A DNA stretch of 64,000 nucleotides, from assembly GCA_024703915.1 (NCBI GenBank), contig CP087969.1, forward strand, positions 1,984,001-2,048,000, read 5' to 3'. The notes under the pieces were generated by a model that had not been told where the DNA came from, made no database searches, and was given only the letters and a program-made list of their open reading frames with translations. The DNA is from Massilia sp. H-1. Its GTDB lineage: Bacteria; Pseudomonadota; Gammaproteobacteria; Burkholderiales; Burkholderiaceae_D. Positions 1-64,000 of the stretch are shown here, piece by piece. How positions within the stretch are numbered: the stretch's first letter is position 1; each line of letters opens with the position of its first letter. The position numbers and the translations under genes were made by a program.

Positions 1-1461
1 CGGGTCATACATGAGGTAATCGAGGCTGCGTCCGGCCAGCAGGGCCTGGATCACGCCGGTCAGATTGACGATCGAGAGCTGGCCCTGCGCGTAATAGCCA
101 ATAAAGAGCACCGTAAAACAACAGGAACACGCCGCGGAACCAGGCCACTTGCTTAAGCCGTTCCGTGCCAGGCGTTTCTGCATGGCGAGCGCGCCAGTGA
201 GCAGCACCAGGCCCGCCAGCAACAGGATCAGCTCCGCCGTGCGGGCGCGCCAGATGCCGGGCCACGACTGGTTGCTCGCGGCCGAGGCGCGCACATACAT
301 GCCGGCGGGCAATTGATACGTGAACGAGAGCGAACGGGTGATGCGCTCCGGATAGACGATGCCTTTCATGCGGGTCACCGGCAACTGGAAGTCGATCGGG
401 CGCGCCGGGTCCAGGCTTAGCCTGGCCGATCACGCGAAACACCGTGACATTCGCATGCGGCAATGCGCCCGGATCGGCCAGCTTCATGTCCATATCCAGA
501 TCGCGCATGTCGATCGGCAGCTTGTCCTGCCGCAGCACGATACGGTCGCTGATGCTGCCGCGAACGAAGTCGTCGGCGAGCACGCTGTAGCGGCTTAGCC
601 GACATGAGCAGGATGGCATGGTCGCCCTCCTCTAGCCGGTTACTCAGCTTGTTCCAGCTCGCCGGGGTCAGCAAATTGCGTCCGACCGAAGGCACGGATA
701 CCTGGGCCAGATACAGATCGATGAAGACCTCATCCGGGCCGCTCAGCGCGGCAGGGTCCAGTCCTTCGCCTTCGCTACCGGCAAACAAGGCTTCCACATC
801 GCGATTGCGCACGCGCAGATGGACGATCATGCTTAGGCCTCGGACAGCTGGCGCAGCGACAATGGTTCGAACAGGTCGGTGCGCACGCGCGGATCTGGTC
901 CGGGTCGCGGCCTTCCGCAAAGCCGAGCTTCTTGCGCGCCACCTTGAGCGAGGCCGACAGCACGCTCTGGTTCAGAATGCGCACCGACGCCGTTGCCTTC
1001 GAGACGCCGTCGAGCCAGGCATTGGCCGCGTCCGGCATGCGCTCGCGCTTGGTCTTGCTGTCGATCGCAATATTCTGCTTGAGCGACAGCCCCTTGTACT
1101 GGCTGGCAAATTGCAATAGCGGCGCCTCGCCCAGTCCGTCGAGAAAGACCGGCTCATGATGCGAGAGCACCACCACATCGATGAAATTCCCCTTGGGATC
1201 GAGCGCCACGAGCAAGTTCATCGGTACGCCCGCGAAGCCCGCAATCGGGGCCAGGTCGGCCGACTCGAACACATAGCCGACCAATTCGCTCGCGGTCGCA
1301 TTCTGCTTGAAAATGGGCCAGACCGGAATCTCGCTCTCCTTGCTGCCGACCTGCAAAGGCGCAGGAAAACGCCTGACCAGGTCAGCCTGCGTCAGCGTGT
1401 TACTAAGCGCCTGGGCGGCGCACAGCAGCAAGAGCAAAGCGAGGAAACGGAACAGGCCCAT
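1..1461 (-). CDS. NosR/NirI-like FMN-binding membrane protein, C-terminus outside window
   Basis: The N-terminus (MGLFRFLALLLLL) is a signal or anchor segment. A periplasmic FMN-binding domain follows, with the NosR-type phrase 'VVLSHHEPVF' near residue 100 and 'DGVSKATASV' near 150; in this family the Thr of the latter motif covalently binds FMN. Family members go on to membrane helices and a polyferredoxin; only the first part is seen here, and the gene runs off the window. The frame is broken by scars near 836, 594 and 417, and reading GCCGGC at each joins the pieces. It starts 8 bases after the porin stop, so the two are probably co-transcribed. NosR acts in nitrous oxide reduction, but no nos genes are present. 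A redox or regulatory role beside the quinoprotein dehydrogenase is inference. Confidence 0.7.
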
Positions 1462-1468
1462 GAAGGCA

Positions 1469-2625
1469 TCAGAAGAAGACGATGCCGCCGAGCGCGATGC
1501 CACTCATGCGTGCGCTGCTGCCGTTAAAGCCTTTCGACCGCGTCTGCCCTACTTCACCGACCAGAGTGATGGCACTGTTGAGCGTGTAGTAGGCGCCGAG
1601 CGTGAGGTTGGAATTGCTCTCCAGACCGCCGGTACCGGCCGTGTTCTCGTCGTTCTTGCTCATGCCGTAGCTCAGTCCCAGCTTGAGTTTGTCGCTGGTC
1701 TTGAACGTACCCTGCACCAGGTAGTTGAGCGACTTGACGTCGCCCTGGTCGGCGTCGGACAGGATGCCCAGGCCCTTGCCGCCCTGAACATTGGCCAGCA
1801 AGCCGAAGGCACCGGCGTTGTACGATGCGCCCACTTCGACGCCGGTCATGGTCATGTCGGGCACGCCGGTCGTCACCGAATTGAACTTCTGCGACTTGGC
1901 GCCGATCCAACCCTTGAAGCCATCGACAGTATAGGTAAGCTGTGCCTGCAGTTGCGGGCTGGAGTCGGACGTGTAGGCCGATCCGGCAATCACTGGTGTA
2001 TCCGCTACTGGGCTCATCAAACCAACATCAACGCCAAAGCCGGACGCGGACTTGGGCGCGCTGTACGTCATCTGGCCGTAATTGCCAAGGTAGGAGTAAC
2101 CGGCACCAATGTGTCCCAGCGTTACGCGGCCGCGCTGGGTCGCTTGTACCGGTGCGCTTATGCCCAGCAGCGTCATGTCGCTGAGGATCGCGTTCGCGCC
2201 AAAGATGCCGTAGTCACGGCCGAGCTTGAAGGTGCCGATGTCGGCATTGCCAAACGTGAAGTACGCCTGGCGCACATCGACCACGCTGTTCTGGCCGATC
2301 GCGCTGTCGGTCGCAGTTGAATTGTAGATGCCGATCAGCGCCTTCATGTCGTAGCCGCCTTGCGTCGACGAGGCGGACGCCACCAGGCCATTCGGCAGCA
2401 AGCCATTGCCGATGGTGGTGCGGTCCTCGGCGCCACCGCAGCCCAGGCCTTGCGATGCGAGCGCGAGGCCGCCAACGGCATCGCCCTTGCACGAGACGAC
2501 GGTGTAATACGCGTTGACGATGCCGCCAACGCCAACCGTCCAGTCGTTCTAGCCTTGATGTCAACCGCCTGCGCGGTCTGCATGCTGGCGGCGGCAATCA
2601 CGGTAAGGGCAAAAATCTTATTCAT
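1469..2625 (-). CDS. Outer-membrane porin, Gram-negative trimeric type
   Basis: The start is an ATG preceded by AGGAG. The signal peptide begins MNKIFALTVIAAASMQTAQA. The mature protein shows porin features: 'NDWTVGVGG' near the start, 'FTFGNADIGTFKLGRDYGIF' near residue 120, alternating beta-strand patterning, and a C-terminal Phe (GGIVFF) as expected for assembly by BAM. Length is about 385 residues. One scar near 2549, at the signal peptide junction, splits the frame. A sigma-54 promoter lies upstream, and the gene leads into the NosR-like gene. A role in letting alcohols or other small substrates into the periplasm for the quinoprotein dehydrogenase is inferred from context. Confidence 0.85.
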
Positions 2626-2686
2626 GGGATCTCCTCTTTCTGTCTTGTTTGTATTGGGCACATCACTTGATGTACTTCTCTCGATG

Positions 2687-2701
2687 GCAATAAGCATGCC
2701 C
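2687..2701 (-). promoter_or_regulatory. Sigma-54 promoter of the porin/NosR-like unit
   Basis: The minus strand reads GGGCAT-GCTTA-TTGC, with GG and GC at -24/-12 spacing. It lies about 62 bases upstream of the porin start. The first base and last base of the -24 hexamer differ from TGGCAC, so this is the weakest of the five matching elements in the module. Confidence 0.55.
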
Positions 2702-2805
2702 ACCGATGCACAAGGAGAAAGTTCGAAATCCCGAAGGAACCTGTGCTGTATCGGATCAATCTGCTGTCACCCTGTTCACTTTTTGATCGCACCGCGCTCT
2801 GCCGC

Positions 2806-2837
2806 GCAAAAAAAATGACGGCCGAAGCCGTCAAAAA
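2806..2837 (-). terminator. Intrinsic terminator after the PQQ alcohol dehydrogenase
   Basis: On the minus strand a TGACGGC-ttcg-GCCGTCA hairpin is followed by a run of eight T, just downstream of the dehydrogenase stop. A UUCG-type tetraloop closes the stem. Confidence 0.8.
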
Positions 2838-2864
2838 GGATGCATCAAGCCTGGTGCTGCTGGC

Positions 2865-4612
2865 TTACCCCTTCGCGAGTTTGAAGACCCACACGGAGCC
2901 GCCCTGTTCCAGGAAGTTCACTTTCTTCGCCACTTCGCCGCCCCACAGCGGGACCGCGCCGCCCCAGCCCGACACGACCGCGATGAATTGCTCGCCGTTC
3001 TCTTGCCAGGTCACCGGTGGCGCCACGACGCCGGAACCGGTCTGGAATTTCCACAGCTCCTTGCCGGTCTTCGCATCGACGGCCTTGAGGAAACCTTCCG
3101 GCGTGCCGTAGAACACCAGGCCGCCCGCGGTACTCATTACGCCACCCCACAAGCGGGGCCGTGTTCTTGACTTCCCACACGATCTTGCCGGACTTGGGAT
3201 CGACCGCGCGCAGCGCGCCGATGTAGTCGTCAAAGATCGGACGGATCGTGAACCCGGCGCCGAGGAAGGCCCCGCCCTTCTTGTAGCTGATCGGCTCGTT
3301 CCAGATATCCATGCCCCATTCATTGGCTTAAGCACATAGAACAATTTGGTTTGCGGGTTGTACGCCATCGGCATTTGATTCTTGGCGCCGAGGAAGGCTG
3401 GGGCGGCAAACACGGTCGCCCCTTTCTTGCCGTCGGCACCCTTGGTCGGATCGCCAGGACGGTTCGCGGCGATGAAGTTGGGACGCCCGGTTTTCAGGTC
3501 GATGCTGCTGGCCCAGGTGATCTTCTTGACGAAGGGGAAGGCGTTCTGCAACTTGCCATCCTTGGCGTCGACGACATAGAAGAAGCCGTTGCAGGTCGGC
3601 CTTGCCGCCGAAGCGCTTGCCGTCCATGTCGAAGGTGACGAACTCGTTGGAACCGTCGAAGTCCCAGGCATCGTTGGGCGTATTCTGATAGGCCCATTTG
3701 ATCTGCCCGGTCGTCGGATCGAGGGCGACCGTGGACGAGGAATACAGATTGTCGCCAGGACGCAGGTGGCTGTTCCACGGTGCAGGATTGCCGGTGCCAA
3801 AGTAAGCCAGGCCGGTGCTGTTGTCGTAGGTGCCGCCCATCCAGGTCGAGGCGCCGCCCGTCTTCCACAAGTCGCCCGGCCAGGTCTTGTTGGCGGTGCC
3901 GGTGATGCCGTTGTCGCTGGCATTGCCGTCCTTGTCATACTTGTGGCCCATGTGGCCTTCCACGGTCGGCTTAGCTCCAGACCAGCTGACCGGTCATGGG
4001 ATCGCGCGCCTCGATGCGCCCGACAATGCCGAACTCGCCGCCCGACACGCCGGTCAGCAGCAAGCCCTTGGCGATCAGCGGCGCGGCCGTCATCGAATAG
4101 CTTACCGCGTAATCGTCGATCTTTTCTTTCCAGACGACGGCGCCGGTGTTCTGGTCGAGCGCCACCAGCTGGGCGTCAAGCGTGCCGAAAATCACCAGGT
4201 TGCCGAACAGGGCGGCGCCGCGATTGACCACGTCGCAGCACGGCATGATGCCGTCCGGCAGGCGGTGCTCATACTTCCACAGCTTGGTGCCGGTCTTCAG
4301 GTCGACCGCGAAGATGCGCGAGTACGAGGCCGTGACGAACATCTTGCCGTTGTGGATCAGCGGCTGCGATTCCTGGCCGCGCTGCTTTTCGCCGCCGAAA
4401 GACATCGACCAGGCGGGCACGAGCTTGCTCACGTTCTTCGTGTTCACCTTGGTCAGCGGCGAGAAGCGCTGTCCTTCGGAACCCATGCCGAACGAGAGCA
4501 CGCTGTCCGGATTCTTCGCGGTATTCACGAGCATGGCATTGCTCACGTCGGCGGCCTGAGCCAGCGACACCGTGACCAGGCCGAGCGCGAACCCTAGTAA
4601 TTTTTTCTGCAC
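2865..4612 (-). CDS. PQQ-dependent alcohol dehydrogenase, lanthanide (XoxF/ExaF/PedH) type
   Basis: This is a periplasmic quinoprotein that oxidises primary alcohols and passes electrons to cytochrome c. The GTG start is chosen for its AGGAG six bases upstream and the signal peptide [18 protein letters not shown] that follows. Visible features are the adjacent Cys pair (MPCCDVV, about residue 125) that forms the vicinal disulfide over PQQ, tryptophan-docking propeller repeats, and [10 protein letters not shown] near residue 316. The second Asp of that D-F-D is the extra ligand that marks lanthanide-using enzymes; calcium enzymes carry Ala or Ser there. Length is about 580 residues, normal for the family. 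The frame is broken by scars at about 3970 and 3327 and by single-base slips near 3598 and 3151. The gene follows the DUF779 and aldehyde dehydrogenase genes with a 31-base gap. Confidence 0.9.
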
Positions 4613-4643
4613 AATAATCTCCTCTTGTTTTTGAATTGACATC

Positions 4644-5033
4644 TTATTTTTGGTGATGCGACGGTGATTCCGCACTGAGCAGAAGAAACTCTTCATCAGT
4701 GAACAAGCGGGAACGGGTGAGGAAGCGCCTCCCCGTTCCGTTATCGAGTGAAAACATGCCGCCGTTGCCGACGACCACGTCGATGATCAGCTGGGTATGC
4801 TCCCAGTAAGAAAACTGCTCGAGTCCCATGTAGAACGGCGCCCCGTTCAAGTTGCCCATGTACACGTCCGTATCGCTGACGCTGAATTCACCAGCCGGAT
4901 AACACATGGGCGCGCTGCCGTCGCAACAGCCGCCGGACTGGAAGAACATGACCGGACCGTGGCGCTGGCGCAATTCGGCGATCATGGCCAGGGCCGCATC
5001 GGTGGCAATCACTCGGGCAAGCGCGTGGTTCAT
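4644..5033 (-). CDS. DUF779 domain protein
   Basis: This small protein of 129 residues has an intact frame. The conserved DUF779 core is visible as 'MFFQSGGCCDGSAPMCYP', with a Cys pair near residues 36-37 and a third Cys a few residues on. DUF779 genes are commonly adjacent to acetaldehyde dehydrogenases of the AldB/ExaC type, as here, where it lies 12 bases after the aldehyde dehydrogenase. Its biochemical role is not established. The Cys cluster could bind metal or act in redox, but that is inference. Confidence 0.85.
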   Translation of the reverse strand: MNHALARVIATDAALAMIAELRQRHGPVMFFQSGGCCDGSAPMCYPAGEFSVSDTDVYMGNLNGAPFYMGLEQFSYWEHTQLIIDVVVGNGGMFSLDNGTGRRFLTRSRLFTDEEFLLLSAESPSHHQK

Positions 5034-5045
5034 GGGACACTCCGA

Positions 5046-6577
5046 TCAGAAGAAGCCGAGCGCGTTCGGGCTGTAGCTGACCAGCAGGTTCTTGGTCTGC
5101 TGATAGTGGTCGAGCATCATCTTGTGGTTTTCGTGGCCGATGCCCGACTGCTTGTAGCCACCGAAGGCGGCGTGGGCCGGATACAGGTGATAGCAGTTGG
5201 TCCACACGCGGCCGGCCTGGATCGCGCGGCCGACGCGGAAGGCGCGCGCGCCGTCACGCGTCCACAGTCCGGCGCCGAGGCCGTACAAGGTATCGTTGGC
5301 GATGCGCAGGGCATCGGCCTCGTCCTTGAAGGTGGTGACCGACACCACCGGGCCGAAGATTTCTTCCTGGAAGATGCGCATGCTGTTATCGCCCTTGAAC
5401 ACGGTCGGACGCACGTAGTAGCCGCCCTCCATGTCGCCGGATTGCATATTGCGTTCGCCATCGGCCCAGCAGCTGGGCGCCTTCCTGCTTGCCGATGTCC
5501 ATGTAGGACAAGATTTTTTCCAGTTGTTCCTGGGAAGCCTGGGCGCCGATCATGGTCGACGAATCGAGGCGGGTTGCCCTGCTTGATGGCGGCCACAGCG
5601 CCAGGGCGCGGGCGATGAACTTGTCGTAAATCGATTCCTGGATCAGCACGCGCGACGGGCAGGTGCACACCTCGCCCTGATTGAGCGCGAACATGGCGAA
5701 GCCTTCGAGGCACTTGTCGAAGAAGGCATCGTCGGCGTCCATCACGTCTTCAAAGAAGATATTGGGCGACTTGCCGCCCAGCTCCAGCGTGACCGGGATC
5801 AGGTTCTGGGCCGCATATTGCATGATCAGGCGGCCGGTGCCGGTTTCGCCGGTGAAAGCGATCTTGGCGATGCGCTTGTTCGACGCCAGCGGCTTGCCCG
5901 CTTCCAGGCCGAAACCATTGACGATGTTGAGCACGCCTGGCGGCAGCAGGTCGCCGATCAGTTCGATCAGCACCATGATCGAGGCCGGGGTCTGTTCAGT
6001 AGCCACTTGAGCACGACGCAATTGCTTAGGCGGCCAGCAGGCCAGCGCCAGTTTCCACACGGCCATCAGGATCAGGGAAGTTCCAGGGAATGATCTGGCC
6101 GACGACGCCGAGCGGTTCGTGGAAATGGTAGGCATAGGTTTCATGGTCGATCTGGGCGACCGACCCTTCCTGGGCACGGATGCAGCCAAAGCAAAGTAGC
6201 GGAAGTGATCGATGGCCAGCGGAATGTCGGCCGCCATGGTTTCTGTGGATCGGCTTGCCGTTGTCGATGGTTTCGGCGGTGGCGATCAGATTGAGGTTGG
6301 CCTCCATCCGGTCGGCGATCTTGTTCAGGATATTGGCGCGTTCGGTCTGCGAGGTCTTGCCCCAGGCTTCCTTGGCGGCATGGGCGGCATCGAGGGCGAT
6401 TTCAATGTCTTCGGCCGATGAGCGGGCAATCTCGCAAAAGATCTGGCCGGTGATCGGCGTGACGTTGCCGAAATACTCGCCCTTGACCGGCGCGACAAAT
6501 TTGCCGCCGATATAGTTGTCGTAGCGTTGTTTGAATGGATTGGCGACGCCGAGTTTGCTGATGTCTGCGAGATTCAT
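5046..6577 (-). CDS. NAD-dependent aldehyde dehydrogenase, AldB/ExaC type
   Basis: It oxidises the aldehyde made by the quinoprotein dehydrogenase to the acid. The start ATG follows AGGATG. The family features are clear: 'PWNFP' in the cofactor region, '[10 protein letters not shown]' with the general-base Glu, and '[11 protein letters not shown]' with the catalytic Cys. Length is about 505 residues. The frame is broken by scars near 6185, 6028 and 6006 and by small slips near 6240, 6076, 5574 and 5459; all pieces align to one enzyme in order. It is the first gene of the operon with DUF779 and the alcohol dehydrogenase, behind a consensus sigma-54 promoter. Confidence 0.9.
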
Positions 6578-6647
6578 GTCATCCTCTTTCTTGAAGGTTA
6601 TATAGCCGTCGTGGGGCAACGGAAGTGTTCATCACAAGGTCCTTATC

Positions 6648-6662
6648 GCAAGCGCCGTGCCA
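6648..6662 (-). promoter_or_regulatory. Sigma-54 promoter of the aldehyde/alcohol dehydrogenase operon
   Basis: The minus strand reads TGGCAC-GGCGC-TTGC, a full match to the -24/-12 consensus with the correct five-base gap. The -12 element lies about 70 bases before the aldehyde dehydrogenase start. Sigma-54 promoters need an NtrC-family activator; none is encoded in the window. Confidence 0.85.
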
Positions 6663-6760
6663 GCCATGGCCAGCTCATGCGTAAAAGGGGAATTCCAGAG
6701 TAGAGGCAGATCAAATTTACCTATTGAGCAAGCGCAAGAAACCCACCTGACTGTGTGACC

Positions 6761-6808
6761 GGGGTCAGACCTCAATTCAGAAATGTTTTTTAATTGAGGT
6801 CTGACCCC
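6761..6808. repeat. Perfect 17-bp inverted repeat, REP-like
   Basis: GGGGTCAGACCTCAATT is followed 14 bases later by its exact reverse complement. The loop contains a T-run. It lies between the sigma-54 promoter of the dehydrogenase operon and the end of the beta-propeller gene. The GGGGTCAGACC core resembles dispersed palindromes found between genes in many proteobacteria. It could also serve as a terminator for the beta-propeller gene. Confidence 0.75.
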
Positions 6809-6844
6809 GATTCGGAATGGGACAGGTGTGTCAAAGTGGAACAG

Positions 6845-7787
6845 TCAGCGGATCAGTACGCCCCAGGGCAATTCGCCGACCGCGATGTCCTTGACCCTGG
6901 CCGCGCTGGCGGTGTCGATCACGCTCACGCTGTTGGAGCGGCCGTTGGCCACGTACAGCTTGCTGCCGTCGGGCGAGAACGCCATATTCCATGGACGCTT
7001 GCCCACAGGAATGGTCGCGCTGACCGTGTTGCTGGCCGTGTCGATCCGCATCACGGTGCCGTCCGCCCCATTCGAGACGTAGACCGTCTTGCCGTCCGGA
7101 TGGACGGCGATGCCGTTCGCGTTCTTGCGATGGCAACCGTCGCCACCGCGCGCCGGGTGGCCATGTCGATCACGTAGACCGTGCTGACCAACTCGGCCGC
7201 CACGTAGGCCAAGCGCGAATCGGGCGAAAAGCCGATCCCGCGCGGGCGCAGCCCCACTGCCACCGAGCCGACCTGGCGCATGCTGGCCACGTCGATCACG
7301 TCGACCTGTTCGGCCTCCTCGGCGCTGACCAGCAGCCAGCGCCCGTCCGGACTGAATACCGCGTGCTCAGGGTTCTTGCTTAGGCGACGGGAATGTCGGC
7401 CAGCGTCTTGTGCGTTACGGCGTCGATCAGCGTGACGCTGTTGCTCTCTTCGACCGCGACCGCGATATACCGCCCGTCGGCCGAGGCATGCACGCCTTCC
7501 GGCGACTTGCCCAGCGCGAGCAGCCGGCGGGCCCGCCCGCTCGCGGTATCGAGCACCAGCAGTGCGCTGGCGCTTGGCGTCGGTCACGAACAGCGTGGTC
7601 CCGGCAGGATCGGCGGCGATCCCGCGCGGGCGCTTGCTTAAGCAGCGATCTCGCGCACCACGCTGTCGGACTGCAGGTCGATCACGCTGACCGTTCCCGA
7701 TTTCTCGTTCGGCACATAGGCAAACGGGGCCGCCGCGGCGCCCCCGGCGGAAAGCGCCAACACGGCGCACAGTGCTGCAGTTTTCAT
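6845..7787 (-). CDS. PQQ-dependent catabolism-associated beta-propeller protein
   Basis: A signal peptide (MKTAALCAVLALSAGGAAAA) precedes a string of YVTN-type propeller repeats of about 42 residues. Repeated phrases include 'YVPNEKSGTVSVIDL', 'KNPEHAVFSPDGRWL', 'LRPRGIGFSPDSRLAYV' and 'KRPWNMAFSPDGSKLYV'. Length is about 310 residues. This matches the periplasmic beta-propeller family found beside PQQ alcohol dehydrogenases (TIGR03866 type); its function is unknown. Scars near 7637 and 7379 and slips near 7565 and 7125 break the frame. A consensus sigma-54 promoter precedes it, back to back with that of the TonB receptor gene. Confidence 0.85.
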
Positions 7788-7821
7788 GATGTCCCCTCAG
7801 TTAGACGCGTGCATGCGTCAT

Positions 7822-7836
7822 GCAATCGCCGTGCCA
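7822..7836 (-). promoter_or_regulatory. Sigma-54 promoter of the beta-propeller gene
   Basis: The minus strand reads TGGCAC-GGCGA-TTGC, a full consensus match, about 36 bases before the beta-propeller start. It is divergent from the plus-strand sigma-54 promoter at 7855, so one activator bound nearby could serve both. Confidence 0.85.
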
Positions 7837-7854
7837 TGCAGCGCGGAACGGCGC

Positions 7855-7869
7855 TGGCAGGTATATTGC
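7855..7869 (+). promoter_or_regulatory. Sigma-54 promoter of the TonB receptor gene
   Basis: The plus strand reads TGGCAG-GTATA-TTGC, one mismatch from consensus with correct spacing, about 71 bases before the receptor start at 7940. Confidence 0.8.
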
Positions 7870-7939
7870 TTACCATCGAGGCACAGACCTGCAGATGTCG
7901 ATCAATGCAGGCGTTGCCATTCCACCCAACGGAGACACC

Positions 7940-10067
7940 ATGAATCACCCCTTCCGCCTCAATGCGGTCGCCAGCCTGTTTGCCGCGTCGCTTTCCCCGT
8001 TTGCCATCGCAGCCGATGCGCCGCCACCGCTCGTCGATGTGGTTGTCGTCAGCGGCAGCCGGGTCGAACACGCCAGCTTCGACCTGCCCGCCGCCATCGA
8101 CGTGGTCGACGCGAGCCGCATGCGCGACAACCAGATGCGCGTGAACGCCTCCGAAGCGCTGGCCGCCGTTCCCGGCCTGGTCGCGCAGAACCGCCAGAAC
8201 TATGCGCAAGACCTGCAAATCTCCTCGCGCGGCTTCGGGGCCCGCTCCGCCTTCGGCGTGCGCGGTGTGCGCCTGATCGCCGACGGCATTCCAGCCACCA
8301 TGCCGGACGGCCAGGGCCAGGCCGCCACCTTCAATCTGGACGTGGCCGAACGCATGGAAGTGCTGCGCGGGCCTTTTCGGCCATCTACGGCAATCACTCG
8401 GGCGGCACGGTCGCGCTGTTCACGCGCGAAGGCAAGGGAAAGCCGGTGCTCGAGGCCAGCATCATGGCGGCAGCAGCTACGGCGCGCGCAAGGCGGACCT
8501 GAATGCCGAGGGCGAAGCAGGCGGCATCGGCTACCTGATCGACGCCTCGCGTTTCGAGACCGACGGCTACCGCAGCCACAGCGCCGCCACCCGCGACCAG
8601 GCTTACGCCAAGCTCACCACCGCGCCTTCCGCGACCAGCCGCCTGACCGTCACCGCCAGCGCGCTGCGCCAGAACGACACCCAGGACCCGCTGGGCGTAA
8701 CCTGGGCCACCTATCTGCGCGATCCGCGCGCCGCATGAGACCGACGCTACCGATCCGCAGTCGCCCAAGCGCACCTTCGCCGAGCGTTACAACACGCGCA
8801 AGAGCATCGACCACAAGCAAAGCTACCTGACATTCGAGCAGCGCCTCGGCGACGACCGCCTGCGCGTGACCGCTTACAGCCGAGCACGCGCCAGGTGATC
8901 CAGTTCCAGGCCTTTTCGCGCTTCGTGCAAACGCCCGCCAGCCAGTCCGGCGGCGTGGTGGACTTCGACCGCGATTTCCATGGCGCCGACGTCAGCCTGG
9001 TGCAGGTGCGCCGCATCGGGACCGGCAAGCTGACCACCACGGTCGGCCTGGACGCCTAGCTATTCGAGCGACGAGCGCCAGGGCTACGAAAACTTCGTCG
9101 GCACCCAGTTCGGCCTGCAGGGCCGGCTGCAGCACGACAAGAAACCGACGCCGTCTCCAGCATCGATCCGTATGCCCAGGCCGAATGGCAGGACGGGGCC
9201 TGGGTGCTGAGCGGCGGCGTGCGCCACAGCTTCTCAAGGTCAAGGTCACCGACCGCTATCTGAGCAACGGCGACGACAGCGGCAGCGTCGACTTCCGTCA
9301 CACCACGCCGGTACTGGGTGTGCTGTACAAGGTTACGCCCACGCTGAACGTGTACGCGAGCGCGGCGCGCGGCTTCGAGGCGCCCACGCTCAATGAACTG
9401 TTCTACTCAGGCGCCGGCGCCGGTTTCAATTTCCGCCTGCGGCCAGCCACCAGCACCCATGTCGAGGGCGGGATCAAGGCCTACATCGGCAGCGGCACCT
9501 GCATCAACGCGGCCCTGTTCCAGGCCAAAACCAGCGACGAACTGGTGGTCGACGTGGCGACCGGCGGGCGCACCAGCTACCGCAACGCCAGCAAAACCCT
9601 GCGCCAGGGCGCCGAACTGTCGCTCGACAGCCAGATCGGCGCAGGCTTCAGCGCGCGCCTGGCCATGACGAGTGCTGCGCGCGATCTACGATCAACCCTT
9701 TGGCACCGTCAAGGCGGGCAGCCGCCTGCCCGGCGTACCGAAGGCGAACCTGTACGGCGAACTGGCATGGACCAGCAGCGGCGGCGGCTTCGGTGCCGCG
9801 CTCGAAGGCATCGCCAGCAGCAAGGTGTATGCGGAAGACGCCAATACGGAGATTCCGGCGCCCGGCTACGGCGTGCTCAATGCGCGCGTGCAGGCCAGGC
9901 AGGAGCTGGGCGGATGGCGCTTCAAGGAATTCGTCCGGGTGAATAACCTGGCGGACCGCCAGTACGTCGGCTCGCTGATCATCGGCGACGCCAACAAACG
10001 TTTCTACGAGGCGGCGCCAAGACGCAACTGGATGGTGGGCGTGAGCGCGCAGTACGCGTTCAACTGA
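7940..10067 (+). CDS. TonB-dependent outer-membrane receptor
   Basis: The start follows GGAGACACC. After a signal peptide ending AIAADA comes a TonB-box-like 'VDVVVVSGSR', then a plug domain ('NASEALAAVPGLVAQNRQ', 'QISSRGFGARSAFGVRGVR', 'ERMEVLRGPF', 'YGNHSGGTV') and a beta-barrel with TonB-type blocks such as 'SAARGFEAPTLNELFYSG'. The C-terminus is aromatic (SAQYAFN). Length is about 705 residues. One scar near 9056 and many small slips break the frame. The ligand cannot be read from sequence. Placement in the quinoprotein module with its own sigma-54 promoter makes a cofactor or metal such as PQQ or a lanthanide chelate a plausible inference. Confidence 0.85.
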
Positions 10068-10075
10068 GGATGACG

Positions 10076-10097
10076 GCCCCCCGCGCGCAAGCGGGGC
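10076..10097. terminator. GC-rich hairpin between convergent TonB receptor genes
   Basis: CCCCGC and GCGGGG pair around a six-base loop, between the stops of two converging genes. There is no T-run, so terminator activity is uncertain. Confidence 0.4.
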
Positions 10098-10108
10098 TGC
10101 CGCATGTA

Positions 10109-12315
10109 TCAGTAGCGGTAGCGCAATCCGGCGACGATGGTGCGCGGGGCGCCGGGTGCGACGAAGCGACCATCCTGCGCGTGGCCTGCGTCGGCAGGAA
10201 ACAAGTTGCGCCCGACCGCGCCGAAGCTGGCGTACCTGCGGCCGGTCACATTGTTCACCCGCGCGTACACCTCCCAGCCGGGCGCCACTTCCCAGCTCGC
10301 GCGCACGTGCAGCAGGACCCGGCCTGCCACGCGCAAGTCGGCCCGCCGCGGCGTCTCGCCATCGACCGGATCGGCCGCCAGCCCGTCCTCGTTGCCCTGG
10401 GTCGGCAAGCTGGCGCTGGCATCGAGATCGGCGCCAAAGCGCCACGCGGCATTGGCCTGCCATTCCGCGCCCAGCTTGAGCGTGTGCCGGGGCAGGCCGC
10501 AGAGCGCGGTGCCACGTCGGATCTGCACCGTGCGCAGGCCGGTGAACAGAACGCCGTCGCTGTCGTAGGCCGCGTCCAGATAGCTGTAGCTGGCGCGCAC
10601 GGACCACGCGCCGCGCACCATCCGCACGCTGGCGTCGATGCCCTGATGGCGGGTCCGGTCCACATTGGCAAAGTAACCCTGGCGCGACAGGCCCGAACTG
10701 AGAAACAGGATGTCGTCGCGGTTGACGGTACAGGTAGACCGACAGGGCCGCGTGCGTGTCCGCCTGTTCGTAGCGCAGGCCGAAGCTTCGAGCGTGCGCG
10801 ACACCACCTGGCGCAGATAAGGGTCCGACTGCAGCCCGACCGGAAGCCAAGCAAGGCTGGGCGGGATCGGCGCAGCCAAGTTCGATCACGGTCGGCACCC
10901 GGTTGCCCTGCGTCGCATTCAAGGCCGCGGTCCAGCCGCCGCCCATCTCGTGCGCCAGCCCCAGCGCGGGATTGAGCCGGGTGTAGGTGAAGCGCTCAGG
11001 CTAGGCTGCGGTCCCAGCGCGGTGGTGAGCGTATTGCCGACCCGGGCCCGGTTCAGGCGCGCGGTCGCGGTCAGGTGGGTGCCGGGCGCCAGGCTCCAGG
11101 TATCGGCCGCGTACAGACCAAACGCGTGCGCCGACCCGGTCACGGAAGAAGCCGAAGCGTGCGCTCGGCGCCCTCCAGCGCCACGATCTCGCGCGCGCCG
11201 GTGATCAGGGCGTCCTGTTCGAACTGGGCGAAACGGATGCTGCTGCGATCAAAGGTGGCAGCCGGCGTCGAGCCGGTGCCGGTCGCGCCGGGCGCTCCAC
11301 TGCAGGCTGGCGCCCTGCCCCGCGCAGGCGCGAACTGGTGGTATTGAATTCGCCTTCCGGCCCGTCGTCGCCCGGCTGAGCATCGCCATTGACGGTGTCC
11401 TTGTCGCGCTGGTGCGCGCGTACACCTGGCCCGACAAAGTGGCGTTGTTTTCCAGCCGCAGGCGGCCGCGCACGGCCAGCTGCAGCATGTTGTTGCGCGT
11501 CTCGTCAGGAAAAGTGTAGGCGGTGCGCCAGTCGCTGGCGGCCATCTCGTCGGGCAGCAAGCCGTTGCCGCGCAGGCGGCTGCGCCCCGCCGTGAGAGTG
11601 GCCTGCCAGTCGGCGCGGCCACTGTCGCGCCCTACTTTCAGGAACAGGTTGCCGAGCCTACCCTGCGAATGCGCGCGCCATCCCTGTTCGCCGAACAGCG
11701 TGGCGCCGATAAAGCTGTGCCAGCCACCCGCGTGCGCCGCGCCGCGCGCCAGGTCCAGCCGCCGCCTACCGTCCTGGCCGAGCGAGGCATCGAGTTCCAG
11801 CCCCGGATCGGTGCGGCCCGATTTGGTCTCCAGCGCCAGCGCGCCGCCCAGCGTATTGAGCCCGTACAGGGGATTCGATCCCGGCACCAGGGTCAGCTTG
11901 CTGATCGCCGCCTCGGGCAGCATGTCCCAGTTGATCACGTCGCCGAACGGCTCGTTGACGCGCACCCCGTCCAGGTAAAACCGAGATGCCCTGCGAGGTG
12001 CCGAGCACGGGCGAGGCGCGAAAGCCGCGGTAGGTCAGGTCGGTCTGGAACGGGCTGCCCGAGATGTCATTCAGGTTCACGCCATCCAGACTGCGCCCCA
12101 TGAATTCGGCCAGGGTGCCGCTGCCCGAGGCGCCGATCCGGCCGCTGTCGGCCGCCTGCACCGCATACGGCAGCAGGCGCCGTTCGATGCCCGGTCCGGC
12201 GCCCGGCGCCACGCCGACCACTTCCACCGTCGCCATCGCCTCCGGCGCTTCAGCCGACGCGGACGGCATCGGCGGCCAGCAGCGCCAGCAGCAGCGCGCT
12301 GGTGCGCCGTTTCAT
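10109..12315 (-). CDS. Second TonB-dependent receptor, last gene of the cytochrome/XoxJ-like unit
   Basis: The plug domain is recognised from 'NLNDISGSPFQTDLTYRGFR', 'VRVNEPFGDVINWDMLPE' and 'PGSNPLYGLNTLGGALAL', followed by a barrel ending GLRYRY. Length is about 730 residues. Its ATG overlaps the stop of the XoxJ-like gene (ATGA), so the two are translationally coupled. The frame is broken by slips, including one near 10990. 'PFQTDLTYRGF' is typical of receptors of unknown ligand. The gene order cytochrome-binding protein-receptor suggests the substrate is needed by the quinoprotein enzyme; that is inference. Confidence 0.8.
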
Positions 12316-13139
12316 GGCGTGACGACCTGCACGCCATGCCGGGCGAAGATCGCCTTGAGTTCACCGTTGCTTAAGCCATTTCGTTGAGGGCGGCCTGCAG
12401 CAGTTTGGCCATCTCGGTGTCGTCCTTGCGCACCGCCATGCCAACCGCCCATCCGAGGCGCGGCAGGCGCTGGAAATTCACGTCATGCAGCGGATACGCC
12501 GGATCGCCGCGCATGACCGATTCGATTTCCGAGCGGTTGGCCAGCACCGCATCGAGCTCATGCGGCTGCGGAGCTTTTCCAGCGCTTCGGTGGCGCTCGG
12601 ATAGATCCTGACGCCGTCGTGGAATTTGCCGTCGCCCTCGCCCAGCATCACCATGCTTAAGCAATCGATACCTTCTCGACGCCGATTTTTTTGCCGCTCA
12701 GGGAATCGAGGCTCTCGAACACCGGCACCCGCTTCTCGCTGCGCACCAGGCGCACCGCTTCGACATGGTAGGGCGCGAAGATCGCCACCTTCGGATTCTG
12801 CGCCATCAGCCGGTTGTCGACCGGGACATGCAGCATCAGGTCGGCCGGACCGTAGCCGAGGTAGTGCCCCTTCCAGACCATGTTGCGCAGGTCGTCGTCC
12901 AGGTTTTCACCGGCCGGGAACGGCAGCAGCGTCAGGCGCAGATGGAGCTTTTGGCCAGCGCATCGGCCAGATCGATATCGATGCCCGCCCCGTTGTTCGA
13001 AAATGGCGCAAACTCGTTGTACACCGCGACCTTGAGCGCGCCGGAGGCCTGGATCTTTTGCCAGTCGGCGCGCCGGAGCGGCAAAGGCCAGTGCGGCACC
13101 GGCGGCGGCGAAGAACAGGCGAAGACGCAGGCGGTTCAT
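12312..13139 (-). CDS. MxaJ/XoxJ-like periplasmic protein, quinoprotein-associated
   Basis: A signal peptide (FFAAAGAALAFAAPARA) precedes a solute-binding fold of the family-3 type. Recognisable parts are 'NNGAGIDIDLADALAK' near residue 50, 'YLGYGPADLMLHVPVDNRL', and 'SLSGKKIGVEKVSIA', continuing after a scar at 12655 as 'GMVMLGEGDGKFHDG'. The C-terminus after the scar at 12369 ends HGVQVVTP. Length is about 275 residues. Binding-protein homologues lacking an ABC transporter occur beside PQQ dehydrogenases as MxaJ/XoxJ and are thought to help mature the enzyme. It lies between cytochrome c and the TonB receptor in one unit. Confidence 0.8.
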
Positions 13140-13148
13140 GGCGGCTCC

Positions 13149-13607
13149 TTACTTGGTTTCGCGGCGGGTTTCGAGGTAGCTCTTGATCGACCACATGGCT
13201 TCCTGATTGAAGATCCCTTCAAACGGCGGCATGTAGACCGCGCCGTTGCGCACCTTGCCGCCGCGGACGGAGCTCAGGAAATACGCGTCCATCTCCTTGA
13301 AGCAGGCTTGTTTCTTCGCTTCGTTCTTGAGGCCCACGCAGTCGCGGTCGAGCTGGCGCAGGTCGGGCGCAATGCCGCCGGAAATGGCTTCGATGCCGTG
13401 GCAGCGGGCGCAGTTCTGGTTGTAGGCCGAGGCGCCGATTTTCAGGGCCAGGCCATTCTTGCGGTACGGGTTCTCGGCCAGCCATTTGTCGCCCAGCGCG
13501 GGCAGTCCGGCGGTGTCGACGCCTTGCGGGGTGACGTTGCCGTGGGCGTGCGCCAGAGTCGAAACCAGCATGGCTGCGGCGGCGAGGGTGTGAATCAGGT
13601 GTTTCAT
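13149..13607 (-). CDS. Periplasmic cytochrome c-550, PedF/XoxG-like
   Basis: This frame of 152 residues is intact. The signal peptide (MKHLIHTLAAAAMLVSTLAHA) is followed by one heme site, CARCHG, near residue 66. A likely axial Met lies in 'VYMPPFEGIF' near 124. Extra Cys residues occur at 'DRDCVG' and 'QACFKE'. It matches the small cytochrome that accepts electrons from PQQ ethanol dehydrogenases. It is the first gene of a unit with the XoxJ-like protein (9-base gap) and a TonB receptor, behind a sigma-54 promoter. Confidence 0.88.
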   Translation of the reverse strand: MKHLIHTLAAAAMLVSTLAHAHGNVTPQGVDTAGLPALGDKWLAENPYRKNGLALKIGASAYNQNCARCHGIEAISGGIAPDLRQLDRDCVGLKNEAKKQACFKEMDAYFLSSVRGGKVRNGAVYMPPFEGIFNQEAMWSIKSYLETRRETK

Positions 13608-13649
13608 GGTTGTCTCCTGCTGATGGTTTGAATGTTTTCATCAACAGGA

Positions 13650-13664
13650 GCAATTGGCATGCCA
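13650..13664 (-). promoter_or_regulatory. Sigma-54 promoter of the cytochrome c-550 unit
   Basis: The minus strand reads TGGCAT-GCCAA-TTGC, one mismatch from consensus with correct spacing, about 44 bases before the cytochrome start. Confidence 0.8.
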
Positions 13665-13695
13665 TGTGCGCTTCCATGGCGCTTACCGAGCGGGC

Positions 13696-13712
13696 TGTCC
13701 CAAAATGGAACA
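13696..13712. promoter_or_regulatory. Candidate activator site upstream of the cytochrome promoter
   Basis: TGTCCCAAAATGGAACA is a near-palindrome (TGTcCCA-AAA-TGGaACA, six of seven pairs) about 32 bases upstream of the -24 element. A related sequence, TGTGTCAAAGTGGAACA, lies at 6827-6843. It fits an enhancer for a sigma-54 activator, but the regulator is not identified. Confidence 0.4.
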
Positions 13713-13716
13713 GGTG

Positions 13717-15157
13717 TCACATGGTGTCGGGATACAGGTGCGCCAACACGTCCTCGGCGACTGCGGCAAGGGCCGTGCGCAGCGCGCCGTCGGCGTTGTC
13801 CGCGCGGATGGCCTGCCAGATGCCTAGGCCAGGCGATCGTCGTGGCGGGCGACGGCCGCTTCGACTTCGGCCTGCCAGAAGGCGGGCGCCTCGCCTTCCA
13901 CGAAATTGCCCCGCCCCCGGCCGAAGTGCGCCACCGCCAGGTAGCGCAGCACGCTGCCGGTCAGCAGCGAACGCAGGAAGTCGTCGGCAAACGTCATGCT
14001 GGTCTGATTGCGGTCGGTACTGGCGTTAAAGCCCCACGCGGCGCCGGCCATGGTCAGCGCGCCCACCACGCCGCCCAGCAAGGCGCCGGCGCCCGAAGGT
14101 CAGGCCGCCCGCCATCAGGTCGGCCGACAGGCCGGTCGCCGCACCCGACACCACCGCGCCCCCACAATCCGGCCTGCGCCTTGTCGACCGGCGCGCGCAC
14201 CTTGAAATTGTCGCGCACGCGGGCGTGGATCTTGAGCGCGTTGCCGGGGTCGAGGCGGTGCAGGCGCAGCAGCTCGCGGGTGCTCTCGCCGATCTGTTCC
14301 TCGAGCCGCGCGACCAGCGCCGCCATCGCTTTTTCCTGACGCTGCTGTTCGGCCGATTGCTTCAGGCCGACCACCTTCATCGCGCTGTGCACGAAGCCTT
14401 TGTCTTCCGGGTCCACGGTCTGGCTGTCGCGCGCGGCGGCAGCCAGCACGGCCGCCAGCACGTCCATGGCGGCGCCGAAACGGCGCTGGTTATCGGCCTG
14501 CCACACCGCCAGCAGGCGCGCGTAGCCGTCGCGCCGGGCCGGATCGATCAGTGTGCCCGCCGCTTCGTAGAACACGCGTTCGTGCACCCAGCAGCGCGCA
14601 AAGGCGTCCAGCGCCAGCACCTCGCGCACGATGCCGAACTGGCGCAGATGGGTTTTCCAGCGTTCGAGTTCCGCCAGTTCGGCGGCGGCAGGACGCGGCG
14701 GCCCCACCTGGTTGAGCAGCACCATCACGGGTTTGCCGAGCCAGGCGAGGATCTTCATTTCGGCAGGCAGATAGCCCGCATCCTGGGGCAGTTCGGCCGA
14801 ATTGACGAGGTACAGCACGACGTCGGCCGCGTCCCTGGCCGTGCGCAGCGCCTGCTGGCTGAGCCAGAACGGCTTGTCGCGGTAGCGGTCGAACACTTCG
14901 CGCAGGAACCAGCCGATCGGGTTGCCGGACAATTCCAGCCGCCGCAGCAGGCGCACCGAATCGCCAAAGCCGGGCGTGTCCCACAGCGACAGCGTATCAC
15001 CCTGCGCCGTTTCGATCAGGGTGTGCGATTCGGCCAGCACCGTCACGTGCGCGGCGTCACGCACTTCGCCCACGTCCATGCCGATCAGGGTTCTGGCCAG
15101 CGTGGTCTTGCCGTTGTTGGTATGCGAAATCAGCGCAAACTGGATATGCTCGCTCAT
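13717..15157 (-). CDS. DUF3482 GTPase-like protein
   Basis: The ATG at 15157 gives an N-terminus MSEHIQFALISHTNNGKTT, which contains a P-loop (SHTNNGKTT). Further GTPase motifs are 'LWDTPGFGDS' (G3, near residue 55) and 'LLNQVG' (G4-like, near 150). The C-terminal half has hydrophobic Gly-rich segments ('LLGGVVGALTMAGAAWGF') that probably associate with membrane. Length is about 480 residues. Scars or slips near 14098 and 13826 break the frame. It is paired with the DUF2868 gene upstream, a known association of unknown function. Confidence 0.8.
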
Positions 15158-16621
15158 GACACTTTCGACAGGCGCAGGTTGGCTGCGCTGATCGGGCTCG
15201 TAGCGCTTCGGATCGATCAGGTTGACCACCGTGGCAGGCGCGCCGTGGAATTCGCAAAAGCGCAGCCACAGGTCGATGCGCTCGATCAGGCGCATGTTGT
15301 CGCTGCGGTCGAGCAGGCTCGATTCGTCGATCATCACCGTCACGCCGTGCCGTGAATGGCGCACCAGGTAGTCGAGGAACACGCCATGATTTTCTTTTCG
15401 GGCGTGGCGGCCAGATTGAACAGCGCGACCGTGCAGGTGACGGTGGGGTCGTCCAGGCTCACTTCGCGCAGCGCCACTTCGGGCGGCTCGCCGTATTCGG
15501 TGGCCGGGCGCAGCAGCACGCGCGCCTGGTCGCCATACAACATGAGCGACAGTTCGCTCAAGCCCTTGTGACGCACCTCGTCCACGGTAAAACTATAAGG
15601 CAGCACGCGCAGCAGGGCCGGGCCGCCCAGGCTCTAGCCTGCTCGTCCAGGCGGCGGAAATACGGCTGGCCCAGATCGATCGGGGAAATTCGTGCGCAGG
15701 GCCCGCGCGCGCCCAGTGGCACAAGAACGCCAGCACCAGGCGGGGCAGCACGACCAGCAGCAGCAGCGTGGCCGCGTACAGGTGCACCCAGCGCGCCATG
15801 CCTACTGCCGACGGTGGCTGCAGAAAAGCGCAGCGCTCGATATCGGCCAGCGTGAAGCCGTGCAGGGGCAGCAAATTCAAGGCCGGTGCGAACAGCAGCG
15901 ACAGGATGGCGTGGACCTGGGCGCCGTCGAGGAAGGTGCTTTCCCAGCCTACCCGGTATTCGGTCAGCAGGCCGCGCGCGTACAGCGACAGCATGGCGCC
16001 GGCCGCGAACATGGCCGCCGCCAGGTGCAGCGTGCGCGCGAGCCGGGCCCGGTTCAGGCGCGCTGAGGGCCGACCACTGCAGCGCAAAGTCAGCCAGGCC
16101 CGCCGCCAGCGCATGCGGCAGCTTGCCCAGTAATTTGGACGGCAGCCTGACCGCCAGCGCCGGAATGAAATCGATCAGGCGCGCGCCGCGCCGCAGCGAC
16201 GGCATCAGGCGCCACACGACGAGGAACAGGTAGATGGCCAGATTCCAGCCGATGATGCCCAGCAGGGGCGCCGACAGCAGATCGACCCGGTGCGGATCGC
16301 CGATCCGGTCCAGGCCCGCGCCCAGCAGGAAGGCGACCGGCGGCAGCGCCAGCGACAGCGCCACCATGGCGCTGCGGCGCGCCAGGAAGCCGCCCAGCGC
16401 CGGCATCCGTTCGCCGAGCCGTTTGAGAATTTGTTCCGAGCGCTGTTCGAGGAAGTGCGCGGACGTGACGGCGGTGCCGCTTTCGGACGCCTGCCACTGC
16501 GCCAGTTCGCGCGCTGCGGCTGGCGTACTTGCAGGTCGTCCGCGCTCAACACTTCGCGTTTCACATCGGCCGTTTCGATGGCGCGCACCAGCACGACGGC
16601 GCGGGCAACTTGTTCGTTCAT
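15154..16621 (-). CDS. DUF2868 membrane protein
   Basis: The N-terminus begins MNEQVARAVVLVRAIETAD. Membrane helices are visible at 'MVALSLALPPVAFLLGAGL', 'LLGIIGWNLAIYLFLVV' and further on. A cytosolic tail of about 150 residues includes 'VRHSRHGVTVMIDESSLL'. As written, the tail is in one open frame with the GTPase start, giving either a fusion or a hidden one-base slip. In the +1 frame a TGA overlaps the GTPase ATG, the usual arrangement for this pair, so I end the gene there. A scar near 15638 and slips near 16520, 16490, 16070 and 15380 break the frame. Confidence 0.75.
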
Positions 16622-16766
16622 GCTGATCCTGTTCTTGGATGAAAAGACAACATTGACCGCCAATTGTGCCCGATTTTGCCCCGCTGCGGGGTGGCGCGCA
16701 TCAGGCGTTTTTTCGAGTGTGCTATCTTATCGTGGCGAAATCTTGTCAACAATTCACTAAATTCCC

Positions 16767-17800
16767 ATGCCTATTCCATCGATTCCAGCTACCGCCAACC
16801 CATCCCTGCGCGCCGACCTGCAACGCGCATCGACAACAAGACCAAGCCGCCCGGCAGCCTGGGCCTGCTCGAAGCGCTGGCGCTCCAGCTTGGCCTGGTC
16901 CAGCAGACGGTGGACGTCGCGGTCCGCCAGCCTAAGCCATCCTGGTGTTCGCGGCCGACCATGGCGTGGTCGAGGAAGGCATTTCGGCCTATCCGCAAAG
17001 CGTGACCTGGCAAATGGTGGAAAACTTCCTGACCGGCGGCGCCGCCATCAACGTGCTGGCGCGCCAGAGCGGCTGCGCGCTGCAGGTGGTCGATGCGGGC
17101 GTCAACCACGACTTCGGCGCACGCGCCACGCTGCTCGACCGCAAGGTCGGTCCGGGCACCGCCAACTTCGCACGCCAGGCCGCGATGAGCGCCGACGACT
17201 GCGCGCGCCATCGAACATGGCCGCCAGATCGCGCTCGCCCTGGAAGGCAACGTGGTCGGCTTCGGCGAGATGGGGATCGGGAACACGACCGCCGCCGCCG
17301 CGCTGATGCACAAGATGACCGGCGTACCGGTGGCCGAATGCGTGGGCGCTTAAGCACCGGTCTGTCGCGCGACGGCATCCTGCACAAGCAGAAGGTCATC
17401 GAGGCGGCCGTGGCAAAACACGCGGGCGTGAGCGAGCCGCTCGACGTGCTGGCCACCTTCGGCGGTTTCTGAAATCGCGATGATCGCTTCGCGCCATGCT
17501 GGGCGCGGCCGAAAGCCGCAAGGTCCTGCTGATCGACGGCTTCATCGTCACCAGCGCGCTGCTGGTCGCGGCCAGACTGCAGCCTAAGCCATTCTCGACT
17601 ACTGCGTGTTCTCGCACTGCTCGGACGAACACGGCCACCGCCGCATGCTGGCGCACCTGGAAGCGCGGCCGCTGCTGAACCTGGGCCTGCGCCTGGGCGA
17701 AGGTACGGGTTGCGCACTGGCCCTGCCGCTGCTGGGCGCGGCCGCCGCCTTCCTGCGCGAAATGGCCACCTTCGAATCGGCCCAGGTCAGCGACAAGTGA
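16767..17800 (+). CDS. cobT: Nicotinate-nucleotide:dimethylbenzimidazole phosphoribosyltransferase CobT
   Basis: It activates the lower ligand of B12 by forming alpha-ribazole phosphate. Family motifs are '[11 protein letters not shown]' near residue 25, '[17 protein letters not shown]', '[14 protein letters not shown]', '[16 protein letters not shown]', and '[17 protein letters not shown]' with the catalytic Glu. Length is about 343 residues, normal for the family. Scars near 16930, 17347 and 17583 and slips near 16828, 17208 and 17470 break the frame. cobS follows after 9 bases and cobC after that, so the three form one unit for nucleotide-loop assembly, upstream of the riboswitch-controlled operon. 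Confidence 0.93.
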
Positions 17801-17809
17801 AGCGTAAGC

Positions 17810-18591
17810 ATGGGCTACCTCGTCCACCAGCTGCGGCTGTTCTTCATCGCGCTGCAGTTCTTCACGCGCCTGCCGATTCCGCGCTGGGTGGGTTTCGAGG
17901 CCCCGTGGCTGCAGCACGCGTCGCGCTACTTTCCGCTGGTCGGGATCGTGGTGGCGGCGCTGGCGGCCGCCGTCTACTGCGCAGCAAGCGCCCTGTGGTC
18001 CGCGCCGGTGGCGGTGCTGCTGTCGACCGCGGCCTAAGCATCTACCTGACCGGCGCCTTCCACGAAGACGGCTTCGCCGACATGTGCGACGGCTTCGGCG
18101 GCGGCATGACGCGCGAGCGGGTCATGGAGATCATGAAGGATTCGCGCATCGGCACTTACGGTGCGGTTGGCGCGGGTTTGCTGATCGCGCTCAAGTGCGC
18201 GCTGCTGTCGTCCATGGACAGCGCTGCCGCGATCGCCGCGCTGTTCATCGCGCATCCGCTGTCACGCTTTGCCGCCACCGCGCTGATCTGGAAGCTCGAG
18301 TACGCGCGGACGAAGGCAAGGCCAAGCCCATGGCGCAGCAGATGACGACCGGCGAATTCATCACCGCTTGCGCCTGCGCTCTGGCGCCCCTGCTGGCGAT
18401 CGGCGCCGTCGGCGCTTCTGCCTGGGGCGCACTCGGCGCGGCCGTGCTGGCGACGGCCGCAGCTGCCGCATGGCTGGCGTCCAAGTTCGTGCGCCGCATC
18501 GGCGGCTACACGGGGCGACTGCCTGGGCGCCGTCCAGCAGGTGACGGAGGTGGCGATCTACCTGTGCCTGGCGGCCAGTCTGGCGCGCTAG
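17810..18591 (+). CDS. cobS: Adenosylcobinamide-GDP ribazoletransferase CobS
   Basis: This membrane enzyme joins adenosylcobinamide-GDP to alpha-ribazole, the last step of B12 assembly. Signature blocks are 'FFIALQFFTRLPIPRW' at the N-terminus, 'TGAFHEDGFADMCDGFGGG' near residue 80, 'MKDSRIGTYG' near 105, and 'RIGGYTGDCLGAVQQ' near the C-terminus. Several helices are evident. Length is about 260 residues. A scar near 18034 and slips near 18310 and 18520 break the frame. It ends two bases before the cobC start. Confidence 0.93.
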
Positions 18592-18593
18592 CC

Positions 18594-19136
18594 ATGCGCC
18601 TGCACCTGGTGCGCCACCTGACGCCGCAAGTCGACGCCGGTGTGTGCTACGGCCGCACCGATCTTGGCGTCGATCCGGCGCTGGAGGCGCTGGCCCTGCC
18701 GGACCTGCGCCTTGCTCTCCCGCGCGGCGTGCCCCTCATTTCCAGTCCCCTGCGCCGCTGCGCCTCGCTGGCCGCCGGCCTGCACCAGCAGGTGCGCTTC
18801 GACGCCCGCCTGGCCGAACTCGATTTCGGCAGCTGGGAGATGCGGCGCTGGGAAGACATCGCCCGCGCCGAGATCGACGCCTGGGCCGCCGACGTGGTCC
18901 ACTACCGGCCGGGTGGCGGCGAAAGCGTGATCGACATGGCGCGCCGGATCGTCGATTTTTACGACAGCATGCGCAGCGCCGGACACGATGCGGCAACCGT
19001 CGTCTGCCACGCCGGGGCGATCCGTCTGCTGCTGGCGCGCCAGCGCAGCGCCGACCCGGAATGCATGGCGCGCGAGGCCGCCGAACATCCGCATCCCATC
19101 GCCTACGGCGGGGTCGTCGTCATCGACTGTGTATAA
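18594..19136 (+). CDS. cobC: Alpha-ribazole phosphatase, histidine phosphatase family
   Basis: The frame of 180 residues is intact. The N-terminal LVRH motif (residues 5-8, catalytic His) and 'LISSPLRRCA', 'ELDFGSWEMRRWEDI' and 'VVCHAGAIRLLL' place it in the phosphoglycerate-mutase-like phosphatase family. It dephosphorylates alpha-ribazole phosphate before or after joining. It is the last gene of the cobT-cobS-cobC unit; the cobalamin riboswitch begins just after its stop. Confidence 0.88.
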   Translation: MRLHLVRHLTPQVDAGVCYGRTDLGVDPALEALALPDLRLALPRGVPLISSPLRRCASLAAGLHQQVRFDARLAELDFGSWEMRRWEDIARAEIDAWAADVVHYRPGGGESVIDMARRIVDFYDSMRSAGHDAATVVCHAGAIRLLLARQRSADPECMAREAAEHPHPIAYGGVVVIDCV

Positions 19137-19142
19137 TTGGCA

Positions 19143-19410
19143 CGTTTTGGTGCCCGCACGCATGTCCATGTGTGCAGTTAAACGGGAAACACGAAGCCTT
19201 TCAAGCTAACGTGTGCTGCCCCCGCAACGGTAAGCAAGTGTCGTCCCACGGACGACGAGCCGTCTCGAACAACCACTGTGCAAACCGCATGGGAAGGTGA
19301 GACGGCCGCACTTGCCAGCCCGGATACCGGCCAGACAGGTGGAAGTGTGCGAACGGGGGATGTTCATGACGACGGCCGGAATGCGTTCCGCCCAGTCGTT
19401 GTGTCCTCAT
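19143..19410 (+). ncRNA. Cobalamin riboswitch
   Basis: The region after cobC carries the B12 aptamer hallmarks in order: the GCCCCCGCAACGGTAAGC segment at about 19216-19233, paired arms either side, and the B12 box AGCCCGGATACCGGCC at 19317-19332. An expression-platform hairpin, CGGAA-tgcg-TTCCG, follows near 19377. It sits about 70 bases upstream of btuB, so B12 binding should repress the whole uptake and synthesis operon downstream. Outer ends are approximate. Confidence 0.9.
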
Positions 19411-19477
19411 GCGCGCAGTTCTGTTCAATCCGGCCTACGGGGAACTCGGCCGGTTGCATCCTTATTTTAGAATTGCC

Positions 19478-21341
19478 ATGACCTTTCCAGTATCCCGCCG
19501 CGCGGCCCTGTCCTCGCTCGCGCTAGCCATCACCTCCTCTTTCGCCTTTGCCGACAGCGGCGCCGATCCCGCGCTGGCCGCCTCCGTGCTGGTCACCGCC
19601 ACCCGCGCCGCCACGCCCGCGGCCGACGTGCTGAGCGACCATGTCACGCTGTCGTCCGAAGACATCGCCCGCTCCGGCGCTTAAGCAACATCGTCGACCT
19701 GCTGCAAAAGCAGCGCGGTATCGAAGTGGCGCGCAACGGCGGCCCTGGCAGCAGCGCCTCGGTATTCATCCGCGGCGGCGACTCGAAGCAGACCGTGGTC
19801 CTGGTCGACGGCGTGCGCATCGGTTCCTCCACCACCGGCGTGGCCAACTGGTCCGCGCTCCCGCTGGCCAACATCGACCGCATTGAAATCATCTACGGCC
19901 CGCTGGCCACCATGTACAGCGCGGACGCCATCGGCGGCGTGGTGCAAGTGTTCACCAAGCGCGGCTCGGGCGCACCGAGCGTGACGGCCGCCATCGGCGC
20001 CGGCAGCGACCGCGCCCGCAACGCCGACGCCGCCATCAGCGGCAGCAGCGGCGCCCTGAGCTACGCCTTCGCCGTGACGCGCGACCAGGACGACGGCTTC
20101 TCGGCCACCAAGCCGGGCAACTTCTCGTACAACGCCGACAACGACGGCTTCCCGCAAGACCAGCGCCAGCGGCCAGCTGGCTGCCACCATCGCCAGCGGC
20201 CACGAAGCGGGCGTGCTGTTCCTGTTCAGCGACCTCGATTCCCAGTACGACGCCTAAGCGCATCGGCCTTCAACGCGCGCCGAGCAAAAACAGAACAGCG
20301 TCGCGCTGTTCTCGAAGCACCAGATTCTGTCGAACTGGCAGCTCAAGTTCCAGGCCTCGCGCGCCGACGACAAGGCGGTCAATTTCAGCGCCACCAGCAC
20401 CAGCCGCATCGACACCCGCCTGCACGCCTACAGCGCCCAGAGCGATCTGGCGATCGGCACCGATTTGCTGCAGATGATCCTGGAACGCCGCGAGGAAGAC
20501 GTGGTCTCCGGCTCGACCGCCGCGCTGACCCGCGACCGCACCACCAATTCGGGCGCCCTGTCGTACTCGCTCAAGCGCGGCGCCCACCTGGCCACGGCCA
20601 GCGCCCGCCTGGACGACAGCTCGCAGTACGGCTCCAAGAGCACCGGCGGCATCGCCTACGGCTACCGTCTCACGCGCGAACTGCGCGCCAGCGCCAGCTT
20701 CGGAACCAGCTTCCGCGCGCCGACCTTCAATGAGCTGTACTACCCCGGCTTCGGCGTGGCCAGCAATCGTCCGGAACAGGGCAAAAACGTCGAAGCGGGC
20801 CTGACCTGGGCCAGCGGCACCACCGAGGCGACCGCCGTCTACTACCGCAACCGCCTGACCGATCTCCTGGTCAGCACCGCCGTGTGCCCGGTCGAACCGG
20901 CCACCCACGCATTCGGCTGCGCCTACAACGTCAACAAGGCGACGCTCGCGGGCCTGTCGGTGGGCGCGCGTACCCACGTGGCCGACTTCACCTTCCAGGG
21001 CGGATTCGACCTGCAGGATCCGCAGGACGACACCACCGGCAAGCAGCTGGTGCGCCGTTCGAAAAAGCATGCTAAGTTCTCGGTCGAGTACAGCGCGGGC
21101 GCATTCGTCGCCGGTGCTTAGAGCGTGCAGGTCTCGGGCAAGCGTTTCGACGATGTCAACAACACCCGCACCCTGGCTTAGCTATGGTTTGCTGAACTTG
21201 TACGGTTCGTACCGCTTCGCCCACGACTGGAGCGCCGAAATCCGCTGGAACAACGCCACCGACAAGCAGTATGAACTGGCGCGCACCTACGCCACCGCCG
21301 GTTCGCAGGTCTACGCCGGTCTGCGCTACGGTATCAAATAG
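19478..21341 (+). CDS. btuB: TonB-dependent vitamin B12 receptor BtuB
   Basis: This outer-membrane importer of cobalamin and cobinamide starts with a signal peptide (ALSSLALAITSSFAFA). 'ASVLVTATRAATP' near residue 30 is the TonB box region. The plug follows: 'LLQKQRGIEVARNGGPGSSA', 'SVFIRGGDSKQTVVLVDGVR' and 'IDRIEIIYGP'. The barrel ends 'AGLRYGIK'. Length is about 615 residues. Scars near 19680, 20255, 21115 and 21177, plus slips near 20160 and 20280, break the frame; the scar at 21115 makes an in-frame stop. It is the first gene behind the riboswitch. Confidence 0.92.
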
Positions 21342-21349
21342 GAGTCCAC

Positions 21350-22374
21350 GTGCATCCGTTCTTCCGCAATATGCGCCACCGCGCCGTCGTCATCATCGTG
21401 ACGCTCGCGCTGCTGGCGGTGGCCAGTCTCATCGTCTCCGGCATGGTGGGCTCGGTCCGCGTACCGCTGTCCGACATGCCGGGCGCGCTGATGGAGCTGG
21501 CCCGCGGAAGCAACGGATCGCTGGCCGCCACACTGCTTGAACTGCGCCTGTCGCGCGCTGGTGGCCTTTGTCACCGGCGCGGCCCTGGCGCTGGCCGGCG
21601 TGATGATGCAAGCCTTGCTGCGCAATCCGCTGGCCGATCCCTACGTACTCGGCATTTCCATGCGCGCCTCGGTCGGCGCCCTCGCCTCGCTGATGTTCAT
21701 GGCCGCCCTGTGGGTGGTCGACGTGTTCGCCTTCGTGGGCGCGGTCGGCGTGTCGATGATGCTGTATTTCCTGGCCCGGCGCGATCTGCGCGGCGGCACC
21801 GCGGCCGAAGGCGGCACCTCGCTGTTGCTGCTGACCGGCGTGATTCTCTCCTCGCTGTGCATGGCAATGGTCACGCTGATGCTGTCGATCGCGCCCGAAA
21901 GCCGCCTGCGCAGCATGATTTTCTGGATGATCGGCGACCTGGCTAGGCGCGCCGCTGCGCGCCATTCCCTGGGTGGTGCTGGCGGCGGGCCTGCTGTTCG
22001 CCCTGCGCAGCGCCCGCTCGCTCAATGTACTGGCCCTGCATGCGGAAGCGGCGGCCACCCTTGGCGTGCGCGTCAGCGCGCTGCGCAAGGGACTGTTTTT
22101 CGCTTCCGGCCTGCTGACCGCGTCGGCCGTAACCAGCGCCAAGCAGCATCGGTTTCGTCGGCCTGATCGTGCCGCACGCCTGCCGCTTTGCCTGCGGCCC
22201 CGATCACCGTCTGCTGATTCCGGCAGCCACGCTCGGCGGCGGCGCCTTCCTGGTATTGGCCGACACGCTGGCCCGCACCGTGCTCGCGCCGCAGCAGCAG
22301 CTGCCGGTCGGCGTCGTGACGGCCCTGATCGGCGCCCCGGTCTTCCTGTATCAACTTCACCGCTTGCACCGCAA

Positions 22375-22378
<4 letters not shown>
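21350..22378 (+). CDS. btuC: B12 ABC transporter permease BtuC
   Basis: This FecCD-family inner-membrane permease has about ten helices. The GTG start is supported by GGAG five bases upstream, directly after the btuB stop. Typical blocks are '[20 protein letters not shown]', 'VLGIS', '[18 protein letters not shown]' and the cytoplasmic '[18 protein letters not shown]'. Length is about 340 residues. A scar near 21943 and slips near 21558 and 22145 break the frame. Its stop overlaps the btuD start (ATGA). Confidence 0.9.
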
Positions 22379-23150
<772 letters not shown>

Positions 23151-23154
<4 letters not shown>

Positions 23155-23753
23155 GCGACATCAACGAGCGCCACCGCGTGCGCATGGAACGCAAAAGGCC
23201 ATCATCGATGCCAAGATCGCAGCGGCGGACAAGCAGATCGGCATCATCATCGTCAATACCGGCAACGGCAAGGGCAAGAGTTCGAGCGGCTTCGGCATGG
23301 TCGTGCGCGCCATGGGGCACGGCATGAAAGTGGCCGTGGTCCAGTTCATCAAGGGCGCCATGTCGACCGGCGAAGAAAAATTCCTGCGCCGCTTCCCGGA
23401 CGAAGTGCAGTTCCACGCCATGGGTGAAGGCTACACCTGGGAGACCCAGGACCGCGAACGCGACATCGCCAAGGCGCAGCAGGCGTGGGCGATGGCCAAG
23501 ACCTTCCTGTCCGATCCGTCCATCGGCCTGATCCTGTTCGATGAACTGAACATCGCCCTCAAGTACAAATACCTCGACGTCGACAGCGTGATCGCCGACC
23601 TGCTCGACCGGCCGGACATGCAGCACGTCGTCATCACCGGACGCGGCGCGCCCGAGGAACTGATCGCGATCGCCGACACCGTCACCGAGATGGCCGTGGT
23701 CAAACATGCGTTCAAGGCTAGGCATTGGCGCGCAGGCGGGCACCGAATGGTAA
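23151..23753 (+). CDS. cobO: Cob(I)yrinic acid a,c-diamide adenosyltransferase
   Basis: It attaches the upper adenosyl ligand to the corrinoid. The BtuR/CobO family is identified by the P-loop 'IVNTGNGKGKSSSGFG' near residue 33, 'VVQFIKGAMSTGEEKF', 'MGEGYTWETQDRERD', and 'LILFDELNIALKYKYLD', with the C-terminal 'KAGIGAQAGTEW' typical of the family. Length is 200 residues. An A-run slip near 23196 and a scar near 23718 break the frame. It overlaps the starts of its neighbours. Confidence 0.93.
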
Positions 23754-25059
23754 GCAGCCACGCCGATGTGAAAGTGCTGCTGGTCTCGGCCGTGGCGTCG
23801 GGACAGGGCAAGACCACCGTCACCGCCGCCCTGGCCCGCGCGCTGGTGTTGCGCGGACAGCGGGTGCGCGTGTTCAAGTGCGGCCCCGACTTCATCGATC
23901 CGATGCTGCTCGAACGCGCCAGCGGCGCGCCGGTCGGCTCGCTCGACCTGTGGATGGTCGGCATGGAGCAATGCCGCAGCCAGCTTGCCCGCGCCGCGCG
24001 CGACGCCGACGTGATCCTGATCGAAGGCGTGATGGGACTGTACGACGGCAACCCGTCGTCGGCCGACCTGGCGCGCGCCTTCGGTTTTCCGGTCATGGCG
24101 GTGATCGATGCATCGGCCATGGCGCAAACCGCCGGCTGCGCTGGTGCACGGACTGCGCGACTACGGCCCGGTCGAACTGGCGGGCGTGATCGCCAACCGC
24201 GTCGCCAGTCCCGGCCACGCGGCGATGGTTGCCGCTTCGCTGCGCGACATTCCCCTGTTCGCCACGCTGGCGCGCCAGGACAAGCCGCTGCCCGAGCGCC
24301 ATCTGGGCCTGGTGCTGCCGTCCGAACTGGCCGACATCGAGGCGCTGCTCGATACGATGGCGGCCCAGCTGAACTTCGACGAGGCCGCATGGGCGGCCCT
24401 GCGCACCACCCGCATCGACCTGACCGCCGTGGCCGAACCGCCTGCCGCCCTGCTGGAAGGGACCACGATCGCCGTCGCGCGCGACGCCGCCTTCGCCTTC
24501 CTGTACCCGGCCAATCTGGAAACGCTGCGCGAACTGGGCGCGCGCCTCGTGAATTTCTCGCCGCTGGCCAACGAGGCGGTGTAGACTGACGCCGACGCCG
24601 TGTATCTGCCCGGCGGCTATCCCGAACTGCATGCGAGCGTGCTGTCGAATGCGCTGGTGTGGAACGCATCTATCCTGATCGCCCACGCCGAGGGCGTACC
24701 CATCGTCGCCGAATGCGGCGGCATGATGGCCCTGGCCGATTCGCTGGCCGACCAGGCTTAGGCCAGGAGTGGCCGATGGCTGGCGTCCTGCCGGGCCGGG
24801 TCGCCATGCAAAAGCGGCTGGCCGGACTCGGATCGCAAGGTCTGGAAACGCCGCATGGCATCCTGCGCGGCCACACCTTCCATTATTCGACGCTGGCGAC
24901 CGACGAAGTGCTTAAGCCGCGCAGACCGTCAAGCATCCGAGCGGTGCAGCGGGCGAAGCCGTGTATGAACTCGGTTCGCTGACGGCCTCGTACTTTCACG
25001 CCTACTTCCCGTCCTGCCCGCAGGCGGTGGCGGCGCTGTTTTCGCGGAGTGCGCCATGA
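23747..25059 (+). CDS. cobB: Cobyrinate a,c-diamide synthase CobB/CbiA
   Basis: This glutamine-dependent amidase acts at corrin positions a and c. The N-terminal ATPase half shows 'VASGQGKTTVTAALARAL' and 'FKCGPDFIDPMLLERASG'. The C-terminal glutamine amidotransferase half shows 'VYLPGGYPELHA', 'VPIVAECGGMMAL' with the catalytic Cys, and 'HGILRGHTFHYST'. Length is about 435 residues. Scars or slips near 24127, 24586, 24768 and 24910 break the frame. Its presence means cobyrinic acid must come from elsewhere in the genome or from the environment. Confidence 0.92.
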
Positions 25060-25602
25060 GCGCGACGCTGGTTCTGGGCGGCGCGCGCCCGGCAAGAGCG
25101 CCTACGCCGAGCGCATCGCCACCGAGTCCGGGCGCGAGGTGGTCTATATTGCGACCGCCAGCGCTAGAGACGGCGAGATGGCGCAGCGCATCGCGCACCA
25201 CCGTGAACGCCCTACCCGCACTGGCGCACGGTCGAAGAGCCGTTGCTGCTGGCCGACGCGATCACCCGCCACGGCACGAAGGACAATGTCATTCTGGTCG
25301 ACTGCCTGACGCTGTGGCTGTCGAACCTGATCTTCTCCGACGCCCGCCCGTATCCGGAAACCGGCGTGGCGGACATGCCACCGCTGTTCCACGCCCAGCG
25401 CCAGGCCTTGCTCGCTGCGCTGCGCGCGGCGCCCGGCCACGTGATCCTGGTATCGAATGAGGTCGGCATGGGCATCGTGCCGCTGGGCGCCGTCTCGCGC
25501 CTGTTTGCCGACGAAGCCGGACGGCTCAATCAGTCCGTCGCGGCCGAATGCGAACGCGCGGTGCTGATCGCCGCCTACCTGCCGCTGGTGCTGAAAGGCT
25601 GA
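25056..25602 (+). CDS. cobU: Adenosylcobinamide kinase / phosphate guanylyltransferase
   Basis: This bifunctional enzyme phosphorylates adenosylcobinamide and adds GMP. The start [11 protein letters not shown] leads into the P-loop ([13 protein letters not shown]), broken by a one-base slip near 25089. Then come '[10 protein letters not shown]' with a substitution-type scar near 25164, '[16 protein letters not shown]', and '[19 protein letters not shown]'. Length is about 182 residues, as usual. It overlaps the cobB stop by four bases and ends two bases before cbiB. Confidence 0.92.
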
Positions 25603-25604
25603 AC

Positions 25605-26546
25605 ATGCTGGCCGGGCTCACTCTCTTCGACGTCGCGGCTCTGCTGCTGGCCGGCGTGCTGCTGGACCATCTGCTGGGCGAGGCGCGCCGCTGGCATCCG
25701 CTGGTCGGCTTCGGCAATCTGGCCAGTGCGCTGGAGCGGGGTCTCAACCGCGGAACCTTGCGCTATCTGCGCGGCGCCCTGGGCTGGAGCCTGGCCGTCC
25801 TTCCATTGACCATCGCCGCATACTGGATCGGCAATCTGGCTTAGCCTGGCCGCGCACGCGCTCATGCTGTACCTGGCGCTGGGCTTGCGCAGTCTGCGCG
25901 ACCACAATATCCCGATCGCGCGCGCTCCAGGATGGCGACCTGGCGCAGGCGCGCCTGCTCACGGCGCGCATCGTCAGCCGCGATACGGCCAGCGCGGGCA
26001 GCGCCGACCTGGCCAAGGCCAGCGCCGAATCGCTGCTCGAAAACGGCAACGACGCCGTGTTCGGCACCCTGTTCTGGTTTGCGGTGGCGGGCGGTCCGGG
26101 CGCGGTGCTGTTCCGTCTGGCGAATACCCTCGACGCGATGTGGGGCTACCGCAGCAGCCGCTTCAATCAGTTCGGCTGCGTGGCCGCCCGCATCGACGAT
26201 GCGCTCAATTTCATTCCGGCGCGGCTGACGGCGCTGTCGTACGTGCTGCTGGCCGACCAGCGCGCGCGCATGGCGCTGCTGGCGCGCACAGGCGCCTAAC
26301 CTGGCCCAGCCCCAACGCAGGTCCGGTCATGGCCAGCGGCGCCAAGCGCACTTGGTTTGTCGCTGGGCGGCGCGGCCATGTATGACGGCGTGACCGAACA
26401 GCGCCCGCCGCTGGGCGAAGGCCACCCGCGGGCACCGCCGACATCGGGCGCGCCTGGAAGCTGGTGCGCACGACCACGCTGCTGTGGCTCGCAGTCGCTT
26501 GCGCAGCTGGGGCAGGCAGCGCCTTGTGGGAGGTTTTGCATGCTTG
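25605..26546 (+). CDS. cbiB: Adenosylcobinamide-phosphate synthase CbiB/CobD
   Basis: This membrane enzyme attaches aminopropanol phosphate to adenosylcobyric acid. Motifs include '[20 protein letters not shown]' near the start, '[18 protein letters not shown]', '[20 protein letters not shown]', '[19 protein letters not shown]' and '[12 protein letters not shown]'. Length is about 312 residues. Scars or slips near 25843, 25927, 26299 and 26343 break the frame. It overlaps the start of the decarboxylase gene by seven bases. Confidence 0.92.
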
Positions 26547-27533
26547 AACACGGCGGCAATCTGCGCGCAGCCATCGCGCACTACGGCGGCGAGCGCAGCG
26601 ACTGGATCGACCTGTCGACGGGGCTCAATCCGCGCGGCTATCCGGCGCCCGCCGTCGCGCCCGACGCCTGGCACCGGCTCCCGGAACCGGATCCGGACTT
26701 GCTGGTCGCGGCCAAGGCACATTACCGCGCGCCGCACATGCTGGCCGTGGCTTAAGCACCCAGGCGGCGATTCAAGCCTTGCCGCAAATGCGCCTGCCGC
26801 GCCGCGTGGTGGTCGCCGCACCCTCGTATGCCGAGCACGCCCACCATTGGGCCAGACATGGCCACGCCGTGCGCGAAGTGCCGTATCCCGACCTGGCCGC
26901 CGCCCTGCCCACCTGCGACGTCATGGTGCTCTGCAATCCGAACAATCCGACCGGCGAAACCGTCGCGCGATACCCTGCTGGCGTGGGCCATCGAACTGGC
27001 TTCGCGCGGCGGCTGGCTGGTGGTCGACGAAGCCTTCGCCGATCTGACGCCGGAATCGAGCGTGGCCGAGTGGAGCAACCGGCCCGGCCTGATCGTGCTG
27101 CGCTCGGTCGGCAAGTTCTTCGGCCTGGCTTGAAGCGTGCGGGTCGGCTTCGTCGGCGCGCACGAGGAAGTACTGAATCTGCTCGCCAGCACCCTGGGCC
27201 CGTGGACCGTGAGCGGCCCCGCGCAGCAAGTGACGCTGGCGGCGCTGCGCGACAAGGCATGGCAGGGCGCGACGCAAGCGCGCCTGCTGGCCGACGGCGC
27301 CCGCCTGCGGCAGCTGCTGGCCAGGCACGGCATCGCTTCCGGCGGCTGCGCGATGTTCCAGTGGTGGCCGGAACCGGCGCCCGAAGCGTTTCATGAACAT
27401 ATGGCGCAGCACCGCATCTGGGTGCGGCTGTTCCCGCGCGCAGCGCGGCATCCGGCTTGGCTTACCGCCCGACGAACAGGCATGGCAACGCCTGAAGAAC
27501 GCCCTGACTGAATGGACCCACAAGACCCGATGA
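26540..27533 (+). CDS. cobD: Threonine-phosphate decarboxylase (CobD/CobC), PLP enzyme
   Basis: It makes aminopropanol phosphate for the CbiB reaction. It is a fold-type I PLP enzyme: 'WIDLSTGLNPRGYPAP' near residue 25, 'VLCNPNNPTGETV' (cofactor and substrate binding), 'WLVVDEAFADLTPESS' with the PLP-pyridine Asp, and 'IVLRSVGKFFGLAGVRVGF' with the Schiff-base Lys. Length is about 328 residues. Scars near 26752 and 27127 and slips near 26965 and 27440 break the frame. It is called cobC in Pseudomonas-style naming. Confidence 0.9.
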
Positions 27534-28409
27534 AAACATTCCTATTTGCCGCCGCATGCACCCTTGCCCTGAACAGCCTGCGCCAGCCATCACCGTCAAC
27601 GATGACGACGGCAAAGCCGTCACCGTGCAAAAGCGACGCTGCGCGTCATCGCGCTGGCGCCGCACGTGACCGAGATGGTCTATGCCATGCCGCAGGGTGC
27701 GGACCGGCTGGTGGCCGCCGTCGACTATAGCGATTATCCGGAAGCGGCCAAGCGTCTGCCGCGCGTGGGCAGCAACCGCCAGATCGACATGGAACGCGTG
27801 GCGGCGCTCAGACCGGATCTGATCGTGGTGTGGATGCATGGCAGTTCGGAGCGTCAGATCGATCAGATTCGCGCACTCGGGTTCCCGATTTTTCACAGCG
27901 AGCCAAAGAAGCTCGATGACATCGCCAGCAATCTGCAGCGCATCGGCAAGCTGATGGGCACCGGCGCGGTCGCCGAGCGATGGGCCGCCGAGATCCGCGC
28001 GAAACTGGCGGCACTCGGCGCGCAGTACGCGAAGCGCGCACCGGTGCGCATGTTCTACCAGTTCTGGAACAAGCCGCTGTACACCCTCAATGGCGAACAT
28101 ATCATCAGCGACGCCGCACGCATCTGCGGCGCGGAAAACGTGTTCGCTCGCCTCAAGGTCACCGCGCCGGTGGTCGACATCGAAGCGGTCCTGCAAGAAA
28201 ATCCCGAGGCGATCATCAGCGGCAGCACGGCGCCCGACGGCGGCCTCGAGATGTGGCAGGCGGTGCCCGGCATGACGGCCGTCAAGCGCGGCAACCTGTT
28301 CCAGGTCAACGGCAATCTGCTGAACCGCTCCGGCCCGCGCATGATCGACGGCGCAGCGGCCCTGTGCGAAAAAATCGACCTGGCGCGCCAGCGCAGGAAG
28401 GGCGCATGA
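27530..28409 (+). CDS. btuF: Periplasmic B12-binding protein BtuF
   Basis: This substrate-binding partner of BtuCD has a signal peptide ([16 protein letters not shown]). The mature domain shows '[15 protein letters not shown]', '[20 protein letters not shown]', '[12 protein letters not shown]' and '[19 protein letters not shown]'. These match class III metal-chelate and cobalamin binders. Length is about 292 residues. Slips near 27577 and 27630 in the N-terminal region break the frame. It overlaps both neighbours by four bases, so transport and synthesis genes are translationally coupled. Confidence 0.88.
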
Positions 28410-29871
28410 AGCGCTTCCCTTACCACACGCTGATGGTCCAGGGGACCACATCGGACGCTCTAAGCAAAAGCACGGTGGTCGCGGCCCTGTGTCGCCTGCT
28501 GCGCGATGACGGCGTGCGCGTGGCGCCGTTCAAACCGCAGAACATGGCGCTCAATAGCGCGGTGACGGCCGATGGCGGCGAGATCGGCCGCGCCCAGGCG
28601 CTGCAGGCGATCGCCGCCGGCGTGGCGCCGCATACCGACATGAATCCGGTGCTGCTCAAGCCGTCGAGCGACACCGGCGCCCAGGTCATCATTCACGGCA
28701 AGGTGCGCGCCGAGATGAACGCGCGACTACCATCAGTACAAAACCGTGGCGATGGACGCGGTACTGGAATCCTACGGCCGCCTGCGCGCGCAGTACGAGA
28801 CGGTGATCGTCGAAGGCGCGGGCAGTCCCGCCGAGATCAACCTGCGTGACCGCGACATTGCCAACATGGGCTTCGCCGAGGCGGTCGACTGTCCGGTGAT
28901 CCTGGTGGCCGACATCGACCGCGGCGGCGTGTTCGCGCACATCGTGGGCACCCTCTCCTGCCTGTCGCAAAGCGAACGCGATCGCATCGTCGGCTTCGTG
29001 ATCAACCGTTTTCGCGGCGATATCGCCCTGCTCGAACCAGGCAACGCCTGGCTCGAGGAACAGACCGGCAAACCGGTGCTGGCCGTGCTGCCGTATTTGC
29101 AGGGGCTGTTTCTGGATGCGGAAGACGCGGTGCAGCCGGTCCAGGCATCGCAGGGCGCATTCAAGATCGTGGTGCCGTCCATTCCCCGCATGAGCAATCA
29201 CACCGATTTCGACGCTGCTGCGCGTGCACCCGGACGCGGACCTGCGCTTCGTGCGCCAGGGTGAAGCCAAACCGCCCTGCGATCTGCTGGTTATCCCGGG
29301 CAGCAAGAACACGCGCGCCGATCTGGCCTGGCTGCTCGAACAGGGCTGGGGCGACTATATCGCCAGGCACCTGCGCTACGGCGGCAAGGTGATCGGCATT
29401 TGCGGCGGCTTCCAGATGCTGGGACAAACAATCGCCGATCCGAACGGCGTCGAAGGCACGCCCGGGCAGTCGCACGGCCTCGGCCTGCTCGCCATGCACA
29501 CCGAAATGAGCCTGGAAAAGCAGCTGGCGCAAGTGACGGGCAGCTGCACGTTTGCCGCCGCCCCGGTCAGCGGCTACGAAATTCACATGGGCGTCTCCAG
29601 CGGCAGCGCCCTGGAACGGCTTCTAGCCTTCCGCATCGCGGGCCGGGCCGAAGGCGCCATCTCGGACGACGGCCAGGTCCTGGGCAGCTATCTGCACGGG
29701 ATGTTCGACCATCCGCAAGCCTGTTCCGCGCTGCTGGCCTGGGCCGGACTGCACAGCGCACACACGGTCGATACCTCGCAACTGCGCGAAGACAGCCTGG
29801 ACCGCATCGCCGAGGCCGCCCTCCCCCTCTATGCCGCCCTCGCGCTGACCCGTATTTGTGCAATTGAGTAG
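28406..29871 (+). CDS. cobQ: Cobyric acid synthase CobQ/CbiP
   Basis: It amidates four corrin side chains. The N-terminal ATP-binding region is '[18 protein letters not shown]', with a three-base in-frame scar near 28462, followed by '[20 protein letters not shown]'. Middle blocks are '[19 protein letters not shown]' and '[18 protein letters not shown]'. The glutaminase half carries '[14 protein letters not shown]', '[13 protein letters not shown]' with the catalytic Cys, and 'GSYLHGMFD'. Length is about 488 residues. Slips near 28725 and 29215 break the frame. It is the last gene of the B12 operon. Confidence 0.93.
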
Positions 29872-29880
29872 TAAAACTAC
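29868..29880. promoter_or_regulatory. Candidate operator before the isoamylase promoter
   Basis: GTAGT-AAA-ACTAC is a perfect palindrome ending 10 bases before the -35 element and overlapping the cobQ stop codon. Its position suits a regulator of starch genes, but no regulator is encoded nearby. Confidence 0.45.
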
Positions 29881-29890
29881 GTAAAACAAT

Positions 29891-29919
29891 TTGACACGGA
29901 AAAAAGTCGGGAGTAGATT
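29891..29919 (+). promoter_or_regulatory. Sigma-70 promoter for the amylolytic genes
   Basis: TTGACA and TAGATT are separated by 17 bases. The leader from here to the isoamylase ATG is about 175 bases and contains two copies of a CCGCAAAGGGGC/CCGCCAAAGGGGC-like sequence, near 29993 and 30034. Confidence 0.75.
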
Positions 29920-30097
29920 CTGTCCAAGCTGCCGCAAACTTAATCACCGCATTTTTTAAGCGATGGTAGTCAAAATACAAGTATAGATGACCCCGCAAAG
30001 GGGCAACCGCAACCGGAGACACTCACAACCACCCGCCAAAGGGGCAGGCCTTCCTGCGCCCCTGCGCGTCCGGTTGCGAGTGCGAAGAGGAGACACC

Positions 30098-32400
<2,303 letters not shown>

Positions 32401-32504
32401 TCCAGGGGCGGCCGCGCGCTGCCCTTTTCTCACCTTCCACTTGCGCAGGACAGTCCCGGCATCGCCGGGCTGATCCTGCTCGTCCTTTTTTCGGAGAACC
32501 ACCC

Positions 32505-35500
32505 ATGCGACTTCGACTCACTCCGCGCGCTTTGCGTCGCGGCGGCTTTTTCCTGTACGCTTGCTTCCCCCCGCGGCGGCTTAAGCACCATCCCCACGGC
32601 GCACGTGTACCACAACCACATGCCGAACTTCTGGCCGTTCTATGGCGTCGATGTGCTGGCCAAGTACAACGCCACCGCGATCGGCGCGCCCATTCGCTAC
32701 CTGTACGACGGCGAAGTGATCAACCTGAAGAACAATCCCCCGCCGGGCTACAGCTACTATCTGCCCGCCTCCATGGGCGGCGGCATCATGCCGCACGACG
32801 ACCTGGTCTCGTACTACACGCCGGATGCCAAGACCGGCGCTTATCAGTACTGGCCGATGCAGGTCGCCAATGAGATGCAGTCGTTCTCCGGCGCCAAAGG
32901 CCAGGTGCACGTGACGATGTCGGGCGCGGTGATCAACAATGTGCAAACGTTGACCACCCTGCAGAACGTGCCGGGCTACAGCAACCCGAACTGGGGCCAG
33001 AGCTGGGCCAATACCTTCCAGCACGCTCAAGACGGCGAATAATTTTCGCACCCTCGACACGATCCACTTCAGCGGCCACCACACGATGGGACCACTGGTC
33101 GGCGCCGATTACTTCCTCAAGGACCTGATCTACCAGAACGTGACGCTCGCCCAGCCCTACTTTTTGGGCAGCAGTTTCGTGTCCTCGAAAGGCTACTTCC
33201 CGACCGAACTGGGATTTTCCGAGCGTCTGATTCCAACGCTGGCCAAGCTCGGCGTGCAGTGGTCGGTACTGGGCAACAACCACTTCTCGCGCACGCTCAA
33301 GGACTATCCTTACACGACCTACGACGCCACCGGCGACACGCTCACGTCGCCGCCAAACCGGGCCGACCTGCGCAACACGTCGACCACGGGCAGCTGGGTG
33401 GCGGCCAGGCATGGCGCACGAACAGCAAGTCATCGTCAATAAATTCCCGTTCGCGTCGACCCCGCACTGGGTGCGCCATGTCGATCCGCAGACCGGCGCG
33501 GTGACGCAGATCGCCGGGGTGCCGGTCAGCCAGAACGGCTCCTGGCTGGAAGGATGGGAAGGCTCGACCACGGTCGACGAGATCGCGCCGTATGCCGCCC
33601 AAGAGCCGCGCCAGTTCTTTGTGGTCGCGCACGACGGCGACAATTCCGGCGGCCGCGCGGGCGCGCTCAGTACCTGGCAGGCTTAGGCCACAACACCACC
33701 TGCACCGGCACCGGCTACTGTCTCGGCATCGACGAGTATCTGCGCCAGACGCCGATCCCGGCCAGCGACGTGCAGCACGTGCAGGACGGTTCGTGGGTGG
33801 ACACCCGCGATTCTTCCTCTGATCCGACCTGGTACCACTGGCGCTTGCCGTTCCTGATCTGGAAAGGCCAGTTCGCCGATTTCAATCGCGTGAACGGATT
33901 GAACCTGGCCCCCAAGACCAATCTGAAAGGGATACAGGAAGGGGCGACCGTCTCGTTCGAATATGGCTGGCACTACCTCGAACGCAATTTCGCGCTTCTG
34001 CAGGCGGCGCTCAATTACGCCAAGACCGCCGAACAAGTCTGGCTCGACGGCCATCCGAATCACTGGAAGCCGACCACCACCCTCGACAACCAGGTCACCC
34101 ATGCGGGCAACCAGCTCAATCCATGGATGATGTCCTATCCGGTCAAGGGCAATCCGGCGGCCGATTATGCAGGCGGCGCCAATCCGGCCGAACTGGCCTG
34201 GTACTTTGTTTTGCTTAGACGATGGATTCCGGCTTCGGCTACTACGACGAGAACAAGGACGACAGCGTCAAGCCGACGCTCGCCTTCAACAACTCGCTGG
34301 CCTTCTCGCGCCCGTACGTGAACGCCAATCTCGCCAGCGACCGCACCGGACCGTCGGCATGGTGGCCGCAGCGCTATCCCTACAATCCGGGCTCGGTCAA
34401 CGGCTCCAAGGCCGAAGGCTGGACGGTGCAGCACTACAGCAATGACTTCACGATCTACACCTATGCCTTCGACGTGTCCGGCATCAGCAGTGCGACCGTG
34501 AAGATCCGGGCCCACACCAGCAACAGCATCAACGGCAATGACGACACCTACAAGGTCTATGACCCGGCCGCAATGGCGGGCAAGTCCGGCTTGTCGGTCA
34601 CGCCGTCGAATGTCGGTGCGTGGACCAGTTATCCGATGCAGGTCCGCGATCTGCAGGCGGACATGAACGGCGTGGCGTGGGCGGCAAGCACGCGCGATAC
34701 GCTGGCCCTGCTGCTTAAGCGCAGGAAAGCGGAGACCTCTACTTTGCCTACGTGTCGGACTACCGCAACCAGCTGCTCGACTACTACATCGAACTGACTG
34801 ACAGCAAAGGCAACGTCACCCGCACCGATATCCAGCAAGTGTTCGTCGGCGCGGGCCGCTACCGTGCCACCACCAACGGCTCGGGCTTCGTGGAAGACAT
34901 CAACGGCACCGTGCCGGGCGTGTATCCCTTCCTTGCGATCGACAGCACAGCGCCGTCGGTGCCGGGCACGATCACGCCGACCGTGCTGACCGACCGTTCG
35001 GTGACGCTGACCTGGCTAGGCGTCCACGGACAACGTGGCCGTCAGCGGCTACCGCATTTTCCACGACGGCGTTCTGGCAGGGACCAGCACCGGCGCCAGC
35101 TACACCGACGCCGGCCTCACCGCATCGACCGCCTACAGCTACGCCGTGGCCGCGTTCGACGCCGCGGGCAACGCGTCGGCGCGCAGCGCACCGCTCACTG
35201 TCACCACGCGCACCCCGATACGGTGGCCCCCGGCGCACCGGGCCAGCCCGTCGCATCGGCGGTTACCTCGAGCACGCTGACGCTGAGCTGGGCCGCGGCC
35301 AGCGACAACTACGGCGTGAGCCAGTACCAGATCCGGCGCGACGGCGTCCAGGTCGGCACCAGCAGCGGCACCACCTTCGGCGACAGCGGCCTGGTTCCTT
35401 CCACCGCCTACAGCTATACCGTCGTGGCGCTGGACAGCGCGGGCAACGTATCGGCAACATCGCCTGCGCGTTCGGTCACGACCCTGGCCGGAAACGTGGC

Positions 35501-36967
35501 GCGCGTGTACTACAAACTGGGCAGCGGCTGGAGCGCGGCCAACATGCACTACGCACCCACCGGCGGCACGTGGACCGCGGTGCCCGGCACACCAATGCCG
35601 TTGGCTTGCACCGGCTGGAGTCTGCTGTCGGTCAATCTTGGCAGCGCCACGGGATTGCAGGCGGCGTTCAACAACGGCGCCTAAGCACGTGGGACAGCAA
35701 CGGCGGCAAGAACTATGCGCTGGGGACCGGGACGTCGATCGTGCAGAACGGCGTGGTTGGCACCGGGCCCAATCCCTGCGACGTGGACGGCATCGCGCCG
35801 TCCGCACCGGCGGGCCTGAGCGGGCAAGCGGTCAGCGCGAACGTGGTGAACCTGTCGTGGACCGCGGCGACCGACAATGTCGGTGTCAGCGGCTACTACG
35901 TGTACCGCAACGACACCCTGCGTGCGACGGTCGCCAGCGGCACCACCCATAGCGACAACAGCGCGGCGCCATCGACCACCTACAGCTACACGGTCAAAGC
36001 CTTCGATGCGAATGCCAACCTCTCGGCCGCCAGCAACGCCGCCAGCGTGACGACGCCGATGGGCGGTCAACAACACGGCGACGGTCTACTACAGGAACAG
36101 CGCCAACTGGGCCGCAGTCAATCTGCACTATGCGCCTGCGGGCGGCAGCTGGACCACGGCACCGGGTGTGCCGATGGCCGCCGCATGCACGGGCTGGATG
36201 GCAAAGACCGTGGCACTCGGTGTGGCAAGCGCGCTGCAGGCGGTATTCAACAATGGCACCGGCACCTGGGATAACCGGGGCGGCGCCAACTACCAGCTCG
36301 GTAGCGGACTGTCGGCCGTCAGCGGCGGCACGGCGTCGCTGTCCGATCCATGCAGCGGTGTCGATGGAACGCCACCGTCGACGCCAAGCGGACTCTCTGC
36401 TTAAGCAGTGTGAGCGGCACCTCGGTCACACTCGCTTGGACGGCGTCGAGCGACAACGTGGGCGTCACTGGCTACAAGATCATGCGCAACGGTGTGCAGG
36501 TCGGCACCAGCACCACGGCCAGTTTCACCGACAGCGCGCTCACCGCAGGCACCGCCTACAGCTACACGGTGCTGGCCTATGACGCGGTGGGCAATCAGTC
36601 GCCGCTCAGCGCCGCGCTGGCGGTTACGACGACCGGCGCCGGATGCCAGATCCGCTTCACGATTGCCAACGCCAACACGGTGACGGGGCAAGCGCTCCGT
36701 GTGGTCGGCAACCAGGCGGCGATCGGCAGCTGGGCTCCTGCGAGCGGATTCGCGCTGACGATTCAGGGCAGCGGCGCCAATGTACCGTGGACCGGCACCG
36801 TGACGCTCCCGCCAGGCACGGCGGTCCAGTACAAATACGTCAAGTGGAATGGCACGGCGGCGACCTGGGAAAGCAATCAGACCAGCACCTCAGGCAACCG
36901 GGAACTGACGACCCCGGCCTCGTGCTCAAGCACGATTGACCGCAACGACGGCAACTTCAAGCCCTGA
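32505..36967 (+). CDS. Modular GH119-type alpha-amylase with FN3, CBM25 and CBM20 modules
   Basis: The start follows TCGGAGAACCACCC. The catalytic part (roughly residues 25-800) resembles GH119, a relative of GH57: 'VYHNHMPNFWPFYG' at the start, 'FPTELGFSERLIPTLAKLGV' with the likely nucleophile Glu, and 'FFVVAHDGDNSGG' with the likely acid Asp. After it come FN3-like repeats ('TDNVAVSGYRIFHDG', 'SYTVVALDSAGNVSA'), two CBM25-like modules ('VYYKLGSGWSAANMHYAP' and 'YYRNSANWAAVNLHYAP'), more FN3, and a C-terminal CBM20 ('LRVVGNQAAIGSW'). Length is about 1,485 residues. Many scars break the frame, including 32579, 33683, 34214, 34713, 35017, 35681 and 36402. It lies 104 bases after isoamylase, probably co-transcribed. 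Confidence 0.85.
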
Positions 36968-36987
36968 GCAGGCGAGTCGCAGACGTG

Positions 36988-37033
36988 AAAAAGCCCCGCA
37001 GGACCTGATGTATCAGGTCGACGGGGGCTTTTT
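36988..37033. terminator. Bidirectional terminator
   Basis: AAAAAGCCCC pairs with GGGGGCTTTTT, with an inner GGACCTGA/TCAGGTC stem. It separates the amylase gene from the converging PEP-CTERM gene and has A- and T-runs for both directions. Confidence 0.9.
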
Positions 37034-37042
37034 AGTCAGTGC

Positions 37043-37829
37043 TTATTTTGCTTTGCGGCGGCGTGCAACTGCCAGACCAGCGATGCCGAGGCCCAGCAGC
37101 GCCATCGAACCTGGTTCTGGAACTTGGGTGTTACCTACCAGCAGGTTTTCGAACATGGTCGCGTTGTTGTAAGCACCGCCCCAGTTTGGCGCGTTGTCCC
37201 ATACGTTCTGATCGGTGATCAGGAAGATGCTGCTTAAGCGCCGATGTTCTGGTAAGCCATCATGACACTTGCGTTGCCCAGGTAGGTCTCTTCACCGAGC
37301 ATCAGTGCAACTGCGCTGCCGGAAACGGTCAGTGGTGCGAATGCTGCGTACTGATAGTTGTTCACGCCGGAGGTCAGCGAGTGTGCCAGGATTTGGCCGT
37401 CGCCAACGCTGGCGTTGCGGAAGCCGCCGTCCAGTACTTCATTGTTGATGCTGATGGTGCTGCCCAGTGCGCTCAGCGCGCCGTTGATGCGGGTGTTTTC
37501 CGCTGGCGAGTAGCTACCGTGCTCACCCATGAAGGCGATGCGGCCGCCTGCTGCCAGGAAGCTTTGCATGGCGATCAGTTCAGCAGGCGTGTAAGCGTCG
37601 GCTGGCTGGGTTGCCCACAGCAGATTAACACCGCTGAGATCGACGGTGTCGAGCGTGCCATGCCGATGAGGCTCGACGAATGACCAGCCAGGCCATTGTA
37701 GAAATTGTTGATAGTGGCCAGATTGAAGCTAATCGTCTCACCCCAGACTTTGACCACGCTTAGCGTTGGCCGTCGCAGCGCAGGCGAACATCGCAGCCAC
37801 GACGAGTGCTTTTTGAACGTTTTTTTCAT
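37043..37829 (-). CDS. PEP-CTERM sorted exported protein
   Basis: A signal peptide begins MKKTFKKALVVAAMFACAA. The mature part contains 'VVKVWGETISFNLATIN', 'MQSFLAAGGRIAFMGEHGSY' and 'SGSAVALMLGEETYLGN', a glutamine-amidotransferase-like pattern. The C-terminus is a classic sorting tag: VPEPGSMALLGLGIAGLAV followed by ARRRKAK. Proteins with this tag are processed by exosortase and are linked to exopolysaccharide or biofilm. Length is about 258 residues. Scars near 37233 and 37757 and small slips near 37580, 37660 and 37795 break the frame. Confidence 0.88.
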
Positions 37830-38072
37830 GATTTTCCTTAGTAGTTGGACAACAAAAACGCAGCCTTTTGTGGAAAGCTTGCTTTATAAACACATAGTGT
37901 GTTGTCAATACTTAGCAATAACCGAGCCAGAAATACATTCTTGTAATTATTGAGAAAAATCAATCACTTACAGGCAATATTGTCGTTATCCTAAATTCAA
38001 TTGTAAGGTTATCCGACATGTTGCAGGTTCCCACGTGATAATTGTCTTTGCAGGTGGAAAAATCTTTGGACG

Positions 38073-38106
38073 AAAAAAACCCCAAGCATTTCTGCTCGGG
38101 GTTTTT
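38073..38106 (-). terminator. Terminator of the rRNA operon
   Basis: On the minus strand AACCCC-GAGCAG-aaa-TGCTT-GGGGTT is followed by a T-run, just beyond the 5S gene. Confidence 0.85.
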
Positions 38107-38117
38107 CTCTTATAACT

Positions 38118-38233
38118 AGCCTGACGATAACCTACTTTCACACTGGTTGCAGCACTATCATCGGCGTAATCTCGTTTCACGGTCCTGTTCGGGATGGGAA
38201 GGGGTGGTACCGAGTTACTATGGTCATCAGGCA
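38118..38233 (-). rRNA. rrf: 5S ribosomal RNA
   Basis: The minus strand gives TGCCTGATGACCATAG at the 5' end, the conserved CCATCCCGAACAGG loop, and GTTATCGTCAGGC at the 3' end, pairing with the 5' end. Length is about 116 bases. Confidence 0.95.
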
Positions 38234-38391
38234 TAACTTGTACAGGTCCGCACAATGGCAGGGCGCAGCTTCCTTTGGAAGCTGCTACCTTGAATCTGGA
38301 AGAAGTATTGTTTTGTATTACTGGTAGCACTCGTATCAACAACAAGCACAACGCGTATTCTTATCATCTACAACTGCTAATGTTATAGGGA

Positions 38392-41268
<2,877 letters not shown>

Positions 41269-41404
41269 TTAGCTCCTGGCGACTAACCAGGAAGCGTTTA
41301 TAGAGATAAGAGTACAGCGTTGTTGCTTTGTTTGTTGATACAAGTTTTACTACCCTGCCAAACCGTTTGCACGGATTGACATAAAACTTTACTTCTTCCA
41401 GATT

Positions 41405-41414
41405 GTTAAAGAAC
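41405..41414 (-). promoter_or_regulatory. boxA antitermination site in the 16S-23S spacer
   Basis: The minus strand reads GTTCTTTAAC, the same as the copy in the leader at 43448. Confidence 0.65.
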
Positions 41415-41484
41415 GAAACAGCATTTAATCTCTAAAAGATCAAATCTAAATCCAGCAACGTCGGCCGACTTACATTTGAACTTT

Positions 41485-41561
41485 TGGTGGAGGATGACGG
41501 GATCAGAACCGACGACCCCCTGCTTGCAAAGCAGGTGCTCTCCCAGCTGAGCTAATCCCCC
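41485..41561 (-). tRNA. tRNA-Ala (TGC anticodon)
   Basis: The minus strand has GGGGGAT / ATCCTCC acceptor arms, D-arm GCTCAGCTGGGAGAGC, anticodon loop TTTGCAA with TGC, and encoded CCA. The T-loop reads GGTTCTGATCCC where GGTTCGATCCC is normal, so one extra base is present near 41505. I suspect a read error. Confidence 0.95.
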
Positions 41562-41573
41562 ATTGGGTGTTAC

Positions 41574-41650
41574 TGGTAGGGCTGGTTGGACTCGAACCAA
41601 CGACCCCCGCGTTATCAACACGGTGCTCTAACCAGCTGAGCTACAGCCCC
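41574..41650 (-). tRNA. tRNA-Ile (GAT anticodon)
   Basis: The minus strand has GGGGCTG / CAGCCCT acceptor arms, anticodon loop TTGATAA with GAT, T-arm GTTGGTTCGAGTCCAAC, and encoded CCA. It lies in the normal 16S-Ile-Ala-23S order. Confidence 0.95.
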
Positions 41651-41728
41651 AAATGCTGTTCTTTATCTTTATTAACAGTCGATAAGAGTGGACGCTTAAT
41701 GAATTGGTTCTATAACCAGGTGCAACTC

Positions 41729-43257
<1,529 letters not shown>

Positions 43258-43447
43258 CAATCTCTGTTTGTCGGACCTTTCGGCCCGAATTCGTCCCATT
43301 GGTCCGAATTCGCTCACTCAAAATACTGACAGGCCACTTCTTGCGAAGCGCCTATATTTCTTTTTGTGAACATTTGATAATTTAAGTATTCAAAGACCGA
43401 GGTCTTTGGCACCTTCATCAAACGCCCACACTTATCGACTGTTAATT

Positions 43448-43457
43448 GTTAAAGAAC
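43448..43457 (-). promoter_or_regulatory. boxA antitermination site in the rRNA leader
   Basis: The minus strand reads GTTCTTTAAC, matching the rRNA boxA core, between the promoters and 16S. Confidence 0.7.
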
Positions 43458-43534
43458 GCGGCTCCCGCCGAGGGTTCGGTACTGCCTTGCTGCCTGGTAC
43501 GAAGCGTTGTGTTCGTAAGCAGCAGAGAGGTGAG

Positions 43535-43563
43535 ATTATGCAGCGTTTCGCGTACTTCGTCAA
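43535..43563 (-). promoter_or_regulatory. rRNA operon promoter, proximal
   Basis: The minus strand reads TTGACG-17 bases-CATAAT, about 280 bases upstream of mature 16S. The stretch between here and 16S holds leader sequence with boxA and no gene. Confidence 0.75.
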
Positions 43564-43620
43564 CCCTCTTTTTACTGCGCTATCTCTTTCAGAAACAGCC
43601 CGCTTTTCAGCGGGAGGCGA

Positions 43621-43649
43621 ACTATAGCAAAGGCACCGCAGCCTGACAA
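43621..43649 (-). promoter_or_regulatory. rRNA operon promoter, distal
   Basis: The minus strand reads TTGTCA-17 bases-TATAGT, a strong -10, about 86 bases upstream of the proximal promoter. Tandem promoters are usual for rRNA operons. Confidence 0.65.
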
Positions 43650-43704
43650 GGGCCGCACGCCAATTAGTTGCTGCGACGAGTTTTTACGATTATTCTCGTT
43701 TGCC

Positions 43705-44142
43705 ATGACAATCAAATACTTCACCCTTGGCCTGTGCCTCGCCTTGCAGGCCTGCGCGCTGACGCCTTACACCGATCCCGTAACCCAACTAACTAAGCAA
43801 GCCGACGCCTGGGACGCGGCCATCATCCGCAAGGACATGGCCGCGGTGGCTACCAACATGGCGCCCGACTACCGCCACATCCGCGACAACGGCGACATCG
43901 CCGACGGCGCGGGCTTCCTCGCCGCGATCGGTTCGCCCAAGCTGGTGATCGATCCCTACCGGGTCGAGGACTTCGATGTGCGGGTGTATGGCGACGTCGC
44001 CCTGCTCACCGGGCGCACCCGCATGACCGGCAGCTACGACGGCAAGCAGTTCAAGTCCCACTACCGCTACACCGATGTGTACGTGCGCCGGGACGGACAA
44101 TGGAAAGTGGCGAGCGTCCAGATCACGCCAGTGCAGGAGTAG
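43705..44142 (+). CDS. Small lipoprotein with SnoaL/DUF4440-like (NTF2 fold) domain
   Basis: This frame of 145 residues is intact. The N-terminus 'TLGLCLALQACAL' has a lipobox-like LQAC, suggesting a lipid-anchored protein. The rest, 'AAIIRKDMAAVATNMAPDYRHIRDNGD' through 'YTDVYVRRDGQWKVASVQIT', matches the DUF4440/NTF2-like pattern in which a pocket binds a small molecule. Substrate and role are unknown. It diverges from the rRNA promoters. Confidence 0.75.
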   Translation: MTIKYFTLGLCLALQACALTPYTDPVTQLTKQADAWDAAIIRKDMAAVATNMAPDYRHIRDNGDIADGAGFLAAIGSPKLVIDPYRVEDFDVRVYGDVALLTGRTRMTGSYDGKQFKSHYRYTDVYVRRDGQWKVASVQITPVQE

Positions 44143-44175
44143 AATGGCCGGTCAGATTCCTATCGAGAGACGATC

Positions 44176-45564
44176 ATGCGGGCGCCGACCAGTGTAGTGA
44201 ATACCTTCCCCTCCGCACGGATCGATTCCCAGTCCGGCGGTCTGGCGGTCGAAGTGTCGTTGATCGCGCAGCTGATGCACGGCTCCGGAAACCACCTGTT
44301 CGCCAGCGTCGCTGCGCGCCAGGAAGCGCATCAGGAGTTCGTCGACGAACTCGATGAACCTTCCGCCAAATTGGGCGGCACCGACTTCGACAAGGGCGAC
44401 CCGACCTCGCTCTACTCGTTCGTGGTCGGTCCGCGCGGACATCCTTTCCATCGTCACGCCGGTCACCGGGTGTTCACCGCCGTCTCCGGCAGCGGCGGCG
44501 CGCAATTGCGCTTTTCCAGCGCCTCGGTCGAGCAGATCGAAGAGGATCCGCACAATTTCATCCGCGCCCTTCAGTTCATCAACATCCCGCCCGACTGCAT
44601 GTTCACGGTACGCTTTGGCGGCGAAACCTGGCACCAGTTCGCGCCGCTGACCGAAAACTCGGTCCATCCCGTGTTCTTCGCCCTGTCCTGCCATACCAAT
44701 GAATTGGGCGGCGCTGCCAGAGGAGCTGCGCCAGAAAGTCATGGCCAACGAGGCGACCATTCCCTCACTGACCACACTGCTGCCGCAAACGGTGCTGGAC
44801 CTGCTGGAACACACGCTGCACCAGACCCGCGTGTCGACCATCGACCTGTCGCTCGATGCGCCGCCCGGCACCATGCAGCGCGCCGTATGCAGCACCGCGC
44901 GCGGGAGCGCGGCGTGGTATTGGGTGCGTGGGGCCGCTGGCGCGGTTCGCGCGGTTACGTGTCGAACCAGGCCAGCCGCAGCCGCGTACTCAATTGAACG
45001 CGGTGCCGGAAGGCTCGCTCCTGCTCAAGCAGTTCGCGAACGAGACCTTCCACCACGAAGACACCTTCGTTCTGACGATGGATCTGGCCGCATTCAGGGA
45101 GTCGAATGCCACTGCCCTGCTGAGCGCAGTGCTCGACGGCTTCATGAACGCCATGCGCTACCAGCGTGGCGCGCCTGATGGCGTTTCGAAACGTGCTGGT
45201 CAAACCAATCGGCCTGCGTACTTCGCCGCTTGGCTGCCCGGTGTCGTCGCTGCTCTCGCCGGACACGAGCAACTTGTTCATGCCTAGCCGCTTTCCGGTG
45301 CTGGACCAGTCGGTGGACGCGCACAACCTCCGCGCACAGGTGATCCTGGGCGCCAACGACAAGCATCTGGTATTCAGGTCGTGCGTGGGCGTGACGATCA
45401 TTGACGGCAGCCGCGTGCAGTTCACGCTGGGCACGCGCGTGCGCTGCAAGAACCTGTTCGGGCGGTTCTACATGGCCGCGATCGACCGCGTGCACCGCGC
45501 ATACGTCACGCCGATGATGCTCAGTACAGCCGTGGGACACGCAAGCGGCAGCCGGCGTGCTTAA
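44176..45564 (+). CDS. Two-part protein: cupin-like N-terminus with DUF2867-like C-terminus
   Basis: The first 180 residues carry spaced His residues in beta-strand context ('GPRGHPFHRHAGHRVFTAVSG', 'RFGGETWHQFAPL') as in cupin-fold proteins. The last 150 residues resemble DUF2867: 'AFRNVLVKPIGLRT', 'LGANDKHLVFRSCVGV', and 'KNLFGRFYMAAIDRVHRAYV'. Slips near 44712, 44895, 45000 and 45160 break the frame, so the single-gene reading depends on repair. The end is uncertain: the TAA at 45562-45564 lies in a scar, and the repaired frame reads on toward the converging gene. Function is not known. Confidence 0.6.
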
Positions 45565-45599
45565 GCAGCAGCCGTCGCGCAGGCGATCTGACCGCAGAC

Positions 45600-46818
45600 T
45601 CAGGGCGCCGTGTACTGCAAGCGCAGCAGCTTGCCGTTGCGGTCATCGGCGATGTACAGGAAGCCGTCCGCGCCCTGCCGCACATCGACCGGCGCACCCG
45701 TGCTGTGCGGCCCGGTGCGCCAGCCTGATACCAGATCGACCATTTTCCCCAGCGGTGCGCCGTCCTTGGCGGGCATGAGCGCGACGATGCGGTGACCGTG
45801 CTGGCGGTAGCCGTGCAGGCCGACGATCAGGCTATGCTGGAACTGCGGCGGGAAGACCTTCCCCGTGTAGAACAGCATGCCCAGCGGCGCCCCGTGGGCC
45901 GGGAGCAGCCATTGTGGCTGCCCGGTAGGTGGCGCAGCGGGTTGCGGCATACTCCGGACTGGCGACATTGCTGTCGTAGCAGTAGGGCCAGCCGTAATGT
46001 GCGCGCCGCGCTCGACGACATTGAGTTCATCGTGCGGCAGTTCATTGTCATTCTTGAGCGTGGGGATGGCGGCATGCAGCGAATCGCGCCCGTTATCGGC
46101 CTGCCACAAGGCGCCGGTGACGGGATGGATCGCCATCGCCACGGAATTGCGCAGGCCGTGCGCGTGCACATCCCACGAGACGACGGTGTAGCCAGTAACC
46201 AGCGCATCACGTATTTGCGCAGCAGCGCCACACCGTCCTTGCCTTCGCCTTCGGCACACAGCGCCCCCGCGACCGGCGCCGCGCCGTTGGCGCCTTCGCA
46301 GTGGTCGCTGGAAGAACCGACACTGACGATCAGATTGCGCTCGCCATCGAACAGCATCGACGTGAGCCCATGCAGGCCGCGCCCCGGCAAAGCTTAAGCA
46401 CGGCCGATTTGCCGCCGATGACGTCAACCGCGCTGCCTTTCGGATCGCGCAGGGCAAAGCGGAAGATCCGGCCCACCTCGCCCACATACACCAGACCGTC
46501 CGGCCCCAGGTGCACTCCGTGCGGACGATTCAGTCCCTTGAACAGGACCGTTTGCACGTACGCGTCGCCGCTGCGCTTGAACAGCGAAACCGCGCCCTGC
46601 CCGGCAACCCAGCCGCCCATTTCCGTGACGACCAGATCGCCGTTTGGCAGCGGCAGCACGCCGCGCGGGAAGTTGAGCTTTTGCGCGATGACGCCGACGC
46701 AAAAGCCGGGCGGGGTGGTGACGTCCAGGCGCGGCAAGCCGCCGCACGCGTCGAGCGCACAGGCGCTGCCGCTGACACCAATCAGGGCCAGCGGCAGAAG
46801 GCGGCCGAACCAGGCCAT
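45600..46818 (-). CDS. Secreted PQQ-type sugar/sorbosone dehydrogenase-like beta-propeller
   Basis: A signal peptide (MAWFGRLLPLALIGVSGSACA) is followed by a six-bladed propeller pattern of the soluble glucose/sorbosone dehydrogenase family: 'FPRGVLPLPNGDLVVTEMGG', 'NRPHGVHLGPDGLVYVGEVG', 'GRGLHGLTSMLFDGERNLIV', 'DVHAHGLRNSVAMAIHPVTG', 'LWQADNGRD' and 'FLYIADDRNGKLLRL'. Length is about 400 residues. A scar near 46393 and slips near 46205, 45990 and 45945 break the frame. It starts 3 bases after the enoyl-CoA hydratase stop. Substrate and PQQ use are inferred from family only. Confidence 0.8.
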
Positions 46819-46820
46819 GC

Positions 46821-47600
46821 TTACAGGCCGTCGAAGTTGGCCGGACGCTTGGCCAGGAACGCCGACATGCCTTCTTTTGCGCTTAAAGCGTGCCGAACGC
46901 CGCGTGGAAGTAGCGGCGCTCGTAGCGTACGCCTTCGGTCAGCGTGGTCTCGAATGCGCGGTTGACGCTGTCCTTGATGGCCATGGCCACGTTGACCGAC
47001 ATCGACGCGATCGTCGTCGCGGCGGCCAGCGCTTCTTCCATGACCTTGTCGGCCGCAACCACGCGCGACACCAGGCCGGTGCGTTCGGCTTCGGCGGCGT
47101 CGATCATGCGGGCCGTCAGCAGCAGGTCCATGGCTTTCGATTTGCCGATCGTGCGCGGCAGGCGCTGGGTGCCGCTTGGCGCCCGGGGTCACGCCGACCT
47201 TGATTTCAGGCTGGCCGAATTTGGCCGTGTCGGCAGCGATCAGGAAGTCGCACATCATGGCCAGTTCACAGCCGCCGCCCAGGCAGAAGCCCTGCACCAC
47301 GCCGATCACGGGTTTGCGCACATTGAGAATGTGTTCCCAGTTGCGGCCGATGTAGTTGCCGCTGTAGGTGACGCCGTAATCGTATTCGGCCATCGCTGCG
47401 ATGTCCGCAGCCGGGGCGAAGGCTTTCTCGCTGCCGGTCAGGATGATGCAGCCGATCGCCTTGTCGGCGTCGAACTTGTACAGGGCGTCGCCCAGTTCAT
47501 TCATCATGTTGTCGTTGAGCGCATTGAGCGCCTTCGGACGGTTCAAGCGGATGACGGCAACGCGGCCGTGGGTTTCGATCAGCAGGTCTGAGTATTCCAT
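46821..47600 (-). CDS. Enoyl-CoA hydratase (crotonase family)
   Basis: It hydrates trans-2-enoyl-CoA in fatty-acid breakdown. Crotonase features are '[19 protein letters not shown]' near residue 20, '[15 protein letters not shown]' (oxyanion hole), '[20 protein letters not shown]' with the first catalytic Glu, and '[16 protein letters not shown]' with the second. Both acids are present, supporting hydratase activity. Length is about 258 residues. A slip near 47178 and a scar near 46884 break the frame. Confidence 0.9.
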
Positions 47601-47673
47601 GAGCATCTCTCTATTAGTTAAACAAGCATGACCGCGATTGTAGCGCGCCACATCGGGCGGTCCCAAATTGCCT

Positions 47674-48896
47674 TTACCGGGCGCGCGGCATCAGCACCCA
47701 GATTTGTCCGCGTTGCTTCATCCGGCCCGCGTTTTCCATCGCCTCGTAACCGAAGCCATAGTAGAAATCAGCGCGCACGGCGCCGCGAATGGCGCCGCCG
47801 GTGTCTTGCGCCATCATCAGGCGCTGCATCGGCACCTCGCTACCGGCTTGCGTGGTCGCCAGGAAGATCGGCGCGCCGAGCGGCAGGAACGCGGCGTCGA
47901 CCGCCACCGAACGTCCGCCCGTCAGCGGCACGCCGAGCGATCCTTTCGGCCCCACGCTCGGATCGGGCAGGCGCTCCTCGCGGAAGAAGACATAGCTCGG
48001 ATTGACGTTGAACAGTTCCTGGCGCCGCGCCGGATTGGCCGCGATCCACGCCTTGATGCCCTGCGCGGTAGCCTGCTCCCTGGTCAGTTCGCCCTGGTCG
48101 ATCAGCCAGCGGCCGATCGCCTTGTACGGGTGGCCGTTCTGGTCGGCGTAGGCCACGCGCACGGTCTCGCCGGTGTCTGCCAGCTGAACCCGGCCCGAAC
48201 CCTGCACTTCGAGGAAGAACGCTTCGACCGGATCATCGACCCACAGCAGCTCCTTGCCGGGAATGTCGGCGGCGGCGATCTCAGCGCGGCTGCCGTAAGG
48301 GACCACTTTTTGCCCACCAGGCGGCCGCGCAGCCGCTTGCCCTTCAAATCAGGATAGACGCTGGCCAGGTCGATGGTCAGCAGATCGTCCGGCACCTTGT
48401 ACAAGGGCGTCTGGAAGGCGCCACCCTTTTTGCGGGCGCCGCGCAGCATCGCTTCGTAGTAGCCGGTGATGAGGCCAGCGTCAGTGCCGTCGGCCGCGCG
48501 GGATCTGGTTCGGCACGAACCAGGCTTCAAAGTAGCTGCGGATGGCCGCGCCGTCGGCGCCGCTCACCGCGCGCGCCGCGGTGCAGGCTTCTTTCCACTC
48601 GTCCTTGCGTACCAGGACGCTGCAGGAGGCGACAAACGCGGGCCAGGCCTGGCGCAAGTCGTCCTGATCCCAGCCCGGCAAGGCGCTGAAGGTCGACGGC
48701 GTCATCAGCGGCGCGGGCGGCGTGACTTCGGGCGGAACTTCCACCGGCGGCACCGGCATCACCGGCGGCGGCATGACGACCGGCGGCTTGGTCATGCCGC
48801 TGGCGGCGTGACGGGCGTCTCCACCGTGGTACAGGCGGCCAGCGCCAGCGCAACGAGTCCTGGCAAAAGAGGTAAACTGCGTCGTGTTGATGACAT
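47674..48896 (-). CDS. mltA: Membrane-bound lytic murein transglycosylase A
   Basis: This outer-membrane lipoprotein cleaves peptidoglycan. The N-terminus MSSTRRSLPLLPGLVALALAAC ends in a lipobox; a Pro/Val-rich linker of about 35 residues follows. The MltA domain shows 'LITGYYEAMLRGARKKGG', 'LLWVDDPVEAFFLEVQGSGR', and 'GHPYKAIGRWLIDQGEL'. The C-terminal 3D domain has 'MMAQDTGGAIRGAVRADFYYG' with the catalytic Asp. Length is about 405 residues. Slips near 48820, 48500 and 48310 break the frame. Confidence 0.92.
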
Positions 48897-48906
48897 AAGG
48901 ACCGAT

Positions 48907-49061
48907 ATGTGGATTTTGATGGTGGAAGCAGGCGTGGCATTCTTCCTGCTGGTATTTATCGTGTGGTGGACCATGTATCAGGGTAAGAAGCCGGAAGACC
49001 ATGGCCAGGCGACACCGCCTGCAATCGAGAAAAAGACCCGCCCGAGGCGCCCGGCAACTGA
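48907..49061 (+). CDS. Small single-helix membrane protein
   Basis: It is about 51 residues long. One helix near the N-terminus ('MVEAGVAFFLLVFIVWWTMY') is followed by a charged tail (QGKKPEDHG and on). The frame as written runs past the natural end; restoring one C in the CCC run near 49040 gives a TGA at 49059-49061. It diverges from mltA with 10 bases between starts and converges on apaG. Function is unknown. Confidence 0.55.
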
Positions 49062-49436
49062 TCAATGCAGCGTGCGTGGCAGCGACAGGACGAATTCCGG
49101 GATTTTCGCCTCGAACTGGTGCCCGTCTTCGGCCACGCAGAAGTATTCGCCGTACATCGAGCCTTGCGGCGTGGCCATCTGGGTTCCGCTCGTGTACTCG
49201 AACTGTTCGCCCGGCTGCAGCAGGGGCTGGTGGCCGACAACGCCGAGCCCCCGCACTTCCTGCACATGGTTGTTGGCGTCAGTGATGACCCAGTGACGTG
49301 AAATCAGCTGCGAGGCGACCGTGCCGGTGTTTTGAATCGTGATCGTATACGTAAACACGAACAGATTGCGCGGTGGGTCGGACTGGTCCGCCAGATACTG
49401 GGTTTTGACAGTGACGGTGAAGTCGTAAGCGGCCAT
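49062..49436 (-). CDS. apaG: ApaG domain protein
   Basis: This frame of 124 residues is intact. ApaG features are 'QYLADQSDPPRNLFVFTYTI', 'QLISRHWVITDANNHVQEVRG', 'GVVGHQPLLQPGEQFEYTSG' and 'MYGEYFCVAEDG'. The fold is fibronectin-like, and mutants in enterobacteria affect cobalt and magnesium efflux. It sits beside rpe, its usual neighbour in beta-proteobacteria. Confidence 0.93.
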   Translation of the reverse strand: MAAYDFTVTVKTQYLADQSDPPRNLFVFTYTITIQNTGTVASQLISRHWVITDANNHVQEVRGLGVVGHQPLLQPGEQFEYTSGTQMATPQGSMYGEYFCVAEDGHQFEAKIPEFVLSLPRTLH

Positions 49437-49558
49437 CGGATTCCTCTGCTGTGATCTATCGACGCATGATACCTTGCATGGGAAAATCCGGCACACCTGA
49501 ATGCCGGGCCAGCCGAAGGCGTAAAATAACGCATCTTTATTGAAAGCAAGACTACGCC

Positions 49559-50229
49559 ATGACCACTTTCCGCATCGCTCCCAGCATTTTGTCCGCCGAT
49601 TTCGCCCGCCTTGGCGAGGAAGTCCGCAATGTCGTCACCATGGCGCCGACATCATTCACTTCGACGTGATGGACAACCATTACGTACCGAACCTGACCAT
49701 CGGCCCACTGGTGTGCGAAGCAATCCGCCCGCACGTGCAGGTGCCGATCGATGTGCATCTGATGGTCAAGCCGGTCGACCGCATCATTCCGGATTTTGCC
49801 AAAGCTAAGCGCCAATATCATCACCTTCCACCCGGAAGCGTCGGAACATATCGACCGTTCGCTGCAGCTGATCCACGATAACGGTTGCAAGGCTAAGCCT
49901 GGTATTCAATCCCGGCACGCCGCTGCACTTCCTCGATCACGTAATGGACAAGATCGACATGATTCTGATTATGTCGGTGAACCCGGGCTTTGGCGGTCAG
50001 TCCTTCATTCCGGAAGCGCTCAAGAAGATCGCTCTCGCGCCGCATGATCGACGAATCGGGCCGCGACATCATGCTCGAAGTCGATGGCGGCATTAAGATT
50101 GAAAACATCGCCGCGGCTGCAGCGGCAGGCGCCGATACCTTCGTCGCTCGCTCGGCCATCTTCGGCAAACCGGACTACAAGGCAGTCATCGACGCCATGC
50201 GCGTTGAACTGGCCAAGACCGGCAAATAA
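49559..50229 (+). CDS. rpe: Ribulose-phosphate 3-epimerase
   Basis: It interconverts ribulose-5-P and xylulose-5-P. Motifs are '[16 protein letters not shown]' at the start, '[17 protein letters not shown]' with metal ligands and the catalytic Asp, '[16 protein letters not shown]', '[19 protein letters not shown]', and '[12 protein letters not shown]' with the second catalytic Asp. Length is about 225 residues. Scars near 49630, 49806 and 49890 and a GC-dinucleotide slip near 50040 break the frame. Four breaks in a housekeeping enzyme is strong evidence that the scars are not real mutations. Confidence 0.95.
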
Positions 50230-50232
50230 AAA

Positions 50233-50265
50233 AACCGTGAAAGCTGATAATCAGCTTTCACGGTT
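50233..50265. terminator. Bidirectional terminator between rpe and DUF4148
   Basis: A 15-base stem, AACCGTGAAAGCTGA with its complement, encloses a TAA loop, with A-runs on the left. It separates convergent genes. Confidence 0.9.
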
Positions 50266-50298
50266 CCATGTACTGCAGGGTATCGCCAGCGCGCTGGC

Positions 50299-50589
50299 TT
50301 AGCCCTTAAGGAAATCCAACTGAATCTGGAACGTCGAGCGGTCGTTTTTGACCGCGTCGATGGCTTGCGCGCGGGTGATGGCGCGGGTCTGGGTGTCAAA
50401 CTTGTTCACTTGCAGCGAAGGCACGTTCAGGTTGCGTGCAGCGTAGCCGACCGGGGCCGGGGCGTTCACGGCAACACTGGTCACTGCGGCGCTGGTTACG
50501 GCAGCGCTGGCTGCTGGCACGTCGGAAGCGAAGGCGGAACCGGCGACAACAACAGCGGCGACGGCGATAAACAATTTCGATGCGTTCAT
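50299..50589 (-). CDS. DUF4148 small exported protein, copy 1
   Basis: This frame of 96 residues is intact. The signal peptide (MNASKLFIAVAAVVVAGSAFA) is followed by an Ala/Val-rich stretch and the conserved tail 'TRAQAIDAVKNDRSTFQIQ'. DUF4148 proteins are abundant in beta-proteobacteria and of unknown function. The second copy at 50843 is nearly identical from 'APVGYAARNLNVPSLQVNKF' to the end, so the pair is a tandem duplication. Confidence 0.88.
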   Translation of the reverse strand: MNASKLFIAVAAVVVAGSAFASDVPAASAAVTSAAVTSVAVNAPAPVGYAARNLNVPSLQVNKFDTQTRAITRAQAIDAVKNDRSTFQIQLDFLKG

Positions 50590-50774
50590 GGTATTTCTCC
50601 TGTTTTAGCGTGGCGTCGCTGACTTCATGGCGGTGACAAGCGATATCGCTCATCCATGAAACGAAGTCTATACCCATCATCGTCAGCAATAAATACTGCA
50701 GTCAGCAATGTACTGTTGCGCATTTCAGGATAATCATCCCCTCCTCCCTTGTCACGCGCCCGTAAACAGACACA

Positions 50775-50803
50775 CCCTGAAAGTTGATCAACAACTTTCA
50801 GGG
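50775..50803. terminator. Terminator after DUF4148 copy 2
   Basis: A 12-base stem, CCCTGAAAGTTG with its complement, surrounds a five-base loop. It resembles the terminator after copy 1, as expected if the whole unit was duplicated. Confidence 0.8.
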
Positions 50804-50842
50804 TTTCAGAAACTAACGGGGCGCCGCGCGGGGCGCGTTCGA

Positions 50843-51120
50843 TCAGCCTTTCAGGAAATCGAGCTGGACCTGGAAGGTCGAACGGTCATTCTTGACTGCG
50901 TCGATGGCCTGGGCGCGGGTCACGGCACGGGTTTGCGTGTCGAACTTGTTGACCTGCAGCGAAGGCACATTCAGGTTACGGGCTGCGTAGCCGACTGGGG
51001 CTGGCGCGATGACGGCCACGCTGGTCACTGCGGCGCTGGCGGCCTAAGCACGTCGGAAGCAAAAGCGGAACCGGCGAAAACAACAGCGGCGATGGCGATA
51101 AACGATTTCGATGCATTCAT
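50843..51120 (-). CDS. DUF4148 small exported protein, copy 2
   Basis: It starts MNASKSFIAIAAVVFAGSAF and ends STFQVQLDFLKG, about 91 residues. A scar near 51044 hides the Pro-Ala of 'SDVPAASAAV' and breaks the frame. The ribosome-site region before the start (ATGGTATTTCTCCTG on the plus strand) matches copy 1. It lacks a short repeated Ala-Val-Thr-Ser segment present in copy 1. Confidence 0.85.
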
Positions 51121-51272
51121 GGTATTTCTCCTGGTCTAAGCGTTGCGTCGCTTTCGCTGCGGCGGTGATCAGCGATATCGCCAATCCATGAAACGAAGCT
51201 TATACCCATCCATACCAGCAATAAAGACGACAAATCGCAATTCGTTATTGCTGAAAACGCGACAATACCGTT

Positions 51273-53237
51273 TTACAGTGCTTGCAGCTCCACCATAAAT
51301 TCGCAACCGCTGGCCGCGCGCAGCTCGATCCTGAACCCCGTGCTGTACTCACCCGACAAGGCGTGCATGTCGACCACTTTCACTGCAGGCGCAGCCTAGC
51401 AGGGTCGGCTTGATGCGCAGCTTGCCCGCCAAAATGCTGCCGTCCGTTTCCAGCGTCGGCCGGACCGGCACATGCAACTGCCACACCGGCTGCACGCCTT
51501 GCGCCACGCTGCACTGGTCGCGCACCTGGAGTTTATGCAGCGCGCTGATACGTGAGGGTGCGGGTCCAGGCCGACACCTGCTGCGCGTGGCTGGAATAGG
51601 CGGAAGACAGATTCGCCGTCACCTGCAGCGTGCCCGCGCTGTCGCTGACAGTCTTGGCCAGCACCGTATTGTTTTGGCCGATCACGCTGCCGTTTGCTTC
51701 GAAGCGCACGATGTTCTGCAGGTCGACGTCCTGATTGATCCCGCTGTGCGAATAGATGTTCGACGTGACCGCCAGCCAGCCATTCTTGTAGAAGCTGAAC
51801 GAGCCCTGATCCTGGTGCGCGTGCGACTGGTCGTACACGCCTGCGACCAGCGACAGCCAGCTGGCGCCGGTGGACCAGTCGCTGCGTGCGAACAGCGCGC
51901 CAACACCGCTGGCGTCGTACATCAATGCCGTTGGCGCCAGTTCGCTTGCACTGCGGGCCAGCAAATCGTAGCGGAAGTTGAAGTTGTAGCGCATGCGTCC
52001 CACCACCGAACCGTCGCCACCGTCGGTCACCTTGATGCGGTTCAGCCACCACGTTCCGCGTTTGGCCGAATCCGAATCCGGCTTGAGCGACACCGCTTCT
52101 TCGACCAGCTTGCGCTGATAGTCGAACATCAGCGGCATGGACATGCGCGCCTGGTCGCCAATGGCCGCGTAGTAGTCGAGCGTGGGGACGGTCGCGTGGA
52201 TCCAGTAATCGATGGTGTCCCTGGCGTGGGGCGTCAGTGCCGCCAGGTCTTCGCCGGTCGAGCTTTTCCAGTAGCGGTAGTTCTCGAACAAGCTGCCCAT
52301 GGCGGTGCCATAGCCGGTTCCTTCGCGCGAACCGCCGCCTGTCAGCTGGCTGAAGAACGGCACCATCTGCGTGAATTTTTTCTGCTGCAGGAAGGTGATC
52401 CACGTAGGATTTTGCGTCGCCAGCGTCCACAGCGAGGTGGCCTTCATGAAGCTGTAGTAGTAGTTATTGCCCGGGTCGTTGATCGACCAGCCGCTCCACG
52501 GACGACTGACGCTGCCCCAGCGCGCGGAATCCGGGTTCCACACGTTGAACAGGGTCTGGTTGGCATAGGTTTCCCATTCCGTGCGTTGGGCTAGCTGTGA
52601 GCCTGGAATAGCCATAGTCGTAGCTCAGGGCGACCTGTTCGAGCAAAGGTCCCACGTCCAGGTAGGAGTCGCCTGCGATGTCCGGCTGGGTGCTTAAGCA
52701 TTGATTTTGCGGTTTTCCGAGGCGATGAACAAGCTTAGCCATGCGCAGCGCCTGATCGATGTATTTGACCTCGCCGGTCAGCCGGTACATGAGCACCGAA
52801 TCGACCGCTGAATAGCCGTAGTGGCCCGAGTTCAGTGCGGTGACCAGCTGCTCGTAGCTTGCCGTGGAAGGCAGAGCAGCGGTCACGCTGACCACGTCGT
52901 CCACCTGCGCCTTGAGCCTGGTGTAGGCGTCGGCGCTGCGGTTCGGCGAATTGAAATCGTTCAGCGAAATGAACGGACGCGTCGTTGGCAAGTTGTAGGT
53001 GTAGCCGGGGTACTGGACTTCGGGCGTTGGTGTTGGTGTCGGCGTTGGTGTCGGCGTTGGCGTTGGCGTTGGCGTCGGCGTCGGCGTTGGGGTAGGAGTC
53101 GGCGTTGGCGTGGGAGTTGGTGTCGGAGTGGGCGTTGGGGTTGGTGTCGGCGTGCCTCCGCCACCACCGCAAGCGGTCAACGTAACGATAAGCGCCAACA
53201 GCGCGGAATGAGTAAGTTGTTTGGTCGTCAGGTTCAT
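51273..53237 (-). CDS. Lipoprotein with Pro-Thr repeat linker and heparinase/alginate-lyase-like domain
   Basis: The N-terminus (HSALLALIVTLTACGGGG) has a lipobox. A linker of about 22 Pro-Thr pairs holds the domain off the membrane. An alpha-barrel part follows ('LNDFNSPNRSADAYTRLKAQ', 'ALRMAGLFIASENRKINAG', 'VALSYDYGYSRLTAGQRTEW'), then a beta-rich part with 'VYDQSHAHQDQGSFSFYKNG' and 'VTSNIYSHSGINQDVDLQNI', the heparinase II/III pattern whose His residues act in elimination. Length is about 650 residues. Scars near 52734, 52694, 52586 and 51397 and a slip near 51537 break the frame. The polysaccharide substrate is unknown. Confidence 0.78.
53025..53156. repeat. Six-base minisatellite encoding Pro-Thr repeats
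   Basis: About 22 tandem copies of a GGCGTT/GGTGTC-type hexamer (plus strand) encode Thr-Pro on the minus strand. Third-position variation between units suggests protein-level selection rather than very recent expansion. Confidence 0.9.
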
Positions 53238-53529
53238 CAAAAGACTCTACAAAAATCAGGCGCGTGGCGAGGAAAGTACTCAGTCGAAGCAATTTCCAGA
53301 CCAGTCAAATTTGATGAGATTTATGACAATTTTTGCGCTTTAGACAACCGATCCGGCCTGTATTGACAGAAATCGGCCTGGTGTGACGTGAATTGTCAGA
53401 TGAAATCATTCCCGTAGACAGGTAGTTGACGCCACTCATCGTGGCGGTTTTCTTCGTCAATACAATGAAATCAATTGTGAAAAGCTTCCAAGACCGATTC
53501 AGTGGACTCTCTTACCGTCAGGAAATTAA
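53238..53529. other. Lower-GC intergenic region at the start of the export locus
   Basis: There is no convincing gene. Base composition falls here relative to the DNA on the left. A hairpin CGCCAC-tcatc-GTGGCG followed by GTTTTC at 53430-53450 looks like a plus-strand terminator with no gene before it. The promoter of the export operon should lie here, but I see no clear -35/-10 pair. Confidence 0.5.
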
Positions 53530-54854
53530 ATGGGTGACGAAAGCGACGACATCAAGCCGGACCTGCAGCCATTGTTCCGACCGGAAGTATTGCAAACCCA
53601 TAGCAGGCAATACTTAGGAGCAATACGTCTGACTCAACCGATCGCCGGTTGGCTACTAACGACGGTTGCAACTGCTTTTGGGGTGGCGCTCATTCTCTAT
53701 GCAGTTCTGGGAACAATAACTAAGAAGGTGCGCGTGACAGGAATTACGGTGCCCGTCGGAGGCAGCATCAGCATCGCTACTCGGACAGGTGGTTTATTGT
53801 CGAAGATTCTTGTCGAAGATGGAGATCGGGTTAGTCAAGGGCAAGCCCTCTTTGAAATCTCCACTGCACGCCAAGGGGAACTCGGCGAACTGACTGGTTT
53901 GGTCGCAACTCAGCTAACGAACCGTAGCGAAAATCTAAGCACTGAGCGCCGCCTTCGTCAGGCGCTTGCGATCGAAAAGGGCGACGCGTTAAAGCGAAGA
54001 ATCTTCAACATCTCATCCTCGATTGCGCAACTCAATGTCGAAATAGGCCTTGTAAAGAAGCGTGAGAATTTAGCGCGGGCCAGCGTGGCACGGTTTCAGA
54101 CACTCCAACGCGATGGATTTGTTTCTGGAGCGCAGACGCAACAAAAGCAAGAGGAGTTGATCGACATTGAAGCGCGGATTTCAAACATGCGCCAAGCCAA
54201 ACTTCAATTAATGGCAGATGCAGCGAGCGCACAAAGTGATCTCTCCGCATTGAGCACTAGCCATGCTGTCGAGTTGGCGCAACTCGACAGTACAAGCGCA
54301 AGTCTGCGACAGGAAATCACAGAAAATCAAGGTCGCAAATTAAACCTGATCGTAGCGAATGAGGCAGGAATTATCACCACACTCACGACCCGTTCTGGTC
54401 AAGAGGTGAGCCCCGGGCAAACGCTCACGACACTGACACCGGTGAAGAATTTTCGAAATTTCGAAGTCCTTCTTTTGCCCCAAGCAGAACTGCAGGATTC
54501 GTCAGCATTGGCCAGCAAGTGTTGATTCGTTATGAGGCCTTCCCTTACCAAAAATACGGTTTGTATCGAGGGGAAGTTGTTGAGGTAAGCGAAACGCCGT
54601 TCGCTCCGCATGAATTGCCAGGGCAAATTGCCAGCACCATCCTCAGCAACGCAAGACAGCATGTCGCCGGGTCAGGCACAGAAGGCATGTACCGGATAAG
54701 AGTCCGCCTTGTGGACCAATCAGTATCAGCGCACGACGGCGCTCGGCAACTTAAGTCAGGCATGACCTTGGAAGCAGACGTCGTTCAGGAAGAACGAAAA
54801 ATTTGGGAATGGGTACTCCAGCCAATGCTCACGATATCGTGGAGCCATACGTGA
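53530..54854 (+). CDS. HlyD-family membrane fusion protein of the peptide exporter
   Basis: It bridges the inner-membrane ABC exporter to an outer-membrane channel. One helix ('GWLLTTVATAFGVALILYAV', about residues 37-58) is followed by a lipoyl half ('GGLLSKILVEDGDRVSQGQA'), a long alpha-helical hairpin ('LARASVARFQTLQRDGFVSG'), the second half ('LTTRSGQEVSPGQTLTTL'), and a C-terminal block ('SIGQQVLIRYEAFPYQKYG') typical of fusion proteins paired with C39 transporters. Length is about 440 residues. One C missing from a C-run near 54482 breaks the frame. Lower GC than the flanks, and no scars. Confidence 0.88.
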
Positions 54855-54993
54855 CATTCCCTTTCAAGACTTCCAGTGAAACCCGATGCAATCGCCTCGC
54901 TTGTCCCTGAAGAACTGGCGAAGACCGGAAGTGCGCCAGAAGAGGATCCCATGCGCCTGTGTGCACGGATTACCAACTTTAAAAGGAAATAGC

Positions 54994-55332
54994 ATGCGTT
55001 CAATTACTCCAGAAGAAATGCTGGCAATTGCTGGCGGTGAGGGTGAGTCGACGGCAAATGCTGGCGGCGGAACCACGACGACCACGGTCACTAACGGCAC
55101 CACCACGACAACAACATCTTATGCAAATGGTACGTCTTTGATAGTTGTAACTCGCCCCGATGGACACGGAACCGCCATCTCAACCACCACAACGATCAAT
55201 CCATCAGGAAAAGGGGCGATCGGCGGAAAAGGGGGAACTGTCGAGATCGGAGCAAGTGGCGAAGGAAGTGGCGGCACTAGCAGTACACCGAAAATTGTGC
55301 ATTTCAGCGTTTTTGAATATGACCTCGTGTAA
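54994..55332 (+). CDS. Double-glycine precursor peptide, microcin-like, Thr/Gly-rich and Cys-free
   Basis: The 112-residue peptide starts after AAAAGGAAATAGC. Residues 1-15, MRSITPEEMLAIAGG, form a standard double-glycine leader (MRxIx-xE-M-x-x-I-x-GG), to be cut by a C39 peptidase. The 97-residue core has no Cys, with Thr runs of five, six and four, many Gly and Ser, and an aromatic/acidic end (HFSVFEYDLV). No modification enzyme is seen nearby, so an unmodified class II microcin or an exported adhesive or signalling peptide are the options. It sits between the HlyD gene and the TraB/GumN gene. Confidence 0.75.
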   Translation: MRSITPEEMLAIAGGEGESTANAGGGTTTTTVTNGTTTTTTSYANGTSLIVVTRPDGHGTAISTTTTINPSGKGAIGGKGGTVEIGASGEGSGGTSSTPKIVHFSVFEYDLV

Positions 55333-55423
55333 TCAGCGCTAGAAATCTCGCTTCGTCAGGGTGAACCATTGAAGCCCGGCGAAGTCCTTCAAATTTTGAA
55401 TAGTGAGAGGATTGGCAAACCCG

Positions 55424-56455
55424 ATGAATACACTCAAAGTTGCGATCTTTGCTTTGGCATGGCTCCTCGGACCGATTCAGTGTCGGGCATCCGAAATTGC
55501 GCGCCTGTTCGTCGCGCAGAAAGATGGGCATGTCGCTTTCTTCCTTCCGGTTGTGCACACACCGACAGCAGTCGAAAAGGACGCGTACTTGCAAAAAATC
55601 ATTGAACCGGTGTTTCGTCGTTCTACCACGCTGTACGATGAATCCGTCCCGATCGCTCACCTTTACCCGACAGCGATTCACCCGTGCCGCAGGCAATTGC
55701 GCCTACCCCTTGTCTCACAACGAAAACTTGACGCAATCTCAGATCCAATTGTGCGACACGATATTTTTACGTTCCCAGTGCCATCGATTCTAAAGGAAAC
55801 TGATTTCATCAAGGTGATGCTTGTCATTTTCGGCCCGGTTGTACCGGATCTCAAAAACCTACCGCCCAGTTTCGTCGTCACCGAATCCCAAGTCGCTACA
55901 GCGCTTGCCAGGAACTACCAGATTGATCATCAAAGCATAGAGTCAATGGACGACTGGAAGAGCGTGTATTGCAGTATGAGTTTGAAGGAAAAAGAGCGGA
56001 TGGTCGATGCGATGTTTTCCGATGCAAGCACCAATTTTAATGTGAGCGAGTATCAACGTTCGCAAGCTTACGTCCGAGCAATTGCGTGCATTGATGCTGC
56101 GCTTGCCAACGCAGATGCGTGCTATGACTCCTTAACAGGTCAGACTCAATTGGGAAATCCAGCTTGGCGATCCGGGGCTGGAAAAACCAAACTGCTGCTA
56201 TCCGGCCGTAACAAGATATGGGTAGCAAAGATAAAAGCGAACAGCAAAATCAAAGGCATCCCGTTTTATGCTTTTGGTGCCGCGCATTTTCTTCACAACG
56301 CCAACGAGCCAGGCCTCTTCACCCAATTGAAACGCGCAGGCTTTCGGTTCAAAAGAATCGAAAATTTGTCCGATATCCCGGATGCAGTCATGTCCCAAGT
56401 CCCGCTTTCCAAGTCTGCACCAGAGGCGTCAGTGGACCTGAGCGAGAATCGCTGA
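55424..56455 (+). CDS. Exported TraB/GumN-family protein within the peptide export operon
   Basis: The frame of 343 residues is intact. A signal peptide (IFALAWLLGPIQCRA) precedes a TraB/GumN-like domain: 'FFLPVVHTPTAVEKDAYLQK' near residue 37, 'LARNYQIDHQSIESMDDWKS', 'AIACIDAALANADACYDSLT', and the C-terminal 'YAFGAAHFLHNANEPGLFTQ' with 'LKRAGFRFKRIENL'. The family resembles Tiki metalloproteases; the paired His of 'VVHT' and 'AAHF' are the places to look for metal ligands. It overlaps the transporter start (TGATG), so it is translationally coupled. Immunity or peptide processing are both inference. Confidence 0.75.
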   Translation: MNTLKVAIFALAWLLGPIQCRASEIARLFVAQKDGHVAFFLPVVHTPTAVEKDAYLQKIIEPVFRRSTTLYDESVPIAHLYPTAIHPCRRQLRLPLVSQRKLDAISDPIVRHDIFTFPVPSILKETDFIKVMLVIFGPVVPDLKNLPPSFVVTESQVATALARNYQIDHQSIESMDDWKSVYCSMSLKEKERMVDAMFSDASTNFNVSEYQRSQAYVRAIACIDAALANADACYDSLTGQTQLGNPAWRSGAGKTKLLLSGRNKIWVAKIKANSKIKGIPFYAFGAAHFLHNANEPGLFTQLKRAGFRFKRIENLSDIPDAVMSQVPLSKSAPEASVDLSENR

Positions 56456-58554
56456 TGCAAGTGATACTTCAATCAGAATCCTCCGAATGCGGACTTGCGT
56501 GTTTGGCGATGCTGGCGAATTACCACGGGTACCACAGCGACCTTGCCGATCTTCGCCGACGCTTCTCGATCAGCCTTAAGGGCGCCACACTGGCACAAAT
56601 CGCACGGCACGCCTCTGCCATGCAGCTTTCAACACGACCGTTGCGCTTGAATCTGGACGAACTCGCTCAGCTTAATTTGCCCTGTATTCTCCACTGGCGG
56701 CTAAATCATTTCGTGGTGCTAAAGAAAGTTCAAAGGAATCGCAGAGGGGAGATTATCTTGCAGATAATTGATCCGGCGATCGGTGAACGCAAAGTCTCGA
56801 TGGCTGAGACATCCAGCGAATTCACAGGTGTCGCACTAGAAGTCTCGCCTAGCCCTGCTTTCCGTCAGAGTGAGACGCGAGAAAGAATTTCGGTGAGGGA
56901 CCTGACCGGAAAAGTAGCAGGACTGCGTCCCGCACTGACGCAGGTGTTGCTTCTCGCCGCCGCATTGGAGATTTTCGCCGTTGCGTCTCCCCTTTTGGTC
57001 AATTTATCATCGATGAAGTAGTTGTAAGTGGCGACCGAGCCTTGCTCGTCGTGTTGGTGATAGGCTTTGGGCTTCTGATTGCGATCCAAACTGCGGTCGG
57101 ACTTGCACGCAGTTGGTTTCTGATGCGATGGAGTATGGATATTTCATTCCAATGGAGTGGTCGCGTATTCGGACATCTGATTAGACTGCCAGTTTCATTC
57201 TTCGAAAAGCGCCATCTGGCAGATGTCGTTTCACGGTTTGGAAGTATTGGCGTCATCCAAAATACGCTAACCAGTCTGTTTGTAGAAAGCCTGCTCGACG
57301 GGTTGATGGCGATGGTGGCGCTCATGATGATGCTCATGTATAGCGCAAGATTGACAGTCATCGTGCTGGCTGGCGTCGCGCTTTACGCTCTCTTGCGTTG
57401 GGTGTTCTATCAGCCCTTCCGTGAGGCAGCGCAGGCAAGGATAGTCCTGGCGGCCAGAGAAGGAAGCCACTTTCTCGAAACACTGCGATCCATTACCGCA
57501 ATCAAACTGTTCGGGCGCGAAGATGAGCGTCGGGTTCGCTGGCAGAATCTGGTCGCCGAACTTCAAAATCGCGACATCAGGACACAAAAACTGTCAGTCG
57601 TGTTCAAGGCCGCACACACGACCATGTTCGCCATCCAGGGTTTGGCAATTTTCTATATCGGCGCTGGACTGGTGATGGACAACGCCTTGTCGGTCGGCAT
57701 GCTCATGGCCTTTATTAGCTACTCAGGAAATTTCATGGCACGAATCTTCAGCTTGATCGACCTGTTCATTAACGTAAAAATGCTGGACTTGCATTGCAGA
57801 ACGGCTTGCGGACATCGTACTTGAGGAGACTGAGCAAGATCATCCCGTGCAAGCCGACGTCTCTCGACTCCGCCCACAGATAGAAGTTAGAAATCTCAAA
57901 TTTCGATACGCTGAGGGAGAACCATGGGTAATAAATGGCATTGATTTAACCATCCCAGCTGGGCAAAACATTGCATTGATCGGCGCTAGCGGCTGCGGCA
58001 AGACCACCCTCTGTAAGATTATTCTGGGCTTACTTCGGCCGACTGAGGGCGAGGTATTACTCGACAATGTTCCGATTGACCAGATCGGCTTGAGTACTTA
58101 CCGGCAATTGGTTGGCGCGGCAATGCAGGACGATGTACTCATGACCGGCTCGATTGTAGACAACATCGGCTTTTTCGACACGGGAGCAGATGTGAAACTT
58201 GTACAAAAATGTGCAATGCAGGCTGCAATTCACGAGGAAATTGTCAGGATGCCGATGGGATATCAGTCTTTGGTTGGGGACATGGGAAGCAGCCTTTCTG
58301 GCGGACAGAAGCAGCGGGTATTACTTGCCAGATCACTCTATAAAAATCCCAAAATATTGGTTCTGGACGAGGCAACCAGTCATCTTGACGTGGAGAATGA
58401 GAGACGGGTAAATCTCGCCCTGAAAGGCCTTTCACTCACACGCATAGTTATTGCGCATCGGCCAGAAACGATCTCTGTCGTGGATCGGGTGGTTGAACTC
58501 CACGACGGCCGCGCCATTGAGGTGAGGCGTCCGCGGGAGGTGCTGTCTGTTTGA
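56455..58554 (+). CDS. C39-peptidase ABC exporter
   Basis: It cuts double-glycine leaders and exports the core peptide. The peptidase domain (residues 1-130) has Cys12 in 'SESSECGLACLAMLANYHG', His85 in 'RLNHFVVL', and Asp106 in 'IIDPAIGE', a complete catalytic triad. A six-helix membrane domain follows ('GQFIIDEVVVSGDRALL', 'RLPVSFFEKRHLADVVSRFG'). The ATPase domain has Walker A 'GASGCGKTTLCK', signature 'SLSGGQKQRVLLAR', and Walker B 'ILVLDEATSHLD'. Length is about 700 residues. A T-run slip near 56995 and an extra T near 57796 break the frame; no scars occur. Confidence 0.92.
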
Positions 58555-58934
58555 ATCACGCCACCGTTTGCAACAATCATGACAAGCGCGGCGCCTACCT
58601 GTTGCTCTAAAGAACGATAGGGTAAGGGCCACCATGGCCGGAAAGCCTAAGCATCGCCTGCCGCTGCCCGCCGAATGGCAAGATTTTCCGTCCTGCAAAT
58701 ATCGATTTTTACAATTGCAGGCACCACCCCTCTCCAAGGCGTCAAAAGCCAGTTTTACCTATGTCGGAAAATCTTACGGAAGAATATTATTTTATATATA
58801 TGTTTTGATAATTATCATTGTCTCTTCAATTAAATCAGCAGCTTACTTGTTGTGGCCCATAACTTGCTGTATTGACAGCACACTCAATAATGTTTCGGGG
58901 TGATGTTTTTTGATTTCACACTTGGAGAACTTAT
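58555..58934. other. Intergenic region between exporter and PEP-CTERM gene
   Basis: No supported gene. GC content rises again after about 58560, and one scar (AAGCCTAAGC) occurs near 58646, so the boundary of the lower-GC block lies close to the transporter stop. The right part is AT-rich and probably holds the PEP-CTERM promoter; GGAG lies eight bases before that gene's ATG. Confidence 0.5.
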
Positions 58935-59794
58935 ATGACTACATTTGCAAAATTGCTTGCTGGCGCGGCGCTGGCAGCACTCAGCCTCTCGGCGAACGCC
59001 GCATATATCGTTGGTGGCGCAACTGGCACTATCGCTTCCAGGCAGCGGCCAGTGGGCATGGGACGGATCGTATTTGGCGGGCTTTCGCTCGGCCCTGAGC
59101 AACCCGCTCAACTTCGGTCCGGGCGGCGTGGTCAATCGCTCCATCATCACCACGGATTTGGCTACCGTTGACAATGCCACCCTGACGGGCATTGACATGT
59201 TTGTCGGCTCGTGGAATACCGACACAGAGGGCGGCCTGTTCTCTGCAGCCGTCATGAATTTCTTCCTGAATGGCGGCGACCTGCTGCTGTTGCAAGACGA
59301 TAACGGTCATGATCCCATCGGCAGCAGTCTGGGCTTGAGCACCACGCCAAGCACGGGAACTGACTCGAACGGCGGCGCGCCACTGTACGACGGCGCATTT
59401 GGCACAGCCAGCAATGTCCATCAGCTCTATTTTGTCGGACAACTGAGCGCCGCCGAAATCGCCGCCCACAATGGCCACGTGGGCGGCACCAACGTCAACG
59501 GTGAAATCACCTCCGCCTACTGGGCGGCCGGTGAATACGCAGTCGGCGCCAAGCGCTTTGTTCATCAGCGCCGACGTCGACATGATCGCCACAACAGATG
59601 GCCTTTGCGGCCCATCGTGCGGCGCGCACTATGGCACAGGCGGGCTGGGAGGCGGCATGGACGACAACGCGATCTATGCCTTGAACACGTTCAGTTTCCT
59701 GCAATCGAACGGCGGCTCGGTACCAGAGCCGTCCGGCATCCTGCTCGCAGTGACGGCCCTGTTCCTGACCGGTCTGCGTCGGCGCAAAGCCTGA
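58935..59794 (+). CDS. PEP-CTERM sorted exported protein, second in window
   Basis: The signal peptide (MTTFAKLLAGAALAALSLSANA) is followed by 'GQWAWDGSYLAGFRSALSNP', 'LTGIDMFVGSWNTDTEGG' and 'NFFLNGGDLLLLQDDNGHDP', again a layout like the PEP-CTERM protein at 37043. The tag is VPEPSGILLAVTALFLTGL then RRRKA. Length is about 285 residues. Slips near 59035 and 59558 break the frame. Exosortase-linked sorting is inferred from the tag. Confidence 0.85.
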
Positions 59795-59812
59795 GCACTG
59801 AAGCGGCACGTG

Positions 59813-59845
59813 AAAAAGTAGGGTCCCGGCCGGACCCTATTTTTT
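59813..59845 (+). terminator. Terminator after the PEP-CTERM gene
   Basis: TAGGGTCC-cggcc-GGACCCTA is followed by six T. It lies 20 bases beyond the stop. Confidence 0.88.
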
Positions 59846-60075
59846 GGGGGCTTGAGCTAAGCGCCTTCTTGCCATTCGCTTGATCGCCCTGTAACCGGCG
59901 CACTTCAGATCGTTGCCAATCGAATTCCCGCCTCCGGATTACACCCGGCTACCGCTTCCAATCGCACCAGAATAGAGAAAAGCGTCATCTTGTATTTACC
60001 CTAATATCGGTGTAGCGTGTCGTTGCAGCAACATCCAAAATACATAAAACAGCCACTCGAGCCCGGAGGATCAGC

Positions 60076-62321
60076 ATGCGAATTTCGTCGTTATCGGCCA
60101 CATTGTGGCTCGCCCTGTGCATCTTTTTGGCAGTCTTAGGCGCGGCCAGGGCCGATGTCGGTGGTGCCTTGTTTTCGCATGTCAAGGATGCGCTAGTCGG
60201 CGTCGTCGATCCGGATGCGATCATGATGGCGCGTTTTGCCATCGCCCATCCGAGCGAGGCAGCCACCGTGTTTTCGCGGGCGGCGCAGGATTACCCATTT
60301 TTTGCCATGGTGGGCGCGGCCAAAGTGGGACGGCGAGCCAATATCCTGAGCTACGAACAATGCAGGAGTCCCATCACGGTTGTCGATTCCGTCTTCGCCA
60401 AGGCCGACCAGACCATCAGCGACCAGCAGGGCAAAGCCAGCACCAATGCCGCAATGAAGACGGCTTCCGACATTGCCGCCTCGTATGCCCATGCGCAGAG
60501 CGACGCGGCCAAGCAGCAATTAATTGAACAACTGTCCGACTCGGTCCCCTACTTCGGCGACATTCCCACCATCTGCTTGTTCGCATTCGAAACCGATTTT
60601 CGGGCCGAAAAGGATATCCAGGCCGTGGCGAGCCAGGTAGCGCATGACGTCGTCAACGTCTACGAAGCCCTCAAGTCGGGCGACGTGATCACCGCCACCG
60701 AAGCGCTGCTCAGCCTGGGCGCGGGCAAGACCGTGATCTGCAAGATGGTGGACGACGCCGTCGGCGGCGGCATAATCGGACGCACGCCGTTGCTGGGTGA
60801 CTTGGCCAAGGGCGCATGCAGCCGGCTTTGTGGGCACCGTCATCGACGGCGTCAAAGGCATCGTCAAAGGCGGCGTCGGCCTGGCCGAAAAGGGTGTGGA
60901 GGCAGTCGCTGGCGCCAAGCAAGGCCTTCGGCTGCGCGGTGTACTCGCTGGTGGGCAACGGGTGCAGCAGCGCCGAACCACCGCCGCCAACGGGATACAG
61001 CAACGGCAACGCGTGGTGCGCGGCGCGCGGCGGCATGGCCGGATTCCTGTCAAAAACCAATCAGCCGGACGACTATTCCGTCCAGTGTGGCGATGGCTCC
61101 CAGTGCCGCGTCAAGCCGGGCGGCTACGCGGCCTGCGTCACGGCCGCCGAACGGGCCGCCCACGAAGCCCAGGAAATAGCCAACGCAGAAATCGAGTTCC
61201 AGGCCAAGCTACCGCAGTGGCAGACCGAATTCGGCAACCGCTGGCTTGGCAAGTGCCCGGACGAGGCATGCAAGGCGGGCATCAACCTGGTGCGCCTGAA
61301 TGCCACACAGCTGGCCAAAACCGGCCACGCCGCCCAGCCACGCCACCCCTTCCAGCATGGTGACGGTCTTCATTTTTGAAGCGGCCGACCGCCAGGCCGT
61401 CAGCGTGCTCGATGAACGCAGTTACCGCGTGCTGCCCGCCAAGTGGGCGGCCGGATTCATCGCACGCGGCAACCAGGCGTGCGACGACGATATCTGCCGC
61501 ACAGGAATGAAGGTCGTCTCGCTGAACGTGCTGTTGCAGATGCAGCAGCGGGCCGCAGCCACGCCGCGTCCGCCATACGGTGCGTCGGCGGCGATCTATG
61601 CGGCCGCCGAAACGCAGGCTGCCACGCTGCGGGCCGAAGCGGCCAAGCGCGCAGTGGAATTTAACAAGACCAATACCGCCAACGCTGGCATTGCCTGGGA
61701 AATCCTCACCAACAGCATCTGGGGCAAGCAGTGCATGGATGCGCCGTGTCTGAACGAGGTGAAGCAGCTGTCGGCGCAAATGCGGGTGGCCGCCAACCTG
61801 GTGCAATTGGCGCACCCGGATCAGTCATCGATGAAGGTGCAGGGCACGGTGGGCAGCGAATACGGGCCCAAGTTCAAGGCCGCCGTCACCGCCTCGAAAG
61901 AGCGCGCCGCCAAGCTGCTGCCGGTGGTGGGGGCCACGGCCGTGCGTCAGCCAGGTCCGCTGCAGCCGTTCGTGCAAAAAGTGAAGTACGCGGTTCCGCC
62001 GATCGGGCTGCAAGCCCTGCTTAAGCCAGCACTGGCGGGCGGCCTGCGCCTATCCCCAGGGCGCCGGTCGGCAAGATGCTCTCGCTCCAGCCCGGCATCG
62101 ACCGCATGGGCAGCGACTACCGCGGCTTTGCGCTGGACCAGGCCGACCCGCAGGTGTGCCGCCAAGCATGTATCGGCGAGGCGGCCTGCCGCGCCTACAC
62201 GTATGTCAATCCGGGCCTCAAAGGACCGAAGGCAATGTGTTTCCTGAAAAACGCCGTACCGCGCCCGAGCCAGAACGCCTGTTGCACCTCGGGCGAGGTC
62301 ATCGACGAGAACCGGCGCTGA
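60076..62321 (+). CDS. Large exported protein with C-terminal PAN/Apple-like domain
   Basis: A signal peptide (LWLALCIFLAVLGAARA) begins a protein of about 745 residues. The N-terminal 250 residues are helical with scattered Cys ('SYEQCRSPITVV', 'DIPTICLFAFE') and a Gly-rich hydrophobic segment ('GTVIDGVKGIVKGGVGLAEK'). The middle has two similar units with 'RWLGKCPDEACKAGINLVRL' and 'SIWGKQCMDAPCLNEVKQL'; a third, 'GNQACDDDICRTGMKVVSL', is related. The C-terminus is PAN-like: 'GSDYRGFALDQADPQVCRQA' then 'RAYTYVNPG' with six Cys. A scar near 62022 and slips near 60823, 60920, 61343 and 62050 break the frame. Function unknown; PAN domains usually bind protein or sugar. Confidence 0.72.
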
Positions 62322-62334
62322 CCGCTGTTCCCGC

Positions 62335-62366
62335 CACGTCGTTCCCGCGCAGGCAGGAACGACGTG
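62335..62366. repeat. Inverted repeat, REP-like or terminator
   Basis: CACGTCGTTCC pairs with GGAACGACGTG around a CGCGCAGGCA loop. The form TTCCCGCGCAGGC is common in dispersed intergenic repeats of proteobacteria. It follows the PAN-domain gene by 14 bases and has no T-run. Confidence 0.65.
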
Positions 62367-62479
62367 CCTGACTTAGCGGCATAAGCCCGGGTTGGCAGGT
62401 TTGGCGTTGTTTGATACCGATTTTCCGACTCTCTGGTTGAGATCCGATAGAATCGCCGAATATCAACCGACTCTATTCC

Positions 62480-63195
62480 ATGTTTACCAACGCTAGTAAG
62501 TCCAACCATCTTCGCGTCCACGCCGTCATCATCGACCTCGACGGCACCATGCTCGATACCGTGCCCGACTTTCACGTCGCGATCAACCGCATGCGCGCCG
62601 ACCTGGACCTGGCGCCGATCACCACGGACGCCGTCGGTCTGCTGGTCGGCAAGGGCTCGGAAAACCTGATCCGGGGCGTACTCGCGCTCGATCTGGCGCC
62701 GTCCGCCGTCGAGCAGCATTTCGACGCTGCCATGGCGTCCTATCAGCGCCACTATCTGGCAATCAATGGCAACCACAGTGCCCTGTACACGGACGTGATC
62801 GCCTCTAGCCTCGACGCGATGAAGGAACAAGGTTTGCGCATGGCTTGCGTCACCAACAAGCCGATCGCCTTTGCCACCCCGCTGCTGGCGCAAAAGGGCC
62901 TGACGCCGTATTTCGAGGTTGTCTACGGCGGCGATTCCCTGCCCCGCAAAAGCCCGATCCGATGCCCTTGCTCCAGGTGTGTGCCGATTTCGGCCTCGAT
63001 CCGCACCAGGTGGTGGCCATCGGCGATTCCTCGAATGACGCCGAGGCGGCGCGCGCCGCCGGTTGCTTCGTGCTGACAGTACCGTATGGTTACAACCACG
63101 GACAATCTATACACGAAACCGATTCCGATGGTATAGTTACCACGCTGTTAGAAGCAGCAAACCTGATTAGTTCGCACAACATCACCGCAAACTGA
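62480..63195 (+). CDS. gph: Phosphoglycolate phosphatase, HAD family
   Basis: It removes phosphate from 2-phosphoglycolate. HAD motifs are 'VIIDLDGTMLDTVPDF' (motif I, nucleophile Asp), 'MACVTNKP' (motif II Thr), 'KPDPMPLL' (motif III Lys) and 'VVAIGDSSNDAEAA' (motif IV). Length is about 238 residues. A three-base in-frame scar near 62808 (Ser-Ser in place of Gly) and one A missing from an A-run near 62950 break it. gph normally follows rpe directly; here about 12 kb intervenes. trpL and trpE follow. Confidence 0.93.
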
Positions 63196-63206
63196 ACCAC
63201 AAATAC

Positions 63207-63293
63207 ATGTTTTTCATCAAAAAACACAATGTCACACAAACAGGCTCGATTGAGGCCTGGCTTTGGCGACGCTGGCAATCCTGGGCTAAGTAA
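63207..63293 (+). CDS. trpL: trp operon leader peptide
   Basis: This short frame of 28 codons begins MFFIKKHNV and contains four Trp codons within nine positions (WLWRRWQSW) just before its stop. Trp starvation should stall ribosomes there and let transcription pass the attenuator downstream. It starts 9 bases after the gph stop. Confidence 0.85.
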   Translation: MFFIKKHNVTQTGSIEAWLWRRWQSWAK

Positions 63294-63306
63294 CCCGTAT
63301 TGATTG

Positions 63307-63340
63307 CTGTCGGCTGCCCACGTGCGTCGACAGGTTTTTT
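63307..63340 (+). terminator. trp attenuator terminator
   Basis: CTGTCG pairs with CGACAG around a GC-rich loop and is followed by six T, 13 bases beyond the leader peptide stop and 45 before trpE. Confidence 0.75.
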
Positions 63341-63384
63341 GAAACCCACCGCCCGCACTTACGCCTGGCGGCATGGAGAAAAGC

Positions 63385-64000
63385 ATGACCGAACTCGAAT
63401 TCAAATCGTTGGCCAACGAAGGCTACAACCGTATTCCATTGATCGTGGAAGCGTTCGCCGATCTGGAAACACCCCTCACGCTCTACCTCAAGCTGGCCCA
63501 GACCCAGAACGCTCTAAGCAAAAACACCTTCCTGCTCGAATCGGTGGTCGGCGGCGAACGCTTCGGCCGCTATTCCTTCATCGGCCTGCTTAAGCCACGA
63601 CCGTGCTGCGCACCTTTGGCCGCCGCACCGAGATCGTCAAGAACGGCGCCGTGATCGAGACCCACGAAGGCAACCCGCTCGACTTCATCGAGCAGTACCA
63701 GGCCCGCTTCAAAGTCGCTGCTGCGCCCTGGCCTGCCGCGTTTTTGCGGCGGCCTGGCTTAGCTACTTCGGCTACGACACCGTGCGCCACATCGAACGCA
63801 AACTGGCCGAGAGCCAGCCGAAGGACGATCTGGGCCTGCCCGACATCCAGCTGATGGTGACCGAGGAACTGGCTGTCATCGATAACCTGTCCGGCAAGCT
63901 GTATCTGATCGTGTACGCCGACACCAGCATGCCGGAAGCGTTTTCCAAAGCGCGCCAGCGCCTGAAAGACCTGCGCATGATGCTGCGCCGAGGCGTCGAC
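63385..64000 (+). CDS. trpE: Anthranilate synthase component I, 3' end outside window
   Basis: It converts chorismate to anthranilate with TrpG. The N-terminal domain shows '[20 protein letters not shown]', '[20 protein letters not shown]' with the Leu-Leu-Glu-Ser motif for tryptophan feedback binding, and '[18 protein letters not shown]'. The catalytic C-terminal part lies outside. Scars near 63515 (in frame), 63590 and 63759 and slips near 63718 break the frame. Expression is probably controlled by attenuation through the leader upstream. Confidence 0.93.

Follow-up and report, generated by a model that had tools for sequence, protein, structure and literature searches.

The window analysed here, 64,000 nucleotides of DNA from Massilia sp. 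H-1, carries a compact group of four genes on its plus strand between positions 53530 and 58554. They code for an HlyD-type membrane fusion protein, a peptide with a GG leader, a TraB/PrgY/GumN-like protein and an ABC exporter containing a C39 peptidase domain, and all four were located in this order, on one strand, as an earlier note on this DNA had claimed. The stop codon of the TraB gene (TGA) and the start codon of the exporter gene have one base in common (TGATG, 56453..56457), which confirms the overlap described in that note. The same junction is repeated in a second operon of the genome, where the A of the C39 ATG is also the last base of the TraB gene (L009:11072). Promoter and terminator scans of the operon gave no signal above shuffle level. 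A plasmid origin was considered and rejected, with no match in a plasmid collection at E <= 1e-5.

The GG-leader peptide is encoded by an open frame of 112 codons (54994..55332, plus strand), with AAAAGGAAATAGC immediately 5' of its ATG. Its leader, MRSITPEEMLAIAGG, is encoded at 54994-55038 and is followed by 97 residues rich in Thr and Gly. A Pfam search with the peptide returned no match; it shares 45% identity across 100 aa with its counterpart in the second operon, in which MRSITPEEMLAIAGG is kept. The product would be a small, predicted secreted peptide with a GG-type leader, as is expected of a class II microcin.

The two export genes are both frame-broken as sequenced. The HlyD gene (53530..54854, plus strand) is read in two frames, with the break between about 54444 and 54525; the pieces match Pfam lipoyl/HlyD domains, NCBIfam type_I_hlyD matches both under its cut-off, and the whole aligns colinearly with the intact HlyD proteins of loci L042 and L031. 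The exporter gene (56455..58554, plus strand) lies in three frames, which encode the peptidase domain (56455 to about 57000), the membrane domain (to about 57794) and the nucleotide-binding domain (to 58554), with Pfam E-values of 3e-35 for Peptidase_C39, 6e-35 for ABC_membrane and 1e-32 for ABC_tran. Compared with intact relatives, with which it is colinear throughout, it changes frame twice, near 56985-57000 and 57785-57800. Residues Q6, C12, H85 and D106 of the C39 domain, which we take to be catalytic, are invariant in a five-sequence alignment (A2). Among NCBIfam exporter families the fragments are best matched by the NHLP bacteriocin export family TIGR03796; with the gene split into three pieces they score 122, 113 and 215 bits for this family against a cut-off of 853. 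A C39 ABC exporter together with an HlyD-type partner, the pair expected of a class II microcin system, is present in broken form; the earlier note was right about the presence and order of the four genes but overlooked that neither the HlyD gene nor the exporter gene reads as one open frame. It is likely that the breaks are sequencing errors, because all three exporter clusters detected in this genome are frame-broken at differing sites and the assembly, one contig of 5.8 Mb, has a completeness of 48%. The clusters are otherwise colinear with intact relatives, and a canonical TraB gene elsewhere in the genome (G000:C1:2717842-2718643) is likewise split; on these grounds a decayed operon was judged less likely than sequencing error.

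The TraB-like gene (55424..56455, plus strand) encodes 343 aa from its ATG, or 350 aa from an alternative GTG at 55403. Its match to the Pfam family TraB_PrgY_gumN (PF01963) is borderline: 25.3 bits (E 1.7e-5) by hmmscan and 26.9 bits in a whole-genome search, the cut-off being 26.8, while the paralogue from the second operon scores 25.8 bits. Among further TraB proteins found as partners of GG peptides, 11 of 12 lie above the cut-off, the exception being L031:11581 with 19.5 bits; a fragment of the broken TraB gene of locus L063 lies above it as well. The N-terminus resembles a signal peptide by eye; a hydropathy scan flagged no segment in the window protein and one in the paralogue.

In an alignment of 15 partner TraB proteins H45, E73, R262, G285 and H288 (numbered from the ATG) are invariant; the codons of H45 (VVHT, 55556..55558), E73 (YDES, 55640..55642) and H288 (AAHF, 56285..56287) all lie on the plus strand. 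The conserved His, Glu, Arg and His presumably belong to the active-site region of the TraB/PrgY/GumN family. The chemistry of the TIKI superfamily is outlined in the available text of PMC6254334 as His-Glu based, with two His and two Glu in TIKI enzymes. Since most of the 15 proteins share only 15-33% identity with the one in the window, the invariance of H45, E73, R262 and H288 suggests that the active site is in use. The earlier note had singled out the histidines in VVHT and AAHF and proposed to check them by structure prediction; their invariance stood in 15 of 15 sequences, but the model was too poor to place them (pLDDT 51.8, pTM 0.56). With this low-confidence model Foldseek gave no match at E <= 0.001, and in a fold search the RRSP, BcR135 and EreC chains reached Z 3.1-4.2, no higher than unrelated rows, the top score of Z 4.7 belonging to an unrelated phosphatase. 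A search by sequence for solved relatives of the TraB profile found none up to E 1.

The second operon, which is complete, has the same four genes in the same order, and because it repeats the whole set together with the TGATG junction, a chance insertion of the TraB gene was ruled out. Co-occurrence in other genomes, on which the reading of the earlier note depended, was borne out by a survey in which TraB was associated with the exporter in several genera. In 80 C39 loci picked on exporter similarity alone, TraB lay close to the exporter in seven, in five of these directly upstream of C39. TraB, a GG peptide and C39 also stand together in genomes G173, G311 and G543, and G083 (probably Sapientia) holds a second copy of the TraB-exporter set. 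Undibacterium umbellatum NL8W, Sapientia aquatica SA-152 and Massilia sp. Root335 are among the carriers available in culture. Across 79 genomes of the family six TraB-C39 pairs were found within 5 kb, against 0.10 expected; two of the six belong to the window's own genome, four have their genes within 300 bases, and two (G024, G065) have a gap of 3 kb with an intervening gene and no GG peptide seen. Even so, TraB-type hits often lack an exporter. When genomes around weak TraB hits were inspected, an exporter was near TraB in three of 14 (G311, G173 and G543) and none was present in the fetched stretch of the other 11, and the window TraB had no match in any of 16 other genomes of the genus.

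The operon position held by TraB/GumN has several alternative occupants. The earlier note was correct in placing a TraB gene within an export operon, but its picture of an embedded TraB gene was too narrow because the position accepts many hydrolases. We curated by eye 30 loci with a GG peptide and, next to it, a partner 150 or more residues long, drawing on an automatic list of 134 candidate peptides (many of them spurious) and on a listing of this position for L041-L070. The partner was peptidase-like in 22 of the 30: TraB in seven, ClpP-like in six, CPBP in four, retropepsin-like in three, and M16 and rhomboid in one each. Seventeen of these assignments come from Pfam (16 at E <= 1e-5) and five from a custom ClpP-like profile alone, which recovers solved ClpP chains with a best E of 1.9e-4. 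By Pfam at E <= 1e-5, 16 of 30 partners were peptidase-like compared with one of 20 neighbouring control genes, of which two or more may be non-genes and four had no Pfam match; the controls were scanned at this threshold and the partners up to 0.05. The eight non-peptidase partners are those of L051, L053, L055 (LanC-like), L070 (weak ATP-grasp), L076, L079, L082 (JmjC) and L085 (adhesin-like). Two weak matches under the cut-off stand outside the 22, namely L026:18048 (peptidase MA) and L162 (alpha/beta hydrolase, E 0.02). Locus L063 was counted although its peptide start is uncertain and its TraB gene broken; omitted, though a case could be made for them, were L115 (partner frame seemingly non-genic), L103 and L105 (unconvincing leaders), L043 (S33-like, with a weak Pfam E of 0.0019 and no visible peptide where the contig begins), L060 (whose cluster has ClpP-like genes, none of them adjoining the peptide) and L107. 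In other loci the position holds small hydrophobic proteins, and the hydropathy scan found a hydrophobic segment in all 18 of a hand-picked set of them.

The partner tracks the peptide rather than the exporter. Genome G311 has nine GG peptides, some of them separated from the exporter by over 10 kb, accompanied by eight partners of at least three classes; in L050 and L052 the peptide and TraB lie downstream of the exporter, and in G173 the TraB gene comes ahead of the peptide gene. The third cluster of the window's genome combines a cassette of peptide and CPBP gene that has a GC content of 0.512 with an exporter that has one of 0.632, as would fit a cassette brought in by exchange. Peptide pairs similar at z > 5 were more frequent within a partner class (6 of 143) than between classes (3 of 487; shuffle p 0.003). 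Three of the six similar same-class pairs are within-genome paralogues. The strongly similar peptides of L041 and L045 have unlike partners, ClpP-like and TraB.

Computation shows the four genes together, their repeated occurrence as a set, an exchange of partner classes, a link between partner and peptide, and the conserved candidate catalytic residues; from there we infer that the peptide is toxic and that its partner confers immunity by cleaving it in the periplasm. A microcin-type cassette in which TraB/GumN is the cognate immunity protein, probably cutting the peptide there, in a position shared with other partners, is the account we consider somewhat the more probable. The C39 ABC exporter, with HlyD, would cut the GG peptide and carry it out of the cell, and the TraB/GumN-like protein would be secreted to the producer's periplasm, where it would neutralise, most likely by cleavage, any mature peptide leaking or returning into that compartment. 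In related cassettes the same task would fall to CPBP, retropepsin-like, ClpP-like, M16, rhomboid or small membrane proteins.

Of the three roles offered by the earlier note (immunity, signal turnover and maturation), immunity agrees best, though not decisively over maturation, with a partner that goes with the peptide and with a position that holds CPBP, other proteases or small hydrophobic proteins. Maturation would have TraB add a second, activating cut after C39 has removed the leader, and the many hydrolase-like, peptide-linked partners are consistent with it. There is also the case of SilX, a CAAX protease at a bacteriocin locus that the accessible part of PMC9298176 reports not to confer immunity and describes as probably acting in processing, perhaps of a signal peptide, so that a protease at such a position need not be an immunity protein. 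On the other hand, the position is taken by many unrelated protease folds and by small hydrophobic proteins outside protease families, and several GG-peptide exporter loci (e.g. L073, L075, L077 and L090) have no partner at all; we regard maturation as unlikely. The possibility that the GG peptide is a signal which TraB breaks down for the cell that made it, by analogy with PrgY/TraB of enterococcal pheromone plasmids, draws on the shared protein family, on the proposed extracellular breakdown of endogenous pheromone by PrgY (PMC7117660, in the text available) and on small LuxR-type (GerE-like) genes in cluster L031. It is distinctly improbable: a pheromone would be expected to be shorter than the mature parts (about 35-200 residues), no receptor or regulator was recognised in the window operon, and in one genome the peptides form arrays, diverse in themselves and in their partners.

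Immunity might also be achieved by a TraB fold that binds and sequesters the peptide. Small non-protease proteins fill the position elsewhere, and LsrS, of the CPBP family, is described in the consulted portion of PMC9298176 as acting in bacteriocin biology without its catalytic site, but the four invariant candidate catalytic residues in such divergent proteins speak against this non-cleaving immunity, and we would give it little chance. A surface or matrix product (adhesin, amyloid), with TraB as a processing or quality-control protease, would agree with the repetitive, Thr/Gly-rich mature parts and with a hit between the C39 domain and FapD of the Fap amyloid system, which is weak (E 8e-5) and well under the cut-off. 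The microcin-like sizes and leaders and the polymorphic cassettes with exchanged partners speak against it, no amyloid operon partners were recognised in the operon, and it seems very improbable.

Beyond the single locus, peptide-cleaving immunity by TraB may be an instance of a wider arrangement, which we put forward tentatively, as somewhat less than an even chance: for immunity in the GG-peptide cassettes of Burkholderiales and their relatives "any protease will do", unrelated folds having been repeatedly recruited as peptide-specific antidotes and exchanged between cassettes that share an exporter. The folds concerned would be TraB/GumN, CPBP, retropepsin-like, ClpP-like, M16, rhomboid and perhaps alpha/beta hydrolases. 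If this is true, proteolytic immunity to a cell's own exported peptides would be common and fold-independent, and every cassette would couple one peptide with an enzyme evolved for cutting that peptide. Unannotated microcins could then be found by the rule of looking for a GG leader with a secreted protease next to it, and TraB/GumN would gain a defined, testable role in Gram-negative bacteria.

Among known systems, Cdz of Caulobacter also combines type I secretion, glycine-rich exported proteins and an adjacent immunity gene (PMC5380434, as far as its available text goes). According to the same text CdzI is a small three-TM protein whose gene could not be deleted on its own, and the N-terminal regions of CdzC/D are likened to RTX signals, whereas the window peptide has a GG leader and its exporter a C39 domain; in place of a small integral-membrane immunity protein and two glycine-zipper proteins, the operon has one peptide and a 343-aa TraB-like protein. 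PrgY/TraB of enterococcal plasmids belongs to the same Pfam family and is presented in the accessible text of PMC7117660 as a peptide-degrading enzyme, the endogenous peptide being thought to be degraded extracellularly; it is, however, membrane-localised and its target is a conjugation pheromone, whereas the protein here goes with a GG peptide that has an exporter to itself. CPBP/CAAX (Abi) proteases, often implicated in bacteriocin immunity (PMC9298176, in the part available), similarly adjoin bacteriocin genes and occupy the same position in related loci and in the third cluster of this genome, but they differ in fold and are integral membrane proteins. In gene content and leader type the operon resembles class II microcin systems, which also have a GG peptide, a C39 exporter (PCAT), an HlyD-type membrane fusion protein and an adjacent partner gene (PMC13174018, PMC13101503, in the text available); their canonical immunity protein is described as an inner-membrane protein (PMC13101503), in contrast to the putative secreted protease here. 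The TraB gene occupies the place that the adjacent immunity gene has in such systems. The earlier note knew of no described system with this exact set. Immunity to a microcin by a protease is already in print with Kim et al. (2024), whose title speaks of "proteolytic immunity ... of a Vibrio cholerae microcin", the cognate immunity protein reportedly being a protease that cuts the microcin. The bacterial order differs, but judging by this title the proteolytic immunity is alike, and protease-based microcin immunity has a published precedent.

The order claimed in the earlier note, HlyD – GG peptide – TraB/GumN – C39, is present in full on the plus strand, together with the TGATG in which the TraB stop overlaps the exporter start. 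HlyD (53530-54854) is read in two frames and is followed by the GG (double-glycine leader) peptide (54994-55332), the TraB/GumN-like gene (55424-56455), whose TraB_PrgY_gumN Pfam score is borderline at the cut-off, and the C39 ABC exporter (56455-58554), read in three frames with strong Pfam matches for the C39, membrane and ATPase domains. We read the frame breaks as probable assembly indel errors, since alignments to the intact genes in Undibacterium umbellatum (L042) and genome G543 (L031) stay colinear through them, the source genome's two other exporter clusters are also broken, at other places, and the completeness estimate of this single contig of 5,836,689 bases is 48.22%. Alternatively, the operon may have decayed rather than been mis-assembled. 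Its GC content is 0.514 versus 0.627 in the remaining window, where 196 overlapping 5-kb stretches average 0.632, the lowest being 0.50. A GGCGTT tandem repeat (53023-53153, about 22 copies, 76% match) lies within a minus-strand ORF just upstream. The window also carries a minus-strand rRNA operon with tRNA-Ile and tRNA-Ala (38119-43258) and a cobalamin riboswitch (19132-19349). Its 16S gene reaches no more than 91.8% identity to the 16S entries in the plasmid collection, the top match being Cupriavidus, which suggests a source in Burkholderiales.

A paralogous operon of the source genome, L009 (C1:560000-578000), has the same gene order, a GG peptide beginning MRTITTEELSIISGG and again a TraB stop overlapping the C39 start. 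The two operons share 34% identity between the TraB proteins, 65% between the C39 domains (across 144 residues) and 45% between the peptides (across 100 columns). In the third cluster, L155 (C1:3966000-3984000), the exporter and HlyD lie on one strand, and a GG peptide with a CPBP protease behind it (E 4e-18 for an Rce1-like match) is divergent; within L155:6761-11604 the GC content of the peptide–CPBP cassette is 0.512 versus a host-like 0.632 in the exporter.

Other genomes were searched with the window TraB (genus and family) or with an alignment of both copies (order and class), in draws that overlap in part. None of the 16 other genomes of the genus matched; weak matches were found in four of the 244 other genomes drawn from the family, five of 398 drawn from the order and five of 368 drawn from the class. 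Stretches around the matches were fetched for 14 genomes, and HlyD and C39 exporter genes were found near TraB in three (G173, G543 and G311) and not in the stretches of the remaining 11. The order in G173 is HlyD, TraB, GG peptide, C39, and G543 has two GG-type peptide/TraB pairs followed by HlyD and C39. Small LuxR-type genes precede each of these pairs (L031:8202-8453 and L031:10550-10879); only the former was scanned, and its GerE-like match (E 0.0017) was below the cut-off. TraB-like genes of the same type occur in G055 (L029:9596-10804) and G131 (L030:8982-10307), where no HlyD/C39 exporter was found within the roughly 20 kb fetched.

A C39-domain scan of 84,980 species genomes gave at least 572 loci, and the best 80 were kept. 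A TraB profile made from the first eight sequences found TraB in 7 of these 80, and Pfam agreed for all seven. TraB lies directly upstream of C39 in Undibacterium umbellatum (L042), a Burkholderiales MAG (L045), Sapientia aquatica (L046), a Rhodoferax MAG (L063, broken) and Paucibacter sp. KBW04 (L069), and downstream of the exporter, behind its own GG peptide, in Massilia sp. Root335 (L050) and a Massilia MAG (L052). In 79 family genomes, 65 TraB and 50 C39 places formed 52 same-genome pairs, six of them within 5 kb versus 0.10 expected; two of the six belong to the source genome and two to G083, which has the same genes as L046, is probably Sapientia aquatica and so overlaps the named set. 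In the remaining two, in G024 and G065, TraB and C39 are separated by 3.1 kb that includes another gene, and no accompanying GG peptide was seen. The association with a C39 exporter and GG peptide, noted earlier from one operon, does recur across genomes.

The position beside the GG peptide is not reserved for TraB. From the 80 loci, 30 in which the partner gene adjoining the peptide encodes 150 residues or more were curated by eye, and the partner was peptidase-like in 22: TraB in seven, CPBP in four (L058, L061, L067, L081), a retropepsin-like aspartyl protease in three (L047, L048, L054), M16 in L044, rhomboid in L057 and ClpP-like in six (L074 by Pfam; L041, L059, L064, L096 and L109 by a purpose-built profile, which also matched solved ClpP chains, best E 1.9e-4). 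The other eight (L051, L053, L055, L070, L076, L079, L082, L085) were not recognisably peptidase-like. At the 1e-5 Pfam threshold used for control genes the peptidase count was 16 of 30; among 20 controls downstream of exporters 16 matched Pfam and one was peptidase-named (an M78/HTH regulator, L074). Where the slot was short, all 18 hand-picked small proteins had a hydrophobic segment, and in several loci the exporter follows the peptide directly, without a partner. A possible further slot hydrolase is the 420-aa alpha/beta-hydrolase-like protein between GG peptide and C39 exporter in L162 (same genus, G001:C20), with weak S33/S9 Pfam matches below the cut-off. Close to GG peptides or to exporters of this kind there are also genes for a JmjC-type hydroxylase and for glycosyltransferase-like and LanC-like proteins (L082:8680-9996, L160:4304-5119, L063:6568-7791, L055:16631-17833), which possibly serve peptide modification. 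In an Acidobacteriaceae MAG, L070:3530-5945 holds at least seven consecutive short GG peptides of one family, with a weak ATP-grasp-like gene after them.

Genome G311 carries nine GG peptides and eight partners over about 23 kb (L026 and L027, G311:C1:856000-890000): three TraB, three CPBP, one ClpP-like by the purpose-built profile and one weak peptidase-MA match. Upstream of most cassettes lies a divergent, truncated hlyD start, as if the cassettes had been duplicated together with the promoter region. Two near-identical transposase-like ORFs interrupt the array (L026:10247-11641, L027:1317-2711). Among 36 cassettes, similar peptides (z > 5) made up 6 of 143 same-class pairs versus 3 of 487 different-class pairs (shuffle p 0.003), which gives modest support to the partner following the peptide, since three of these same-class pairs join paralogues of one genome. 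The peptides of L041 and L045 resemble each other, but their partners differ.

Only H45, E73, R262, G285 and H288 are invariant in an alignment of 15 partner TraBs, most of which share 15-33% identity with the window protein. A TIKI-superfamily enzyme is described as using a His-Glu pair inside a 2His/2Glu site (PMC6254334). The structure model of the window TraB was poor (pLDDT 51.8), and a fold search ranked the RRSP, BcR135 and EreC chains no higher than unrelated ones. N-terminal sequences read by eye suggest secretion; a hydropathy scan flagged a segment in 6 of 14 listed TraBs, the window protein not among them.

We infer, for every functional step, that the GG peptide would leave through the C39/HlyD system, that the producer's periplasm would be exposed to peptide that leaks into it or comes back in from outside, and that a peptide-specific periplasmic protease would protect the producer. 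The main rival is that TraB matures the peptide; in its favour, SilX, a CAAX protease of a bacteriocin locus, appears to act in signal processing and to confer no immunity (PMC9298176). The literature searched yielded no paper joining TraB, GumN, bacteriocin and immunity and no description of the HlyD/GG peptide/TraB/C39 set, for which a prior description is possible in Kim et al. 2024 and Parker et al. 2025. Protection of the producer from its own peptide by a periplasmic protease is the most likely reading. It fits the swapping of folds, as any cutting enzyme would do, the apparent linkage of partner and peptide, and the presence in the slot of small membrane proteins, which are typical immunity proteins. 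The nearest precedent for protease immunity is the Vibrio cholerae microcin of Kim et al. 2024, which is said to have 'proteolytic immunity'.
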